Of a stretch of DNA of 56,477 nucleotides, positions 1 to 56,477 are shown in pieces. This DNA is from Kiritimatiellota bacterium (GTDB lineage Bacteria; Verrucomicrobiota; Lentisphaeria; Oligosphaerales; JAADHN01): positions 1 through 56,477 of the forward strand of contig JAADHN010000112.1 of NCBI GenBank assembly GCA_013151865.1, in the 5' to 3' direction. Numbering within the stretch: position 1 is the first letter of the stretch; the number at the start of each line of letters is the position of its first letter. Below the pieces are notes generated by a model, which saw nothing but the letters and a program-made list of their open reading frames with translations, did not search any database and had not been told where the DNA came from. A program made the translations under genes and the position numbers.

Positions 1-1
1 C

Positions 2-337
2 GTCCTCGATCTTGCCCGGGTTTTTGCGGCCAGGATCGGCGTGGCCGGGCGGTTGACGCTATTTACATCTGAACTCAGGAACCATTTCTGCAGTGTTGGC
101 AGGAACGCCTTCCTGCGTGCACAGTTGATTGTACGAAGTCGTTCGTTCTCCACAACCACAGCTTTGGTGCGCGGATTTGCGACACAGGTCGTCAACGCAA
201 ATCTGTTTTCGTTTCAACAGCTGGAAACGCTTACCCAACACGAAGATATTGGGGCACTGATCGCCAGAGCCGTCGTCGTGAATCCAAGCATCAACTTCAA
301 TATCGGTGCGTTGATCTTGAATGGGAGTACACCATGA
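2..337 (+). CDS. 3' end of unknown gene (partial)
   Basis: The reading frame is open from the left edge to a TGA at 335-337. The last base of its penultimate codon and that stop form an ATGA overlap with the next gene at 334, as in a translationally coupled operon. The visible 111 residues show no motif I recognise. GC content is lower than in the rest of the window. A competing minus-strand frame (about 59-241) is also open and looks protein-like, so the frame assignment rests mainly on the ATGA junction and on co-direction with the two following genes. Function unknown; the N-terminus lies outside the window. Confidence 0.4.
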   Translation, partial: VLDLARVFAARIGVAGRLTLFTSELRNHFCSVGRNAFLRAQLIVRSRSFSTTTALVRGFATQVVNANLFSFQQLETLTQHEDIGALIARAVVVNPSINFNIGALILNGSTP

Positions 338-943
338 ACAACGTCTTGCTGATTATCGTGCTGCTCGGTGTAATCGTCAGCATCGTGTTGCACGTATTGT
401 ACGTCATCGACGAACACGGTAAGTTGGATTCGCTTAACAGGCTTTCGTTCTATGCCGATGGTTATATGCGGCGGGGGTTCCACAAAACTCGTTTGCGAGT
501 TCGGGATCCGAGTACTGGTAGACATCTATGGTTCGTGAAGGTGACGACGCAACCTAAGGACTATGGCCCCACGCGATTCTTTTTGAGATTGACCGCCGAC
601 AGTTGTTCTCCGGATGAATTCAGTCGTGCCCAGCAAGCGCTCGCCCAGGCCGGGATCGAATACTACCTGACCACCGAGCGAGATGCGTGCATTGGTCGTA
701 CACTGCGATATGGATGTAGATAAGGCAGTCCGTGCCGCTCGCTGCATCTTCGTGAACGCTTTTGGATTGTCCGACAACAGTCCCCTGCGGTATGGTCTTT
801 TCGGCGCAATGAGTCCGGCCCCGGATGCTATAGTCGACTGGGAAGACAGTCCCCAACTGGCGCAATACTTGAAAAGGCGTGCCGCCGCGGGCAAGCCCAT
901 TCCCAAGCGCTACATGCATCTCGTCGGGAGATCGGAAGGATGA
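334..943 (+). pseudogene. Membrane-anchored paralog A, split by a frameshift
   Basis: Starting at ATG 334, the frame encodes an N-terminal hydrophobic helix (about residues 3-24) and a soluble domain, then stops at 721-723. The homologous C-terminal half continues in the next frame from about 683 to 943. Pairing with the downstream gene is clear. Around the shift, the ALVVH stretch here matches FLLVP there, and further on RCIFVNAFGL matches MYVFMDAFHL. The shift point is therefore near 680-690, where one surplus base would account for it. It overlaps the next gene by ATGA at 940-943. It could be a true pseudogene, a programmed shift or a sequence error. Family unknown. Confidence 0.6.
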
Positions 944-1614
944 ACTGGTGGCAATGGTCTCTGATGGTGCTCGGCGTGCTGGTTGTTTTATGGGCAATCT
1001 ACGTTTACCGGGATCGCCGCACTACAGTCAGCCATGTCTGGTTCTATATCGGCCAACTCATGGACGGTCCCGTCGCGAATGCTCTTGTTTTGCCTGTTCT
1101 GCGCTATCAACATCAACATTCCGATTATGCGTTGGAATTGTACCGCGGGAAGATCGGTGAACGCATCGACGACGCCACGGTCCTGACACTATCCGAGGCG
1201 TGGTGTTATCCCGGTGATTTTGAGCGCGCTGGAATGGTGCTCGAAAAGCACGGAATCGACTATCGCGTCGTCCAGCCCGACGGCACAGGTCAAAAATTCC
1301 TGCTCGTCCCCGGCGGCGAAGACATCCGCAAAATGTGCAGGGCGGTGATGTACGTCTTCATGGACGCTTTTCATCTGCCGTATACCGCGAAGCTCCACCA
1401 GCGCCTGAGTTTTGTGCTCAACGAAGAAGACAAAGCGCACATCAGGAAGATGCTCGCGTTGGCCTACCCCGTGTCGCAATCGGAGTCCGCGCAAGGCGTT
1501 TCAGCCCGTGTCCCGGCAGTCGATGCACCGGACACCGAAGCCCCGCCGGATTCGATGTCCGGGCGGGAGCCGGTGGTTGACGATGACCCCGGGCGCTGCT
1601 CGGGGTTCCGGTGA
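940..1614 (+). CDS. Membrane-anchored paralog B, unknown function
   Basis: This 224-residue protein has a single N-terminal membrane helix (about residues 5-22), a cytoplasmic or periplasmic domain of about 140 residues, and a low-complexity Pro/Asp-rich tail (from about 180). It starts inside the ATGA that ends paralog A and shares that protein's architecture and C-terminal half, so the two are a tandem duplication. I recognise no catalytic motif. Small one-TM proteins in tandem copies occur as immunity proteins downstream of toxins and as envelope accessory factors, but nothing here decides between these. The tail may be variable sequence added by read-through into less constrained DNA. Confidence 0.65.
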   Translation: MNWWQWSLMVLGVLVVLWAIYVYRDRRTTVSHVWFYIGQLMDGPVANALVLPVLRYQHQHSDYALELYRGKIGERIDDATVLTLSEAWCYPGDFERAGMVLEKHGIDYRVVQPDGTGQKFLLVPGGEDIRKMCRAVMYVFMDAFHLPYTAKLHQRLSFVLNEEDKAHIRKMLALAYPVSQSESAQGVSARVPAVDAPDTEAPPDSMSGREPVVDDDPGRCSGFR

Positions 1615-1656
1615 AAGCGCCCCTTGGGGCGGCAGACAAGACGCCTTCGGCGAATG

Positions 1657-2058
1657 TCAGGGATGCTCCGCGGACAGGAAGTGCTCGGCGAAGCGGCGGT
1701 CGACCGGGGCCATGCCGACTACCGGCAGTTCGTCCGCGATGAACCAGGCGATTTCCTGTCCGTCCAGCCCCGCGGCACGTTCCGGCCGGTCTGTCCGGCA
1801 GTCGTAGAATTCGATTCGAACGAGTTTTTCCGGATACCGGTGGGTCAACACGGCAAGCCGACACCCGGGGAGCACGTCCAATCCCAATTCCTCGGCGATT
1901 TCTCGCCGGATACAATCGGGGCCGGACTCGCCCGGGAGTTTCTTGCCGCCCGGGAATTCCCACTGCCCCGCCATATGTGCGCCGGGGGGCCGGCGTGCCA
2001 GCAGCAAGCGGTCGCCGGAGCGGATGACTGCCGCACAGACTTGGATGGGTTCGACCAT
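1657..2058 (-). CDS. Nudix hydrolase (MutT-like)
   Basis: This 133-residue protein is a single Nudix domain. The complete Nudix box (G-x5-E-x7-REUxEExGU) is present, beginning at GKKLPGE and ending in REIAEELGL. Such enzymes hydrolyse nucleoside diphosphates linked to another moiety. The N-terminal VCAAVIRSGDRLLLARRPPG and the short length resemble the 8-oxo-dGTP/CTP pyrophosphohydrolase (MutT) group, but the substrate cannot be read from sequence. The ATG at 2058 was chosen because GGAG lies 10 bases upstream and the Nudix fold begins just after it; the frame stays open further upstream. It follows the oxidoreductase gene on the same strand after about 217 bases. Confidence 0.9.
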   Translation of the reverse strand: MVEPIQVCAAVIRSGDRLLLARRPPGAHMAGQWEFPGGKKLPGESGPDCIRREIAEELGLDVLPGCRLAVLTHRYPEKLVRIEFYDCRTDRPERAAGLDGQEIAWFIADELPVVGMAPVDRRFAEHFLSAEHP

Positions 2059-2275
2059 GTTCCATGCTCCGATGCAGCGTTGATCGTGCGTGCGGATTTC
2101 GCGGTCGATTCGACGCGACATTCTTCAACTTCAACGAGCCGGTCGCCGGTCCTCGCTGTATCCGAGAGTCCCGGCGTCTGCTTGTGCCGGCCGCCGCCTT
2201 TAACCGCGCGGCCATCGACTTTCAGTTCTCTCCGCTCCGGGGTCCCTTGTCGCGGGGCCCCCGGCATTCCCCGAT

Positions 2276-3397
2276 TCAGCGAGTGCTGTCGGCGTTCCGG
2301 TCCAAGACGCCTTCGGGCAGGCCGACAGGGAGGGGAGCGGGACGCTCGCAGCTCGTGGTGAGCCGGACGTGTCGGTCCGAGTAAGACGCTTCATGCAGGG
2401 CCTGCATGATATCGAGCACGTGGCAGGCGAGCTGTCCGCTGGCGCGATGCGGCCGGTCGAACCGGATGGCGTAGGCCATGTCTGCCACACCGATGCCGCG
2501 CCAGTTGTCTGTGTACGGGTGTGTGAGGGAGACTTCCCGCCACTCTTGTTCGCCGGCACGCAGCAGGCGCACGGTCCCGCCGAAGCCGTTCGGATCCGGC
2601 ACGGACAGGGAGCCCTCGGTGCCGTAGATTTCGATCCGCGGCAGTCGAGCCGCCCACACGTCGAAACTCATGATCAGGCTTGCCACAGCCCCGGAGGCGA
2701 AATCGAGCACGCCCGCCACGTGTGTGGGGACTTCGACTCGGATGACTTTGCCATTCAGCGGTTCGCTGGTGATCGTTCGCTCCGGGAAGGTGATGCGCGC
2801 CGAGCCGGTGACGCGTTCGACCGGCCCGAGGAGGTTGACCAGGGCGGTGAGGTAGTAGGGCCCCATGTCGAACACGGGGCCGCCGCCCGCCTTGTAATAG
2901 AACTCGGGGGCCGGGTGCCACGACTCATGGCCGCGGCAGGTCATGAACGCCGTGGCGGCGACCGGCTCGCCGACGGCGCCGTCGTCGATGAGTTTTCGGC
3001 AGGTCTGAATCCCGCCGCCCATGAACGTATCCGGGGCACAGCCGATCCGCAGTCCCCGGGCCCGGGCGAGGTCCAAGAGCTCGAGCCCCTGTTGCCGGGC
3101 AACGGCCAGAGGTTTTTCGCTGTATACGGATTTCCCGGCTTCGAGTACCGCGCGGTCCACCGAGTAATGGGCGTCCGGCGTGGTGAGGTTGACGGCGATC
3201 TCGATGTCCGGATCGGCCAGCAGTTCCCCGGTGGACACGGCGCGGGGCACCCCGAATTCCTCGGTCCGGGCCCGGGCGCGTTCGAGATCGAGGTCGGCGC
3301 ACGCTGCGACCTCGAGGATGTCGAAACTCGGGCAGGTTTTCAGATACGCCCCGCTGATGTTGCCGCAGCCGATGATCCCGATCTTTGTTTTCTTCAT
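2276..3397 (-). CDS. Gfo/Idh/MocA family oxidoreductase
   Basis: This 373-residue NAD(P)-dependent sugar or polyol dehydrogenase-like protein opens with a Rossmann dinucleotide motif ([11 protein letters not shown]). It also has the family EKPLA motif near residue 95-100 that positions the nicotinamide, and a C-terminal alpha/beta substrate domain ([13 protein letters not shown]). Members oxidise or epimerise sugars and related compounds; the substrate is not predictable here. ATG 3397 is preferred over an upstream ATG (3427) because the Rossmann fold begins immediately and GGGAG lies about 11 bases upstream. PVC genomes often carry many such paralogs linked to polysaccharide use, consistent with the neighbouring glycosidase-like genes. 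Confidence 0.9.
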
Positions 3398-3656
3398 CGA
3401 TGCCGTCGCTCCCGGGCTCGAAGGCACGGGGAAAGGTCTCTTGCGCCCCGATCCCTCATGCAGGTGTTTTCAGTTTCGGTGTTCTTCCGGATGGGGCGTG
3501 CTGCGAAAGAAACCGGCGGTTTTCGTCGTGGACCGGGTTGATTTCAAGCGCTGTTTCAGTATTATTGACAGAAAGCGTACCGCACCGTCCGCCGTGAGCC
3601 GACCGCAAAACGCGACCCGGTCCACGGCCGACCACGCCCCGACTGCCACCACCGCC

Positions 3657-3884
3657 ATGAACCTGCTTTCCTGCGAGCCTGGCGTCCCGCATCGGATTGC
3701 CGCCCTCCAGGGCGGTCCGGGCTTCCGTGCCCGTCTGTACAACCTCGGTATCGCCAAAGGCCAAATCGTCACCAAGGTCCATACCCATGCCTTTCGCGGA
3801 CCGGTGACGTTACAGGTGGGGCAGAGCCAGGTTGCCCTGGGCCGCGGCATGGCTGCCCGTATCCGGGTCGAAGCACTGCAATGA
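3657..3884 (+). CDS. feoA: FeoA domain protein
   Basis: This 75-residue protein has the SH3-like FeoA fold. Its core (ARLYNLGIAKGQIVTKV, then GPVTLQVGQSQVALGRGMAARIRV) matches the family pattern of a small cytosolic partner of the FeoB ferrous iron transporter. Its stop overlaps the feoB start in an ATGA (3881-3884), so the two are translationally coupled. ATG 3657 is used; an in-frame GTG at 3594 would add a Thr/Ala-rich stretch unlike FeoA. No Fur box was identified in the roughly 260-base gap upstream. Confidence 0.88.
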   Translation: MNLLSCEPGVPHRIAALQGGPGFRARLYNLGIAKGQIVTKVHTHAFRGPVTLQVGQSQVALGRGMAARIRVEALQ

Positions 3885-5629
3885 AACGCCTCATCCTGAT
3901 CGGGAACCCGAACGTCGGCAAGTCTGCGGTGTTCTGGCGCCTCACGGGGATTCACGCGGCCACCTCGAACTATCCGGGCACCACCGTCAGTTTCAAGTCC
4001 GGCCTGGCCAGAATCGGCGATGAATTCTTCGAGGTGGTGGACACCCCCGGCGCGTACTCCATCGATGCGACCAACGAAGCCGAGAAGGTGGCGGTCGAGC
4101 TGGTGGAGACGGGGGACCTCTTCGTCAATGTGATCGACGCCACCAACCTCGAGCGGAATCTCCTGTTGACCATGCAGATGTTGGAGCGCGGCCTGCCTAT
4201 GGTCGTCGCGCTCAACATGTATGACGACGCCCGGCACAAGGGCATCCGGATCGACGTCGATCAACTCTCTCGTTTTCTCCGCGTGCCGGTGATCCCCACG
4301 GTCGGGATCAGCGGCGTTGGGATTGCCAACTTGGCGCAGGCTATTTGCGAACTCCGCAAGCAGGTGGACCAGGGGGTTGAGTTTCCGCGGATTCACAGCC
4401 ATACGCCCGAGGAACGTTGGGGCGACATCGGTCTTCTGACCGCCCGGGTCCAAAGCCTCGAGCACCGGCATCACACATTTCTGGAATGGCTCCAGGACAT
4501 TTCTCTGCAGCCTCGAACCGGTCTTCTTTTCGCCGCGATATTGCTGTATGTCGCATTTCGGGTGATCCGTTTCGTGGGGGAAGGGCTCATTGGGGTGGTG
4601 TTCGACCCCTTCTTCCATGGTCCCTTCCTGTCGCTGGCCAACCATCTGTCGCGCGTCCTGCGGGACGATCCGCTTTTGCATCACCTGCTCATCGGCCGGT
4701 TGGTGAACGGCGAGATCGACTTTGTGCAATCCATGGGCATGCTCACCACCGGCCTGTACGTGCCCGTCGGCATGGTCCTGCCGTATGTGGTGGCGTTTTA
4801 CTTCGTGCTGGCGATCCTCGAGGATGTGGGCTACCTGCCGCGACTCGGCGTCCTGCTGGACGGTCTCATGCACCGCGTGGGCCTGCACGGGTTCGGCGTG
4901 ATCCCCGTTCTGCTCGGTCTCGGCTGCAACGTTCCGGGGATCATGGCGACCCGCTCGCTCGAGACACGCGCCCAGCGGTTCATCGCCTGCACCCTGATCT
5001 CGGTGGGCGTGCCGTGCGTTTCGCTCCAGGCCATGATCCTGAAAGTCGTCGGGGATTTCGGCCTGCGTTACGTGGTGGGCGTGTATGTTTTCCTGGGTGT
5101 GGTGGTTCTGTTGCTGGGGCAAGTTCTCAAGCGGTTGGTGCGGGGGGCGCTGCCCGAACTGATCCTCGAGATCCCGCCTTATCGGCTTCCGAGCCTCAAG
5201 CTGGCGGGCCTTAAGCTCTATCACCGCACCCGGGGGTTCGTGACCGAGGCCGTCCCCCTGGTCCTCGGCGGTGTGCTACTGGTGAACATCCTCGATTACT
5301 TTCGGTTTTTCGAGGGCGCCGCCGTCCTTGCGGCGCCGCTGGTGACCCGTCTCTGGGGGTTGCCCCAGGAAGCGATCCTGCCGATTATGCTCGGTTTCTT
5401 GCGCAAGGATATTGCGGCCGGAATGCTCATACCGTTGCACATGAGCCTGCCGCAATTGATGACGGCTTGTGTGCTGCTGTCGTTGAGCTTTCCCTGTATC
5501 GCCACGTTCACGGTGTTGTTCACGGAACTGGGTTGGCGGGATGCGCTCAAGAGCATCGGCACGATGGTGGTGACCGCGGTGGTATTCGGGACCGTGGCCC
5601 GCTTTCTCTTCGCCCTGGGCGTCGGCTGA
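3881..5629 (+). CDS. feoB: Ferrous iron transporter FeoB
   Basis: This 582-residue inner-membrane protein imports Fe(II). The N-terminal GTPase domain shows G1 GNPNVGKS (8-15), G3 DTPG (54-57) and G4 NMYD (112-115). After a helical spacer come about eight membrane segments from residue 208 on. The two Gate regions are recognisable, the first by GLGCNVPGIMATR with its conserved cysteine and the second by GFLRKDIAAG. It is shorter than the approximately 770-residue E. coli protein and lacks the long C-terminal extension, as do other compact FeoBs. Trp19 replaces the usual Asn after G1. It is coupled to feoA by a 4-base overlap. Confidence 0.93.
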   Translation: MKRLILIGNPNVGKSAVFWRLTGIHAATSNYPGTTVSFKSGLARIGDEFFEVVDTPGAYSIDATNEAEKVAVELVETGDLFVNVIDATNLERNLLLTMQMLERGLPMVVALNMYDDARHKGIRIDVDQLSRFLRVPVIPTVGISGVGIANLAQAICELRKQVDQGVEFPRIHSHTPEERWGDIGLLTARVQSLEHRHHTFLEWLQDISLQPRTGLLFAAILLYVAFRVIRFVGEGLIGVVFDPFFHGPFLSLANHLSRVLRDDPLLHHLLIGRLVNGEIDFVQSMGMLTTGLYVPVGMVLPYVVAFYFVLAILEDVGYLPRLGVLLDGLMHRVGLHGFGVIPVLLGLGCNVPGIMATRSLETRAQRFIACTLISVGVPCVSLQAMILKVVGDFGLRYVVGVYVFLGVVVLLLGQVLKRLVRGALPELILEIPPYRLPSLKLAGLKLYHRTRGFVTEAVPLVLGGVLLVNILDYFRFFEGAAVLAAPLVTRLWGLPQEAILPIMLGFLRKDIAAGMLIPLHMSLPQLMTACVLLSLSFPCIATFTVLFTELGWRDALKSIGTMVVTAVVFGTVARFLFALGVG

Positions 5630-5681
5630 TGCCCTCTTTGCTCGAGGGTCGGTCGCGTCCGTCTCGCCGGGAGGGCCCGAC

Positions 5682-8600
5682 ATGAAGATGATTCGCAGAG
5701 TATCCGCCGCAGCGATCCTGGCGCCGGCTGTATTCGTCGGGGCCGTGCCGCGGGTGCACGCCATTGCCGTGCCGAACCCATCGTTCGAGCAGGGGACGGG
5801 CGCCGCGCCCGATGGGTGGAAGCTCGAGTCCGGGAAGGGCGAGTGGTTGAAGACGGCGACGGCGCCGGACGGCCGCCGGGTCTTGACGGTGGTCGGCAAC
5901 GGTCGGGACAGCGGATATTGGCGTTCGGCCCCGGTCGCTTTTCGGCCGAATACGGTTTATGAGATCCGCTTCATGGCGCGCGGAGGCTCTGGGGGCGGTA
6001 CGCCCACGACCGGTCCGATCTTCTGCAACCGCGATCTGGGCGGGATCCCGGCGGAATGGAAAAAGTACTCCTCCGTGTTCGTGACCCCGGCCGAGGTGTC
6101 CGCCGCCAACGCGTGGCTGCGTTTCGGTCAGTGGCATGTGTCCGGCGCCGTTGCCTACGACGACCTCCATCTCACCCGTGTGCTGCCGGTCTACCGGAGT
6201 GCGGACGGTCTGGTTCTCGGGGAAGGCGAAAGCGTCAGCGGTCGCACGTACCGATTCGATGCCCCGTTGTCGGGTACGAGTCGGAACCAGAGCCGGCCGC
6301 TCTTTTCGCAACAGTGCGGGTTCAACACCAACCGTTGGGTTTTCGGTGCGGGCGCCACCGTGGTCTATCGCCACCAGCTCGGAACGCGCCGGCAAACCCG
6401 TGCCCGGGGGGAAGTGAGCATCAACTGGTATTCGGGCGGCAAACTGGTCGTGGAATTGAGCCGGGACGGCAAGACGTGGCGGCCGGCCGCCGAGGCCGTC
6501 GCCATGGGGACCGTATCGTTCCAGGTTCCCCCGGCGTGGTTGCCGGCGTCGGCGATCTGGGTCCGTTTTGCGGCGCGCAGCAAGGCCAAGGTCGGCGCGG
6601 CGTTCGATCCCGGCTCGTTTCAGATCAATTCCTATCGGTACACGGCGACCGTGGACGGTCCGGCGGTCGAGGTCGTGGGCGCCACGCACTTCGTGACGGT
6701 TGCGGCCGAAGATCCGCGTGTGGACATCGGAGTGCTGGGCTTCGGTGACGGCATTCCGGGCGGAAGCAACGTGGTTCGGCTGCGCCTGAAGTCCCGTGGT
6801 CCCGGCCGACTGGCGGTGACGCCCAGGGCGGCGTTTGTGGGGCCCGCAATGACCTGGACCGATTCGGGGCCGCGGAGGATGCTCGAGCCGAATCGGTCCG
6901 TGGATGTTTCGCTCCCGTATCGAGTGCTGGAGCCGGGACGGATCGAGATGACCCTGGCGCTTGGGGCAGGTCTCCGAACCCGGTTGCGGACCCTGCTTTC
7001 CGTGCCGCGTCTGTACGACGTGTCCTACGGCGAGTCCCTGCCGGGTTCGTCGAAACAGGTGGCGCTTTGGTGGGCCTTGTCCGGCTGGAAGATTTCCGTG
7101 TCCCGGCCAGCGCCGACTGCGAAAGGGCAGGCCCTGCGGGTCCGCGCCGCCCGGAACGAGACGGACGCCGCCCAACTGGTGGTCCGCCCGTCCCGGGAAT
7201 TGCGGGGGTTTCGGGCGCGGGCGCTCGCGCCGCTCCGCGGTCCGGAGGGAGCAGTACTGCCGCCGAGCGCGGTCGAGTTCCTTCGCGTCCGCTACGTGCG
7301 GGTGGAGCGGCCCACGGATTTTCGCGGCTGCGTCGGCTTATGGCCGGACCCGCTCCCGCCGTTGCGGGCCCCCATCAGCTTGCCGGCCCGGCGGAATCAG
7401 CCGCTTTGGGTGCGCGTTTCCGTACCCAAGGCCGCTCGGCCCGGCGTTTACCGCGGCAGTCTCCGATTGGAAGCCGACGACTGGCAGGCCGACGTCCCCA
7501 TCGAGGTCACGGTGTTCGACTTCGTCCTTCCGGACCGGATGACCTGCAGCACTGCGTTCGGCTTCTCTCCCGGAAACGTCTGGCGCTACCACAACGTGAA
7601 AACGCCGGAACAACGCCGGGCCGTCCTCGACCTGTATTGGGCCAACTACAGCGCCCACCATATTTCGCCCTACGATCCCGCCCCGCTCGATCCGTACGTC
7701 GTTCGCTGGCCGGACACCGGCAAGTGGAGCGGCGGGATTCGCGACCGCACGGTCCGGGCCGACGGTCGGGGTTCGCTCCGGCTCGAGGACAAGTCCGCGA
7801 CGGCCAACGTCGCCTGTCGCTACCAGGATCGATTCGATATCCCCGCCAAGGGCTTCCGGCTCCGGTTCCGCTATCGCACGACACCCGCCGACCATCGGTT
7901 CATCGTCACGCTGAACCACCATGACGCCCGGGGCCAGTGGATGTCTGGCCACAACAACGACATACGCGTCCAGGGCAGCGGCGATTGGCGCCGGTTCGAC
8001 CGTACCCTGACCCACTTCCCCAAGGGCGCGAAGTCCGCAACGCTGACGCTTTGGGCCACGCTCTACGCCGAGGACGGACACTTCACCGGGACGGTCTGGT
8101 ACGACGACGTTTCCCTCGTGGACCTGTCCACCGGCAAGGAACTATTGTCCGGCGGGGGCTTCGAGCCGCGATCCCCGGAACAATTGAAGCCCGTGTTCGA
8201 TTGGGCAGCCTGGGACCGAGCCATGGACCGGGCGGTCAACCGCTACCACTTCAACTCGTTTCGGGTCAGACCGATGGGACTCGGGGGCGGCACGTTCTAT
8301 GCCCGGCGTGCGCCTTCGCTGCTCGGGTACGCGGAAGGCGCGCCGGAATATCGGACCGCCTTCTACGGCTATTGGCACAATCTTCAGGAACACCTGCGGA
8401 AGCGGGGGCTGCTGGACGAGGCGTACGTGTATTGGTTCGACGAACCGAGTCCTAAAGATTACGCCTTTGTCATGAACGGATTCCGCAAGCTGAAAGAGAC
8501 GGCGCCCGACCTGCGGCGCATGCTCACCGAACAAGTCGAGCCCGACCTTGTCGGCGGCCCGAACCTCTGGTGCCCCGTGTTGCACAGCTTCCAGCCGGAG

Positions 8601-9212
8601 CGTGCTGCCGAACGACAAAAGCAGGGCGACCGCTTCTGGTGGTATGTATGCACCGGCCCCAAGGCGCCGTACCCCGGCCTGTTCATCGATCATGCCGGCA
8701 CGGATCTGCGCGTGTGGCTTTGGCTGACATGGAAGTACCGTGTCGAAGGCATCCTGGTCTGGCAAACCAACTATTGGACCAGCAACGCCGCGTACCCCGA
8801 TCCGGCCCACCCGCAGGACCCCTACCTGGATCCCATGGGTTGGGTCTCCGGATACGGGACGCCGGCGGGAACGAAACGCCCCTGGGGCAACGGAGACGGC
8901 CGCTTCATTTATCCGCCGGAAAGTGCCTCGGATGCAAATCCCGCCGAACCGGTCATCGAGGGACCGGTCGACTCGATCCGGTGGGAGATGCTCCGGGACG
9001 GCATCGAGGATTACGAATATCTGGTCATGCTTCAACGCCGGATCGAGGCACGTACGGCCCGGGGGAAGGACACGAACCTGGGCGCCTTCCGCGAGCTTCT
9101 CGAAGTGCCCGACGAGATTGCCCGGGATCGAACGGACTTCACCCAGCGCCCCGAACCCATCGAAGCCCGCCGCCTTCGGATTGCCCGCGCCATCGAACAA
9201 CTGAAGCCGTAG
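5682..9212 (+). CDS. Secreted DUF4091 glycosidase-like protein with CBM-like domains
   Basis: This 1176-residue exported protein has a signal peptide (MKMIRR, hydrophobic core, AxA-type site near residue 27). A beta-sandwich module opening PNPSFEQG follows (about 28-165), resembling CBM4/9-type carbohydrate binding. A long beta-rich middle leads to a second sandwich (about 690-830) ending in YDDVSLVDL. The C-terminal TIM-barrel-like DUF4091 region (about 840-1176) contains YWFDEP with candidate acid Glu921, and WWYVCTGPKAPYP. DUF4091 proteins are predicted glycoside hydrolases without a settled substrate. The start is supported by GGGAGG 7 bases upstream. It begins a same-strand run with the next gene. 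Confidence 0.85.
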   Translation: MKMIRRVSAAAILAPAVFVGAVPRVHAIAVPNPSFEQGTGAAPDGWKLESGKGEWLKTATAPDGRRVLTVVGNGRDSGYWRSAPVAFRPNTVYEIRFMARGGSGGGTPTTGPIFCNRDLGGIPAEWKKYSSVFVTPAEVSAANAWLRFGQWHVSGAVAYDDLHLTRVLPVYRSADGLVLGEGESVSGRTYRFDAPLSGTSRNQSRPLFSQQCGFNTNRWVFGAGATVVYRHQLGTRRQTRARGEVSINWYSGGKLVVELSRDGKTWRPAAEAVAMGTVSFQVPPAWLPASAIWVRFAARSKAKVGAAFDPGSFQINSYRYTATVDGPAVEVVGATHFVTVAAEDPRVDIGVLGFGDGIPGGSNVVRLRLKSRGPGRLAVTPRAAFVGPAMTWTDSGPRRMLEPNRSVDVSLPYRVLEPGRIEMTLALGAGLRTRLRTLLSVPRLYDVSYGESLPGSSKQVALWWALSGWKISVSRPAPTAKGQALRVRAARNETDAAQLVVRPSRELRGFRARALAPLRGPEGAVLPPSAVEFLRVRYVRVERPTDFRGCVGLWPDPLPPLRAPISLPARRNQPLWVRVSVPKAARPGVYRGSLRLEADDWQADVPIEVTVFDFVLPDRMTCSTAFGFSPGNVWRYHNVKTPEQRRAVLDLYWANYSAHHISPYDPAPLDPYVVRWPDTGKWSGGIRDRTVRADGRGSLRLEDKSATANVACRYQDRFDIPAKGFRLRFRYRTTPADHRFIVTLNHHDARGQWMSGHNNDIRVQGSGDWRRFDRTLTHFPKGAKSATLTLWATLYAEDGHFTGTVWYDDVSLVDLSTGKELLSGGGFEPRSPEQLKPVFDWAAWDRAMDRAVNRYHFNSFRVRPMGLGGGTFYARRAPSLLGYAEGAPEYRTAFYGYWHNLQEHLRKRGLLDEAYVYWFDEPSPKDYAFVMNGFRKLKETAPDLRRMLTEQVEPDLVGGPNLWCPVLHSFQPERAAERQKQGDRFWWYVCTGPKAPYPGLFIDHAGTDLRVWLWLTWKYRVEGILVWQTNYWTSNAAYPDPAHPQDPYLDPMGWVSGYGTPAGTKRPWGNGDGRFIYPPESASDANPAEPVIEGPVDSIRWEMLRDGIEDYEYLVMLQRRIEARTARGKDTNLGAFRELLEVPDEIARDRTDFTQRPEPIEARRLRIARAIEQLKP

Positions 9213-9293
9213 CCTCGGGCATTCTTGCTCGGCGGGCTCGGGACGGTGTCCGTCTGTCTTGGCAAGGGGTGTTTCCCCCCAGGAGCTGATTTC

Positions 9294-12059
9294 ATGCGCA
9301 TTCCTATTCCGCGTGTCCGCGGACCGGTGTCCCGTCTCTTGGCGCTCGGGCTCACGTTTGCCGCGGCCGGCCGCGCTGCTCCCTCGCTGACGATCATCCC
9401 GGACCGGAACTATTACACTACGGAACGGCAAGGGGAACTGCTGGCCCGGTTCACAGATTCCACCGACAAGGCCTCCCCGGGCCTGCTCAGCATCCGCTCC
9501 CGGGGGCTGCTGCTGGTGGCCGGGGTCCGGATCGAGCCGGGCAAGCGCTTGGTGACCGCTTGGCCCGTGGGGCGTTTGCCGGTCGGGAAGCACCAGCTCG
9601 ATTGTCTGGTGGTGAGGGATGAGAAGGTCGTGGCCCGCACCCAAGTGGAAGTCCGCCGCCTGTCGCCCAAAGCGAATGCGGTCAAGGTCGACCGGATCAG
9701 CGGAGGGCTGATCGTCGACGGACTGCCGTTTTTCCCTTTCGGGTTTTACTGCTACTCGCCGGTTCAGCCCACGTTGGCCGAGGAGGAAATCGTGCGCGGG
9801 TTCAACATGATGAGCCCGTACCAGTCGAACAGCCCCGACTCGCTCCCGGCCCGCCGCGCCTACATGGACCGCTGTGCGGAATTGGGGATGAAAGTGCACT
9901 ACCAGCTATTGCGTGTGGCGGGCGGCGGCGGGGTCGCTCGCGGGACCGGAAAACAGGCGGGAAAGACGGACAAGATCAAGCTGCTCGAAGCCGAGGTGCG
10001 CGCTTTCCGCGATCATCCGGCGCTGTTAGGCTGGTATATCGCCGACGAGCCGACCGGTCGCGGCACGAGTCCCGCAGCGCTCGAGGTCGCGGCGGCGGCG
10101 GTCCGCGCCCTGGATCCCTATCACCCTGTGACCATCGTATTCATGCGGCCGCGCGCCGCGGTCCGGTATGAGGCCGCCATGGACGTGGTCATGGCGGACC
10201 CGTACCCGATCCCCCGGTCTTCACCGGCAATCGTGGGTCAGCGCACGGCGGATCTGGTTCGGACGTTTCGCCATCGTCTGCCCGTGTGGATCGTGCCTCA
10301 GGCTTTCGGCGGCAACGAGTGGTGGAAGCGCGAGCCGACTCCGGCCGAGGAACGGCTCATGACCTACTTGGCCGTGATCCGTGGAGCGACCGGGATTCAG
10401 TACTTCATCCGCCACGGTCTGAATGGGTTCCCAAAATCGACCACGGCGTGGGCCGAATGTGCGGCGGTGGGCCTCGAAGTGGCGGAACTGACGCCGTTCC
10501 TTTTGTCGCACGAGGCCCGGCCCGAAACCCGCGCCATCCCGGCGTCCGTGCGGAGTGCGGCCTGGCAGGATCGGGGCTGGACCGTGGTGCTGGCGGCCAA
10601 CGAGCGCAATCGACCTGCCGCCGTTCGCCTCAGCCTGCCAGGACGCAACTGGAGCGGCAAAGCCCAAGTCATGTTCGAGGATCGGGACGTTGCCGTGAAA
10701 AACGGCGTCTGGGAAGACATGATCGATGCGTATGGGACCCGGGCTTATCGACTTGATATGGGCGGGCAGCGAGCCGAGAAGTTCGAGATCCATCCGGCGA
10801 ACCGTATCGTCAACCCGAGCTTCGAAAACAACCCGGTTCCGGGCGTCCCCGCCGGATGCTATGCCAGCGTGGGGCGCGGTCGCGGCGCCACATATTTCAC
10901 CGATCCCCGGGTGGCTCTGCACGGGCGCCGCTCGCTGCGTCTTCATCGACCTACTGCGGACGATCCGGTCGGGATCCGGCCGTACCGGGTCTCGCTCCGC
11001 AAGGGGCGGAGCTACTGCTTTTCCGTGTGGGGCCGGGCCCTGGCTGTCCGGCCCGTCGCCGGCGACGGCAAGAAAGAAAAAGGCCGCGAAAAGAAAGAAG
11101 CCAAGCACCATCTGTTCGGCTGGATTTTCGGGCGCGACCGGAAGAAAACACGGCCGGCCGCGCTCCCGGCGGCCCCCGTTCCGGTCCGTTTCAGTCTGTC
11201 GGCGCCCGGACTGCTCCCGCCCCACGACCGGGCCAGCTTCACTTTGACCCCCGATTGGCGCCTGTACTGCCTGTCCGGGCCGGCTTCCGACACGCGCAGT
11301 CGCTGCATTCCGAGTCTCAAGCTGGACACGCCCGGCACGGCGTGGTTCGACCTGATGCAATTCACGGACGACCCGGTGGTGATCGCCGATTCCCCGTTCG
11401 TCGGGCGGACCCGCGTTCGCCTCGAAACGCAAGTCGACGGGGGAGAAATCCGGTACACTCTGGATGGGACGGTCCCCAACCTGCGGAGTCCGCGATACAC
11501 GGCCCCGTTCGAGGTGTCGCGTTCGGTCGACGTCCGGGCTTGCGTCTACCGCAACGGCGCACCGGTGGGCGGGGTGATGCGCCGGAAGTTGGCGACGGCC
11601 GAGCTGCGGCCGGCCCTCCGCGCCGTGTCGGTCCGACCCGGACTGCGTTGCTCGGTTTACCTGGCCCCGGAAAAGGGCTGGACGAAACTGCCAGATTTCA
11701 ACCGGCTTCGCGCCGTCAAAGCGCTCACCGCCGCCACACCCGGCGTGCAATTTCGGCCCCGGGAAGACCTCTACGCCCTCAGGTTCACCGGGTTCCTGCT
11801 CGTGCCCGCGGACGGGCTGTACACGTTTTATCTGAGTTCGGACGACGGCAGTCGCTTCGTGATTGGAGACACCTGCGTGGTGGACAACGACGGCCTTCAT
11901 TCGCAGCAGGAAGTCGCCGGGAGCATTGCCTTGGCCAAAGGACCGCACGCCGTCGCTATCGAGTTCTTCGAAGCGCGCGAGGCCGATGTGCTCGAACTGC
12001 AATGGAGTGGACCGGGTATCTCGAAACAGCCTGTGCCGGCCGCCGCCTTTCGCCACTGA
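9294..12059 (+). CDS. Secreted TIM-barrel glycosidase-like protein with CBM, CHB_HEX_C-like and PA14 domains
   Basis: This is a 921-residue exported protein; the signal peptide ends near the AGRAAP site. Domains in order: a short beta domain (30-130); a TIM barrel (about 140-400) with GWYIADEP, whose Glu252 is a candidate catalytic acid; a sandwich starting NPSFENN (about 505-690); a chitobiase C-terminal-like domain (IRYTLDGTVPN, about 700-765); and a PA14 domain (about 785-921, FYLSSDDGSRFVIG). The sandwich is interrupted by a Lys/Arg/Glu-rich stretch (residues about 590-625). ATG 9294 is chosen for its AGGAG and signal peptide; the frame also holds an earlier start at 9225. Substrate unknown; a multi-domain polysaccharide-acting role is inferred. 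Confidence 0.85.
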   Translation: MRIPIPRVRGPVSRLLALGLTFAAAGRAAPSLTIIPDRNYYTTERQGELLARFTDSTDKASPGLLSIRSRGLLLVAGVRIEPGKRLVTAWPVGRLPVGKHQLDCLVVRDEKVVARTQVEVRRLSPKANAVKVDRISGGLIVDGLPFFPFGFYCYSPVQPTLAEEEIVRGFNMMSPYQSNSPDSLPARRAYMDRCAELGMKVHYQLLRVAGGGGVARGTGKQAGKTDKIKLLEAEVRAFRDHPALLGWYIADEPTGRGTSPAALEVAAAAVRALDPYHPVTIVFMRPRAAVRYEAAMDVVMADPYPIPRSSPAIVGQRTADLVRTFRHRLPVWIVPQAFGGNEWWKREPTPAEERLMTYLAVIRGATGIQYFIRHGLNGFPKSTTAWAECAAVGLEVAELTPFLLSHEARPETRAIPASVRSAAWQDRGWTVVLAANERNRPAAVRLSLPGRNWSGKAQVMFEDRDVAVKNGVWEDMIDAYGTRAYRLDMGGQRAEKFEIHPANRIVNPSFENNPVPGVPAGCYASVGRGRGATYFTDPRVALHGRRSLRLHRPTADDPVGIRPYRVSLRKGRSYCFSVWGRALAVRPVAGDGKKEKGREKKEAKHHLFGWIFGRDRKKTRPAALPAAPVPVRFSLSAPGLLPPHDRASFTLTPDWRLYCLSGPASDTRSRCIPSLKLDTPGTAWFDLMQFTDDPVVIADSPFVGRTRVRLETQVDGGEIRYTLDGTVPNLRSPRYTAPFEVSRSVDVRACVYRNGAPVGGVMRRKLATAELRPALRAVSVRPGLRCSVYLAPEKGWTKLPDFNRLRAVKALTAATPGVQFRPREDLYALRFTGFLLVPADGLYTFYLSSDDGSRFVIGDTCVVDNDGLHSQQEVAGSIALAKGPHAVAIEFFEAREADVLELQWSGPGISKQPVPAAAFRH

Positions 12060-12110
12060 GCGTTGTGCCTCGTGAGTTCCGCCAAGCGTTTGAAACGTCC
12101 GAAAAGAACC

Positions 12111-12140
12111 GCGGATGAACGCGAATGGACGCAGATGAGG
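12111..12140 (+). repeat. Three imperfect 10-base direct repeats
   Basis: Units GCGGATGAAC, GCGAATGGAC and GCAGATGAGG lie head to tail between two convergent genes. Similar GATGAAC-type decanucleotide runs are seen in intergenic DNA of many bacteria, as I recall; no function is assigned. Confidence 0.55.
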
Positions 12141-12175
12141 GAACGTGAAGAGATGGTGCCGCGGCAAAGTGGAAA

Positions 12176-12218
12176 CGGCGTCTCGCCGTTTTCCTCTTGA
12201 AACCGCGGCGAGACGCCG
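12176..12218. terminator. Perfect 13-bp inverted repeat, probable bidirectional terminator
   Basis: CGGCGTCTCGCCG (12176-12188) and its exact complement CGGCGAGACGCCG (12206-12218) flank a 17-base loop. The hairpin sits between the 3' ends of two convergent genes (stops at 12059 and 12264). There is no long T-tract on either side, so it may work as a Rho-independent-like or 3'-stabilising structure, or be part of a dispersed palindromic repeat. Confidence 0.55.
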
Positions 12219-12263
12219 CGTCTACTCTCCTCGAAGCGCGCGTTGCCGGCCCGTTGGACGGGA

Positions 12264-13448
12264 TCAGGGGACTTCCTCGACGGTCACGCCGTCCAGGAGC
12301 ACCGTGGTGGAGCCGGTACTGAGTGCCTCGAAAACCAATTCGTAGGCCCCGGAGCGCAGAGGCGCGAACACGGCGCTGCGGACTCGGTAGTACGGAGTTT
12401 CGTGCCGGCGCGCCGGATCGAGGGCCGGGACGCTGTGGGCGGACACCACGACATCGCCGCCGAGTCGAACCGTCACGACGGGGTCGTCTTTGACCGCCCG
12501 GGTGACCCGGGCGTTCTCGAAATACCGGACCCGATAACGGCGGCCTGCCTGGAACCCAAGGACGGTTTGTCGCAGCGCGCCTTTGCCTTGGATGAATGCC
12601 GCCTGCCGTCCGTCGGGTATGCGTCCGTTATCGGTGAAGTCGTGTTTCTCGCCCCAGTCGCGGAGCGGATCGGTCCATGTCGGGTTGACGCCTGCCGAGC
12701 CTTCGGATCGCCACGCGGTGATGCCGCCGTTGGTTGCGGCATACCCTGGACGCCGCGTGTAATGATCCGCCTCGAAACTGCCGTTCAAGACGACGGGGGG
12801 GGCGACCTCCAGCGGGAACGTCGGCGCGACCCGTGTCGAGGGTGAAACCTCCTCGATCCGGACAGCGTCGATGTACACGGTCACGCCGCCGCCCACCGAA
12901 GTGAGGAACACCAGGGCCTGCGGTGTTGTGCTTTGGACGGTGAACGGGGCGCTGACCACGGCGCGATAGGGCTTCTCGAACTGATCGACGGCATCGACGG
13001 GTCGCACGCCGTGGTCCGGCACAACCACCTTTTCGCCCACCAAGACCGCAAGGCGGGGCCACCGCCGTGTGCGCCGATGGCGCCGGGCGTTCTCGAAGTA
13101 GCGGACCACGTATGAGGCGCCTACACGAAAGCCTTTCACCTGCTGGCGCAGGACGCCGATATTCTGAATGAATGCTGTCTGACGTCCATCGGGGATTCGC
13201 CCGTTGTCGAGAAAGGGCCGGAGGGCCGGTACCGCGTCCGCGCCTTCGGACTGGAGTGGATTGATCCCGACGTTGCCCCGGCATTTCCAGGCGCGAATGC
13301 CGTTGTTGGGGATCGCCAGGCCCGGCGTTTTGGTGAATCGGTCCAGTTCGAAGCTGCCGTTGCGCACTTCGGGAGCGGCCCCGGCTCGAAACGCACAGGT
13401 CATTCCCAAGGCGATGACCGTCCGGAGGAAAAAGGTTGGGGGGTACAT
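12264..13448 (-). CDS. Secreted protein with two tandem NGSFE-type galactose-binding-like domains
   Basis: This 394-residue exported protein has a signal peptide (MYPPTFF, hydrophobic core, GAAPE) followed by two homologous beta-sandwich repeats of about 185 residues (about 27-210 and 215-394). Each repeat opens with NGSFE, carries DNGRIPDGRQ(T/A)AFIQ, then (V/R)RYFENAR, and closes with YIDAVRIEEV or LLDGVTVEEV. This matches stand-alone carbohydrate-binding modules seen in secreted proteins of Planctomycetes and Verrucomicrobia. No catalytic residues are evident, so it probably binds sugar or the cell surface. ATG 13448 is used because the signal peptide begins there; the frame stays open to 14186 without recognisable coding character. 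Confidence 0.8.
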   Translation of the reverse strand: MYPPTFFLRTVIALGMTCAFRAGAAPEVRNGSFELDRFTKTPGLAIPNNGIRAWKCRGNVGINPLQSEGADAVPALRPFLDNGRIPDGRQTAFIQNIGVLRQQVKGFRVGASYVVRYFENARRHRRTRRWPRLAVLVGEKVVVPDHGVRPVDAVDQFEKPYRAVVSAPFTVQSTTPQALVFLTSVGGGVTVYIDAVRIEEVSPSTRVAPTFPLEVAPPVVLNGSFEADHYTRRPGYAATNGGITAWRSEGSAGVNPTWTDPLRDWGEKHDFTDNGRIPDGRQAAFIQGKGALRQTVLGFQAGRRYRVRYFENARVTRAVKDDPVVTVRLGGDVVVSAHSVPALDPARRHETPYYRVRSAVFAPLRSGAYELVFEALSTGSTTVLLDGVTVEEVP

Positions 13449-13998
13449 GAGACAAGGTCCCGTCCGTGAGCATTCAGCACGTCGCAACGCCGGTTGGGTG
13501 CTACCATAGTCGCCGGTGCAATCCATGTCGAGCGAGACAAACGGCCGCACCACCCGGCGGCACGCGACAAATCGCCGGAGGCCGTTTTCCTCTTGTGTTC
13601 CGGCGGTCCGACTTTTGCTCCCGTGGCGCGCCGGCGACCCTATCGAGAGCCCGGCCACATCAGGGTGCGCCGCCGCGCGCGAGTGCGATTTTGGGTGAGA
13701 TTTCGTTCCGGCCGAGCGGGACAGGCACGTCCGCCTGAGACGAATTCCCCAGTCCCTGCTGCGCAGGGTCGCTCGGGGACTCGCTCTGCCGCCCTGCGCT
13801 CCCAGCCGATCCCGCTCTTGGCGGGAGAGACGGGCGGCCACCCGACAGCGTGGCAGCGATTCTCCCCCGGGCGAAGAGCGACAACTCCCGCGGCTCGTGC
13901 GCCCTTTGTGGCGGGGGGCTACCGTGGGGTGCTTGCGAAACCGGAAGATGTGAGGGAAAAACAGAGGTACATTGACGCCGTTCGCACGGGAGGTCATC
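13449..13998. other. Divergent intergenic region
   Basis: About 550 bases separate two divergently transcribed secreted-protein genes and should contain both promoters. I could not define convincing -35/-10 pairs. A weak hairpin (GCAGGG with CCCTGC, about 13763-13797) is present. Open frames across it lack recognisable protein character. Confidence 0.5.
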
Positions 13999-16752
13999 AT
14001 GAGTGTCCGCTTTCCAGTCGGTCTGCTGTTTTTCTGCGTCCTTGCCGCATCCGCCGTTCGATCCGAAGAGGCGGGCTGCTTCATCAGCACGGGCGACAAC
14101 GACTGGCTGTGGACCAGTCCGCCGGTCAATTCGGAGGCGGCCATCGAGGCAATGTTCGACTGTCTGCAGGAGGTATACGGTGTCAACCGTATCTATTGGC
14201 GTGGCGCGCACAGCGAATGGTTGCTCGACAACATGATAACGCGTCCGGAAAACTTTCAGGCGTACGCCTTCTGGCAGTGGGAACGTCGCCTCATCAAGCA
14301 CGAGGGACAAAGCGGCACGGCGATCCGGTCGGCGCACCGACGCGGCATGGAGATCTGGGGGGTATTGCCCTTGTTCGATCACGGGGCCCGGGCCCGCTCC
14401 GATGCGGCCAAAGTGGGAACACCGTCCCCGGTCGAACTTCGGCTGCGTACCGAGCATCCGGAATATGTGCCCGTGGACCGGCGCGGCCTACGGCTCCAGT
14501 CGGGGCCTGTCGAGTTCGCCTATCCCCAAGTTCGGCAGGCGCTCGTCAAACAATACCTCGACCTCCTGGAGCGACGAGCATATGACGGGCTGCTTTTTTA
14601 CACCTACGTCGAGCATTGTTCGACGCGGTTCGAGGACGAGTTCGGCTACAACGCGCCGGTCGCCGAAGAGTTCAAACGCCGTTTCGGGCAGGACATCCGT
14701 AGGGAAATGTTCGATAAACATGCCTGGGCCCGACTCCGCGGCGAATACGTCACGCAATTCCTGCGCGAACTCGGCACGGCGCTGCACCGGCGCGGCCGCA
14801 AACTCGGCATGGCCATCGACCCGCAAAACACACACCTGCCGGCGCCCTGGCTGTGCCTCCGGCGGGACTTTCATCCGGCCGGCCGCATTTACATGGATTG
14901 GGAGGGCTGGGCGCGGGAGGGATTGGTGGACGAGATCGTCGTCTGGTGCAACGGCCCCCTCGAGAAAGCGATCAACGACGTTCTGGCGGTCACCCGCGGG
15001 ACGCGTTGCTCGGTCGCGGCATTCCACAGTGCGGCATGGCCGGCGCATCAGCGACATTTCGCCGAGGCCGGTGTGCGCCGGATCATGGCCGGCAGTTACG
15101 CCTACATCGAGTGGGGGACGGAAGGCGAGCAGCCGGTCGCGGCCCTGGGCTCCGGGGACTTTCTGAAACGGCTGCGGGTGCTGCGTCAGGTCGCCGAAGG
15201 CAAGACGAGCGTTCCCTTCGACCGGCTCCTGGCCATGACCGCGGACCCGAACGTGCTGGTCCGACGGCAGGCCCTTCGCGCACTTGAAGCCCTGGGTGAG
15301 CCCCGGGCCATTCCGACGTTCGAACAAGCGTTGAACGACCCGGAAACCGGTGTCCGTTGCGTGGCGGTCGCCGCCCTGCATAACCTGCACCGAGCCGGAA
15401 CGGTCTCGCGCATTTTCCGAGCCTTGCGCCGGCAGGCGAATTTCCAGTTTCGAAATGCCGCCGTAAGTGCGCTGGCCAACATGCCGCAGGAGCGCACGCC
15501 GGATATTCTTGCGGGATGCACGGACCGGGACCCGGGTATCCGTCGTACCGCCGTGTCCGCCTTGAGCCGCGGTACGCGTCGGCCGTCGGCCGTTCCGATC
15601 CTCATCCAGGTCATGGCCGACGCGGACGCCGAGGTCCGCTACAACGCGGCCAGGGCCCTGAATCGCTTTCCCGGGCGCCCGGAAGTCGGTGACTGCCTGC
15701 TTGCCCACCTGGACGATCCTCACCCCGCGGTCCGTTCCATGGTTGCCATCGCAACCCGGTCTTGCTTCCAAAGTCACTCGCGTTGGATCGGCGCGCGCCA
15801 GAAAGCCGCCCTGGACGCCCTGGTTCGATGTTTCGAGGGAGTCGGGCGTTCCGACCGACCGGACAGCGATTGGACGTTCCGGCCCGTCGGCGCCGCCCTT
15901 CTCGGACTCGGTCCGCGGGGTCGGGAGGCGCTCGAACGTTTCATGGACCAACGCGCAGATCGCCGATTGGCCGACTTCGCCTGGCGGACCCTTTATGTCC
16001 GGCAGACAGGCTGGAAGTACAGTCTTTGCTCCGAGAAAGAGGCGCTCGATGGGTATGCCCGCCACCCGATTCTCGCCGGATGGAAGACCGTACCCCGACC
16101 GAGGACGCCCGAGCCCGAACGCATGCCGTACATCGAACAGAATTTCGACGACCTTGCTGCGTACTGTCGGGGAGAGGTGGGAGACTCCCTTGACACGGAG
16201 GGGCTTTGGCGGGCGCTCGGCGACGCACCCCCCGCCCCGATGGTCCAGGCTGAAACGGCGGTCGGGGACAAGGGCAACTCGCTTCGGCTCACCCGAGGGC
16301 CGACCGGCGCCCGGCACGGCGTCGAGGGACTGCGGACCGATTACCGGTTGACCACCGAAAACGTCCGGATCGGTTTCCGCATCCTCCGGCCCGACGAGCG
16401 TTCGTCCCTCGCGGTGGTCTGGCGCGATTCCGGATCGGCGCGCTGGTATGTCGGGATCTTCGTGGCCCCGGGCGGCAAAGTCTCGGTGGCCGCCGGCGAC
16501 CGGAAATGGACCCGGACGGCAGCGGTCGTCCCCCCCGGTCGTTGGGAACAGGTCCGCATCGAGATCGATGGGACGACGGCTGCCTACAGCGTCGTTCTCG
16601 GGGAAGGCGAAAGGCGACGGCAAGTTCGTTCCGGCATCTCCCTGCCGTCCGGGCAACGATACAATATGCTCCAGGCCGTGCCGCAGGGCAGCGAAGGGTC
16701 GACCACATTTCTCGACAACGTTCTCGTGACCGTCCCCAACCCGTTTCACTGA
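13999..16752 (+). CDS. Secreted TIM-barrel glycosidase-like protein with HEAT repeats and LamG-like domain
   Basis: This 917-residue exported protein has a signal peptide (MSVRFPVG, core, AxS-type end). A TIM-barrel region (about 25-400) includes YDGLLFYTYVEH and YMDWEGWAREGLVDEIVVW, resembling GHL10/putative glycoside hydrolase families. A HEAT/armadillo-like stretch follows (about 407-600), with DPNVLVRRQALRAL and DADAEVRYNAARAL, typical of a protein-protein scaffold. A concanavalin/LamG-like beta-sandwich closes it (about 760-917, ending FLDNVLVTV). The start was set at 13999 because GGGAGG sits 8 bases upstream and the signal peptide begins there. Substrate unknown. Confidence 0.82.
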   Translation: MSVRFPVGLLFFCVLAASAVRSEEAGCFISTGDNDWLWTSPPVNSEAAIEAMFDCLQEVYGVNRIYWRGAHSEWLLDNMITRPENFQAYAFWQWERRLIKHEGQSGTAIRSAHRRGMEIWGVLPLFDHGARARSDAAKVGTPSPVELRLRTEHPEYVPVDRRGLRLQSGPVEFAYPQVRQALVKQYLDLLERRAYDGLLFYTYVEHCSTRFEDEFGYNAPVAEEFKRRFGQDIRREMFDKHAWARLRGEYVTQFLRELGTALHRRGRKLGMAIDPQNTHLPAPWLCLRRDFHPAGRIYMDWEGWAREGLVDEIVVWCNGPLEKAINDVLAVTRGTRCSVAAFHSAAWPAHQRHFAEAGVRRIMAGSYAYIEWGTEGEQPVAALGSGDFLKRLRVLRQVAEGKTSVPFDRLLAMTADPNVLVRRQALRALEALGEPRAIPTFEQALNDPETGVRCVAVAALHNLHRAGTVSRIFRALRRQANFQFRNAAVSALANMPQERTPDILAGCTDRDPGIRRTAVSALSRGTRRPSAVPILIQVMADADAEVRYNAARALNRFPGRPEVGDCLLAHLDDPHPAVRSMVAIATRSCFQSHSRWIGARQKAALDALVRCFEGVGRSDRPDSDWTFRPVGAALLGLGPRGREALERFMDQRADRRLADFAWRTLYVRQTGWKYSLCSEKEALDGYARHPILAGWKTVPRPRTPEPERMPYIEQNFDDLAAYCRGEVGDSLDTEGLWRALGDAPPAPMVQAETAVGDKGNSLRLTRGPTGARHGVEGLRTDYRLTTENVRIGFRILRPDERSSLAVVWRDSGSARWYVGIFVAPGGKVSVAAGDRKWTRTAAVVPPGRWEQVRIEIDGTTAAYSVVLGEGERRRQVRSGISLPSGQRYNMLQAVPQGSEGSTTFLDNVLVTVPNPFH

Positions 16753-16815
16753 GCCAGCGCCGCGGCCCACCGTTCCCGCCGCCGGGAATCACTCCCGAAT
16801 TGACGCGACTCGGAA

Positions 16816-16830
16816 CCTCGGGGACCGAGG
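16816..16830. terminator. Short hairpin between convergent genes
   Basis: CCTCGG, a 3-base loop and CCGAGG form a perfect 6-bp stem between stops at 16752 (plus) and 16838 (minus). There is no T-tract, so a terminator role is only possible. Confidence 0.25.
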
Positions 16831-16837
16831 ATCGGCG

Positions 16838-18226
16838 TCACCGGGCCGGGCGGCCGACGCAGTAGAGGCGGTCGGAGGTCCGGATGAAAAGCCGCCCGTT
16901 CGCCACCGCAATACTGGCCCGACAGCCCCGACCGCCCATGGCGATGCGAGACAGTATTTTGCCGTCGGTCGCCGCCACGACGAATACGTCGCCTGCAAGG
17001 TTGATGCAATAGACCTTGCCGTCGGCGCCGGTCGGGGACGCTTGGAAAGGTTGCCGGGTTTCGAGGCGCGTCCGCCAAAAGTCCCGGCCCGTTTTCGGGT
17101 CGAGGCAGCTCAGCAACTTGCGCCGTCCGTCCAAGACATACAGTCGTCCGTTCATGACCAGGGGCGTACACACGTCCGGTGCGTTCGCCCGGCGTTTCCA
17201 GACCAGGGCTGCGTCCGTCAATTGCCCTGTGCCGTCCGGGCGCAGGGCGAACATACCGTTGCCGCGGGGCACGGAGCCGATGATCAGACCGCCGGCATAG
17301 GCGGGCATGGCAACTTGGCGATACAAGCGTTTCTTCAAGGGGTTGCAGGAAGGCGACCGCCAGTATTCGCGACCGTCCTCGACGTCATGGGCGGTGATGT
17401 GGTCCCCGCCGGCAAGGATGATCCGGGGGCCGGCGGGCGTCTCGATGGGCACGGGCGTCGTATAGGCCTCCATGGCTTCGGCCGTGGCGTCGGTGGGCCG
17501 GGGCCGCCGCCAGAGGACACGCCCTGTCGCAGGGTCCAGACACAGCAGGTACGAAGCCGGCTTCGGCAGTCCGGCGACCGGTTTCACGGCCGTATATTGA
17601 TGTATCACGGCCACGTAAAGGCGTCCGGCATAGAGGAGCGGACTGGCGCCGTAGCGCCACAGAATGTGAAACGCACCGAATTCCTTTTGGAGGTTATGCT
17701 GCCAAAGCACGGTCCCGGAGCGCGAGTCGCAGGCCAGAAGTTCACCGGTCCCGAAAAGGAAATAAACGCGTTCGCCGTCGGCCACCGGAGACGGCGAGGC
17801 CGCAGTATTGCCCGTTTTACCGAAGAATCCGGGGCCGATGAGTCGCTTCCAAAGCGTCCCGCCGGTCTCTGCGTTGAGGGCGAGCGCCCACGTTTTTGCC
17901 GAGTCAGCCTCGATTGCGGTGAGGAAAACCCGCCCGCTCTGGACTGCGGGCGTACTGGCGCCGACACCGGGCAACGCGGCTTTCCACTGCACGTTCGAGG
18001 TGGTACTCCACTGCACCGGGAGACCTTTCTCCGGACTGAACCCGTTGAAGGTCGGTCCGCGCCATTGGGGCCAGTCGGCCCCGGTTGCCGGTCGGACCAA
18101 GATCGGCAAACCCAAAGCGACCGTGATCGCGGCGGAACGCAGTGTCCCCAGACGGCCTTGCACACCCCTTCCGGCCCCTCGCAAGGGCCCGGCTTCGGCG
18201 GATTTCGTATGGTGAGTCACGTTCAT
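16838..18226 (-). CDS. Secreted PQQ-like beta-propeller protein
   Basis: This 462-residue protein has an N-terminal signal-like hydrophobic segment (about 30-50) followed by ADWPQWRGP, a common start of outer-membrane or periplasmic PQQ-repeat proteins in planctomycetes. Beta-propeller blades carry the pattern of W after a turn (GGTLWKR, SGTVLWQH, TGRVLWRR, GREYWRS, GRDFWRT) and GxVY/RLYV strands, as in the PQQ enzyme and BamB families. No dehydrogenase active-site residues are evident, so a scaffold or assembly role is more likely than an enzyme. Its start overlaps the TolC-family stop by ATGA (18223-18226), with AGGAG upstream, so the two form an operon. Confidence 0.88.
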   Translation of the reverse strand: MNVTHHTKSAEAGPLRGAGRGVQGRLGTLRSAAITVALGLPILVRPATGADWPQWRGPTFNGFSPEKGLPVQWSTTSNVQWKAALPGVGASTPAVQSGRVFLTAIEADSAKTWALALNAETGGTLWKRLIGPGFFGKTGNTAASPSPVADGERVYFLFGTGELLACDSRSGTVLWQHNLQKEFGAFHILWRYGASPLLYAGRLYVAVIHQYTAVKPVAGLPKPASYLLCLDPATGRVLWRRPRPTDATAEAMEAYTTPVPIETPAGPRIILAGGDHITAHDVEDGREYWRSPSCNPLKKRLYRQVAMPAYAGGLIIGSVPRGNGMFALRPDGTGQLTDAALVWKRRANAPDVCTPLVMNGRLYVLDGRRKLLSCLDPKTGRDFWRTRLETRQPFQASPTGADGKVYCINLAGDVFVVAATDGKILSRIAMGGRGCRASIAVANGRLFIRTSDRLYCVGRPAR

Positions 18227-19713
18227 TTCTCCTTTCCTGCGGTTGGCGCCGACTCCGGCGAATCGTACCGAGCCAAGTCCCTGCCGGTGACGGCGTTCAG
18301 GTCTTCCATGCTCTGACGCAGTTGGATGCGGGCCCGGGCCAAGTTGCCGTCGGCCCGGACCAAGTCGGCCTGGGCCTCGTTCAGCCGGGTCAGCGAGGCG
18401 CGTCCGGCCAGATACTCGATCCGGACCAAGTCCCGAGTTTGGACCGTCATGGCATAGATGCGCTTCTGGAGTTGCAATTGAGAGCGGACGACCCGAAGGT
18501 GTTCGAGCTGTTGTCGCACTTCCGAGATCACGCGGATTCGTTGCTGGTCGAGGTCCGCCAAGGCCGCCCGGACCTGCTCGGCGACCCGGCGACAGGCGAA
18601 TCGAGTGCTGCCGCCGGAGAACAAGTCCCAGCGCAGGACGATTCCCGCCGAGGAAGCGGCGTCTTCCTCGTCGTGAAACACCGGGCTGCCCTGCCGGCTC
18701 TCGTCGTACGCGGCCTCGAGGGACACTTGAGGCCAGAAGGCGCTGCGAGTCGCGGTCAGCACGGCCCGGGCTTCCTGGATGCGCTGTTCGATCTCGAGCA
18801 GGTCCGGGCGGTGCGAAAAAGCAAAAGTCACTTCGCGCTCCAGCGGCGGGAGTTCCACAGCGCCTTTCACGTCCGCGACCGGGGCGAACACGAGGTCCGC
18901 GGGGAGGACTGCGCCGGAAAGACCCAGCAGTTCCGCCAGTACGATTCGGGTAATGTTCAACGCCTCCTCGGCGGACAGCAGACGGAAGTCCGCGCGCGCC
19001 GCCCGAATCTCGAAGTTGAGCACTTCGCTGCGTGCCGCGGCCCCGGCTTCGAGGCGCTTCTGAGCTTCCCGCGTCAGTTGCCGGTTGAACTCGGCGTCCT
19101 GGCGCGAAATCCGCATATTGTCTGCCGCCAGGAGCGCGTTATGATACGCCACCGTGACGGCTTTGAGCAACAGGCGGCGGGCTTCATCTCTCAGGAACAC
19201 GGTCGCCTGCCGGTTGTACTTGGCGGCAAGCGTCCGAAAACGGCGATTGAAACCGTCGAATACGAGCCACGACACCGCCACCCCGGCGCTGTAGGTCTCG
19301 TATGGGTCCACGTCGCCATCGGTCCCGCGAGTGCGAATGTCTTGGGTCCGGCTGGCCCCGGCCGTGGCCGTCACAGTGGGATAAAAGGCGGCGCTGTTCT
19401 CGAGAACGAGGGCTGAGGCGGCGCGCACGCGAGCCGCGGCCGCGGCCAGACCGGGGTTCCCGCGCAAGGCCGCCGTTTTGGCCGCCTCGAGTGTAAGCGG
19501 GCTGGGAAGCGTCGCCGTATCCGCCGCACCGTCCCGTTCGGCGGCGATCAACCGAGCGACGTTCGGCCGGGTCAGAGGGGGAAACGAGGCGGCGCGCAGC
19601 GGCGCCCGGCAAGCAAGGACCAGCGCGATTCCCCCAAGGCGAACGAGAACCGCCCCGTGGAAGCGCGGGCGGCGCCCGCGAGCTGGTTGCGGTATTGCGG
19701 GATGTGGTTTCAT
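18223..19713 (-). CDS. TolC family outer-membrane protein
   Basis: This 496-residue protein has an N-terminal signal peptide and two OEP (outer membrane efflux) repeats rich in long amphipathic helices. It shows LTLEAAKTAALRGNPGLAAAAARV and the paired second-half motif HRPDLLEIEQRIQEARA. TolC homologs form the outer-membrane channel of efflux pumps and type I secretion; no inner-membrane pump or adaptor is adjacent. ATG 19713 is chosen for AGGA 5 bases upstream and the signal peptide; an upstream extension to 19932 is Pro/Arg-rich and unlikely. It is coupled by ATGA to the downstream beta-propeller gene, an unusual pairing. Confidence 0.9.
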   Translation of the reverse strand: MKPHPAIPQPARGRRPRFHGAVLVRLGGIALVLACRAPLRAASFPPLTRPNVARLIAAERDGAADTATLPSPLTLEAAKTAALRGNPGLAAAAARVRAASALVLENSAAFYPTVTATAGASRTQDIRTRGTDGDVDPYETYSAGVAVSWLVFDGFNRRFRTLAAKYNRQATVFLRDEARRLLLKAVTVAYHNALLAADNMRISRQDAEFNRQLTREAQKRLEAGAAARSEVLNFEIRAARADFRLLSAEEALNITRIVLAELLGLSGAVLPADLVFAPVADVKGAVELPPLEREVTFAFSHRPDLLEIEQRIQEARAVLTATRSAFWPQVSLEAAYDESRQGSPVFHDEEDAASSAGIVLRWDLFSGGSTRFACRRVAEQVRAALADLDQQRIRVISEVRQQLEHLRVVRSQLQLQKRIYAMTVQTRDLVRIEYLAGRASLTRLNEAQADLVRADGNLARARIQLRQSMEDLNAVTGRDLARYDSPESAPTAGKEK

Positions 19714-20203
19714 ATCGTTCCTGTCCGGCCGGGGGTCTGGAAGGCCTCGCGAGCTGGACGCTGCGCGTGGGGCCGGCGGCCGTGGTGTCGCCCGAAGCGG
19801 TCCCGGATCTTGAGCGCGGCGAACCGGCAGCCTCTGCGGGCCCTCCGAACCAATTCTGAAACGGAGCGTAAACACACAATGTAGACCCGCCGGGCAGGTG
19901 CTGCAATGAATCGGACTTGAATCGAAGATCACGGCATGTCCGTCCCCGAGCGAACGGCCGGAGGCAAATGCCCGCCTGCGGCAATCGGTCGTTTTCTTGG
20001 GGCAAACGGCGGAAGTGGCCGCCTTCGGGCGCGCAGTTCAGCACCGGCGAGGTTCCCTGGAACCGGAGACCGCCGCCGGGGACGCTTCGATGTCGACGGG
20101 CCGGCGTTCAGGCGTTATGGTTATCGGGTGCGTTCGGCTCAAGGCGCCGCCGCGGGCTGGACGATCGATGATTCCCGACGAACGACCAGGAGGCCCACCG
20201 ACC
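19714..20203. other. Divergent intergenic region
   Basis: About 490 bases lie between the minus-strand tolC-type gene and the plus-strand DUF4838 gene. It must hold both promoters, but I see no clear promoter, operator or RNA structure. Small open frames here have no supporting features. Confidence 0.5.
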
Positions 20204-22501
20204 ATGAACGGAACCGGCACGATTCTCTGCGGCTTATCCATTATCGGAACGGTCCTGTGCTCCGCAGCGGACCTCGAGTTGGCCGCCGGGGGTCGCACGC
20301 CGTACAAGATCGTCGTGGACCCCGCTGCCACGATGGCCGAACGACACGCCGCCACGGAATTGGCCCGGTTTCTCAAGCAGGTCACGGGTGCGGAATTCGC
20401 CGTTCGGACCGGCACGACCGCCGGTCCCGATCCGACGATCCTTGTCGGCCCGGGCCTCGCCGCCAGGGCGTTGGCGCCCGGCTTGAAGCTGGACCGGCTG
20501 GCCCCCGACGGCATCGTGATCGAGGCCCGCGGTCAGCACCTGATTCTGGCCGGGGACCGGCCCCGGGGAACGCTCTACGCCGTCTACACGTTCCTCGAGG
20601 ACTTTGTCGGCTGCCGCTGGTGGTCCTCGAAGGTGTCCTTCGTCCCTCGCAAGTCGGTCCTGCGGGTGCCGCCGCCGCACGTGCGATACATTCCGCCGCT
20701 GGAATATCGCGAGACGTTTTGGTGGGATGCGTTCGATCCCGATTGGGCCGTGCGCAACAAGTCGAACGGCAATCGGGCCCGGCTCGACGAAAAGCGCGGG
20801 GGGCACATCGTCTACAAGGGGTTCGTGCACACTTTCAACGCTCTGGTTCCCCCCAAGAAATATTTCAAACAACACCCGGAATGGTTCAGCGAAATCGACG
20901 GAAAACGTCTCGGGGGCGACGGGGAACGGGTGCAGTTGTGCCTCACGAATCCGGCGCTGAAAGATTTCGTGGTCCAACGGGTCCTCCAATGGCTCAAGGA
21001 ATCGCCGGCCGCCAACATCGTGTCCGTATCGCAAAACGATTGGGGCGGCAGGTGTCAGTGCGCTTCATGCAACGCCCTGGAAAAAGCGGAAGGCGCCCCC
21101 TCCGGGCCTTTGCTGCACTTCGTGAATTACGTCGCCGAGCGAGTCGGGAAACAGTATCCCGACGTCGCCATTTCGACTCTGGCTTATCATTACACGCGCA
21201 AGCCGCCGCGGCACGTCAAGCCGTTGCCGAACGTCATTGTCCGCCTGTGCAGCATCGAGTGCAACTTCTTGCGGCCGTTGGGGACGGACCCGAGCAACGT
21301 CAAGTTTCGGCAGGACATCGAGGCTTGGAACCGAATCTGCAAGCGGTTGTACATTTGGGATTACACCACCAACTTCGCCCATTACATCATGCCGCATCCG
21401 AACCTGCGCGTCTTGGCGCCCAACATTCGGTTTTTCGTGGCGCACGGTGTGAAGGGCGTGTTCGAGCAGGGGGCGTATCAATCGCCCGGTGCGGAATTCG
21501 CAGAGCTGCGGGCCTGGATTTTGGCCAAGCTCCTGTGGGACCCGTCCCGCGACCCGCAGGCGCTGATCGACGAATTCGTGACCGGCTATTACGGTGCGGG
21601 CGCGCCGTACATTCGGCAGTACATCCGACTCTTGCACGACACCGCGGAAAAAAGCGGCGCGCCGTTGCGGATCAGCGCTTCGCCCAACGCACCATTTTTC
21701 ACCCTGGATTTTCTGGCTGCGGCAGAGCGTCTGTTCCAGAAAGCCGAGACCGCCGTACAGGGTGACCCGGATGTACTCAACCGGGTCCAGTTGGCGCACC
21801 TGCCGGTTCGATATCTTTGGGCCATGCGCTGGTACGACTTCCAGGGCGAAGCCCGCCGGCGGCGGATGCCTTGGCCAGGGCCCGCCGATTACGTCGAAAA
21901 CGCCAAAACGTTCTTGGCCGTGGCCCGGAAAAACCACGTCACCAAGCTTTCGGAAGGCCGGCCCCTCGACAGTTTCGCGCGTCGTACCATCTCGCTCGGA
22001 CGGCGCACTTCGACTCCGCCTCCCGGTTGCGAAAAACTGGCGCGGGAACGTTGGATCGACCTCCAGGACGCCACGTTCAACCTTTGGCGCGAAGGGACGG
22101 GGGCCAAACTTGTCCAGGACGCCAAGGCCTCCGACGGCGTGGCGGCCTGGATGCCGGGAACGCACCGGGAGTGGGCCATACAGCAACGATTGAACGTGGC
22201 GGGAATCGACCCGAACGCCACCTACACCTGTTACGCGAGCATCCGCTGCGAAAAGACCGGTGACGAAGGTTCGGCGTTCAGCTTCGGCCTCTACGACATC
22301 ACCAACCGCCGGTCCGCCGGCAGCGGGCAGGCGGCGTGCAAGGAGATCCCGGACGCCGAGTACCACACGTACAGGATTGCCGTGACCAACCTCCACGGCG
22401 GCATGTACCTATGGGTTGCCCCCACGAAGAACCCCGAGAATGTCAAGAGCATCTACGTCGACCGATTCTGGCTTGTCGAGAACAAGCCCCTGAAGCCATG
22501 A
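20204..22501 (+). CDS. Secreted DUF4838 protein (alpha-glucuronidase/hexosaminidase-like)
   Basis: This 765-residue exported protein has a signal peptide of about 22 residues. A GH67 N-terminal-like / hexosaminidase-2-like domain (about 25-150) contains HAATELARFLKQVTG and GTLYAVYTFLEDFVGCRWW. The DUF4838 TIM-barrel region follows (about 190-430, with SQNDWGGRCQCASC, YLAYHYTRKPP-like strand pattern and YIWDYTTNF). A C-terminal beta-sandwich (about 600-765) ends in VDRFWLV. DUF4838 proteins are predicted glycosidases that are abundant in Lentisphaerota and Planctomycetota. AGGAGG 8 bases upstream supports ATG 20204. Substrate unknown. Confidence 0.87.
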   Translation: MNGTGTILCGLSIIGTVLCSAADLELAAGGRTPYKIVVDPAATMAERHAATELARFLKQVTGAEFAVRTGTTAGPDPTILVGPGLAARALAPGLKLDRLAPDGIVIEARGQHLILAGDRPRGTLYAVYTFLEDFVGCRWWSSKVSFVPRKSVLRVPPPHVRYIPPLEYRETFWWDAFDPDWAVRNKSNGNRARLDEKRGGHIVYKGFVHTFNALVPPKKYFKQHPEWFSEIDGKRLGGDGERVQLCLTNPALKDFVVQRVLQWLKESPAANIVSVSQNDWGGRCQCASCNALEKAEGAPSGPLLHFVNYVAERVGKQYPDVAISTLAYHYTRKPPRHVKPLPNVIVRLCSIECNFLRPLGTDPSNVKFRQDIEAWNRICKRLYIWDYTTNFAHYIMPHPNLRVLAPNIRFFVAHGVKGVFEQGAYQSPGAEFAELRAWILAKLLWDPSRDPQALIDEFVTGYYGAGAPYIRQYIRLLHDTAEKSGAPLRISASPNAPFFTLDFLAAAERLFQKAETAVQGDPDVLNRVQLAHLPVRYLWAMRWYDFQGEARRRRMPWPGPADYVENAKTFLAVARKNHVTKLSEGRPLDSFARRTISLGRRTSTPPPGCEKLARERWIDLQDATFNLWREGTGAKLVQDAKASDGVAAWMPGTHREWAIQQRLNVAGIDPNATYTCYASIRCEKTGDEGSAFSFGLYDITNRRSAGSGQAACKEIPDAEYHTYRIAVTNLHGGMYLWVAPTKNPENVKSIYVDRFWLVENKPLKP

Positions 22502-22598
22502 CGGATTCAGGAAGGCCCCCCTGTTTTCACGCTGCGGCCGGCCGGGACCGGAAGGCGGGACGGGCGGCGCCCAAAAACCGAAAAGATGCTTCCTCATA

Positions 22599-23678
22599 AT
22601 GAGGTCAGAACTGCTTGCATACCTGGCTTGCCCCGATTGCGAGTCCGCGCTCACCTGCAAGACCGACAAGGCAGAGTCCGACGAAATCATTTCCGGCGTC
22701 CTGCGCTGTACGGAATGCGGACAAGAGTTCCCCGTGGTCCGGGGCATTCCCCGTTTTGTCACTTCAGTCCGTCCGTTACAAGGTCGGAATGCGGACACGG
22801 CAAAGGCGTTCGGCTGGGAGTGGCAGGAGTTCCACGAGTTGCACGACCTCGCAACGTATCGGGCCCAGTTCCTGGATTGGGTCCATCCGCTCCAACCCGA
22901 GTTCATCCGCGGTAAAGTGATTCTCGACGCGGGGTGCGGCATGGGCCGATTCTCCCTGGTCTGCCATGAACTCGGCGCCGCAATGGTCCTGGCGGTGGAT
23001 GCGGGGGAGGCCGTCGAAGCGGCACGCGAAAACGCTCGGGACTTTCCCCGTGTCCACGTGATCCAGGGGGACATCAATCGGTTGCCTCTCAAGCGCGGGG
23101 ACCAGGCGCGGATCGATTTCATTTTCAGCATCGGGGTGTTGCATCATCTGGATGACCCCAAAGCCGGATTCACGGCCCTGACGCGACATCTGCGGGCGGA
23201 CGGTTCCATCTTCTGTTGGGTATACGGCCGGGAGAACAACGGGTGGATCGTGAACTTGGTGAACCCGGTGCGCCGTGTCCTGACTTCGCATTTGCCCCGG
23301 CGGGTGTTGTACGCTTTGTCCTGGGTGTTGACGCTCGGTCTGCACCCGGCAGCCCGGTTGATCTACCGGCCGGTTGCGCGGAACCCACGCCTGAACTCGC
23401 TCCGGCGGGTCCTTTTCTATTTCGACTACCTGGCTTGGCTCGGTCAATTCGGATTTCGGCACACGCACCACGTGGTGTTCGATCACTTGGTGGCGCCCGT
23501 GGCGTTCTACATCTTCCGGGAAGAACTGGAGAAATGGTTCTCCGACGCCGGCCTGGAACTTGTCCGCATGTCTTGGCGCAATCGGAACAGTTGGCGGGCA
23601 TACGGGCGTTTTCCGCAGGAGAATGTCCGGAATTCGGACGAACACCGGGACAAGGAGCGGGAGGAGAGGCGCCGGTAG
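22599..23678 (+). CDS. Class I SAM-dependent methyltransferase with zinc-ribbon N-terminus
   Basis: In this 359-residue protein, residues 1-45 resemble a Trm112-like zinc ribbon (Cys11, Cys14, Cys37, Cys40). A Rossmann-fold methyltransferase follows, with the SAM motif ILDAGCGMGRFS (about 108-119) and the post-motif IGVLHHLDDP. The C-terminal part (about 210-320) is aromatic and basic with hydrophobic segments. Such proteins methylate small molecules, lipids or glycans; the substrate is unknown. It follows the DUF4838 gene by about 100 bases. Start ATG 22599 is the only one ahead of the zinc ribbon; the ribosome site is weak. Confidence 0.85.
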   Translation: MRSELLAYLACPDCESALTCKTDKAESDEIISGVLRCTECGQEFPVVRGIPRFVTSVRPLQGRNADTAKAFGWEWQEFHELHDLATYRAQFLDWVHPLQPEFIRGKVILDAGCGMGRFSLVCHELGAAMVLAVDAGEAVEAARENARDFPRVHVIQGDINRLPLKRGDQARIDFIFSIGVLHHLDDPKAGFTALTRHLRADGSIFCWVYGRENNGWIVNLVNPVRRVLTSHLPRRVLYALSWVLTLGLHPAARLIYRPVARNPRLNSLRRVLFYFDYLAWLGQFGFRHTHHVVFDHLVAPVAFYIFREELEKWFSDAGLELVRMSWRNRNSWRAYGRFPQENVRNSDEHRDKEREERRR

Positions 23679-23730
23679 GCCGAGATGGCAAGGGCCTGGC
23701 CCGGAGCAGCTCGGAGACCGATATGCGGGG

Positions 23731-26715
23731 TCACCGTCCGGGGCCGGGGCTGAGGGCGATGTCCTGAATCTCGATCGCGTGGGGCTGGGCATACGTCTTC
23801 GGGTACAGGAACGCGCCGAAACAGATGCTCACGCGCGACACTTTTTCCGGGTGGAAACGATCGCCGGGACCGCCCCGACCCTTGGACGGCGGATTCCAGT
23901 GCCGGTAATAGCGCAGATCCGACAGCGGGACCCGAATCGCCCGCCAGGTCGAGGTAAGGGGTACGTTCACGCCCCACGGCGCCCCGTCGTCTTCGATCAG
24001 CACCAGTTCCACCGCACGGGAGCGCGGCGTCCCGGCCCGGGCTGTCAACACCACAGACGAAGCCCCGGCAAGGCGGGAGCGGACCCGGCGGACCGCCGGC
24101 GCGACCGACACCTTGAAGCTCCGGCAATCGGGTTCGGGACCGAACCCTGCCACGGAGAATCGCATCGCCTTCGAGTCCGGCCCCATGCCGGGCACCAGCC
24201 GTCGCCGACAGGCGCCCCCCCGCACCCGGAAACGCCGTTTGGCCGCGTCCAGCAACACGACCCGGGCATCCCGCCCGCTGATTTTCACTTCCCACCGCGG
24301 GACGGGCGGGACCAACGCCACCGACTGCACTTCCACCCAGTGTCTCCGAGCCGCCGCGTCCCCGAGCAGCCATGCCCCGAACGTAATGCTGATCGCGGCG
24401 ATTCGGCTCGGGTCGAGACGTCGCGTCGTGGTGGACCAGAGTCGTCGGAGTTTTTCCAACGGGACCGTCACCTCGTTCCAGGTCGGAGTAAGGGGAACGT
24501 TCCACCCGAATGCCCGACCGTCCTCCTGGACAAGGCCGATCTCGACGGCCGATGTGTCCGGGGCGCCGCGGACAAGAAACCGTACCGCGTTGCACTCCTC
24601 GAAATCGGCCGACGGCGGTCGGGAAGGCCACCGCACCGCGGCGCAACTGGGGGGCGGACCGAACCCGTCCGCCTCGATGCGCAATGCATACTCGCCTTGT
24701 CGCCGCCCGGACACGATTCGGGCGCGGGCGCCGTCGCTCGCCGGACCGGCGTACCGGACTGGCGGGAGAGAGGTGTTTTTTCGCAGAGTCATGAGTGCAA
24801 TGGGCGGCTTGTCCTGTTCGGGCGGCGGGACCGTTCGTCCGCCGGGAAACCAATAGGTCCGGTCCGCCGCGACGCTCAAGTAAAAGGCGGCTGTGCCGGG
24901 TCTCACTTCCTGCACCGGGACTTCGGCCCGCCATTCGTAGGCCCCGATCCGATCCATGGGAATCTCCGTATACCCGGCAGCGCCCGGGGACCGGAAGTGC
25001 AAGGTGCAGCCGCGCACGCCGAGAGCCGCCACGGAAAAACGTATCGGTAGCGGGGCCCCCTCGCGCCACCGGGCGGGTGCGTCCACGCCAACTGCCGGCG
25101 TTGCATCAGATGCTCGAGGCGCGATAAAGGGAGGAAGTTGCGGAGACCGCACTTTCCCCCGCTTGGACAGCATGTAGCGGCCGGGCTCGACCATGATCCG
25201 TCCGTCTGCGGATTCCGTAACGTTCCCCGGCACACCGATCCGTTGCACCCGAAAGCGCAAGCCCAAATCGGGCAGCTTGAGCCGCATCTCGTGGGGGGAA
25301 TAAAGGATGCGGACCTTCTCCTTGGTCCCGCCCGCGTATGGGTCGGCGACCATGATGGCGTCGGGATATACCTCGAGCAACCAGACGCCGGCCGCCTGCT
25401 TGTCGAGGAAATACGCGCCGGTCCCGGCGTATGTCACGACCGGGGAACTGCCGCAACCCCAGACCCGGGTCAGCTTGCCCGGCAGAGGCGGTTTGGTCTT
25501 TGTGTCGTTCGAGTACAGAAAAGCGTCCGGGGCCGCCAATTCACTCAACTGTTCTCCGTAACTGACGCGGAAATCGTCGAAACGACAGTTTTGCGGGTAA
25601 CCGCCGAACCGTTTCCCTCGCGGAATGCGCCGAAAGACTTCCGCCGCGATCGCGAAACTGAGGGCCTTGTTCGGCGTGTAACAAAGGTTCAAGTAGTGCG
25701 TCTGCCAATTCGGGTTCCAGGCGGCAAGCGCCAGCGGATCGTACTGGAATTGATTGGCGATCTGGCAGCCCCCACCCCGGAAGGCGCGTGCGATGGCCGG
25801 ATACATGTACGGCCCCTGGACGTCCGCCGCGTCGAACTCATAAACCGCTTTCACTTTTCTCGCCAGAGCCGGGTCGCGCATCGCGGGGTAGTCGCTGACC
25901 AACGGCAGACAGTTCTCGGTCCGCATCCGCCCGGCCACCAAGCCGGTGGGATACCAGCCGAACGTGACACCGTCCGCCTCCGACGCGCCCACGGCTTTCA
26001 ACCGACCGGTGAAGTAACTGTGGAACACCGGCTTCCGGCAACCCGTGGACCGAATGGCGCGCACAAGAGTGTTGATGTACTCCACCACTTTTGCGTCGGG
26101 AAATTCCTTTGGGTAGATGGGTTCGTTGATCGTCTCGAACGCGATGATTGCCGGATCGTCCTTGTAGGCCAAACCGGTGTAGCGGTTCACATGCGCGACG
26201 AATTGCCGCAGGTAGGTTGCTTGCGCTTTCCATGCTTTGGGGTCCGAGGTCATCTGCTGCATGGTCCAGAAATTGGAGAACCCTTTCGGCCCCATCCAGC
26301 TTGGCCACCAGGCAATGGGCGTGAGCATTGTGTAGATGCCCTTCTTCTTGCTTTCGGCAATGAGGTAGTCCAGCAGCTCGAGGTGTTCATTGTCGATGAG
26401 ATTGCCCTGTCGGTCGCTGATTTCCCGGTCCCAGCAATGCAGGCGGATACTCGAGAGTCCAAGCCGAACAAAATGAGCGACGTCCCGACGGATGGCGGCC
26501 CTGTGGTCGATGCCGCGTGCCTTCAATCGGGTGTAATCGATGGCGAACGGGGGATAATAATTGACCCCGAACAGGGCCACCTCCGTCCCGTCATCCCGCC
26601 AGCGCAGGACGCCGTTCGCATCGATCCGCGTTGTGCGGTCGGCCGGGGCGGCCGCCCCGCCGCCGACCGTCAACGCCAAGACCAGGATCGTGGCCGGAAC
26701 CAGTCGTGAATTCAT
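23731..26715 (-). CDS. Secreted GH5-like glycoside hydrolase with duplicated CBM-like domains
   Basis: This is a 994-residue exported protein with a signal peptide (about 1-22). Its TIM barrel (about 40-420) shows clan GH-A features: FETINEP with predicted acid/base Glu198 and VYEFDAADV with predicted nucleophile Glu293. RLHCWDREI and WWPSW lie at substrate-facing strands. A beta-rich region follows (about 540-630). Two homologous CBM11/CBM30-like sandwiches close the protein (about 665-800 and 840-990), each with a W-N-V-P-L-T-x-T-W core. AGGA 8 bases upstream supports ATG 26715. Activity on a beta-linked polysaccharide is likely; the specific sugar is unknown. Confidence 0.87.
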   Translation of the reverse strand: MNSRLVPATILVLALTVGGGAAAPADRTTRIDANGVLRWRDDGTEVALFGVNYYPPFAIDYTRLKARGIDHRAAIRRDVAHFVRLGLSSIRLHCWDREISDRQGNLIDNEHLELLDYLIAESKKKGIYTMLTPIAWWPSWMGPKGFSNFWTMQQMTSDPKAWKAQATYLRQFVAHVNRYTGLAYKDDPAIIAFETINEPIYPKEFPDAKVVEYINTLVRAIRSTGCRKPVFHSYFTGRLKAVGASEADGVTFGWYPTGLVAGRMRTENCLPLVSDYPAMRDPALARKVKAVYEFDAADVQGPYMYPAIARAFRGGGCQIANQFQYDPLALAAWNPNWQTHYLNLCYTPNKALSFAIAAEVFRRIPRGKRFGGYPQNCRFDDFRVSYGEQLSELAAPDAFLYSNDTKTKPPLPGKLTRVWGCGSSPVVTYAGTGAYFLDKQAAGVWLLEVYPDAIMVADPYAGGTKEKVRILYSPHEMRLKLPDLGLRFRVQRIGVPGNVTESADGRIMVEPGRYMLSKRGKVRSPQLPPFIAPRASDATPAVGVDAPARWREGAPLPIRFSVAALGVRGCTLHFRSPGAAGYTEIPMDRIGAYEWRAEVPVQEVRPGTAAFYLSVAADRTYWFPGGRTVPPPEQDKPPIALMTLRKNTSLPPVRYAGPASDGARARIVSGRRQGEYALRIEADGFGPPPSCAAVRWPSRPPSADFEECNAVRFLVRGAPDTSAVEIGLVQEDGRAFGWNVPLTPTWNEVTVPLEKLRRLWSTTTRRLDPSRIAAISITFGAWLLGDAAARRHWVEVQSVALVPPVPRWEVKISGRDARVVLLDAAKRRFRVRGGACRRRLVPGMGPDSKAMRFSVAGFGPEPDCRSFKVSVAPAVRRVRSRLAGASSVVLTARAGTPRSRAVELVLIEDDGAPWGVNVPLTSTWRAIRVPLSDLRYYRHWNPPSKGRGGPGDRFHPEKVSRVSICFGAFLYPKTYAQPHAIEIQDIALSPGPGR

Positions 26716-26814
26716 GCGCGCGCATTCCTGCTATAGTTGCGTTGCGTATCCGCGCTTTTGAGGCTTTTTTCTTCGAGGGCCTCATTTCGTCGAGCTGCCC
26801 CGCGAGTGGTCTCC

Positions 26815-28230
26815 CTACTCTGCCGGCGGGGTCCGCCGGGCTCGCACCGGAACGAATTCCGTGGCGATCCGGTTGCCTTGGCAACGAAACAGCCGGTATC
26901 CTTTGGCCTGAGTCCCGTCGAAGTTGCTGCGCGTTGTGGACAAACAGGCGGTGGTGGTGAAGAGGATGCCGTCGACCGTCTCTTCCTGATTGCCGTGATA
27001 GTGGCCGCTGAGGCAGGCCCTGAGACTGTGTTTCTTGAAAAGGGCGAGCACCTCGTTTGCACCGGCGATCCGATATGCCTTCGTATGGGGCATGAGTGGA
27101 TGGTGGGTACAGAGCACGATCGGCGTGGCGGGAGCAATGGTTTTCAGTTGCTCGCGAATCCAATCCCGCTCGGGTTGGGAGATAGGCGTCTTGTCGCCCG
27201 GATTGCTGTCGATCAGCAGAAAGACCCAACCGCCGTGCTCGAAACGTTGGTGCAATTCGCCGAATTCCTTCTCGAAAACGCCGGTCCGCAGGTCGTGATT
27301 GCCGCGGACGACGTAATGCGGCTTGGTCAACCGTTGCAGAGCGAGCCGGGCCAAGGCCATCTCATCGGGGTCGGCGGCCCGGGTCAAGTCCCCGAGCCAA
27401 AGGCTGAAGGCGATCCTTGGGTCGGCGTTGATCGCGTCGACGGCGTCGTTGACGATTTCGACACTTTTCGTGTCGGTGACATGGATATCGGCGGCCTGGG
27501 CGAACCAGAACCCTTTCCCGCGCGCTTCAACGATCTCCGTGTTCCAGGTCTTGGCGAACTCCGCGATTTCCTGCGGGCCAAGCGCGACCGACCAAATGCG
27601 GACTTCGCGCAATGCTCCCCGCAAAGGCCCGTTCGCGCTGCCGGAGTAAGTGCCGAACGCCAGGGGCGTCTCGGCTTCGGCGGCCAAAACGCCGCGGTGC
27701 GCCTTTTCGGCGACTTTGCGACCATCCACGAAGAATCGGACGCGGGCGCCGTCGTAGGTCAAGGCCAAGAGATGCCAGCCGGGGGTCGCAGGGGCGGACA
27801 GAGCGCACTGGCCGGCGTCTGTTTTGACCCGTGCCATCCACGCTCCGTCCGGTGCGACCACGATGCCGAAAACATCCCCGGCAGGGCCGCCCCAGCGGTC
27901 GCGGCAGACAATTCCCTGGTAATTGCCCCGCACGTTCTCGATGAACACGTCGGCCAAGACCGTCAAAGCGGTCCAGTCGTCTCCCAGTGCCGGCGCCTCG
28001 CACCGTGCGCCCGGCGCCGGTTTCCAGGCCGGCCGGTTTTCGAACGTCCTCACGCTGCCCTTCCAGGCATTTCTCGCGTTCCGGCCCGGGAGGCGTGACG
28101 CGAACCGGCCGGTTTCCGGAGCGACTTTCCAATGCCCCGCCGGGGGCGGATTGGCTGCGTGCACAACGGGGCGCAGCCCCAGGAACAAGGCGATGACGAG
28201 GCCGACGCGTATAATCCAGTGCCGGTGCAT
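26815..28230 (-). CDS. Secreted LamG-like domain plus metallophosphoesterase
   Basis: This 471-residue exported protein has a signal peptide (MHRHWI, core, VVHAAN). A LamG/concanavalin-like sandwich (about 75-220) contains HLLALTYDGARVRFFVDGRKV. A calcineurin-like metallophosphoesterase follows (about 245-450) with metal-binding motifs AADIH, LGDLT, GNHDL, CTHH and GHYHGN, so all five motif blocks are in place. Such secreted enzymes hydrolyse phosphomono- or diesters, possibly phosphorylated sugars, with two metals. ATG 28230 is preferred over a GTG two codons earlier because GGGGAG lies 9 bases upstream. It precedes the GH5-like gene on the same strand by 99 bases. Confidence 0.88.
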   Translation of the reverse strand: MHRHWIIRVGLVIALFLGLRPVVHAANPPPAGHWKVAPETGRFASRLPGRNARNAWKGSVRTFENRPAWKPAPGARCEAPALGDDWTALTVLADVFIENVRGNYQGIVCRDRWGGPAGDVFGIVVAPDGAWMARVKTDAGQCALSAPATPGWHLLALTYDGARVRFFVDGRKVAEKAHRGVLAAEAETPLAFGTYSGSANGPLRGALREVRIWSVALGPQEIAEFAKTWNTEIVEARGKGFWFAQAADIHVTDTKSVEIVNDAVDAINADPRIAFSLWLGDLTRAADPDEMALARLALQRLTKPHYVVRGNHDLRTGVFEKEFGELHQRFEHGGWVFLLIDSNPGDKTPISQPERDWIREQLKTIAPATPIVLCTHHPLMPHTKAYRIAGANEVLALFKKHSLRACLSGHYHGNQEETVDGILFTTTACLSTTRSNFDGTQAKGYRLFRCQGNRIATEFVPVRARRTPPAE

Positions 28231-28393
28231 GAACACGCACTCCCCATGCCGTTAAGAGGGACAGACGCCGAATCGCGAGCGTTGTCGGCGGTGAATCGTT
28301 ATCGGTCCGCCGGGGTTTGGCCGCAGAGTGAACTGTACCACATGTTTCGAGGAAAGGCGTCGCCAGAAAGCCGCGACGGGGCACAGAGGCAAC

Positions 28394-28421
28394 AAAAAAG
28401 GACGGCGGGGGTCCGCCGTCC
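28394..28421 (-). terminator. Intrinsic terminator
   Basis: On the minus strand, GGACGGCGG and CCGCCGTCC form a perfect 9-bp stem (28400-28421) with a 4-base loop, followed by six T residues (28394-28399). It lies 18 bases after the stop of the TIGR04073-type gene. Confidence 0.92.
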
Positions 28422-28438
28422 TTCGGAGAGGGTCGCTT

Positions 28439-29134
28439 TTACTTCACATTGTTGTAGTAGCGCCCGGCAAGGGCGTCCCAGCCTTCCACCTCGTCGAACG
28501 GTACGCCGAGATTGTTCTCCGGCATCGGCAGAAGGCACAGACCCACATCGGCAAGCCCGTACCATTCCCGACTGAGCGTGAACCACACCGCCTTGACCAA
28601 GCCAAGGTAAATACGGCGTTCGTAGTCGGACTTATAGATTTGGCCGGGCAGCTCGAGGGGGCCGCCGACGATATTGCGAAGGCCGCGTTCGATGTGATTG
28701 CCGATCTTCTCGATACTGGGATCGATGTCGGGCACCACAACGGTTCGCTTCACACCGCGTTGCCAAGCGTACTCGCTGTCCAGCAGCGGGAGGAACGCTT
28801 TGTTGTCCGTGGGGTTCGAACTCCAGAACCCGAAAAGCTGCACCGCGCCCCAGCAGGTGCGCCCGGCGGCATGGAAGAGACCGCGCACCACCCCGGCCGC
28901 GGCCCCGAGCGAGCGCGTTCCGGCCGGGGCCTTGATTGCTGCGATCCCCTCGTCGTAGCCGATGTAAATCTGTTTTGGAAACTCCCACCAGCCGGTTACG
29001 ACATTAACCAGGCCGTGAGTTCCCTTTTCCGCCATGCCATACCAGACATTGTTCTCCGGCTGTGCCGCCTGAACGCCGGCGCCGATCAACAAAGCCGCGG
29101 GCAACACCCAGCCAAAGCAGCGTCTGAATCTCAT
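28439..29134 (-). CDS. Exosortase system-associated TIGR04073-type protein, duplicated
   Basis: This 231-residue exported protein has a signal peptide ending near GVQAAQ. Two repeats align: about 33-120 (GLVNVVTGWWEFPKQIY, then VVRGLFHAAGRTCWG) and about 140-228 (GLRNIVGGPLELPGQIY, then GLVKAVWFTLSREWYG). Each ends in a Pro/Asp-rich segment with a final W. The pattern resembles the TIGR04073 family, small secreted proteins that co-occur with the exosortase/PEP-CTERM sorting system, though their function is unknown. AGGAGG 8 bases upstream fixes ATG 29134; longer versions lack a signal peptide at their start. Its own terminator follows at once, so it is monocistronic. Confidence 0.8.
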   Translation of the reverse strand: MRFRRCFGWVLPAALLIGAGVQAAQPENNVWYGMAEKGTHGLVNVVTGWWEFPKQIYIGYDEGIAAIKAPAGTRSLGAAAGVVRGLFHAAGRTCWGAVQLFGFWSSNPTDNKAFLPLLDSEYAWQRGVKRTVVVPDIDPSIEKIGNHIERGLRNIVGGPLELPGQIYKSDYERRIYLGLVKAVWFTLSREWYGLADVGLCLLPMPENNLGVPFDEVEGWDALAGRYYNNVK

Positions 29135-29475
29135 CGCCAAAACCTCCTGTTTCCCTTTGTTACAGTTCCGCTCGAACAGGCGCCCGGGAGCACCCGAAGC
29201 GCGGGGCCGATTTGTCCACTCATTCGATACGTACACCGTAATCATCTGGATGACAAAAAGCACTATACCCGGTTTCGTCTGAGGTGACAAGTCGCGGCAT
29301 GGCGTTGGACCGGAGAATCAAAGTTCCTACCGTCGCTCAAGTCTCCTGAAACAAGGATGCCGCCGAGCGGGAGAGCCGTATGCCGGGGTACAGCCTGGAA
29401 AGATCGTGCCTACTCACGCCGCAATGCGACCGCCCGCCGGTCTTCCGCCCCCCCCTCGGTCACCGTCAGGGCAAG
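29135..29475. other. Intergenic region upstream of the TIGR04073-type gene
   Basis: This stretch should contain the minus-strand promoter for the gene ending at 28439. I found no confident promoter element, RNA structure or coding frame in it. Confidence 0.4.
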
Positions 29476-29651
29476 AACGAGTGGGGCCATGCCCTGGTGA
29501 ATCCGCACTTGTTCCTGAAGTTCGAAGAATGGCCGGCGGTGGAGGCTTACTGGGATGTTTTCTGGTATCCGCCCATGTGCGAAGCGAATTTACAGTGCAG
29601 CAGTCCATGGCCCCCGTGGCCCACGTCTGGGGCTATCTCGCCGCACTGCGG
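29476..29651 (+). pseudogene. Possible gene remnant in two frames
   Basis: One frame (29476-29595) reads protein-like sequence (ALVNPHLFLKFEEWPAVEAY, then WDVFWYPPMCEANLQ). The next frame (29589-29651) continues naturally as FTVQQSMAPVAHVWGYLAAL. Flanking sequence in either frame is Pro/Arg-rich and not protein-like. A decayed gene fragment with a frameshift would explain this, but the piece is too short to name a family and chance cannot be excluded. Confidence 0.3.
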
Positions 29652-29738
29652 AATGATCGATCGTCTCGAGATCGTCCGAAACGGCGGGACCGCCCCCGCC
29701 GGGGAACCCCCGGGACCAACCGCTGGCGGCGGCGACCA

Positions 29739-30239
29739 TCAACGGCGAGATTCCGCCTTTGTCCTCCGCCCGATGGGAATGCGGGGGTCGGCAAAGACAT
29801 TGTCGTCGATCACACAGGGAGTCGATAGTTCCAGGAGAAGAGCAGGGCCGAGACCCGAGAAGCCGTGTTGCCGGCCGGGAGCGACTCGGAGGACCGCACC
29901 CGGTTCGAGGTCTGTCTCGGACGAGCCGCACTGCATGTGCACCCGGCCCTTGACCACAAAGAATGTCTCCGTCTTGGTTTCGTGGTGGTGAAGCGGACAC
30001 TGCTGGCCGTCGAACACGAACAGGTATTTACCGCAGTATCCGGCGGCCGTTTCGTTGGCGATCCAAAACTCGACAAGGCCGATGCGACGGAAGTCGCCCA
30101 AGCCGAAATCCAGGACCAGCGGCCGGACCTCGGGCAGGGCCAGTCCCCATCCGCGGACGCACGCACGGCACTCGGCCACGGTCCGGTCCGCCGCCGGACC
30201 GGTCAAAGAGAACTCGTACCCTTTGGCCAGTTCGTCCAT
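29739..30239 (-). CDS. Cupin domain protein (sugar isomerase-like)
   Basis: This 166-residue cytosolic protein is a single cupin. The metal site is visible as PLHHHETKTETFFVVKG (about 82-98) with a second cupin motif containing PGRQHGF (about 130-137). The N-terminal part (FGLGDFRRIGLVEFWIANE) resembles small cupins annotated as D-lyxose or glucose-6-phosphate isomerase-like. The function remains a guess from fold. It is divergent from rplM across a 362-base gap. Confidence 0.75.
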   Translation of the reverse strand: MDELAKGYEFSLTGPAADRTVAECRACVRGWGLALPEVRPLVLDFGLGDFRRIGLVEFWIANETAAGYCGKYLFVFDGQQCPLHHHETKTETFFVVKGRVHMQCGSSETDLEPGAVLRVAPGRQHGFSGLGPALLLELSTPCVIDDNVFADPRIPIGRRTKAESRR

Positions 30240-30382
30240 GGTCTTCCATTCCTTTTGTCGGAGAGAGCAGGGGCAGGGCTGCGCCCGTCCGTGGTGGCGA
30301 CCTCTTGTTGCTTTCGGGTTTCCATGTATCCCGCCCTTCTTTCGGCTGTGACGGGAACGTAGGCTGTCGACGGGTCCTGTTC

Positions 30383-30443
30383 AAGTTCAGGCTCGTTGCC
30401 GGAGGCGGGACTGAACTTTTCCTGGAAGCGGGATTGAACTTCT
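30383..30443 (+). repeat. Direct and inverted repeats upstream of rplM-rpsI
   Basis: AAGTTCAG (30383-30390) is the exact complement of CTGAACTT (30411-30418). The element GCGGGACTGAACTTTT (30404-30419) recurs 24 bases later as GCGGGATTGAACTTCT (30428-30443), overlapping the putative -35. The spacing and position suggest an operator for a regulator or a structured leader; neither is proven. Confidence 0.5.
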
Positions 30444-30461
30444 GTTGGGGGACGGTATTTT
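30434..30461 (+). promoter_or_regulatory. Candidate sigma70-type promoter for rplM-rpsI
   Basis: TTGAAC (30434-30439) and TATTTT (30456-30461) with a 16-base spacer each match four of six consensus positions. Transcription would start near 30468, giving a leader of about 135 bases. Confidence 0.35.
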
Positions 30462-30601
30462 ACAGTCTTTGTTTTTCGAACTCGGGCGGTCCTCGCACCC
30501 GACCGGGGCAATGTTTCGGAATGAGTCAGAGGGTATCCTGAAGGGTCTCGTGTATCGCGCGCCGTTTCAGGCCGCCCTCGGGTAAGCGGGTGTTGTGCTG
30601 G

Positions 30602-31030
30602 ATGAAAACCTATCTCCCGAAAGAAACCGAAATCGACCGGAAATGGTGGGTCGTGGACGCCGAGGGTCAGATTCTCGGGCGCTTGGCCGTGCGGATCGCG
30701 GACATTCTGCGCGGCAAGAACAAGCCCACGTACACCCCTCATTTGGATTGCGGCGATTTCGTGGTGGTGGTCAACGCCGCCAAAGTGACATTGACCGGTC
30801 GTAAAGAAGAACGCAAGATCTACCAGGACTACAGCGGGTACATGGGCGGATTGAAGGAGCGGCCGGCGGCCGAGATTCGCGCAAAAGACCCGTGCCGCCT
30901 GATCCGCAGTGCGGTGCGGGGTATGTTGCCCAAAGGCCGACTGGGTCGGGCACAGTTCCGCAAGTTGAAAGTTTACGCCGACGGCGCCCACCGACACGAA
31001 GCCCAAAAGCCGGCCCCGCTGGAACTCTGA
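30602..31030 (+). CDS. rplM: 50S ribosomal protein L13
   Basis: This 142-residue protein is full length for L13. It shows MKTYLPKETEIDRKWWVVDA, GRLAVRIADILRGKNKPTYTPH, GDFVVVVNAAKV and the GMLPKGRLGRAQFRKLKVY region that contacts 23S rRNA. ATG 30602 gives the canonical N-terminus; an in-frame start four codons earlier is unlikely. It is followed by rpsI, the usual partner, after about 60 bases. Confidence 0.97.
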   Translation: MKTYLPKETEIDRKWWVVDAEGQILGRLAVRIADILRGKNKPTYTPHLDCGDFVVVVNAAKVTLTGRKEERKIYQDYSGYMGGLKERPAAEIRAKDPCRLIRSAVRGMLPKGRLGRAQFRKLKVYADGAHRHEAQKPAPLEL

Positions 31031-31089
31031 CGGCGGAGAAGGCGGCCGACGCCGGGCGAATGGTTTTATTGGCGAGAGGAATGACGAAG

Positions 31090-31488
31090 ATGCCAGCAGG
31101 TTCGAGCGAATTTTGCGCGACCGGACGCCGCAAGAGCGCCAGCGCCCGCGTCAGACTGCGGCCCGGCACGGGGAAAGCCCTGGTCAACGGACGGCCGTTC
31201 GAAGAGTATTTTCCGAGCGCGACGGTCCGGGGCTACATTACCCAGCCTTTCCTGATTGCCGGTGCGGCCGACAGTTTCGACGTGAGCGCCAATCTGCGCG
31301 GCGGCGGCATCATCGGTCAGGCGGGTGCGTTGCGGCACGGCATTGCGCGGGCCCTGATCGTGGCCAACCCCGAACTCCGTGCGGTCTTGAAAGAAAGCGG
31401 CATGCTCACCCGGGATGCCCGGGTCAAGGAACGGAAGAAATACGGGCAGCCGGGCGCGCGGAAACGTTTCCAGTTCTCGAAGCGTTGA
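31090..31488 (+). CDS. rpsI: 30S ribosomal protein S9
   Basis: This 132-residue S9 has the hallmark TGRRKSASARVRL, the GRPFEEYF and LRGGGIIGQAGALRHGIARAL segments, and the C-terminal KKYGQPGARKRFQFSKR, whose terminal lysine-arginine tail reaches the P-site tRNA. GAGAGGA ending at 31080 gives 9-base spacing to ATG 31090, so this start is preferred over ATG 31081, which abuts the ribosome site. Co-transcribed with rplM and closed by a terminator. Confidence 0.97.
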   Translation: MPAGSSEFCATGRRKSASARVRLRPGTGKALVNGRPFEEYFPSATVRGYITQPFLIAGAADSFDVSANLRGGGIIGQAGALRHGIARALIVANPELRAVLKESGMLTRDARVKERKKYGQPGARKRFQFSKR

Positions 31489-31516
31489 CGTGTCCCAACA
31501 GTTTGTGGAAACCAGG

Positions 31517-31550
31517 ACCGGACCGGAGCAGGACTTCGGTCCGGTTTCTT
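31517..31550 (+). terminator. Intrinsic terminator of rplM-rpsI
   Basis: ACCGGACCG (31517-31525) pairs perfectly with CGGTCCGGT (31537-31545) around an 11-base loop and is followed by TTCTTGTT. It lies 28 bases after the rpsI stop. Confidence 0.8.
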
Positions 31551-31687
31551 GTTCCGGGGGGTATGGGGACACAGTGTCTGCAGGAGTCGTCGGCAGGACC
31601 GAAGTGTGACGGCGAAGGGCGGCTGAGGCCGGGAACGACACGGTCCCAAACCGGCCGAAGCAGGCGCCCTAGTGGAGCGGCGCGGCA

Positions 31688-32734
31688 ATGATGCAACACT
31701 CTACAACAACGCGCGACAGATTGCAGGTGGCGGTGGTCGGAGCTTCCGGCTACTCCGGCGAGGAACTCATCCGTCTGCTGGTGCGTCATCCGTTTGTCGA
31801 ACTGGCCGTGCTGACGTCTCGGAAGTACGCAGGACAGTCGGTCGGGAATGTCTTTCCGCGTTTCGCCGAACTGCCGCAGGTGTTTTCCGAGCCCGACCCC
31901 GTTCGAATCGCCGGAAAAGCCGAGGTGGTTTTCTTGGCGCTGCCGCACGGGTTGGCGGCGGAGTTTGCGGCCCCACTTCATGCTGCGGGGTGCACGGTTG
32001 TGGACATCAGCGCTGATTTTCGGCTGCGGGACCCTGCCGTGTACAGTCGGTATTACGGCAAACCGCACCCCGCCCCTCAGTTGCTGGACGAAGCCGTCTA
32101 CGGCCTGCCCGAGTTCAACCGAGCGGCCCTGAAGACCGCACGGCTGATTGCCTGTCCCGGCTGTTATCCCACCAGCGTTCTCCTGCCGTTGCGTCCGCTG
32201 ATTCACGCCCGGCTCGTGAACCTTTGCGACATTGTCGTGGCGAGCTTGAGCGGCGTGACCGGCGCCGGACGGAAAGTGGACCTCCCCTACATTTTTCCGG
32301 AGTGCAATGAAAGCTTGCGGCCATACGCCCCGACCGGTCACCGGCATATCCCGGAGATCGAGCAGGAGCTGTCGGTTGTCGCCGGCGCCCCGGTCCGGAT
32401 CAGTTTTGTACCGCACTTGGTTCCGGTCAACCGTGGGATTCATTCAACCGTCTTCGCCCGGCGCGATGGGGGTGCGTTCGAGGACATCACGGCGTGCCTG
32501 CACGCCGCCTACGACGACGAGCCGTTCGTCCGAGTGCTGACGCCCCCGGCCCTGGCCGACACCAAGCATGTGGTGCTGACCAACACGGCCGAAATCGGCT
32601 GTGTTCAGGATGAACGAACCGACCGAGTGATTCTGAGTTGCGCCATTGACAACTTGACCAAAGGCGCCGCCGGCCAAGCGGTGCAGTGCATGAACCTCGC
32701 CTGCGGTTTGCCGGAGACCGCCGGCTTGACTTGA
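31688..32734 (+). CDS. argC: N-acetyl-gamma-glutamyl-phosphate reductase
   Basis: This 348-residue enzyme carries out the third step of arginine synthesis, NADPH-dependent reduction of N-acetylglutamyl phosphate to the semialdehyde. It shows the N-terminal Rossmann motif VVGASGYSGEELIRLL, the active-site ACPGCYPT (nucleophile Cys159), SGVTGAGRK, and HRHIPEIEQEL with the catalytic histidine region. The C-terminal VILSCAIDNLTKGAAGQAVQCMN is canonical. No other arg gene is adjacent. Two ATG codons (31688 and 31691) are equally possible starts. Confidence 0.97.
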   Translation: MMQHSTTTRDRLQVAVVGASGYSGEELIRLLVRHPFVELAVLTSRKYAGQSVGNVFPRFAELPQVFSEPDPVRIAGKAEVVFLALPHGLAAEFAAPLHAAGCTVVDISADFRLRDPAVYSRYYGKPHPAPQLLDEAVYGLPEFNRAALKTARLIACPGCYPTSVLLPLRPLIHARLVNLCDIVVASLSGVTGAGRKVDLPYIFPECNESLRPYAPTGHRHIPEIEQELSVVAGAPVRISFVPHLVPVNRGIHSTVFARRDGGAFEDITACLHAAYDDEPFVRVLTPPALADTKHVVLTNTAEIGCVQDERTDRVILSCAIDNLTKGAAGQAVQCMNLACGLPETAGLT

Positions 32735-32782
32735 GACGGACCTCGCCGCCGTCCGTCGGGCAAGCCCGGCTCGCCCGGGCTT
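32735..32782 (+). terminator. Two tandem hairpins after argC
   Basis: GACGGAC (32735-32741) pairs with GTCCGTC (32751-32757), and AAGCCCGG (32762-32769) pairs with CCGGGCTT (32775-32782). The first begins immediately after the argC stop. There is no long T-tract, so a terminator or 3'-stabilising role is inferred. Confidence 0.5.
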
Positions 32783-32899
32783 CGAAAGCGCCTTGTCGGC
32801 GTCCCCTTGCGTCGAGGCGGAACGCTTCCGGGCGAGAGTCCGGGACGCGGAGTCGAAGTCCGGGATGGAAACGCCGTGTTCTTGCGGAAGGAACCGAGC

Positions 32900-33772
32900 A
32901 TGTCGGAGGCTGGACCGCTCAACGTGAGTGTTCTGGGGGGACGCGGAATGCTCGGATCCGAGCTGACGGCTTCGCCCGGTGGCGCGGGGATACGCTGCTA
33001 CGACCTTCCGGAGTGGGACATTCGACGGGCCGTCGACCGGGAACGCGCCGTAGCCGACGCCGATGCCGTGGTCAATTGCGCCGCCTACACGAATGTGGAC
33101 CGGGCGGAAAGGGAGCCTGCGGCGGCCCGGGAGGTCAACGCGAATGCCGTCCGTGAACTGGCTCGTCTGACGGCAAGCAAGGGGTGTTACCTGTTGCACG
33201 TCAGTACCGATTTCGTGTTCGACGGGAGACAGACAACCCCTTACGACGAAGAGGTTGTCCCGTGTCCGCTGAACGTTTACGGGCAGACGAAACTGGAGGG
33301 CGAGGAAGCCGTCCGACGCGAGGGCGGGTCATGGGCCGTTTTGCGAATTCAGTGGACATACGGGGCGGCTGGGAATAACTTTGTGCGCAAACTGGCGGCA
33401 CGCGCCTCGAAAGAAGGCGTCGTGCGCATGGTGACCGACCAACGCGGCGCGCCCACTTGGACGCGGGACGTCGTCGAGGCCATCCGGGTACTGCTGGCGC
33501 GCCGGGCGCAGGGCGTGTTCCACTACGCCGCCGCCGGTTGCGCGACGCGGTTCGAAATCGCCCGCTTCATCTTGGAACGCCTCGGGATTCACTGCGACCT
33601 GAATCCCTGCCGGAGCAGCGATTTCCCCATGTCGGCGCCGCGTCCGTTCAATTCCTGCTTCGATTGCGGCAAGATCGACGCGATTCTGCCCAAACCCAGG
33701 CCGCATTGGAGCGAATCGCTCGCCGCCTTTATCGCCCGGGAGCGTCAGGTTCTGCTGGATCTGAAGAGGTGA
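32900..33772 (+). CDS. rfbD: dTDP-4-dehydrorhamnose reductase
   Basis: This 290-residue short-chain dehydrogenase/reductase carries out the final step of dTDP-L-rhamnose synthesis. It has the nucleotide motif VLGGRGMLG, CAAYTNVDRAE, STDFVFDG and the catalytic YGQTK pair Tyr127/Lys131, plus the family segment RIQWTYGAAGNNFV. ATG 32900 is preceded by AGGA and gives the canonical start; the frame opens earlier at 32807. It leads rfbD-rfbB-rfbC; the thymidylyltransferase gene rfbA, needed to start the pathway, is not in the window. Confidence 0.93.
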   Translation: MSEAGPLNVSVLGGRGMLGSELTASPGGAGIRCYDLPEWDIRRAVDRERAVADADAVVNCAAYTNVDRAEREPAAAREVNANAVRELARLTASKGCYLLHVSTDFVFDGRQTTPYDEEVVPCPLNVYGQTKLEGEEAVRREGGSWAVLRIQWTYGAAGNNFVRKLAARASKEGVVRMVTDQRGAPTWTRDVVEAIRVLLARRAQGVFHYAAAGCATRFEIARFILERLGIHCDLNPCRSSDFPMSAPRPFNSCFDCGKIDAILPKPRPHWSESLAAFIARERQVLLDLKR

Positions 33773-33870
33773 GAAGAGAATGGGAGCGTGGCCCCTCGAG
33801 GAGAAGGTGAAAGCCGACGAGGCCCGGGCGGGCGCACGTCGATGTCAAAGTTGTGAGAGGTGAGTGTGAC

Positions 33871-34893
33871 ATGACCGCACCGCAAACTCTGCTGGTGACC
33901 GGCGGCGCCGGCTTCATCGGCGCCAATTTCGTGCGCTATTTGCTGGACGCGGCGCCGTCCGTCCGGATCGTCAACCTGGACGCCTTGACGTATGCCGGCA
34001 ACCTGGCAAACCTGGCCGGCTGTCTGGACGATCCGCGGCATGTCTTCGTCCGCGGCAATATCACGAATTCGGAACTGGTTGGCTACCTGCTGCAAACGTT
34101 TGAGGTCGACGGCATCATCAATTTCGCGGCGGAAAGTCACGTAGATCGGTCGATTCTTGGTCCGGTGACTTTTGTCGAAACGAATGTCAAAGGGACTCTG
34201 ACCCTGTTGACCGCGGCCCGGGAGGCGAGGGTCCGCCGATTCCTGCAGATTTCGACGGATGAAGTCTACGGATCTCTGGGACCGACCGGATCCTTCCGTG
34301 AGGACAGTCCGATCCGGCCGAATTCGCCGTACAGCGCCAGCAAAGCGGCCGCAGATCACTTGGTCCGCGCGTTTGTGCACACCCACGGGATGGACGCTTT
34401 GATCACGCGAAGTTCGAACAACTACGGGCCGTGGCAGTTTCCGGAGAAGATGATTCCGCTCATGATTCACAACGCGCGGTGCGACCGTCCGCTCCCGTTG
34501 TACGGCGACGGCCGGAACGTCCGGGACTGGATTCACGTTCTGGACCATTGCCGAGCGGTGTGGCAGGTTTACCGGAAAGGCCGCAGCGGCGAGGTGTACA
34601 ATGTTGGGGCCGGCAATGAGCGAACGAATCTGGAGGTTGTTCGCACAATCCTCCGGCGCCTCGGCAAGCCCGAGTCTTTGATTCAGTTCGTGGCGGACCG
34701 TCCCGGGCACGACCGGCGGTACGCCATCGATGCGACCAAGCTCCGGTCGGAGCTGGGCTGGCGTCCCCGGGTCGATTTCGAATCGGGCATCGCGCAGACC
34801 GTCGCCTGGTACCTTGACCATCCGGATTGGCTGGATAAAATTGTCTCGGGTGAATACCGCAAGTACTACCGGACGCTGTACGAGGGCCGTTGA
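33871..34893 (+). CDS. rfbB: dTDP-glucose 4,6-dehydratase
   Basis: This 340-residue NAD-dependent dehydratase makes dTDP-4-keto-6-deoxyglucose. The sequence shows TGGAGFIGANFVRYLL, NFAAESHVDRSI, the catalytic STDEVYG, and PYSASK with Tyr154/Lys158. Then come SSNNYGPWQFPEKMIPLMI and the dTDP-binding VLDHCRAVWQVY and DRPGHDRRYAID segments. Length is typical. ATG 33871 is favoured by GAGAGG upstream. It follows rfbD by about 100 bases. Confidence 0.96.
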   Translation: MTAPQTLLVTGGAGFIGANFVRYLLDAAPSVRIVNLDALTYAGNLANLAGCLDDPRHVFVRGNITNSELVGYLLQTFEVDGIINFAAESHVDRSILGPVTFVETNVKGTLTLLTAAREARVRRFLQISTDEVYGSLGPTGSFREDSPIRPNSPYSASKAAADHLVRAFVHTHGMDALITRSSNNYGPWQFPEKMIPLMIHNARCDRPLPLYGDGRNVRDWIHVLDHCRAVWQVYRKGRSGEVYNVGAGNERTNLEVVRTILRRLGKPESLIQFVADRPGHDRRYAIDATKLRSELGWRPRVDFESGIAQTVAWYLDHPDWLDKIVSGEYRKYYRTLYEGR

Positions 34894-34966
34894 ACGGTCC
34901 GCCGCCTCTCCGGTCCGGGGCCCCCCCGGCGGGACGGTTGTTTCTGGAGCTGGCGAGGAGCCATGG

Positions 34967-35542
34967 ATGAAAGTCATCAAGACCGAGCTTGACGGTCTGC
35001 TGCTGATCGAACCACGAATATGGCATGGCCGCCGCGGTTTTTTTTTCGAGGCCTACAACCGGCGGGATTTCGTCGAGGCCGGCATCTCGACGGTTTTTGT
35101 GCAGGACAATCATTCGAAGTCCCGGCGCAATACGTTGCGTGGAATGCACTACCAGGCCCCGCCGCATGCGCAGGCCAAATTGGTTCGGGTCATATCCGGG
35201 GAGATCTTCGATGTGGCGGTCGATCTCCGGCACGGTTCGCCGACCTTTGGGCGCTGGGCGGGCTTCCGCCTGTCCAGTTCGACCCATTTGTCGCTTTTCA
35301 TCCCCAAAGGCTTCGCCCATGGCTTTTGTGTGATCGGCGACAGTGCCGAAGTCCTCTATAAGTGCAGCGACTTTTATGCGCCGGAATGCGAGCGGGGGTT
35401 TTGTTGGAACGATCCGGACATCAATATCGATTGGCCTGTCCAGAGCCCTTTGCTCTCCGAGAAAGACGCCTCCCATCCCGGGTTTGTCGACCTGCCCCCC
35501 GATTTTCTTTTCGAAGCGCAAACGGGCGGTGCCGGCTGCTGA
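34967..35542 (+). CDS. rfbC: dTDP-4-dehydrorhamnose 3,5-epimerase
   Basis: This 191-residue cupin-fold epimerase carries TLRGMHYQ with the catalytic histidine near residue 61, KLVRVISGEIFDVAVDLR, FIPKGFAHGF, and the conserved tyrosine of EVLYKCSDFYAPE. It converts the keto sugar made by RfbB into the substrate of RfbD. GAGGAG lies 7-12 bases upstream of ATG 34967; an overlapping ATG four bases earlier is in another frame. Last gene of the rhamnose trio. Confidence 0.95.
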   Translation: MKVIKTELDGLLLIEPRIWHGRRGFFFEAYNRRDFVEAGISTVFVQDNHSKSRRNTLRGMHYQAPPHAQAKLVRVISGEIFDVAVDLRHGSPTFGRWAGFRLSSSTHLSLFIPKGFAHGFCVIGDSAEVLYKCSDFYAPECERGFCWNDPDINIDWPVQSPLLSEKDASHPGFVDLPPDFLFEAQTGGAGC

Positions 35543-35786
35543 CCATGATTTGCCGCGATACGGACCGTCTCAGAATAGTCCGGCCGGTTCAGCAGAGGCA
35601 GCGCGTTCGCGTGCGTTCCGGATTGTTTCGAGACGAGTAACAAGCTGGAGCGTGGGGTAACGTTTCGCCTCCGCAGAATCGACCGACCGGTCCTGCGATG
35701 CTCCGTAGTATCCAGCCGGGGCCCGCCGTCGCGCCCCGCGAGCCGGACGGCCGGAGACGGTCTCGGTCCTGAGGGAATCCATCCTC

Positions 35787-38495
35787 ATGAGCTATCTTTG
35801 CCTCTATTTTCAAGCGCATCAGCCCCGACGTCTCCGTCGGCAGCCGTCCATTGCGTCCCCGTTCGACGACGAACTCGATCGGCAGATCCTGGACAAGGTC
35901 AGCGAGAAAGGATATCTGCCGGCCAACGACCTGTTTGCCCGACTCATCGAGACATTCCCCGAATTCCGCATCTGTTTGAGCGTCACCGGTTCCCTGCTCG
36001 AGCAGGCACAACGGTTCCATCCCGAATTGGTCAAAAGTTTCCAGCGGCTCGGCAGGATCGCCCGGGAGACCGGTCGGATCGAATTCCTGGCCGAAACGTA
36101 TTACCATTCCCTCGCCGGGCTGTTCGCAGATGGCAACAAGGAGGAATTTCGCCGGCAGATTTCACTGCACCGGAAACTGATGGAGGAGCTTCTCGGGGTT
36201 GTCCCCACCTCGTTTCGCAACACAGAATTACTCTTCAACAACAGCATCGCGGACGTTGCGGGAGTTCTGGGGTTCAAAGCCATCCTCTGCGAGCGTCGGG
36301 CCGATATGGTCAGCGGCTACTCGCCCAACGCGGTCTTCCAAGACCGATTGCGCCGCATCCGCATCATTCCGCGAAACGACGGGCTCAGCGACGAGCTTGC
36401 TTTCCGCTTCACTCACCGCCATTTCACAGCCGACGACTTCGCCGAGTGGGTGGCTCGCATCGATGGCGAGGCCGTCCTGATCGGCATGGATTATGAGGCG
36501 ATCGGCGAGCACCAGTGGGCCGACTCCGGGATTTTCGATTTCTGGCGACATCTGCCCGAAGCCCTGGCGCGGTATCCGAACGTCGTCATGCGGAACCCCA
36601 CCGAAATCGCCGACGCCTTCGACGACCCGCCAACGACCGGCATCGACGATTTGGCCACGTCTTCTTGGGCTGACGCGGGACGCAATACCAACGCTTGGCT
36701 GGGGAACCGGGCCCAGCAGGAACTTTTCCTCGCCTACCAGGCGCTCGAAACGAAAGTCAAAGCCACGGGCGACGAGAACCTGCTGACAACCTGGCGCCAC
36801 TTGGGGACTTCGGACAACTATTACTACATGTGTACCACCCGGCACGGCGCCGACGGCGGCGTTCATGCGTACTTCAGCCACTTCGAGGACGTAAGCCAGG
36901 CCATTGCGGCTTACACCACCGTCCTTACCGAATTGCGCTGTGAACTGTCCGGGACGAAACGGTCCTTTGTTCTGCGGCGCAGAGAACGCCGACCTCGCAT
37001 TCTGCTGGTCACGCCGGAGGTGACGGAATTGCCGCCGGGATTCGGCAACCTGGCCAACCTGATCAATGCCAAAGGCGGCGGGCTGGCGGACATCAGCGCG
37101 GCGCTGGTGACGGAAATGGTCCGCTTGGGACTGGACATTCACATCGCGCTGCCGCGGTACGAGCGCCAAATGCGGGCGCACGCGAATATTTCCCAGCAGG
37201 AGCTGGACCGCTTGATCAGCCTGTTCCATACCGTTGAGCCCATTCATTTGGTGCAGGACTCGGCATTCGCCCATCTCGAAGACGTGTACGAGCATTTCGG
37301 CGCCAACACGGCGCTCCATCGGGCCGAGGCCTTTCAGCGCACGGTAATCAACCAGATCATCACCGAAGCCATGCCGGACCACGGCAAGATGCTCGTGCAT
37401 TGCAACGACTGGATGACGGGACTGATCCCGGCCGCCGCCAAGTCGCGCGGCTTGCCCTGCCTGTTTACCCTGCATAACATCCACACAGATCGCGACGCAC
37501 TCCGCAATATCGAAGCGTGCGGGATCGACGTGACCCGGTTCTGGCGCGAACTCTACCTCGAACAGCACCCCGATTATGTGCCGGACCCTTGGGCTGACAT
37601 CGGCGTCGATTTCCTGCTGAGCGGGGTCAAAGCCTCAACGCACGTCAACACCGTGAGTCCCACGTTCCTGAAAGAGATCGTGGACGGCTTCTTCCCCGAA
37701 CTGATCACGCCTCCGCTCCGCGAAGAACTTCGGGCGAAATATGCCGTCGGCGCCGCGTCCGGAATCCTGAATGCCCCCAAAGGAGACGTGGACCCGCGGA
37801 TCGCCCGCGGCCTGCGCCGCAATTTCGACATTCCCTCGGTCATCGAGGGCAAGCGGGAGAACAAGGCGGCGCTGCAGGAAGTCATGGGCCTCGATGTCCG
37901 CCCCGACGCCCCGCTGTTCTTTTGGCCGCACCGCCTGTATTACCAGAAAGGCCCCGACCTCCTCGCGGAGATTGCACTCTCCCTGGTGCATCACTACTGG
38001 GATGAAGGCCTCGAAATCGCGATCGTCGGCAACGGGGAATCCCGGTGGGAGGAGGCTTTCGGAAGCATCAGTTGCGGCAGCGGCGGGCGAATTGCCTACA
38101 GCCACTTCGATTCTCGGCTCAGCGAACTGGGCAAAGCCAGCGCCGATTTCATCATCATGCCCTCCCTGTACGAACCGTGTGGACTGCCCCAGATGGAGGG
38201 CATGCGCTATGGGTCATTGCCCATCGTGCGTGCCACGGGCGGTCTCAAAGATACGGTCGAGCATCTGAGCCCCGACGGCAAGAGCGGCAACGGTTTCGTT
38301 TTCAACGACTTTTTGCCCGACGCGCTCTGGTGGGCCTGCGGTGAGGCAATGCGGTTCTACGCCCGTCCCCTTTCTTGGCGACGGCGGGTGCTGCAGCGGG
38401 TCATGCGGGAGTCGCGGGAACGATTCAACCTGGAACTGACCACCCTGGAATATGTCCGCATCTACGAACGTCTCCTCGGAGAGAAGCTGTTGTAA
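35787..38495 (+). CDS. GH57 alpha-amylase-like / GT5 glycogen synthase fusion
   Basis: This 902-residue bifunctional protein has an N-terminal GH57 domain (about 1-390): the HQP signature near residue 11, FRNTELLFNN with predicted nucleophile Glu147, and MDYEAIGEHQW with predicted acid Asp235. The C-terminal GT5 glycogen/starch synthase domain (about 405-900) has KGGGLADI (429-436), the HCNDWMTGLIP and FTLHNIH strands, and the E-x7-E motif of retaining glycosyltransferases (Glu796-Glu804). It probably extends alpha-1,4-glucan from a nucleotide glucose and remodels or trims it with the GH57 half. The donor (ADP- or UDP-glucose) is not decided by sequence. The following lipM-like gene begins right after its stop. 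Confidence 0.9.
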   Translation: MSYLCLYFQAHQPRRLRRQPSIASPFDDELDRQILDKVSEKGYLPANDLFARLIETFPEFRICLSVTGSLLEQAQRFHPELVKSFQRLGRIARETGRIEFLAETYYHSLAGLFADGNKEEFRRQISLHRKLMEELLGVVPTSFRNTELLFNNSIADVAGVLGFKAILCERRADMVSGYSPNAVFQDRLRRIRIIPRNDGLSDELAFRFTHRHFTADDFAEWVARIDGEAVLIGMDYEAIGEHQWADSGIFDFWRHLPEALARYPNVVMRNPTEIADAFDDPPTTGIDDLATSSWADAGRNTNAWLGNRAQQELFLAYQALETKVKATGDENLLTTWRHLGTSDNYYYMCTTRHGADGGVHAYFSHFEDVSQAIAAYTTVLTELRCELSGTKRSFVLRRRERRPRILLVTPEVTELPPGFGNLANLINAKGGGLADISAALVTEMVRLGLDIHIALPRYERQMRAHANISQQELDRLISLFHTVEPIHLVQDSAFAHLEDVYEHFGANTALHRAEAFQRTVINQIITEAMPDHGKMLVHCNDWMTGLIPAAAKSRGLPCLFTLHNIHTDRDALRNIEACGIDVTRFWRELYLEQHPDYVPDPWADIGVDFLLSGVKASTHVNTVSPTFLKEIVDGFFPELITPPLREELRAKYAVGAASGILNAPKGDVDPRIARGLRRNFDIPSVIEGKRENKAALQEVMGLDVRPDAPLFFWPHRLYYQKGPDLLAEIALSLVHHYWDEGLEIAIVGNGESRWEEAFGSISCGSGGRIAYSHFDSRLSELGKASADFIIMPSLYEPCGLPQMEGMRYGSLPIVRATGGLKDTVEHLSPDGKSGNGFVFNDFLPDALWWACGEAMRFYARPLSWRRRVLQRVMRESRERFNLELTTLEYVRIYERLLGEKLL

Positions 38496-38499
38496 CCCC

Positions 38500-39255
38500 G
38501 TGCCGAATCCCACTCCAACAACGCTCGCGGCGCCCGGCGCGTGTCGCGCTCCCGGGCCGGGGGCCGAGCCTTGGGATTTATGGGAGGATTGCGCTCGAGC
38601 ACCGGCAGCCAACATGGCTCTCGACGAGGCCCTGCTGATCACGGCCGTCTCGCGCAAGCGGCCTCTGCTCCGGTTCTACCGGTGGGACCGCCCCAGCGTC
38701 TCCATCGGTTACATGCAGTCGTTTGCCGCCGCCCCTTCCACCGCCTACGCGGTCGTCCGACGCCCGACCGGCGGCGGGGTCGTTTACCATGACCGCGATC
38801 TGACGTATTCGGTCGTCGTACCACGCGGCCATTCGCTTGCCGAGGTCGATAAGATGGCGGCGTACAACGCCGTCAACCGGGCCGTGTGCTCCGGGCTTCG
38901 AACACTCGGGGTGCCCGCGGACCTGACCGATGCGGAGATCGATGCCGGAGTGGACCGTCGCACCATGGTCTGTTTCCGGCACCCGACTCGTTACGATGTG
39001 ACGTCCCGGGGCCGTAAAGTGGCCGGAAGCGCCCAACGGCGCACGCCCGCCGGGGTCTTGCACCAGGGCAGCCTGCATTTCGGCGGACCGCTCCCGGCTT
39101 CGCGTCCCCGCCTGATACGGGCTTTGTGTGCCGGCTTCGAAAGCGTCTTTCGCGTCGTGTGGGCGCCGTTTGCGCCCGATGCCGAGCTTCTGGCCCATGC
39201 CGTTCGCTTGGAACGCGAGCGGTACGCTTCCGAAGACTGGACCCGCCGCAGGTGA
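38500..39255 (+). CDS. Lipoate ligase/octanoyltransferase family protein (LipM-like)
   Basis: This protein of about 251 residues has the BPL/LplA/LipB fold: NMALDEAL, RRPTGGGVVYHDRDLTYSVV with the RRxTGGG motif, MVCFRHPTRYDV with the cysteine expected in LipM-type octanoyltransferases, and GRKVAGSAQRR with the conserved lysine. It would transfer octanoate from acyl carrier protein to lipoyl domains, supplying the substrate for the adjacent LipA. The start is uncertain. GTG 38500 lies 5 bases after the upstream stop, while ATG 38452 would overlap the glycogen synthase gene. The core begins near 38570. Confidence 0.82.
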   Translation: MPNPTPTTLAAPGACRAPGPGAEPWDLWEDCARAPAANMALDEALLITAVSRKRPLLRFYRWDRPSVSIGYMQSFAAAPSTAYAVVRRPTGGGVVYHDRDLTYSVVVPRGHSLAEVDKMAAYNAVNRAVCSGLRTLGVPADLTDAEIDAGVDRRTMVCFRHPTRYDVTSRGRKVAGSAQRRTPAGVLHQGSLHFGGPLPASRPRLIRALCAGFESVFRVVWAPFAPDAELLAHAVRLERERYASEDWTRRR

Positions 39256-39354
39256 AGCCATCGCGGCCGCCCGACCCCGGAGTGTGGGCGTGGGCGGCTG
39301 GCCCGACCGCAAACATGCCGCCTAACCCCACGAGAAGCCCCCGGAAGCCTGTTG

Positions 39355-40263
39355 ATGGAACCCCCCGTACAACAACACGGCCCGCAGCGTCTGCCTCCCT
39401 GGCTGCGGACACGGCTCGGCGCCGGCGCCGGACGCCGAGATGTCCGGCGTCTGCTGACAGAACTCCGACTCCACACGGTGTGTATGAGCGCCTGTTGTCC
39501 GAACCTCGGCGAATGCTGGGAACGACGGGCGGCGACCTTTCTGATCTTGGGCAACGTGTGCACACGCTCCTGTCGCTTCTGCGCCATACCCAACGGCGCG
39601 CCGTCTCCGCCGGACCCCGACGAACCCGAACGTCTGGCCGAGGCGGCTTCCCGGCTGGTCCTGCGGTTTGTGGTCGTGACCAGCGTGACGCGCGACGACC
39701 TGGCGGACGGCGGCGCCTCCCAGTTCGCCGCGACCATCCGGACGTTGCGCGCCCGCCTTCCCGGGGTGGGTATCGAGGTGCTCACTCCTGACTTTCGCGG
39801 TCGCTCCCGCAGCATCGAAACCGTGGTCCGAGAAGCCCCAACTGTCTTCAACCACAACATCGAAACTTGCGCACGACTGACCGGGACGGTCCGTTCCGAG
39901 GCGGATTATCGCCGGAGCCTCGCGGTCCTCGAAACGGCTTCGCGCCTGGGGGCCGGAAAAGTGCTGATCAAGTCCGGGCTCATGCTCGGCCTGGGGGAAA
40001 CGCCGGACGAAATCCGGGCGGTTTTCGCAGACTTGCGGAATGCCGGGGTCGAGATCCTGACCATCGGCCAATACCTTCCCCCAACCGAATCGCACTGGCC
40101 GGTGGACCGATTCGTGCCGCCGGACGAGTTCGAAGAGTGGGGCTGCGAGGCACGCGAAACATTCGGTTTTCGCTACGTGGCCAGTGCTCCGCAGGTACGC
40201 AGCTCCTATGCCGCCGAGGAGGCGGTGCGCGCCGTACGGGCCGGAGCCAAACGCCCTCGGTAG
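39355..40263 (+). CDS. lipA: Lipoyl synthase
   Basis: This 302-residue radical SAM enzyme inserts two sulfurs into octanoyl groups. The auxiliary cluster motif C-x4-C-x5-C is Cys43/Cys48/Cys54. The radical SAM CxxxCxxC is Cys69/Cys73/Cys76. The C-terminal RSSY supplies the serine ligand of the auxiliary cluster. FNHNIET, SGLMLGLGET and GQYLPPTESHWPV are family segments. ATG 39355 is used; a TTG one codon earlier also exists. With the preceding LipM-like gene this forms a complete lipoate synthesis pair. Confidence 0.96.
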   Translation: MEPPVQQHGPQRLPPWLRTRLGAGAGRRDVRRLLTELRLHTVCMSACCPNLGECWERRAATFLILGNVCTRSCRFCAIPNGAPSPPDPDEPERLAEAASRLVLRFVVVTSVTRDDLADGGASQFAATIRTLRARLPGVGIEVLTPDFRGRSRSIETVVREAPTVFNHNIETCARLTGTVRSEADYRRSLAVLETASRLGAGKVLIKSGLMLGLGETPDEIRAVFADLRNAGVEILTIGQYLPPTESHWPVDRFVPPDEFEEWGCEARETFGFRYVASAPQVRSSYAAEEAVRAVRAGAKRPR

Positions 40264-40685
40264 AAAAGCCCCTTGCGGAGCCTGGCGTGGCAGCGCCCCC
40301 GGGGGACCCTCGAGAACACCGGACGGATTGCGAAGCGCCCTACCGGCCTTTCGGGCGTGTACTCCGCACGGCGAGAGAGCGGGCCAAATCCGCGATCCAA
40401 GGGCAAGCGACTTGCATTTCAACGACTTTAGCGCCACATTACAAAATGAGAAAAACAGGTTTTGCAGCGAAAGCGACGGGACTCGGCCGCCTTCGGCCGG
40501 CGGGCCCGAGGATCTGCTGAACGGGACATGACGCCGAGCGTTTCGGACGCGACGGAATTCCCAGGGGCTGCAGCCGGATTCGGTTCGGACTGGGGCCGCC
40601 GGCGAGACGCAGCGCCACCGACCCGGGGCGGACAACGCCGCGGGCGGGCGCTTGGTGCAGTCAAGACGAGAAACGCGGGGACACC
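40264..40685. other. Intergenic region upstream of the secretion locus
   Basis: This 422-base region precedes gspE. It holds the sigma54-like element given separately and no convincing gene. The segment 40427-40685 would form a long 5' leader or room for further control elements; I see no clear hairpin there. Confidence 0.5.
40401..40416 (+). promoter_or_regulatory. Candidate sigma54 -24/-12 promoter
   Basis: GGGCAAGCGACTTGCA contains GG at 40402-40403 and GC at 40414-40415 with exactly 10 bases between. It fits the TGGCAC-N5-TTGCA consensus at most positions. The locus it precedes encodes a sigma54 activator with GAFTGA. A transcript would start near 40427, about 260 bases before gspE, which is long, and chance matches occur in GC-rich DNA. 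Confidence 0.45.
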
Positions 40686-42416
40686 ATGGCCACCACGCGA
40701 CAGTCGGTCACCATCAGCGACCATTTGATCGACATCCTGTGCGCCCGTGGCCACTTGGACGCAGAAACCGCCGGAGCGTTGCGTTCCGGCGAGTACGCCA
40801 ATTTGGCTGCGTTCGAGAAGGAGCTGGCCGAGCAACACGGCATTTCGCCGGAGAGTATCCTCTTGGCTCTGGCCGAGCACGCCCACCTCCCGGTGATGCC
40901 CTTGGCCCGGTTCATTGTGCCCGACGACCTCCTGGAGCTCCTGCCTCCCGAGTTGCTTGCTCAACGGCGGGCTTTGCCGTTGGCCCGGACCAAGTCGACC
41001 CTCACCCTGGCACTCGCAGATCCTCTCGATGTGCTGGCGGTGGAAGAAGTTGCGGGAGTATCGCGCCTCAAAGTCCTTCCCGTCGCCGCCTTGGAGAGTC
41101 AGATTCGGGATGCCTTGGGGGCCGCGGAACAGGACAGCCAGCAGGGACTGGACGAAATCCTCAGAGAAGCCACGGACGCTGACCTGGAAATCGCGCAAGA
41201 TTCGAATGAAGACGACAATGTGGACATCGAGAAAATGCTGGAGAGCGCCGAAGACGCTCCCGTCATTCGAATTGTGAATATGATCTTGGTCGAGGCCATC
41301 CGCAAGGGGGCCAGTGACATCCACATCGAGCCGTTCGAGAAAGTACTGCGTCTCAGGTATCGCATCGACGGCATCCTCCACGAGATGCCGGCGCCGCCCA
41401 AGATCCTGCAGCCGGCAGTCACCTCCAGAATAAAGGTCATGGCCAACCTGAACATCGCGGAGCGCCGTGTTCCCCAGGACGGCCGGTTCCGAATCCGCGC
41501 CCAAGGCCGCGAGATCGACCTGCGGATTTCAATCCTGCCCACCGTGCACGGAGAGAAAATCGTCCTGCGACTCCTGGACAAGTCCAACCTGGCCAAGGAC
41601 CTGGGCTCGATCGGACTGGATCCGGACTCCCTCCAAAAACTCCGCCATGCCATCCAACAACCTCACGGCCTGATTCTGGTCACCGGCCCCACCGGAAGCG
41701 GCAAAACCACCACGTTGTACTCGGCCCTCCAAGAACTCAACACTCCCGAAGTCAACATTGTGACGGTCGAAAACCCGGTGGAATACCAGTTGATGGGGAT
41801 CAACCAAGTGGAAATCCGGGAGCAAGTCGGCCTGAGCTTCGCCGCCGCCCTCCGGTCGATCCTCCGACAGGATCCGGACATCGTGCTCGTGGGAGAAACT
41901 CGTGATGCCGAGACCGCCGACATCGCGGTGAAAGCCGCTCTCACCGGCCACCTCGTGATGACCACTCTTCATACCAATGATGCTCCAGGCGCCATCGCGC
42001 GTTTGGCTTACATGGACATCGAACCGTTCTTGATCGCTTCGTCTCTGCGTCTGTCTCAGGCTCAGCGCCTGGTCCGATGCATCTGCACCAACTGCAAAGA
42101 ACCGTATCAATTGACCGCCGAGTACTGCAAGAGCAACGACATCCCCGTGGAAATGTTGGATGGCGTCGAGCTGTATCATGGCCGGGGTTGCAGCCGGTGC
42201 AGCGGCACGGGCTACAAAGGACGCGCCGCCATCATGGAAGTCCTTCCGATCAGTCCCCGTCTTCGGGAACTGATGCTGACAACGACAAATGCGGATGCCG
42301 TCCGGAACGCGGCCCTCGAGGAGGGGTTCCGGGATTTGCGCACGAACGGCTTCTTCCGAGTCAGGGAAGGCATTACGACGATAGAGGAAGTCCTCCGGGT
42401 AACAACGGAAAACTGA
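40686..42416 (+). CDS. gspE: Type II secretion/type IV pilus assembly ATPase
   Basis: This 576-residue cytosolic hexameric ATPase powers pseudopilus or pilus extension (GspE/PilB). An N-terminal MshEN-like domain (about 1-150) binds the membrane platform. An acidic linker (about 160-190) precedes the catalytic core, which has Walker A GPTGSGKTT (334-342), Asp-box ILRQDPDIVLVGETRD and His-box TLHTND. A tetracysteine zinc motif (Cys467, Cys470, Cys502, Cys505) is typical of extension ATPases. Start ATG 40686 has GGGGA upstream. It leads the locus; gspF follows after 281 bases. PilB and GspE cannot be separated by sequence alone. Confidence 0.95.
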   Translation: MATTRQSVTISDHLIDILCARGHLDAETAGALRSGEYANLAAFEKELAEQHGISPESILLALAEHAHLPVMPLARFIVPDDLLELLPPELLAQRRALPLARTKSTLTLALADPLDVLAVEEVAGVSRLKVLPVAALESQIRDALGAAEQDSQQGLDEILREATDADLEIAQDSNEDDNVDIEKMLESAEDAPVIRIVNMILVEAIRKGASDIHIEPFEKVLRLRYRIDGILHEMPAPPKILQPAVTSRIKVMANLNIAERRVPQDGRFRIRAQGREIDLRISILPTVHGEKIVLRLLDKSNLAKDLGSIGLDPDSLQKLRHAIQQPHGLILVTGPTGSGKTTTLYSALQELNTPEVNIVTVENPVEYQLMGINQVEIREQVGLSFAAALRSILRQDPDIVLVGETRDAETADIAVKAALTGHLVMTTLHTNDAPGAIARLAYMDIEPFLIASSLRLSQAQRLVRCICTNCKEPYQLTAEYCKSNDIPVEMLDGVELYHGRGCSRCSGTGYKGRAAIMEVLPISPRLRELMLTTTNADAVRNAALEEGFRDLRTNGFFRVREGITTIEEVLRVTTEN

Positions 42417-42479
42417 TCTCGACGGTTTGGCGTTACGGCGCCAAGGGCCCCCTTACCGGCCCGTCGCCCAACCGGCCGG

Positions 42480-42508
42480 AAAGTCCCGAGGTCCTTTGGC
42501 GGGACTTT
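42480..42508 (+). other. Perfect 9-bp hairpin between gspE and gspF
   Basis: AAAGTCCCG (42480-42488) and CGGGACTTT (42500-42508) form a perfect stem with an 11-base loop in the 281-base gap between two co-directed genes. The gap otherwise shows no gene. It may attenuate or process the transcript, giving different amounts of the ATPase and the downstream products; TTTT occurs only about ten bases later. Confidence 0.5.
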
Positions 42509-42697
42509 GCGCGCTGTTTTCTCGCCTGCGGAACACTGCAGCCGGCCGGAAGTATTCGGGGGAAACGACCCGAGGCGCGCCGCGGAACCGGGGGATTGGG
42601 AAAACCGGCAAGAAACGAAGCGTTCCCCGTCGCAACAGCGTTCGGGGCAACTTCCAGGACCGGGTCCACAACGGGAAATTTCGGCGGGACAACTACC

Positions 42698-43837
42698 ATG
42701 GCAGACTCAGAGCAACAGGACCGACGACAAGATCAATCCCGGGAAGAGCGATTGCGGCGGGGAGGAGCAATCCGCAAACGGCGCGTGCGGGGCATCCGCA
42801 AGATCCGCTTGGTGGAACTGCCGGCGTTCACGTTGCGCCTGGCCGCCATGCTCGACGCCGGCCTGCCCCTGATCCAATGCATGGAAGCGCTGTCCGAGCA
42901 GACGACGAACCTCGAATTCCGGCGAATCGTCAAGAGTATTGGGGCCCGCATCGAGGCCGGGGATTCCTTCGCGGAAGCCCTCCAAGGCTACCGGGTGCTT
43001 TTCGGGGATTTGTATGTGAGTATGGTTCGTGCCGGAGAAGTGGGCGGGGCCCTCGCCGAAGTCATGTCTCAGCTCGGTTCCTACCTCGAGGCCTCTCAGG
43101 CCCTCCGGCGCCGGGTCAAGTCGGCCATGACTTATCCGGTCATGGTCATGGGGCTCTCCCTGATCCTGACTGCATTCATGATCCTTTTCATCGTACCGAA
43201 ATTCGCCGATATTTACGCCGACTTCGGCGCCAAACTGCCCGCCCCCACCCAAGCCCTCGTCGACATCAGTACGTTCGTGCGGCGGCAGGCGCCGTTGGTT
43301 GCCGTTGTTATCGTGGTTTTGGTATACGGGCTGCGCCAAATGAAAAAATCGGCCCGGGGGCATTTGCTGTGGGATCGCTGCATCCTGAAGGCCCCGGTGG
43401 CCGGGCCCCTGATCGAGAAGATCGCCATCTCGCGCATGTCGCGCACCTTCTCCACGCTTATTCGGAGCGGCGTCCCCATCTTGCGAACACTCGAAATCGT
43501 CGGCGAAGCCAGCGGCAACTGGTACATCCGTTCCTGGTTGGTTAACGCCAGTCGAGACATCGAAGGCGGCGCGGCTCTGGCCGAGTCCTTCAAGAAACAT
43601 GGGCACTTTCCGCCCATGTTGATCCACATGGTGTCCGCCGGCGAAAAAACCGGCAATGTCGACGGCATGCTGGAGAAGGTTTCCGATTTCTACGACGATG
43701 AGGTCACCAACTCCCTCGAATCATTGTCGAGTATGATTGAACCTTTGCTGATGGCGTTCCTGGGGGTCGTCATCGGCGGTATCGTGATCTGTATGTTCAT
43801 GCCGATCTTCAAGTTGAGCACTATTGTCAATGGCTGA
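42698..43837 (+). CDS. gspF: Type II secretion/type IV pilus inner-membrane platform protein
   Basis: This 379-residue polytopic protein has two GspF/PilC domains. Each has the helical cytoplasmic module (first: FTLRLAAMLDAGLPLIQCMEAL; second: RMSRTFSTLIRSGVPILRTLEIV). Membrane helices lie near 150-170, 200-215 and 350-370 (LLMAFLGVVIGGIVICMF). It couples the ATPase to pseudopilin movement. ATG 42698 is used because the conserved region follows a short basic N-terminus; upstream in-frame sequence is Arg/Gly-rich and not conserved-looking. It overlaps the next gene by 8 bases. Confidence 0.94.
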   Translation: MADSEQQDRRQDQSREERLRRGGAIRKRRVRGIRKIRLVELPAFTLRLAAMLDAGLPLIQCMEALSEQTTNLEFRRIVKSIGARIEAGDSFAEALQGYRVLFGDLYVSMVRAGEVGGALAEVMSQLGSYLEASQALRRRVKSAMTYPVMVMGLSLILTAFMILFIVPKFADIYADFGAKLPAPTQALVDISTFVRRQAPLVAVVIVVLVYGLRQMKKSARGHLLWDRCILKAPVAGPLIEKIAISRMSRTFSTLIRSGVPILRTLEIVGEASGNWYIRSWLVNASRDIEGGAALAESFKKHGHFPPMLIHMVSAGEKTGNVDGMLEKVSDFYDDEVTNSLESLSSMIEPLLMAFLGVVIGGIVICMFMPIFKLSTIVNG

Positions 43838-45167
43838 TGCGGCGAAAACGGCAGGCCCGAGAACTCCGGCGAAGGAACCGGAGTCGATCCATTCGGTGTT
43901 GGTGCGGGTCATGCTCGGACGCCTTGTCCTGCTGGGGGCCCTGCTGGCGGGACTGAGCGCGCTGGCAGCCGGACGGTCGCTCGGGTTGTATGCGGTGATT
44001 GCCGTCGCCTTCCTGGTGACAATACCCTATGCCGCGTGGCTTCGAAACGTGGATACCATGCGTCAGAGCGCCGAGAATCAGTTTCTCCTGGACGTCCTGA
44101 TTATTACCGGGATCATTCATTTCACCGGCGGAATCGACAGCGATCTCTGTTTGCTCTATCCGTTGGTCATCCTGGCGGCGGGGATCGTGATTTCCGGCGA
44201 TCTCGCCTTTCGCGTCGCCCTTTTCGCCGTGCTCGTCTACGCCACGCTTACGGTCCTCGAGATCGGAGGCGTTTTGCCGTTCCCGCCCGGGAGCAGGGTC
44301 CCGGAGGCCACGCCCCAGGCAGCCATACAGACCCTGATGATGCGCGTCCTTTTCTTCCTGTTCTTCGCCGCTGCCGCCAGCTTCATCTCCGACCGGGTCC
44401 TGGTGCAGGATCGGGAACTCAGACGTCTTCGGGGCGTTGGACAGATCCTGTTCAATGAAGTGTCGGTGCCCTTGCTGGCTTACCTGCCCGAAACACGGCG
44501 TGTCGTCCTGGCGAACGAGGCGGCCGCCAATTTACTGGGAGCGGCGGCTGAGAGCCTTCATGACAGCAACATCGATGCGTTCTTCGGGGAGGCGATCCCC
44601 GATCCCGCGTCGGCCCCGGCGCCGACTCCCAACATTTGGGAGATGCGCCGGTGCGACGGAACGTCCTTCCCCGCCTTGGTCGAGATTTCCAATTCCCGCC
44701 TGCCCTCGTCCTTGGCGTCGACATTTACCGAGGCGACCGGCGTGGAAGAATTGGCGGTACTCGCCTTTCACGACGTGAGCGAACTCCTGGGTGAAAACGA
44801 AACCGCCCGACTGAGGCGGACCGCCGGCATACTGGCCGAACTCGCACACTCGGTCGGGAACCCGGTTGCCGCTCTGCGCGGCGCGGGAGATGTCCTGGCA
44901 AAAACCGCTCGACTTCTGGCCCGAGGCGGGAAGGTCACCGTGCAGGACTTGGCCCTGATCCAATCCATGTGCGGGGTGATCGGAGACGAAGCCAGAAAAC
45001 TCGACGACAAAGTCGCATTCTTCCTGGAATTGGCCGGCAGCAACCCCGAACGGCTCCGGGAACTGGCCGAGCAGGCCGAATTCTGGGCCGACAAGCTGGC
45101 GCTGGGACCGGAACGCGGGCAGGAAGCTGCATCCCCGCCGCTCGAAGTCCGGAAGGCAGAAGGATGA
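43830..45167 (+). CDS. PilS-like membrane sensor lacking a HATPase domain
   Basis: This 445-residue protein has six hydrophobic segments (about 22-180) laid out as in PilS, then a PAS-like domain (about 205-325, LAYLPETRRVVLANEAAANLL). A histidine kinase dimerisation helix carries H-box AELAHSVGNPVAAL (His340), and a second helix runs to about 415. The protein then ends. The N, G1, F and G2 boxes of the ATP-binding domain are absent, and only 60 bases separate it from the response regulator, so there is no displaced remnant. It may act as a phosphotransfer or phosphatase partner rather than an autokinase. ATG 43830 overlaps gspF by 8 bases. Confidence 0.85.
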   Translation: MADAAKTAGPRTPAKEPESIHSVLVRVMLGRLVLLGALLAGLSALAAGRSLGLYAVIAVAFLVTIPYAAWLRNVDTMRQSAENQFLLDVLIITGIIHFTGGIDSDLCLLYPLVILAAGIVISGDLAFRVALFAVLVYATLTVLEIGGVLPFPPGSRVPEATPQAAIQTLMMRVLFFLFFAAAASFISDRVLVQDRELRRLRGVGQILFNEVSVPLLAYLPETRRVVLANEAAANLLGAAAESLHDSNIDAFFGEAIPDPASAPAPTPNIWEMRRCDGTSFPALVEISNSRLPSSLASTFTEATGVEELAVLAFHDVSELLGENETARLRRTAGILAELAHSVGNPVAALRGAGDVLAKTARLLARGGKVTVQDLALIQSMCGVIGDEARKLDDKVAFFLELAGSNPERLRELAEQAEFWADKLALGPERGQEAASPPLEVRKAEG

Positions 45168-45227
45168 CGTTCGCATGACCGCTGACCGTTGCGGGGTTCC
45201 CGGGGGAGTTTTTCAAGGAAGGTACTG

Positions 45228-46610
45228 ATGGCGCGTATCCTCGTAGTAGACGATGAACCCAACGTACTGAAAGTCCTCGAGGCCTTGCTGGTTCAGGACG
45301 GGAACGAAGTCGTGGCAGTCGCTTCTGCCGAGGAAGCCCTGGACGCACTTGCCGGCCAGCCTTGCGACCTGATGATCAGCGATCTGCGTCTGGGCCGGGG
45401 AATGGACGGGCTGGAACTGCTCCACGAAGCCCGAACCAGGGCCCCGCATATGCCCACCGTCATGATTACTGCATACGGAACTATCGAGGTGGCTGTCCAG
45501 GCAATGAAGGAAGGGGCCTTCGACTTCATCCGGAAGCCGTTCCGAATGGAAGAGCTGTTGGAAACCGTCCGCAACGCTTTGCGTCACCGTCGCATCGCCA
45601 CCGACCAAGCCGTCCTCGACGCCGGAGAAATTGAGCTTCACTTCGGCTCGCTCGTGGGTGAAAGCGAACCCATGAAACGCATCTACGGGATGATCGAGCG
45701 CATTGCCAAGACCGATACCACCGTATTGATTCAGGGCGAAAGCGGTACCGGCAAAGAACTGATTGCCAAGGCGATTCATACCCAGAGCCGCCGGGTCGAC
45801 GGCCCTTGGGTGGCGCTGAATTGCGCCGCCATCCCCGCGCCGCTGTTGGAATCGGAAATGTTCGGCCACGCGGCCGGAGCATTCACCGGTGCGACGCAAA
45901 GCCGGAACGGCCTGTTCCTCGCCGCCAACGGGGGGACACTGTTTCTCGACGAGATCAGCGCCATGGATTTGGCCATCCAAGGCAAGTTCCTGCGGGCCTT
46001 GCAGGAACGGCGTGTTCGCCGGGTCGGGGAGAATACGTATCTTCCCGTCGATGTCCGTGTCGTGGCGGCAACCAACGAATCGCTCGCCGCGAAGAAGGAT
46101 TCTGGAGAATTCCGTGAAGACCTCTTCTATCGCATCAGCGTGATTCCCATCGACCTCCCCCCATTGCGACACCGGCCCGAGGACGTCCCGCTGCTGGTCC
46201 GCTACTTCTGTCGCCAGCAATCCGAAGCCCAGAATCGCGCGCTTTCCATCGAGCCCGAAGTCGTGGCTTTGTTGACCGAGTACGCCTGGCCGGGAAACGT
46301 GCGGGAATTGGAGAACGCCATCGCCTGTGCCGCCGCCTTGAGTGAGGACGGGGTGATCCGCCGCGAAAACCTGCCTCCGAACATTGCGGGCAGCGGTGGG
46401 GCCGGAGACACCGCGACAGATCACGGAAAAACCCTTTTCACTGCGATGGACCGCGCTTCCGGACGGGGGAAATCGCTCCGCGAGTTCCTTCGGGAAAAAG
46501 AACGGGAATACATGCGCGCGGTTTTGCTGCGCACCGGCGGCAATCGCATCAAGGCCGCTCAGTTGCTTGGGATCAGCCGGGCGACGCTTTACAGAAAACT
46601 GGAAGAATAA
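45228..46610 (+). CDS. Sigma54-dependent response regulator, NtrC/PilR-type
   Basis: This is a 460-residue transcription activator. The receiver domain (1-120) has acidic pocket Asp8/Asp9, phosphoacceptor Asp52, Thr81 and Lys103. The AAA+ domain (about 145-380) has Walker A GESGTGKE (170-177), the sigma54-contacting GAFTGA (217-222) and Walker B-type GTLFLDEI. A Fis-type helix-turn-helix lies at the C-terminus (NRIKAAQLLGISRATLYRKL). ATG 45228 has AAGGAAGG upstream. Paired with the membrane sensor just before it, it likely controls pilus/secretion genes, possibly from the sigma54-like element upstream of gspE. Confidence 0.95.
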   Translation: MARILVVDDEPNVLKVLEALLVQDGNEVVAVASAEEALDALAGQPCDLMISDLRLGRGMDGLELLHEARTRAPHMPTVMITAYGTIEVAVQAMKEGAFDFIRKPFRMEELLETVRNALRHRRIATDQAVLDAGEIELHFGSLVGESEPMKRIYGMIERIAKTDTTVLIQGESGTGKELIAKAIHTQSRRVDGPWVALNCAAIPAPLLESEMFGHAAGAFTGATQSRNGLFLAANGGTLFLDEISAMDLAIQGKFLRALQERRVRRVGENTYLPVDVRVVAATNESLAAKKDSGEFREDLFYRISVIPIDLPPLRHRPEDVPLLVRYFCRQQSEAQNRALSIEPEVVALLTEYAWPGNVRELENAIACAAALSEDGVIRRENLPPNIAGSGGAGDTATDHGKTLFTAMDRASGRGKSLREFLREKEREYMRAVLLRTGGNRIKAAQLLGISRATLYRKLEE

Positions 46611-46699
46611 AGGCTCGTGCGTTCCGCTTGACAACGGCCGCCGGCGGCCGAACACCACAACCGCCTCGGAACAGAGCAAAAACAGCGAGAATCACCGTC

Positions 46700-47764
46700 G
46701 TGCCTTCCTTGCCCAATATCAGATTTCGAATACAGAGAAGCGCGGACCGTTGGGGACCGCGACGTCTGCTTGTGTTGGATTTCGGCCCGAATGCCACATC
46801 AACCGTGGTTTTCACCCGGAACCAGAAACAAATCCGTTGGGACAAAGCCGTGTTCCTCCCGGCGGCCGACCGAGACTTGGCCTTCAAGGGCGACGACTTG
46901 CGGGGAGTGCTGGCGGCGCACGGTCTGCACAGCGATTACGTCAGTGTGATTTACGGCGGCCCGGGCATTGGAATCCGACTGCTGAGTTTCCCCGGGGTGC
47001 CGGGCACTCCGGAAGCCATTACCCAACAGGTGGCGCAGGCCCTGGGTGTCGACGCCCATGCCACAAGCGTCGTACACCAGCTCGTCCATCGGTCCGGCGA
47101 ACAGGAGAAAGCACCCGAGTACGCCGTCTTGGCCGCTTCCATGCCCCGGCCCCTTGTCATGGGGATCCGCGGCATGGTGGAAGGCGCCGGCTTGACTCCG
47201 GTAAGCCTCGTTACACCCGGCATCGCAGCCGCAAATCTCACCCGGGCGTTCCCGAGCTTGCTCGAAGCGACCGGAGTCACCGCTTTCCTGGACATAAATG
47301 CCGCCGGATCCATCCTGCTCATCTATCGCGGGACCGACCTCGTCCTGGCACGTCACTTCCGGTTCGGATCCGAGCAAATCATCCAGGCACTGCAGACGGG
47401 GACCAATCTCGACCGTGAGACCGCCGCCAAACTCTTCCTGAGCGGCTCGTTCGACTTTTCCGCCAATGTCGTCCGAACCGTTGACCCTTGGCTCCACCAA
47501 GTGGCCATCAGCCTCGATTTCCTCGAACGCCGCTACGGAAGCCCGGTGAAGAAACTGTTTCTCTTCGGCGAGGGGGCCAGGTCAAAGGTCTTGGAGCGAA
47601 TGCTCGACGAACGCGTTCAATGCTCCGTGATGCAGTGGTTGCCGCTCGAAGAAGAAAGCGTCACACCGCCTCCGCCGAAGTCCGCCGACCCGCTCGACGC
47701 GTTCACCGCCGCCGCCGGCGAGGCCTGCAGAATCATGAAAGCAGGATTGACCGATGCTGTATGA
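46700..47764 (+). CDS. pilM: PilM-like actin-fold assembly protein
   Basis: This protein of about 354 residues resembles PilM/GspL cytoplasmic domains: an actin-like fold beginning LLVLDFGPNATSTVVF, a middle with GIRGMVEGAGLTPVSLVTPGIAAANL, AFLDINAAGSILLIYRG, and a late SPVKKLFLFGEGARS strand. It would sit under the inner membrane and bind the N-terminus of PilN. Identification rests on fold-like motifs and on being followed by pilN- and pilO-like genes. The start is uncertain. GTG 46700 precedes the conserved part closely; TTG 46628 is an in-frame alternative. It overlaps pilN by 11 bases. Confidence 0.78.
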   Translation: MPSLPNIRFRIQRSADRWGPRRLLVLDFGPNATSTVVFTRNQKQIRWDKAVFLPAADRDLAFKGDDLRGVLAAHGLHSDYVSVIYGGPGIGIRLLSFPGVPGTPEAITQQVAQALGVDAHATSVVHQLVHRSGEQEKAPEYAVLAASMPRPLVMGIRGMVEGAGLTPVSLVTPGIAAANLTRAFPSLLEATGVTAFLDINAAGSILLIYRGTDLVLARHFRFGSEQIIQALQTGTNLDRETAAKLFLSGSFDFSANVVRTVDPWLHQVAISLDFLERRYGSPVKKLFLFGEGARSKVLERMLDERVQCSVMQWLPLEEESVTPPPPKSADPLDAFTAAAGEACRIMKAGLTDAV

Positions 47765-48425
47765 TTTGAACTTTTGGCAAACACCAGACTGGCGCCGGGA
47801 GAGTTCCCTCGATCCTCGGTTCTTGGCGGCGGTTCTGTGCTGCCTGGTACTGGTCGCCCTGCTGGGGCTGCTCAGTTGGCGCTATCGCCGATACGTCACC
47901 CTCGGCGCCCAGGTCGCCGTCTTCCAGGCCAAATACGACAAGGTCGAATCGAAAGCTGCAGAAGTGGACCGGCAGCGCGCCTGCATTCGGAACTGGCAGC
48001 GCGTGCTGAGGGGATTGGATCACAAGAAGCGCGTGCGTCCCCTGTGGTGTCGGCAACTGGCCGCGCTCCAGCAACTGATTCCGGACTCCCTCATCTTCAG
48101 CTCGATCAGCTTCAGCTCGCAACAGACCGAAATCGTCCCCGAGAACAGCAAGAAAGACAAGAGCGGACGCCCCAAGCGCATTCCGGTGATCGTCGGCGAA
48201 TTGACACTTCGCGGAATCGCCGTCGGTCCCACGGCCAGTGAAGATATTGCCTGGCTTTCCCGAAACATCGAACGAGATCCCATTCTCGGGCCGCTGCTCG
48301 AATCGGCCAGGCTCGATACCGTCGCATCCGCAACCGACGACCTCAGGACCGGGGCTGCACAAAAAAGTTTCACCATCTTCTGCACCTATAAACCGATCAG
48401 GTGGTTCGATGTCCCCAAAAAATAG
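47754..48425 (+). CDS. pilN: PilN-like inner-membrane assembly protein
   Basis: This 223-residue bitopic protein has a short cytoplasmic start (MLYDLNFWQTPDWRR), where PilN proteins contact PilM, and one membrane helix (about 25-42). A coiled coil follows (about 48-85), then a periplasmic ferredoxin-like domain with SLIFSSISF and GELTLRGIA strands. It forms the alignment complex with PilM and PilO. The gene overlaps pilM by 11 bases and pilO by 17, indicating tight translational coupling. Sequence similarity to named PilN is low; the call relies on topology and position. Confidence 0.75.
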   Translation: MLYDLNFWQTPDWRRESSLDPRFLAAVLCCLVLVALLGLLSWRYRRYVTLGAQVAVFQAKYDKVESKAAEVDRQRACIRNWQRVLRGLDHKKRVRPLWCRQLAALQQLIPDSLIFSSISFSSQQTEIVPENSKKDKSGRPKRIPVIVGELTLRGIAVGPTASEDIAWLSRNIERDPILGPLLESARLDTVASATDDLRTGAAQKSFTIFCTYKPIRWFDVPKK

Positions 48426-49086
48426 CTTGCCAAAAATCGTGATTTCCAAGGAAGACGCCCAGAAGCTCCTGGTGGGGGCGATGATTGCCGTCGGCATTCT
48501 CGTCGCCTTCTGGCAGTTTGCCTGGAAGCCCCTCGGAACCAAGATCGCGGCCAGGAAAAAAGAGCTGGCCGAAGTGCGGAAAACCTACGAAGAGGCCAAA
48601 CGCCTGACGGACGTTGCCGATGAGATCGCAACGCGCTACGAAGCCGTTCGCACCCGGCTGGGGCAATTGATGAAAGCCCAATTGCCGCCCCCCGTCAACG
48701 CCACGGCCTGGGCAAGCGACCTGTTTATGCAAACGGCCGTGAGCAACCGCAAGGGAGTGACCATCATCTCGATCGGAGACCGGGGCGTGCAACGATTGCA
48801 GCACCGCAAGAACACCCCGCCCCCCCTGTTCGAGGAATGCCTGTTTCAGGTGACGCTCACCGCGGGGTATCACGATTTTGGCCGCTTTCTTGCTCAGCTC
48901 GAGAAAAACAACCCGTTCTTCCGGGTCGAGTCCCTCAGTCTGTCGCGCGCCCCGTCCAAGGAAGAACACCTGTTGGCGGTCAACATGAGTTGCGCCTTCC
49001 CCCGTTTGACGTTGGAGGGGTTCCCGCCGGAAGAGCGTCCGGATGCCGAGTCCCCTCACGTGCGAGCAAAGGCCGAATCAAAATGA
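48409..49086 (+). CDS. pilO: PilO-like inner-membrane assembly protein
   Basis: This 225-residue bitopic protein has one membrane helix (about 19-37, VGAMIAVGILVAFWQFAW), a coiled coil (about 40-85) and a periplasmic ferredoxin-like domain containing FQVTLTAGYHDFGRFLAQLEKNNPFFRV. That is the FL..LE(K/N).. pattern of PilO. It pairs with PilN in the alignment complex linking platform to secretin. ATG 48409 lies inside the end of pilN; the stop overlaps the next start by ATGA (49083-49086). Confidence 0.8.
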   Translation: MSPKNSLPKIVISKEDAQKLLVGAMIAVGILVAFWQFAWKPLGTKIAARKKELAEVRKTYEEAKRLTDVADEIATRYEAVRTRLGQLMKAQLPPPVNATAWASDLFMQTAVSNRKGVTIISIGDRGVQRLQHRKNTPPPLFEECLFQVTLTAGYHDFGRFLAQLEKNNPFFRVESLSLSRAPSKEEHLLAVNMSCAFPRLTLEGFPPEERPDAESPHVRAKAESK

Positions 49087-49580
49087 GAATGACTTTTTTC
49101 TCCGGGATAGCCGTGGCGGCTTTTCTCATTTTTGGGACGAACCCTCTGTGGGGCGGCGCGCCAGAAAAGACGGCCAAAGCGAAAAAAGAGAGCGCCGAGT
49201 CCGTATCCCCTCTCCCCGAACCGGTTTACGATGTTCCCGACAATGCCAGGGACCCTTTTTTCCCGCCCGGCTCCGTTAAGCGGAACGCGGACCAAGACCA
49301 AGCCCGCCGTCAAGCGGCCGCCACCTTGGCACGAATTCGCCCCCTCGTCAAACTGCAGGGGATTGTGACCGCGGGCGGAGAGGAAAGCAGGGCCCTCGTA
49401 AACGGGCAACTGTGCGAAAAAGGTACGCGCCTGAAAGTGAAACTCGGAAGCTCTGCCGTTGAAGTGATCGTCGTGAAGATCGTTGCCACTCCCCCGGAGG
49501 TGGTCTTTCGTTGGGGTAATGAGCAGTTTACCAAGACTCCGGGGGCGCAAGACAAGAAACAGAAGGGAGACGGGAGATGA
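49083..49580 (+). CDS. PilP/GspC-like periplasmic protein
   Basis: This 165-residue protein has a signal peptide or N-terminal anchor (about 1-24), a charged linker, RDPFFPPG (the D-P-F motif common in PilP-type proteins, about 56-63), and a small beta domain (about 85-150, LQGIVTAGGEESRALVNGQLCEKGTRL) as in the PilP or GspC homology-region fold that contacts the secretin. It starts and ends with ATGA overlaps to pilO and the secretin, so position supports the role. No lipobox cysteine is seen at the N-terminus, unlike classical PilP. Confidence 0.75.
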   Translation: MRMTFFSGIAVAAFLIFGTNPLWGGAPEKTAKAKKESAESVSPLPEPVYDVPDNARDPFFPPGSVKRNADQDQARRQAAATLARIRPLVKLQGIVTAGGEESRALVNGQLCEKGTRLKVKLGSSAVEVIVVKIVATPPEVVFRWGNEQFTKTPGAQDKKQKGDGR

Positions 49581-52012
49581 AACATTGGATTCGAATTTGC
49601 TGGCGGTGCTGGGCCGGAATGGTCTTGCTCTGGGCCGTGTTCCCGGGCGTCGCCCAAACGTTGGCCCCGACAGTGGCCGCCCCGACCCCAGCCGACGCGG
49701 CTGCTCCGGCGGCGGACGTGGCCGCTCCGGCCGCAGCCACGGCCAAGCCTGAGGCGCCCGCCAAGGACGAGAGCGCCCCGGGGCTCGGGTCCAAAGACGT
49801 TTCCGGGTTGATTACCATGACGGTCAGCGAAGCCAAGATCCAAGACGTGCTCCGTTCGCTGGCTGCAATGCGTCCGAAAACCAACATTATCCTTGCCCCG
49901 GAAGTTCAGGGAAATGTCAGTTTCGCGCTCCGCGACGTCACCTGGGACACGGCACTCAAACTCATCGCCGAATCCCAGGGCTTCGTGGTGACGCAAGAGG
50001 GACCCAACCTCTTCCGAGTGCACAAACCCAAGGCCCACAAGAAGGCCACCATTGAGGTCCAGATCCTCACAGCCGAAGATGTCGGGGCGCTGAGCGACGC
50101 TCAGATTGCCAAAATGCTGCCGCCCCCGCCGCCCGGCCAAGCTCGAACCCCGGAGGAAGCCAGAAAACAACTTCTCGACATAGTGGGCAATTACCTCCGC
50201 CGTCTGAGTGTGGACGATCAACCTGCGGCGGAAGTAGTCAAAGCCATCGCACGTGCAGCCAATCTGAATTACTCCTTCTCCCCGACCCTCCAGGGAGCCA
50301 ACGCGCCGGGGGCGCAACAAGACCAAAAAGGCGAGGGCGAGAAGTCGGCGCAACCAGCCCAGCCGGTGAACGTCATGATCTCGCTGAACCTCGAGTACAT
50401 TGCCATCGCCGATGCCCTGAATCTGGTGGCCAACCAAGGCAACCTCTCCTGCGAGGAGAAAAACGGTGTGTGGGTGATTCAACCCAAACCGCCCAAACGA
50501 AATCAGCAGGAGCCGCTCGTTCTCGAGACGATCGAGGTCCAGTATATTCCCGTGGACCAAGCCTTGGTGGAACTCTGCAAAGGACTGGTTTCCAAACGGG
50601 GCAGTGTGGCCGCCGGCATGAACAGAATCTTGATTGTCCAAGACACCAAGACTGGCATCGAGGCCGTCAAGAAGGCCGTTACGGCCATGGACGTGCCCAC
50701 TCCGCAAGTACTTATCGAAGCCCGCTTCTTCGAGATCAACAAGTCCGACAGCAAGCATACCGGCATCGACTGGAACGCGCTGGGCGCCGAGGGGGTGGCA
50801 ATCAGTACCACGCCGCTGTCCATCACAAAAACCGATACCGTCAGTCGCACAAAAACGACCAGCCTCGGAACCAGTTCCGGGTCGGATTCGACGACCAACA
50901 CGGTCTCCACCGACTTGGCAACCGGCGCGGTGACGGGCACCCTCGAAACGGTTTCCTCTTCCCTGACCGGCAAGCCGGGCGTGACCGAAGCCACACGTGC
51001 CCACACCAACCAGACCGCCAAGAGCGCCATACTCAACGTTTCCCAGTTCAGTGCGGTCCTCCATGCCCTGTTGAGCAATACGTCGGCAAAGCAATTGTCC
51101 AACCCGAAAATCGTCGTCACCAGCGAACACCAGGCCACGATTCATATCGGCCCGCAAACTCCCATTTTCAAAAGTTCGATCGACACCACTTCCAGCGGTT
51201 CGGTCCGCACTTACGAGTTGGACGAGGCTTTCGGCGGCGAAACGGTCGAAGAACTCGAACTCGTTCCCCAGCAGGGCGGAAAGAAGGGACGCGGCGGGAA
51301 GATGAGAAAATATACGACCCCCAAGGGCTACCTGGACCTCGGAACCAAGCTCACCGTGGCGCCGTCCGTCAAATCGCCGGAGGAGATCTACATCCGTGTC
51401 GTGCCCGAATTGATCTCGGTGACGTCCTACGAGGCGGTCGGGACCGGCGACTCCGCCGTTCGCTACCCGGTCCTGTTCACCACGCGTGTCAATACCGAGT
51501 TTTCCATTCACAGCGGCCAGACGATCGCCATCGGCGGGTTGGTGAGTCATCGCACGAAAACCACGGAAAACAAGATCCCGCTGCTGGGCGATGTCCCCGG
51601 CCTCGGCAGGCTTTTCCGGTATCAGGGTAAGGAAAAGGAAGAAGCCGAAACCATTATTTTCCTGACGGTCAAAATCGTGCCGAGCGAAGAAATGAATACC
51701 ACTGGTGCGGTGCCGACAACAGCCTACCTCGTTCAGTCGGAAATCGAGCGAATCGAGCGCGAGGACAGCGAAGGCGCCGAGTATTCCCAGGAACGGGCGC
51801 GCCAGAAACTGCGCGAAGTCGTCGAGCAGGCCAAACGGGACAAATGGTCGCCGGCAAAGCTGAGGAAACAACTGAAAAGCATCTTGCAGCGAACTCGGTT
51901 CACGCCTGCGCCCGACACAGCCGAAGCCTTACCCCCACCGGCAGTGGTCGTGCCCGTGACGCCGGAGTCTCCGGAACCACCGACAAAAGCGACAGGTTCC
52001 GACGCCGAATGA
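49577..52012 (+). CDS. Secretin (PilQ/GspD family)
   Basis: This is an 811-residue outer-membrane channel. It has a signal peptide (about 1-27), an Ala/Pro-rich linker (28-70), an N0/STN-like domain (about 75-150, MTVSEAKIQDVLRSLA) and further N-domains (about 190-320). An N1/N3-type repeat contains VQYIPVDQALVEL and NRILIVQDTK. The C-terminal secretin domain (about 500-720) shows LGTKLTVAPSV, the GQTIAIGGLVSHRTKTTENKIPLLGDVPGLGRLF signature region and IIFLTVKIVP. A Ser/Thr-rich insertion lies near 410-475, and the C-terminal tail is charged and helical. It is coupled to the PilP-like gene by ATGA. Confidence 0.93.
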   Translation: MKHWIRICWRCWAGMVLLWAVFPGVAQTLAPTVAAPTPADAAAPAADVAAPAAATAKPEAPAKDESAPGLGSKDVSGLITMTVSEAKIQDVLRSLAAMRPKTNIILAPEVQGNVSFALRDVTWDTALKLIAESQGFVVTQEGPNLFRVHKPKAHKKATIEVQILTAEDVGALSDAQIAKMLPPPPPGQARTPEEARKQLLDIVGNYLRRLSVDDQPAAEVVKAIARAANLNYSFSPTLQGANAPGAQQDQKGEGEKSAQPAQPVNVMISLNLEYIAIADALNLVANQGNLSCEEKNGVWVIQPKPPKRNQQEPLVLETIEVQYIPVDQALVELCKGLVSKRGSVAAGMNRILIVQDTKTGIEAVKKAVTAMDVPTPQVLIEARFFEINKSDSKHTGIDWNALGAEGVAISTTPLSITKTDTVSRTKTTSLGTSSGSDSTTNTVSTDLATGAVTGTLETVSSSLTGKPGVTEATRAHTNQTAKSAILNVSQFSAVLHALLSNTSAKQLSNPKIVVTSEHQATIHIGPQTPIFKSSIDTTSSGSVRTYELDEAFGGETVEELELVPQQGGKKGRGGKMRKYTTPKGYLDLGTKLTVAPSVKSPEEIYIRVVPELISVTSYEAVGTGDSAVRYPVLFTTRVNTEFSIHSGQTIAIGGLVSHRTKTTENKIPLLGDVPGLGRLFRYQGKEKEEAETIIFLTVKIVPSEEMNTTGAVPTTAYLVQSEIERIEREDSEGAEYSQERARQKLREVVEQAKRDKWSPAKLRKQLKSILQRTRFTPAPDTAEALPPPAVVVPVTPESPEPPTKATGSDAE

Positions 52013-52316
52013 GCGCCCCGGCCGCCCCCCGCCGTTCCCCGGCGCGGGGCATTCGGTCCGTCGCGGCGTCGATCCGGGGCCTTGGATACGCAACGATGTG
52101 CCGCATCGGGGGAGCAGGTTCGGAGGATTCGTACAAGGCGTCTCGGAATTGTCCGGAGGATCCAAACAGACCCCTTGAATCCGCCCGTGCTCGGATTGTT
52201 CCGAGGCAGTCGATGAATCCGGACATCCGAATGCCGCCGCTTCGAAATGCTGACATCGTCGGACACCGGCGTTCGCCGACGATGGCGAAAGGACCTGAAA
52301 CCAGGAGCAATCCGCC
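52013..52316. other. Intergenic region before the C10-like gene
   Basis: About 300 bases lie between the secretin stop and the next signal-peptide gene. An open frame beginning at the ATGA that ends the secretin gene has no recognisable character. AGGAGC lies just before ATG 52317. I see no clear promoter or terminator. Confidence 0.5.
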
Positions 52317-55300
52317 ATGAGGAAGACCACCCGAGCCCTCTCGCTTTTCCGTCGAAAAGCTGCTTGCCGGCTCGCCGTCGTTTTGGCCGTCGGCGTTTGG
52401 CTGCTGCCTGTTGCATTCGGGGCCGTTCACCCCGTAACCCGGGACGAAGCCCGTCAGGTCGCCCGCCGCTGGCTGGCCTTCCACGTCCAACGTGCCGGGG
52501 ACTGGGCAGGTTCCGGGCGCCCCAAGATCAGCCGGACCCGTGAACTGAATGCACCGACCGGCGAGGTGCTTGGATATGCCATCGACGTCAGCCCCGGCGG
52601 CCACATCGTGGTGCCGGCGATCAGGGAATTGCCGCCGATCAAGGCCTACAGCACCTCGCAATCTTTCCCGACGACGGCAGACCGGTACGCGCGTGCCTTA
52701 CTGGCGGATTTGGCCACTGCTCGAAAAGCCCTCGAGCACCTCGGGACCGGGCCCGCCAGGGCCGGGGTCGACGCTTCGGTCAACCTGAAAAACTGGGAAA
52801 CCTTCCTGAAGCCCACCCGAGATGCCTATGCCGGAGTTCAGGGCGTTCGTTTCGCGCGCCATGATCCGTTGCTGGACAACCTGGATCGCTGGGACCCGCA
52901 ACGGCAGCCCGTCGGCGACCGATACCGCTATTCCGGCGACCTTGCCTGGCACCCCTACACGCCCCTCAACTCCAAGCTGCCGCGCGTCCGGACGGTCCCC
53001 GAAGAAATCTGGATCGACCGCGACCGTAACGGCAAACTCAAGCTCGGGGACGCCGAAGACGCCGTGGCGTACGACGCCGACCTCAGCTGGGTTTCCGAGG
53101 AGGACACGCCGGGAAGCAATCGGGGCATCTATTATTACGACGCCGACGGAATCGGCACCTATCGCCGCTATTCGACCGACGCGGACGAACTGGCCCTCGA
53201 TCCCGTCCATTTCACGGCCGTTTTCGGACAGGGATACGACATCTGGAAAGACGAGGACGGCGGGAACCCCGGGCAGTACGATCAGGCGTTCGATACCCGC
53301 GTCTACGACGGTGGCGACGGCTGGAGTACACCCGACGCCAGCCCGGGAAGTCAGACGGACATCTATTACAACGACGCCGACCTCAGCCGCGACTACACGA
53401 ACTGGTACGGCTATCCCCTGCTGGGCGGGGCCGCAGTCGCTTTCGGGGAAATCATGCGCTATTGGGAATGGCCCGACGTCGGGCGGGGCAGCCACCAGTT
53501 CCAGTGGGCTTATCACGAAGACGGCCAGGACCCGGAACAGGTCGTCACCCTGGGCGCAAACTTCGAACACCCCTACAGTTGGCGCCAGATGCCCCTCTGG
53601 GGACTGCACGACGGCTTTGCCACCGATGCTGAAATCAACGAAGTCGCACGCCTGTTGGCAGACGTGGGAATCTGCTTCGAAACCGATTTCCAACGCAGTT
53701 CCCCGGTCATGAATTTCTCGGACGAGAATCTGGCACGTTTCGCGTATCATTTTCAGTACAACGCCAACGCCATCCGACTGCTCAAGCGAGCCGAATACTC
53801 GAGCGACGAAACCTGGTTCGGTCTGGTCCGGGCCGAACTCGACGCTCACCGCCCCGTCATGTTGGTTCCCTACAGAGACGAAGCCACCATCCATCCTTTG
53901 GTGGCGGATGGGTACGACCAATTGGCCGGGGCCGCCAACCTTTACCTGCTGCATTGCAACATGGGTTGGGACGGTGTGGCCGATTTCTGGTACGCCCTCG
54001 ATAACATCGGCGGCCTACCGGGAGGCGCCGTCGACGGCGCCCTCGGTGCGGTGCAGCTTCAGCAAGCCGTCGTCAACATCCTCCCGAACCGCACTCGCCG
54101 CACCGTCGTTGCCGAACTTTTCCGCCGCACGGCCAACGCCCGGGGCAATACCGTGTCCGAAAAACTCGGAGACCTCAGCAGCGACTACGGCGACAGTCGA
54201 TTGCTGATCCTGGCCTACCACCCCGATCCCACCGACCCCCTCTATCCCAAGGACGAAGCCACGCGACAATTCGTCGCCCAACGCGCTGCCGACCTCCGCA
54301 TCGCCGCGGACGACATCAGCCAGGGCCTTCGGACCGTGACCGTTTTCGACGCAGACCCAACCCAGGCCTACGACACCGTCGCGGCCGACACCGACGACCC
54401 GACGCCCGTCCTCGGGGGGCAGATCGAAAGACGCCTGGCAACCAAGTCCGCCTTCCGAATCGTGGGCGATGCGGTCGTCGCCGATGCAGCCAAGTCGCCG
54501 GACGGCTTGCCATACCTCAAAGCCGACGTCTACGTCACATCTCTTGACGAGAGTATCGACCTTTGGACAAACTTGAGGTTGCGTGTTTTCCTTGTCGAGG
54601 GAGGACTCGACGAAGGCGGGACCGTCTATTCCTGGGTCCTGCGGCGCCTCTTGCTCAGCCGCGACTTGACCCTCGGGACCGGGGAGACGGAACTGGTCGG
54701 CATCGGCCCGGTTCATCCCGACGAAGTCCTGGATATGGCCAACACCACTGTCGCCGCAGTGCTCGAAGACACCCAAACCGGACGCGTACTCCAGGTCGGT
54801 GTGCTCGACCGGCTGAATTACGGTCATCCTTATCTCGAGAATCAACCGCCCACGCCCCCCGTTCAGGTCACGCTGTCTCAGGTCTTCGACGCAGGGACGC
54901 TCCAGGCCCTGGAAGTGACTCCCCAAGGGGCCGGGGACACCGACGGAGACCGGTTGGTCTACCTCGTCCGCTGGTACAAGAATGGGACCCAACTGGCGGG
55001 GCCGACCGAAGAAAACCATTTCGTCCTCACCGCCGCCGAGGCCGGCGGCTTTGCCGATGGCGACATCTGGTTCTGCGATGTCCGCGTGCGCGACGCCTTC
55101 TATTACGCGGTGGAGGCGGAACTCACCCAGGATCTGATGTTTCGGCTGAAGCAGACCAACCCGTATTTGGGCAGTCCCCTTACGGACTTGCGAGACAGCC
55201 ATGAAACAACCCCGGCCTCAAGCAATATGGTCGTCATCGTGGGGGAATTGCCGCCCATCAATCAGCCCCCGTCCCCCCCGTCCCTGGTGCAGCTCTCCAA

Positions 55301-56477
55301 TCCGGCGCCGGCCGCCACCGAAGACGTCCGCTGCCTGGCCGGCGGCAGCGTCGACCCCGAAGACGACCGGTTCAGTTATGCGTTCGCCTGGTTCCGATAC
55401 GACGCCGGCACGGATGCGTTCCTGGCCGTTCCCGAACAAACTCGGGCGCTGCTCCCGGCGGACGCAACTTCGGCCGGGGAACAGTGGCTGTGCAAAGTGG
55501 CGGCACGGGACCATTGGGGTGCACAATCGGCCTGGGTCGAAAGCGCACAGCTCACCGTCGGTCAACCCGACCTGGACGCTCCTTCCAAACCGATTCATGC
55601 CAGTATTACCCCCGGCATTCCCTCGTACGTGAGCGATCTGACCTGCAGCACCCCCACCGGCGTGACGGCCCCGGGAGCATTCCAGATTCATTACCGGTGG
55701 TGGAAGCGCACCGGACCGACCTGGGAATTGACGGACCTCACCGGCCCCACCGTGGACAAGGCAATGTTGGCCGTAGGCGAGGCATGGTCCTGCGAAGTCT
55801 ACGCCGAAAGCACCGATACCGGCGCTCAGGGCCCATCCCTCATGACACAAGAAGTTGTGATTCGCAACTTCGCACCTGCCGATCCCGTAGTTTCCGCCTT
55901 TCCGTCCATCGCGGGGGCGGATGAAGAGGTCCGCTGCAATGTTTCCGGGGCCCTCGATCCCGAAGACGGAACCAATGTCACCGTGCACTACCAATGGTTC
56001 GTGAACGGCGAATTCAGCGGCATCGAGACCGAGACGGTCCCGGCGACCGCCACTTCCGCAGGCGAAACTTGGTACTGCCGCGTCTATGCGCAAGACACTC
56101 TGGGCGCGCGCAGCCGCACGGTGCAGACCGGGACGGTCATCATCGGTACCCGGCCTACGCCACCCACCGAAGTCCTCCTCCTTCCCGCCACGCCCGAAGA
56201 CGAGGACAACCTCACCTGCGTCGCCAGCGGCTCGGTCGACGCCGACGGCGACGTGGTCCAATACGTCTTTGTTTGGTACAAAGAAGGCCTGATTCAGCAA
56301 GGACTCAACACGTCCACCGTCCCGGCCGATCTCACCACCTATGGCGAACATTGGCGTTGCGAGGTGCGCGCTTTCGACGGACTGCTCGCCAGTGCCCCCG
56401 TTTCAACGATCGAAGTCCGCATCGGAGGCAACGAACCCCCCACCACGCCTTCCGTCGAGATTCGCCCCGACCCCGCC
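52317..56477 (+). CDS. Secreted C10 (streptopain)-like protein without catalytic Cys, with Ig-like repeats (partial)
   Basis: The frame is open for 1387 codons to the window end. It has a signal peptide (about 1-42), a C10 propeptide-like segment (HPVTRDEARQVARRWLAFH, then GYAIDVSPGGHIVVPA), and an EF-hand-like loop DRDRNGKLKLGD (234-245). The C10 domain follows (about 350-570). The family GCVATA(M/T)xQIM motif reads LLGGAAVAFGEIM here, so the nucleophile position is Gly371. His526 is kept (IHPLVADGYD), as is HCNMGWDG. After a beta-rich middle come at least five Ig-like repeats from residue 847. It is probably a non-proteolytic surface or adhesion protein. The C-terminus, and any sorting signal, lies outside. 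Confidence 0.85.
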   Translation, partial: MRKTTRALSLFRRKAACRLAVVLAVGVWLLPVAFGAVHPVTRDEARQVARRWLAFHVQRAGDWAGSGRPKISRTRELNAPTGEVLGYAIDVSPGGHIVVPAIRELPPIKAYSTSQSFPTTADRYARALLADLATARKALEHLGTGPARAGVDASVNLKNWETFLKPTRDAYAGVQGVRFARHDPLLDNLDRWDPQRQPVGDRYRYSGDLAWHPYTPLNSKLPRVRTVPEEIWIDRDRNGKLKLGDAEDAVAYDADLSWVSEEDTPGSNRGIYYYDADGIGTYRRYSTDADELALDPVHFTAVFGQGYDIWKDEDGGNPGQYDQAFDTRVYDGGDGWSTPDASPGSQTDIYYNDADLSRDYTNWYGYPLLGGAAVAFGEIMRYWEWPDVGRGSHQFQWAYHEDGQDPEQVVTLGANFEHPYSWRQMPLWGLHDGFATDAEINEVARLLADVGICFETDFQRSSPVMNFSDENLARFAYHFQYNANAIRLLKRAEYSSDETWFGLVRAELDAHRPVMLVPYRDEATIHPLVADGYDQLAGAANLYLLHCNMGWDGVADFWYALDNIGGLPGGAVDGALGAVQLQQAVVNILPNRTRRTVVAELFRRTANARGNTVSEKLGDLSSDYGDSRLLILAYHPDPTDPLYPKDEATRQFVAQRAADLRIAADDISQGLRTVTVFDADPTQAYDTVAADTDDPTPVLGGQIERRLATKSAFRIVGDAVVADAAKSPDGLPYLKADVYVTSLDESIDLWTNLRLRVFLVEGGLDEGGTVYSWVLRRLLLSRDLTLGTGETELVGIGPVHPDEVLDMANTTVAAVLEDTQTGRVLQVGVLDRLNYGHPYLENQPPTPPVQVTLSQVFDAGTLQALEVTPQGAGDTDGDRLVYLVRWYKNGTQLAGPTEENHFVLTAAEAGGFADGDIWFCDVRVRDAFYYAVEAELTQDLMFRLKQTNPYLGSPLTDLRDSHETTPASSNMVVIVGELPPINQPPSPPSLVQLSNPAPAATEDVRCLAGGSVDPEDDRFSYAFAWFRYDAGTDAFLAVPEQTRALLPADATSAGEQWLCKVAARDHWGAQSAWVESAQLTVGQPDLDAPSKPIHASITPGIPSYVSDLTCSTPTGVTAPGAFQIHYRWWKRTGPTWELTDLTGPTVDKAMLAVGEAWSCEVYAESTDTGAQGPSLMTQEVVIRNFAPADPVVSAFPSIAGADEEVRCNVSGALDPEDGTNVTVHYQWFVNGEFSGIETETVPATATSAGETWYCRVYAQDTLGARSRTVQTGTVIIGTRPTPPTEVLLLPATPEDEDNLTCVASGSVDADGDVVQYVFVWYKEGLIQQGLNTSTVPADLTTYGEHWRCEVRAFDGLLASAPVSTIEVRIGGNEPPTTPSVEIRPDPA
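54858..56477 (+). repeat. Ig-like domain repeats within the C10-like protein
   Basis: At least five degenerate repeats of about 95 residues start near 54858, 55270, 55580, 55875 and 56160; a sixth begins at about 56440. Each follows D-(D/G)-(L/V)-x-C, then a W-(Y/F)-(K/R) strand, then A/T-GE-x-W-x-C-x-V, giving a cysteine pair typical of Ig-like folds. Examples are CLAGGSVDPEDD with GEQWLCKV, and CVASGSVDADGD with GEHWRCEV. Confidence 0.8.

Follow-up and report, generated by a model that had tools for sequence, protein, structure and literature searches.

A PilS-derived pilus sensor without an ATP-binding domain, conserved with its PilR-type regulator in Lentisphaerae and Kiritimatiellae

Introduction

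The PilS sensor of the Pseudomonas-type PilS/PilR system combines a six-transmembrane PilS domain, a PAS domain and a HisKA-type DHp domain, and it is encoded in a pil cluster next to a sigma-54 regulator. When pilins build up in the inner membrane they interact with PilS and the activation of PilR falls, and the substitution N323A in the phosphatase motif of Pseudomonas PilS blocks the deactivation of phospho-PilR (PMC11960060); details of PilS site mutants are not given in PMC6058289. For HisKA kinases, an acidic residue directly after the phosphoacceptor His (H+1) is needed for kinase and not for phosphatase activity, and the reverse holds for Asn or Thr at H+4 (PMC3510030). The DHp of NtrB or EnvZ is by itself enough for phosphatase activity, although the CA domain raises it greatly (PMC3510030); these were laboratory fragments and not natural proteins.

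Natural HisKA proteins without a HATPase domain are a known, largely unstudied kind. They account for 3.66% of the HisKA proteins in SMART, with 1.7% carrying a phosphatase motif (PMC3591291). Those of archaea are mostly misannotated as kinases, and a phosphatase activity has been proposed for them (PMC5847659).

Here we describe a sensor of this kind from a Kiritimatiellota bacterium (assembly GCA_013151865.1). The window, by which we mean the whole stretch of DNA analysed, covers 56,477 nucleotides of contig JAADHN010000112.1. The window sensor shares the domains and the gene neighbourhood of PilS listed above, but it has no HATPase domain, carries Ser in place of the acidic H+1 residue and ends in an extra short helix. 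With the archaeal proteins, classed as 'HisKA, no HATPase' or, in P2CS, as 'possible incomplete histidine kinase' (PMC5847659), it has in common a sensor part, a HisKA-like DHp with the conserved His and the lack of a HATPase domain. Unlike that set, it is membrane-bound, derived from PilS and encoded in the same operon as a cognate sigma-54 regulator, and its family traces to one loss in one bacterial clade in which the kinase-specific residue is drifting. The original prediction, made from the window's sequence, had called the arrangement unusual; it is indeed real and conserved, but HATPase-less HisKA proteins as such had already been described. Within a limited literature search we found no paper on HATPase-less PilS of this clade. 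What is new is a clade-wide, operon-linked version of PilS with its own regulator, a single ancestral loss, and a kinase residue that drifts while the phosphatase residue is retained.

The pil operon and the sensor protein

All window features described here lie on the forward strand. Genes for a pilB/T2SSE-type ATPase (40686-42416; PF00437, E=2e-136, with MshEN) and a pilC/T2SSF-type inner membrane protein (42683-43837; PF00482, E=1e-62) are followed by the sensor gene (43830-45167, 445 aa), whose start, the ATG at 43830, lies within the end of pilC so that the two genes share 8 bases. Between its stop (TGA, 45165-45167) and the ATG at 45228 of an NtrC/PilR-type sigma-54 response regulator (45228-46610) there is the 60-base gap that had been reported from the sequence. 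This regulator, which adjoins the sensor and sits between pilBC and pilMNO, has an intact receiver (D8, D9, D52, T and K), the motifs GESGTGKE, GAFTGA and GTLFLDEI, and an HTH_8 domain. Downstream are genes for PilM-like (46628-47764; PF11104, E=1e-6), PilN-like (47754-48425; PF05137, E=0.002, a match below cut-off that is supported by the M-N-O gene order) and PilO-like (48406-49086; PF04350, E=4e-5) proteins. A sigma-54 gene is present in the window's genome. A scan of the window for sigma-54 promoters was uninformative, the 14 matches with two mismatches being fewer than expected by chance.

The AlphaFold model of the sensor (mean pLDDT 78, built from 41 aligned homologues) omits the initial Met in its numbering, so that the phosphoacceptor position is 339 in the model and 340 with Met. 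It begins with six long helices, which coincide with the PilS-like membrane region (43887-44408, residues 19-192 without Met, boundary approximate), and membership of the PilS family is supported by a match above the cut-off to 6TM_PilS (PF25323, E=4e-7). The PAS-like domain (44472-44774, residues 214-314) has a PAS fold in the model, with strands, and PAS matches in the PDB; in Pfam the match is weak (PAS_9, best E=0.0018, under the curated cut-off). The two helices 323-364 and 370-403 form a HisKA-like DHp domain (44799-45041, residues 323-403). The window sensor itself reached no HisKA match in Pfam, but close relatives do. When the family profile was compared with the PDB, histidine kinases were matched through the PAS and DHp parts only and the matches stop at the end of the DHp, for instance 3a0r over profile positions 191-414 and 3dge over positions 312-416. 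His340 (CAC, 44847-44849) lies within AELAHSVGNPVAAL and is followed by Ser, not by Glu or Asp. Asn344 (AAC, 44859-44861) occupies the H+4 phosphatase position and by motif equals N323 of PilS (PMC3510030, PMC11960060). At H+3, where an Arg is conserved in relatives, the window sensor has Gly. A short extra helix (45045-45095, residues 405-421) stands at the site where the linker to a HATPase domain would begin. The protein therefore has the composition by which HATPase-less HisKA proteins, or incomplete histidine kinases, are defined, namely a sensor domain and a DHp without HATPase, and Pfam and the model bear out the six membrane segments, PAS-like domain and H-box followed by a stop that the original prediction had described.

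That prediction had also read the protein as lacking an ATP-binding part after the H-box, which holds for the protein and for the whole window. Pfam finds no HATPase match in the sensor, a profile built from related full kinases gave nothing significant in the six frames of the whole window, and none of the 41 HATPase_c sites of the genome is on the window's contig. Together, the empty six-frame search and the absence of HATPase_c sites on the contig indicate that there is no frameshifted remnant of the domain. A frameshift or an assembly error was rejected on this ground and because all relatives are equally short.

Conservation of the short sensor

We collected 41 short sensors, window included, from Lentisphaerae, Kiritimatiellales and Pontiellaceae. 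All of them stop 60-115 residues past the His, the shortest tail (L064) being cut by its contig end. A scan of named genomes found relatives in these three groups and in bins labelled Verrucomicrobia; carriers include the cultured Pontiella sulfatireligans F21 as well as Pontiellaceae B1224 and B12227. Genomes of the same order encode proteins that are 29-46% identical to the window sensor and stop at the same place. The sister-genome comparison of protein length that had been proposed as a check was thus carried out, and every sister genome with the gene has an equally short one, so a full HATPase domain at this position in sister genomes, which would have spoken for a recent truncation, was not found.

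PilS-type outgroups, taken from Nitrospinota, Methylomirabilota, Syntrophaceae/Deltaproteobacteria and Acidobacteria bins, run 208-223 residues past the His and carry a HATPase domain. In a tree of the shared region a single branch (SH-aLRT 100) separates all short proteins from the others, so that one loss of the HATPase domain suffices. When full kinases from the same phylum were added, the HATPase-less branch had a support of 100/100 (bootstrap/SH-aLRT), and a single HATPase change was obtained in 100% of 200 bootstrap trees. The 6TM_PilS proteins from other parts of the phylum that do carry a HATPase domain (L011, L015) are not members of the short-sensor clade. The sensor gene is under purifying selection, with dN/dS values of 0.05-0.22 in six pairs.

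The window's genome has two further HATPase-less paralogues, on contigs C15 and C170. Beside the C15 paralogue is a regulator (L087:5834-7348) that has an intact receiver and a degenerate AAA+ domain, with GERGVGRS for the Walker A motif, GSSADA for GAFTGA and IEN for DE, and no HTH_8 was found in it; from these motifs it may be a pseudo-activator. The C170 paralogue (L086:5397-6719) is PilS-like and has no adjacent regulator; immediately downstream of it is the gene for a 1047-aa HAMP-PAS-HisKA-HATPase-REC hybrid kinase (L086:6892-10032). Unrelated to PilS is a 220-aa receiver-plus-HisKA protein on C40 (L124:1096-1758), FAGATAHELRQPL, which stops 78 residues past its His and has no HATPase domain.

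Residues of the DHp domain and the partner regulators

Residues were counted in the 41 short proteins with a readable DHp, window included. The His is kept in 38 and replaced by Gln in two (CAA, CAG) and by Tyr in one (TAC), although such single-base changes may partly be errors since the relatives are mostly metagenome bins. The losses occurred three separate times within the HATPase-less clade, and the view that every member keeps the His was rejected on account of L060, L012 and L066. The phosphoaccepting His that an HPt-type phosphotransfer protein requires is present in the window sensor and replaced in these three relatives. The residue at H+1 is Glu in 9/9 full PilS outgroup kinases, and of the histidine kinases in the window's genome whose H-box can be recognised, most have E or D there. 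Among the short sensors it is acidic in 20/41 and S, Q, V, R or H in the other 21, the window with its Ser among them. By parsimony, which depends on the tree, there were at least 5 changes between acid and non-acid, and H+1 is the fastest position from -1 to +6 (8 changes vs 1-4). By contrast, H+4 is N, T or S in 41/41 (N in the window), a conservation that by itself is no proof of catalysis and may be partly structural, because P at +5 and L at +6 are conserved as strongly. A Glu at H-3 (window 44838-44840) is found in 36/38 short proteins and in 0/9 outgroup kinases.

The cognate regulator is the neighbour of the sensor in most loci. In all alignable PilR-type partners of HATPase-less sensors the receiver residues D, D, D, T and K are kept, including those beside the three sensors without His (L060 and L066 with Gln, L012/L096 with Tyr). 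Walker A, the GAFTGA-type loop and Walker B are kept in all but one of the aligned partners, the exception being the partner of the C15 paralogue with its degenerate AAA+ domain. Three loci (L044, L046, L049) have pilB-pilC-type genes followed by a HATPase-less sensor and no adjacent PilR-type regulator; at L046 and L049 the gene after the sensor looks metabolic.

Search for a HATPase partner

A conserved orphan HATPase had been suggested as something to look for, and no dedicated one was found with PF02518 in the window's genome, G029 or G147, which have 41, 22 and 25 HATPase_c sites. G029 and G147 both carry the short sensor, and neither has a PF02518 match in a frame under 398 aa (G029) or 361 aa (G147). 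The only small HATPase frame of the window's genome is a stand-alone one of 158 aa on contig C104, where it lies in a cluster of DRTGG/CBS/PHP-like genes that also contains a CBS-HATPase fusion (L085:2133-4631). Relatives of it are found in several genomes of the order. Close relatives occur in genomes without a short PilS, while in G147, G154 and G159, all carriers of a short PilS, its only matches are kinase-like. We rejected it as the partner on account of its DRTGG/PHP-like cluster and of a distribution that does not follow the short PilS. A conserved neighbouring kinase was rejected as well: three Pontiellaceae-like loci have one, several kb downstream of the sensor on the opposite strand, but most loci do not. 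As G029 and G147 have no small PF02518 frame and the C104 protein is not co-distributed, a dedicated split HATPase partner is unlikely. The phosphate may come from acetyl phosphate, from a complete kinase that acts in trans or from a HATPase that PF02518 does not cover.

Discussion

The kept receiver residues suggest that the regulators are still switched by phosphate, while the sensor beside them cannot make it. We lean towards the explanation that the sensor is a sensor-gated phosphatase of its PilR-type regulator, with phosphate supplied from elsewhere. Of the three options raised by the original prediction, the repeated loss of the H+1 acid, the three losses of His beside intact receivers and the N or T at H+4 favour the phosphatase over the acceptor of phosphate from another kinase; signalling by contact is less likely than the phosphatase.

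In the mechanism that we propose, a PilS-derived membrane sensor, whose ancestor lost the ATP-binding domain once and did so ahead of the split between the Lentisphaerae and Kiritimatiellae members, would now work without being a kinase itself. The four-helix bundle of the DHp would take its conformation from the membrane and PAS parts and would bind the cognate regulator, and the H+4 amide or hydroxyl (Asn344) would position a water molecule for the removal of phosphate from Asp52. When its signal is present, possibly excess pilin in the membrane by analogy with PilS, the sensor would lower sigma-54-dependent pilus transcription. The phosphate of the regulator would come from another histidine kinase or a small-molecule donor. 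Several observations count against a phosphatase. Since the phosphatase of EnvZ and NtrB is strongly boosted by the CA domain, a DHp on its own might have little activity. Roughly half of the members retain an acidic H+1, and the window sensor has Gly in place of the conserved Arg at H+3. The His is kept in most members even though in CrdS it only enhances phosphatase activity, which leaves room for a role as phosphoacceptor.

Such a role is the core of a split kinase or relay, in which the ATPase of another kinase would phosphorylate His340 in trans and the DHp would pass the phosphate on to the regulator, as modelled on CheA3/CheA4 of Rhodobacter sphaeroides or on Spo0B-like relays. In CheA3/CheA4, as here, the phosphoacceptor and phosphatase part is apart from the ATPase; the domains of EnvZ function as separate polypeptides, and split kinases do exist (PMC3591291). 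The widespread His, the intact receivers and the hybrid kinase adjoining the C170 paralogue agree with this explanation. We nevertheless consider it unlikely, since G029 and G147 have no dedicated stand-alone HATPase and the C104 protein is not co-distributed, three members without His stand beside intact regulators, and 21/41 have lost the acidic residue that favours phosphorylation of the His. The likeness to CheA3/CheA4 is also limited, as those have an ATPase partner and a CheA Hpt, whereas here no partner was found, the domain is HisKA and the His is not universal.

Close behind the split kinase in likelihood, and also rather improbable, is that the sensor acts by contact without any chemistry. 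It would then either hold the regulator in a bound state or associate with a second sensor kinase, in the way of RocA with CovS or RetS with GacS. RocA of group A Streptococcus, a six-transmembrane pseudokinase, works without its His, and a form without CA complements when overexpressed (PMC7028121). The dispensable His in three lineages would fit such a role, and the new, conserved Glu at H-3 together with the additional helix at the C-terminus may mark a surface that has taken on a new use. RocA, however, keeps a degenerate CA domain and acts on the kinase CovS rather than being paired with its own regulator, whereas here most sensors adjoin their cognate regulator and no gene for a partner kinase recurs regularly beside them. 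The restriction of H+4 to N, T and S is what would be expected of a catalytic amide or hydroxyl, and the phosphorylation residues of the receiver are kept in all aligned partners. That the sensor is a non-functional relic, left by a pilS copy in decay, or an artefact of misassembly is hardly credible: the relatives are mostly metagenome-assembled genomes, and the Gly at H+3 and the weak HisKA score of the window sensor might resemble decay, but the end point is identical in all relatives, isolates included, the loss was a single ancestral one, the dN/dS values are low and the operon position is kept. For the family, conservation has already refuted this explanation.

The phosphatase explanation that we prefer can be addressed by experiment. 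The family offers a full-length ancestor, a known operon, a single loss, a neighbouring cognate regulator, natural variants without His and a cultured host, Pontiella sulfatireligans, which makes the role of an ATPase-less kinase-like sensor directly testable. It is also a natural experiment that can separate the DHp residues used for kinase activity from those used for phosphatase activity. On an even balance of the evidence, the pilus two-component sensor of a whole lineage may be a phosphatase only, in which case the kinase and phosphatase functions would have been separated in evolution and activation would depend on a different kinase or on a phosphodonor from metabolism.
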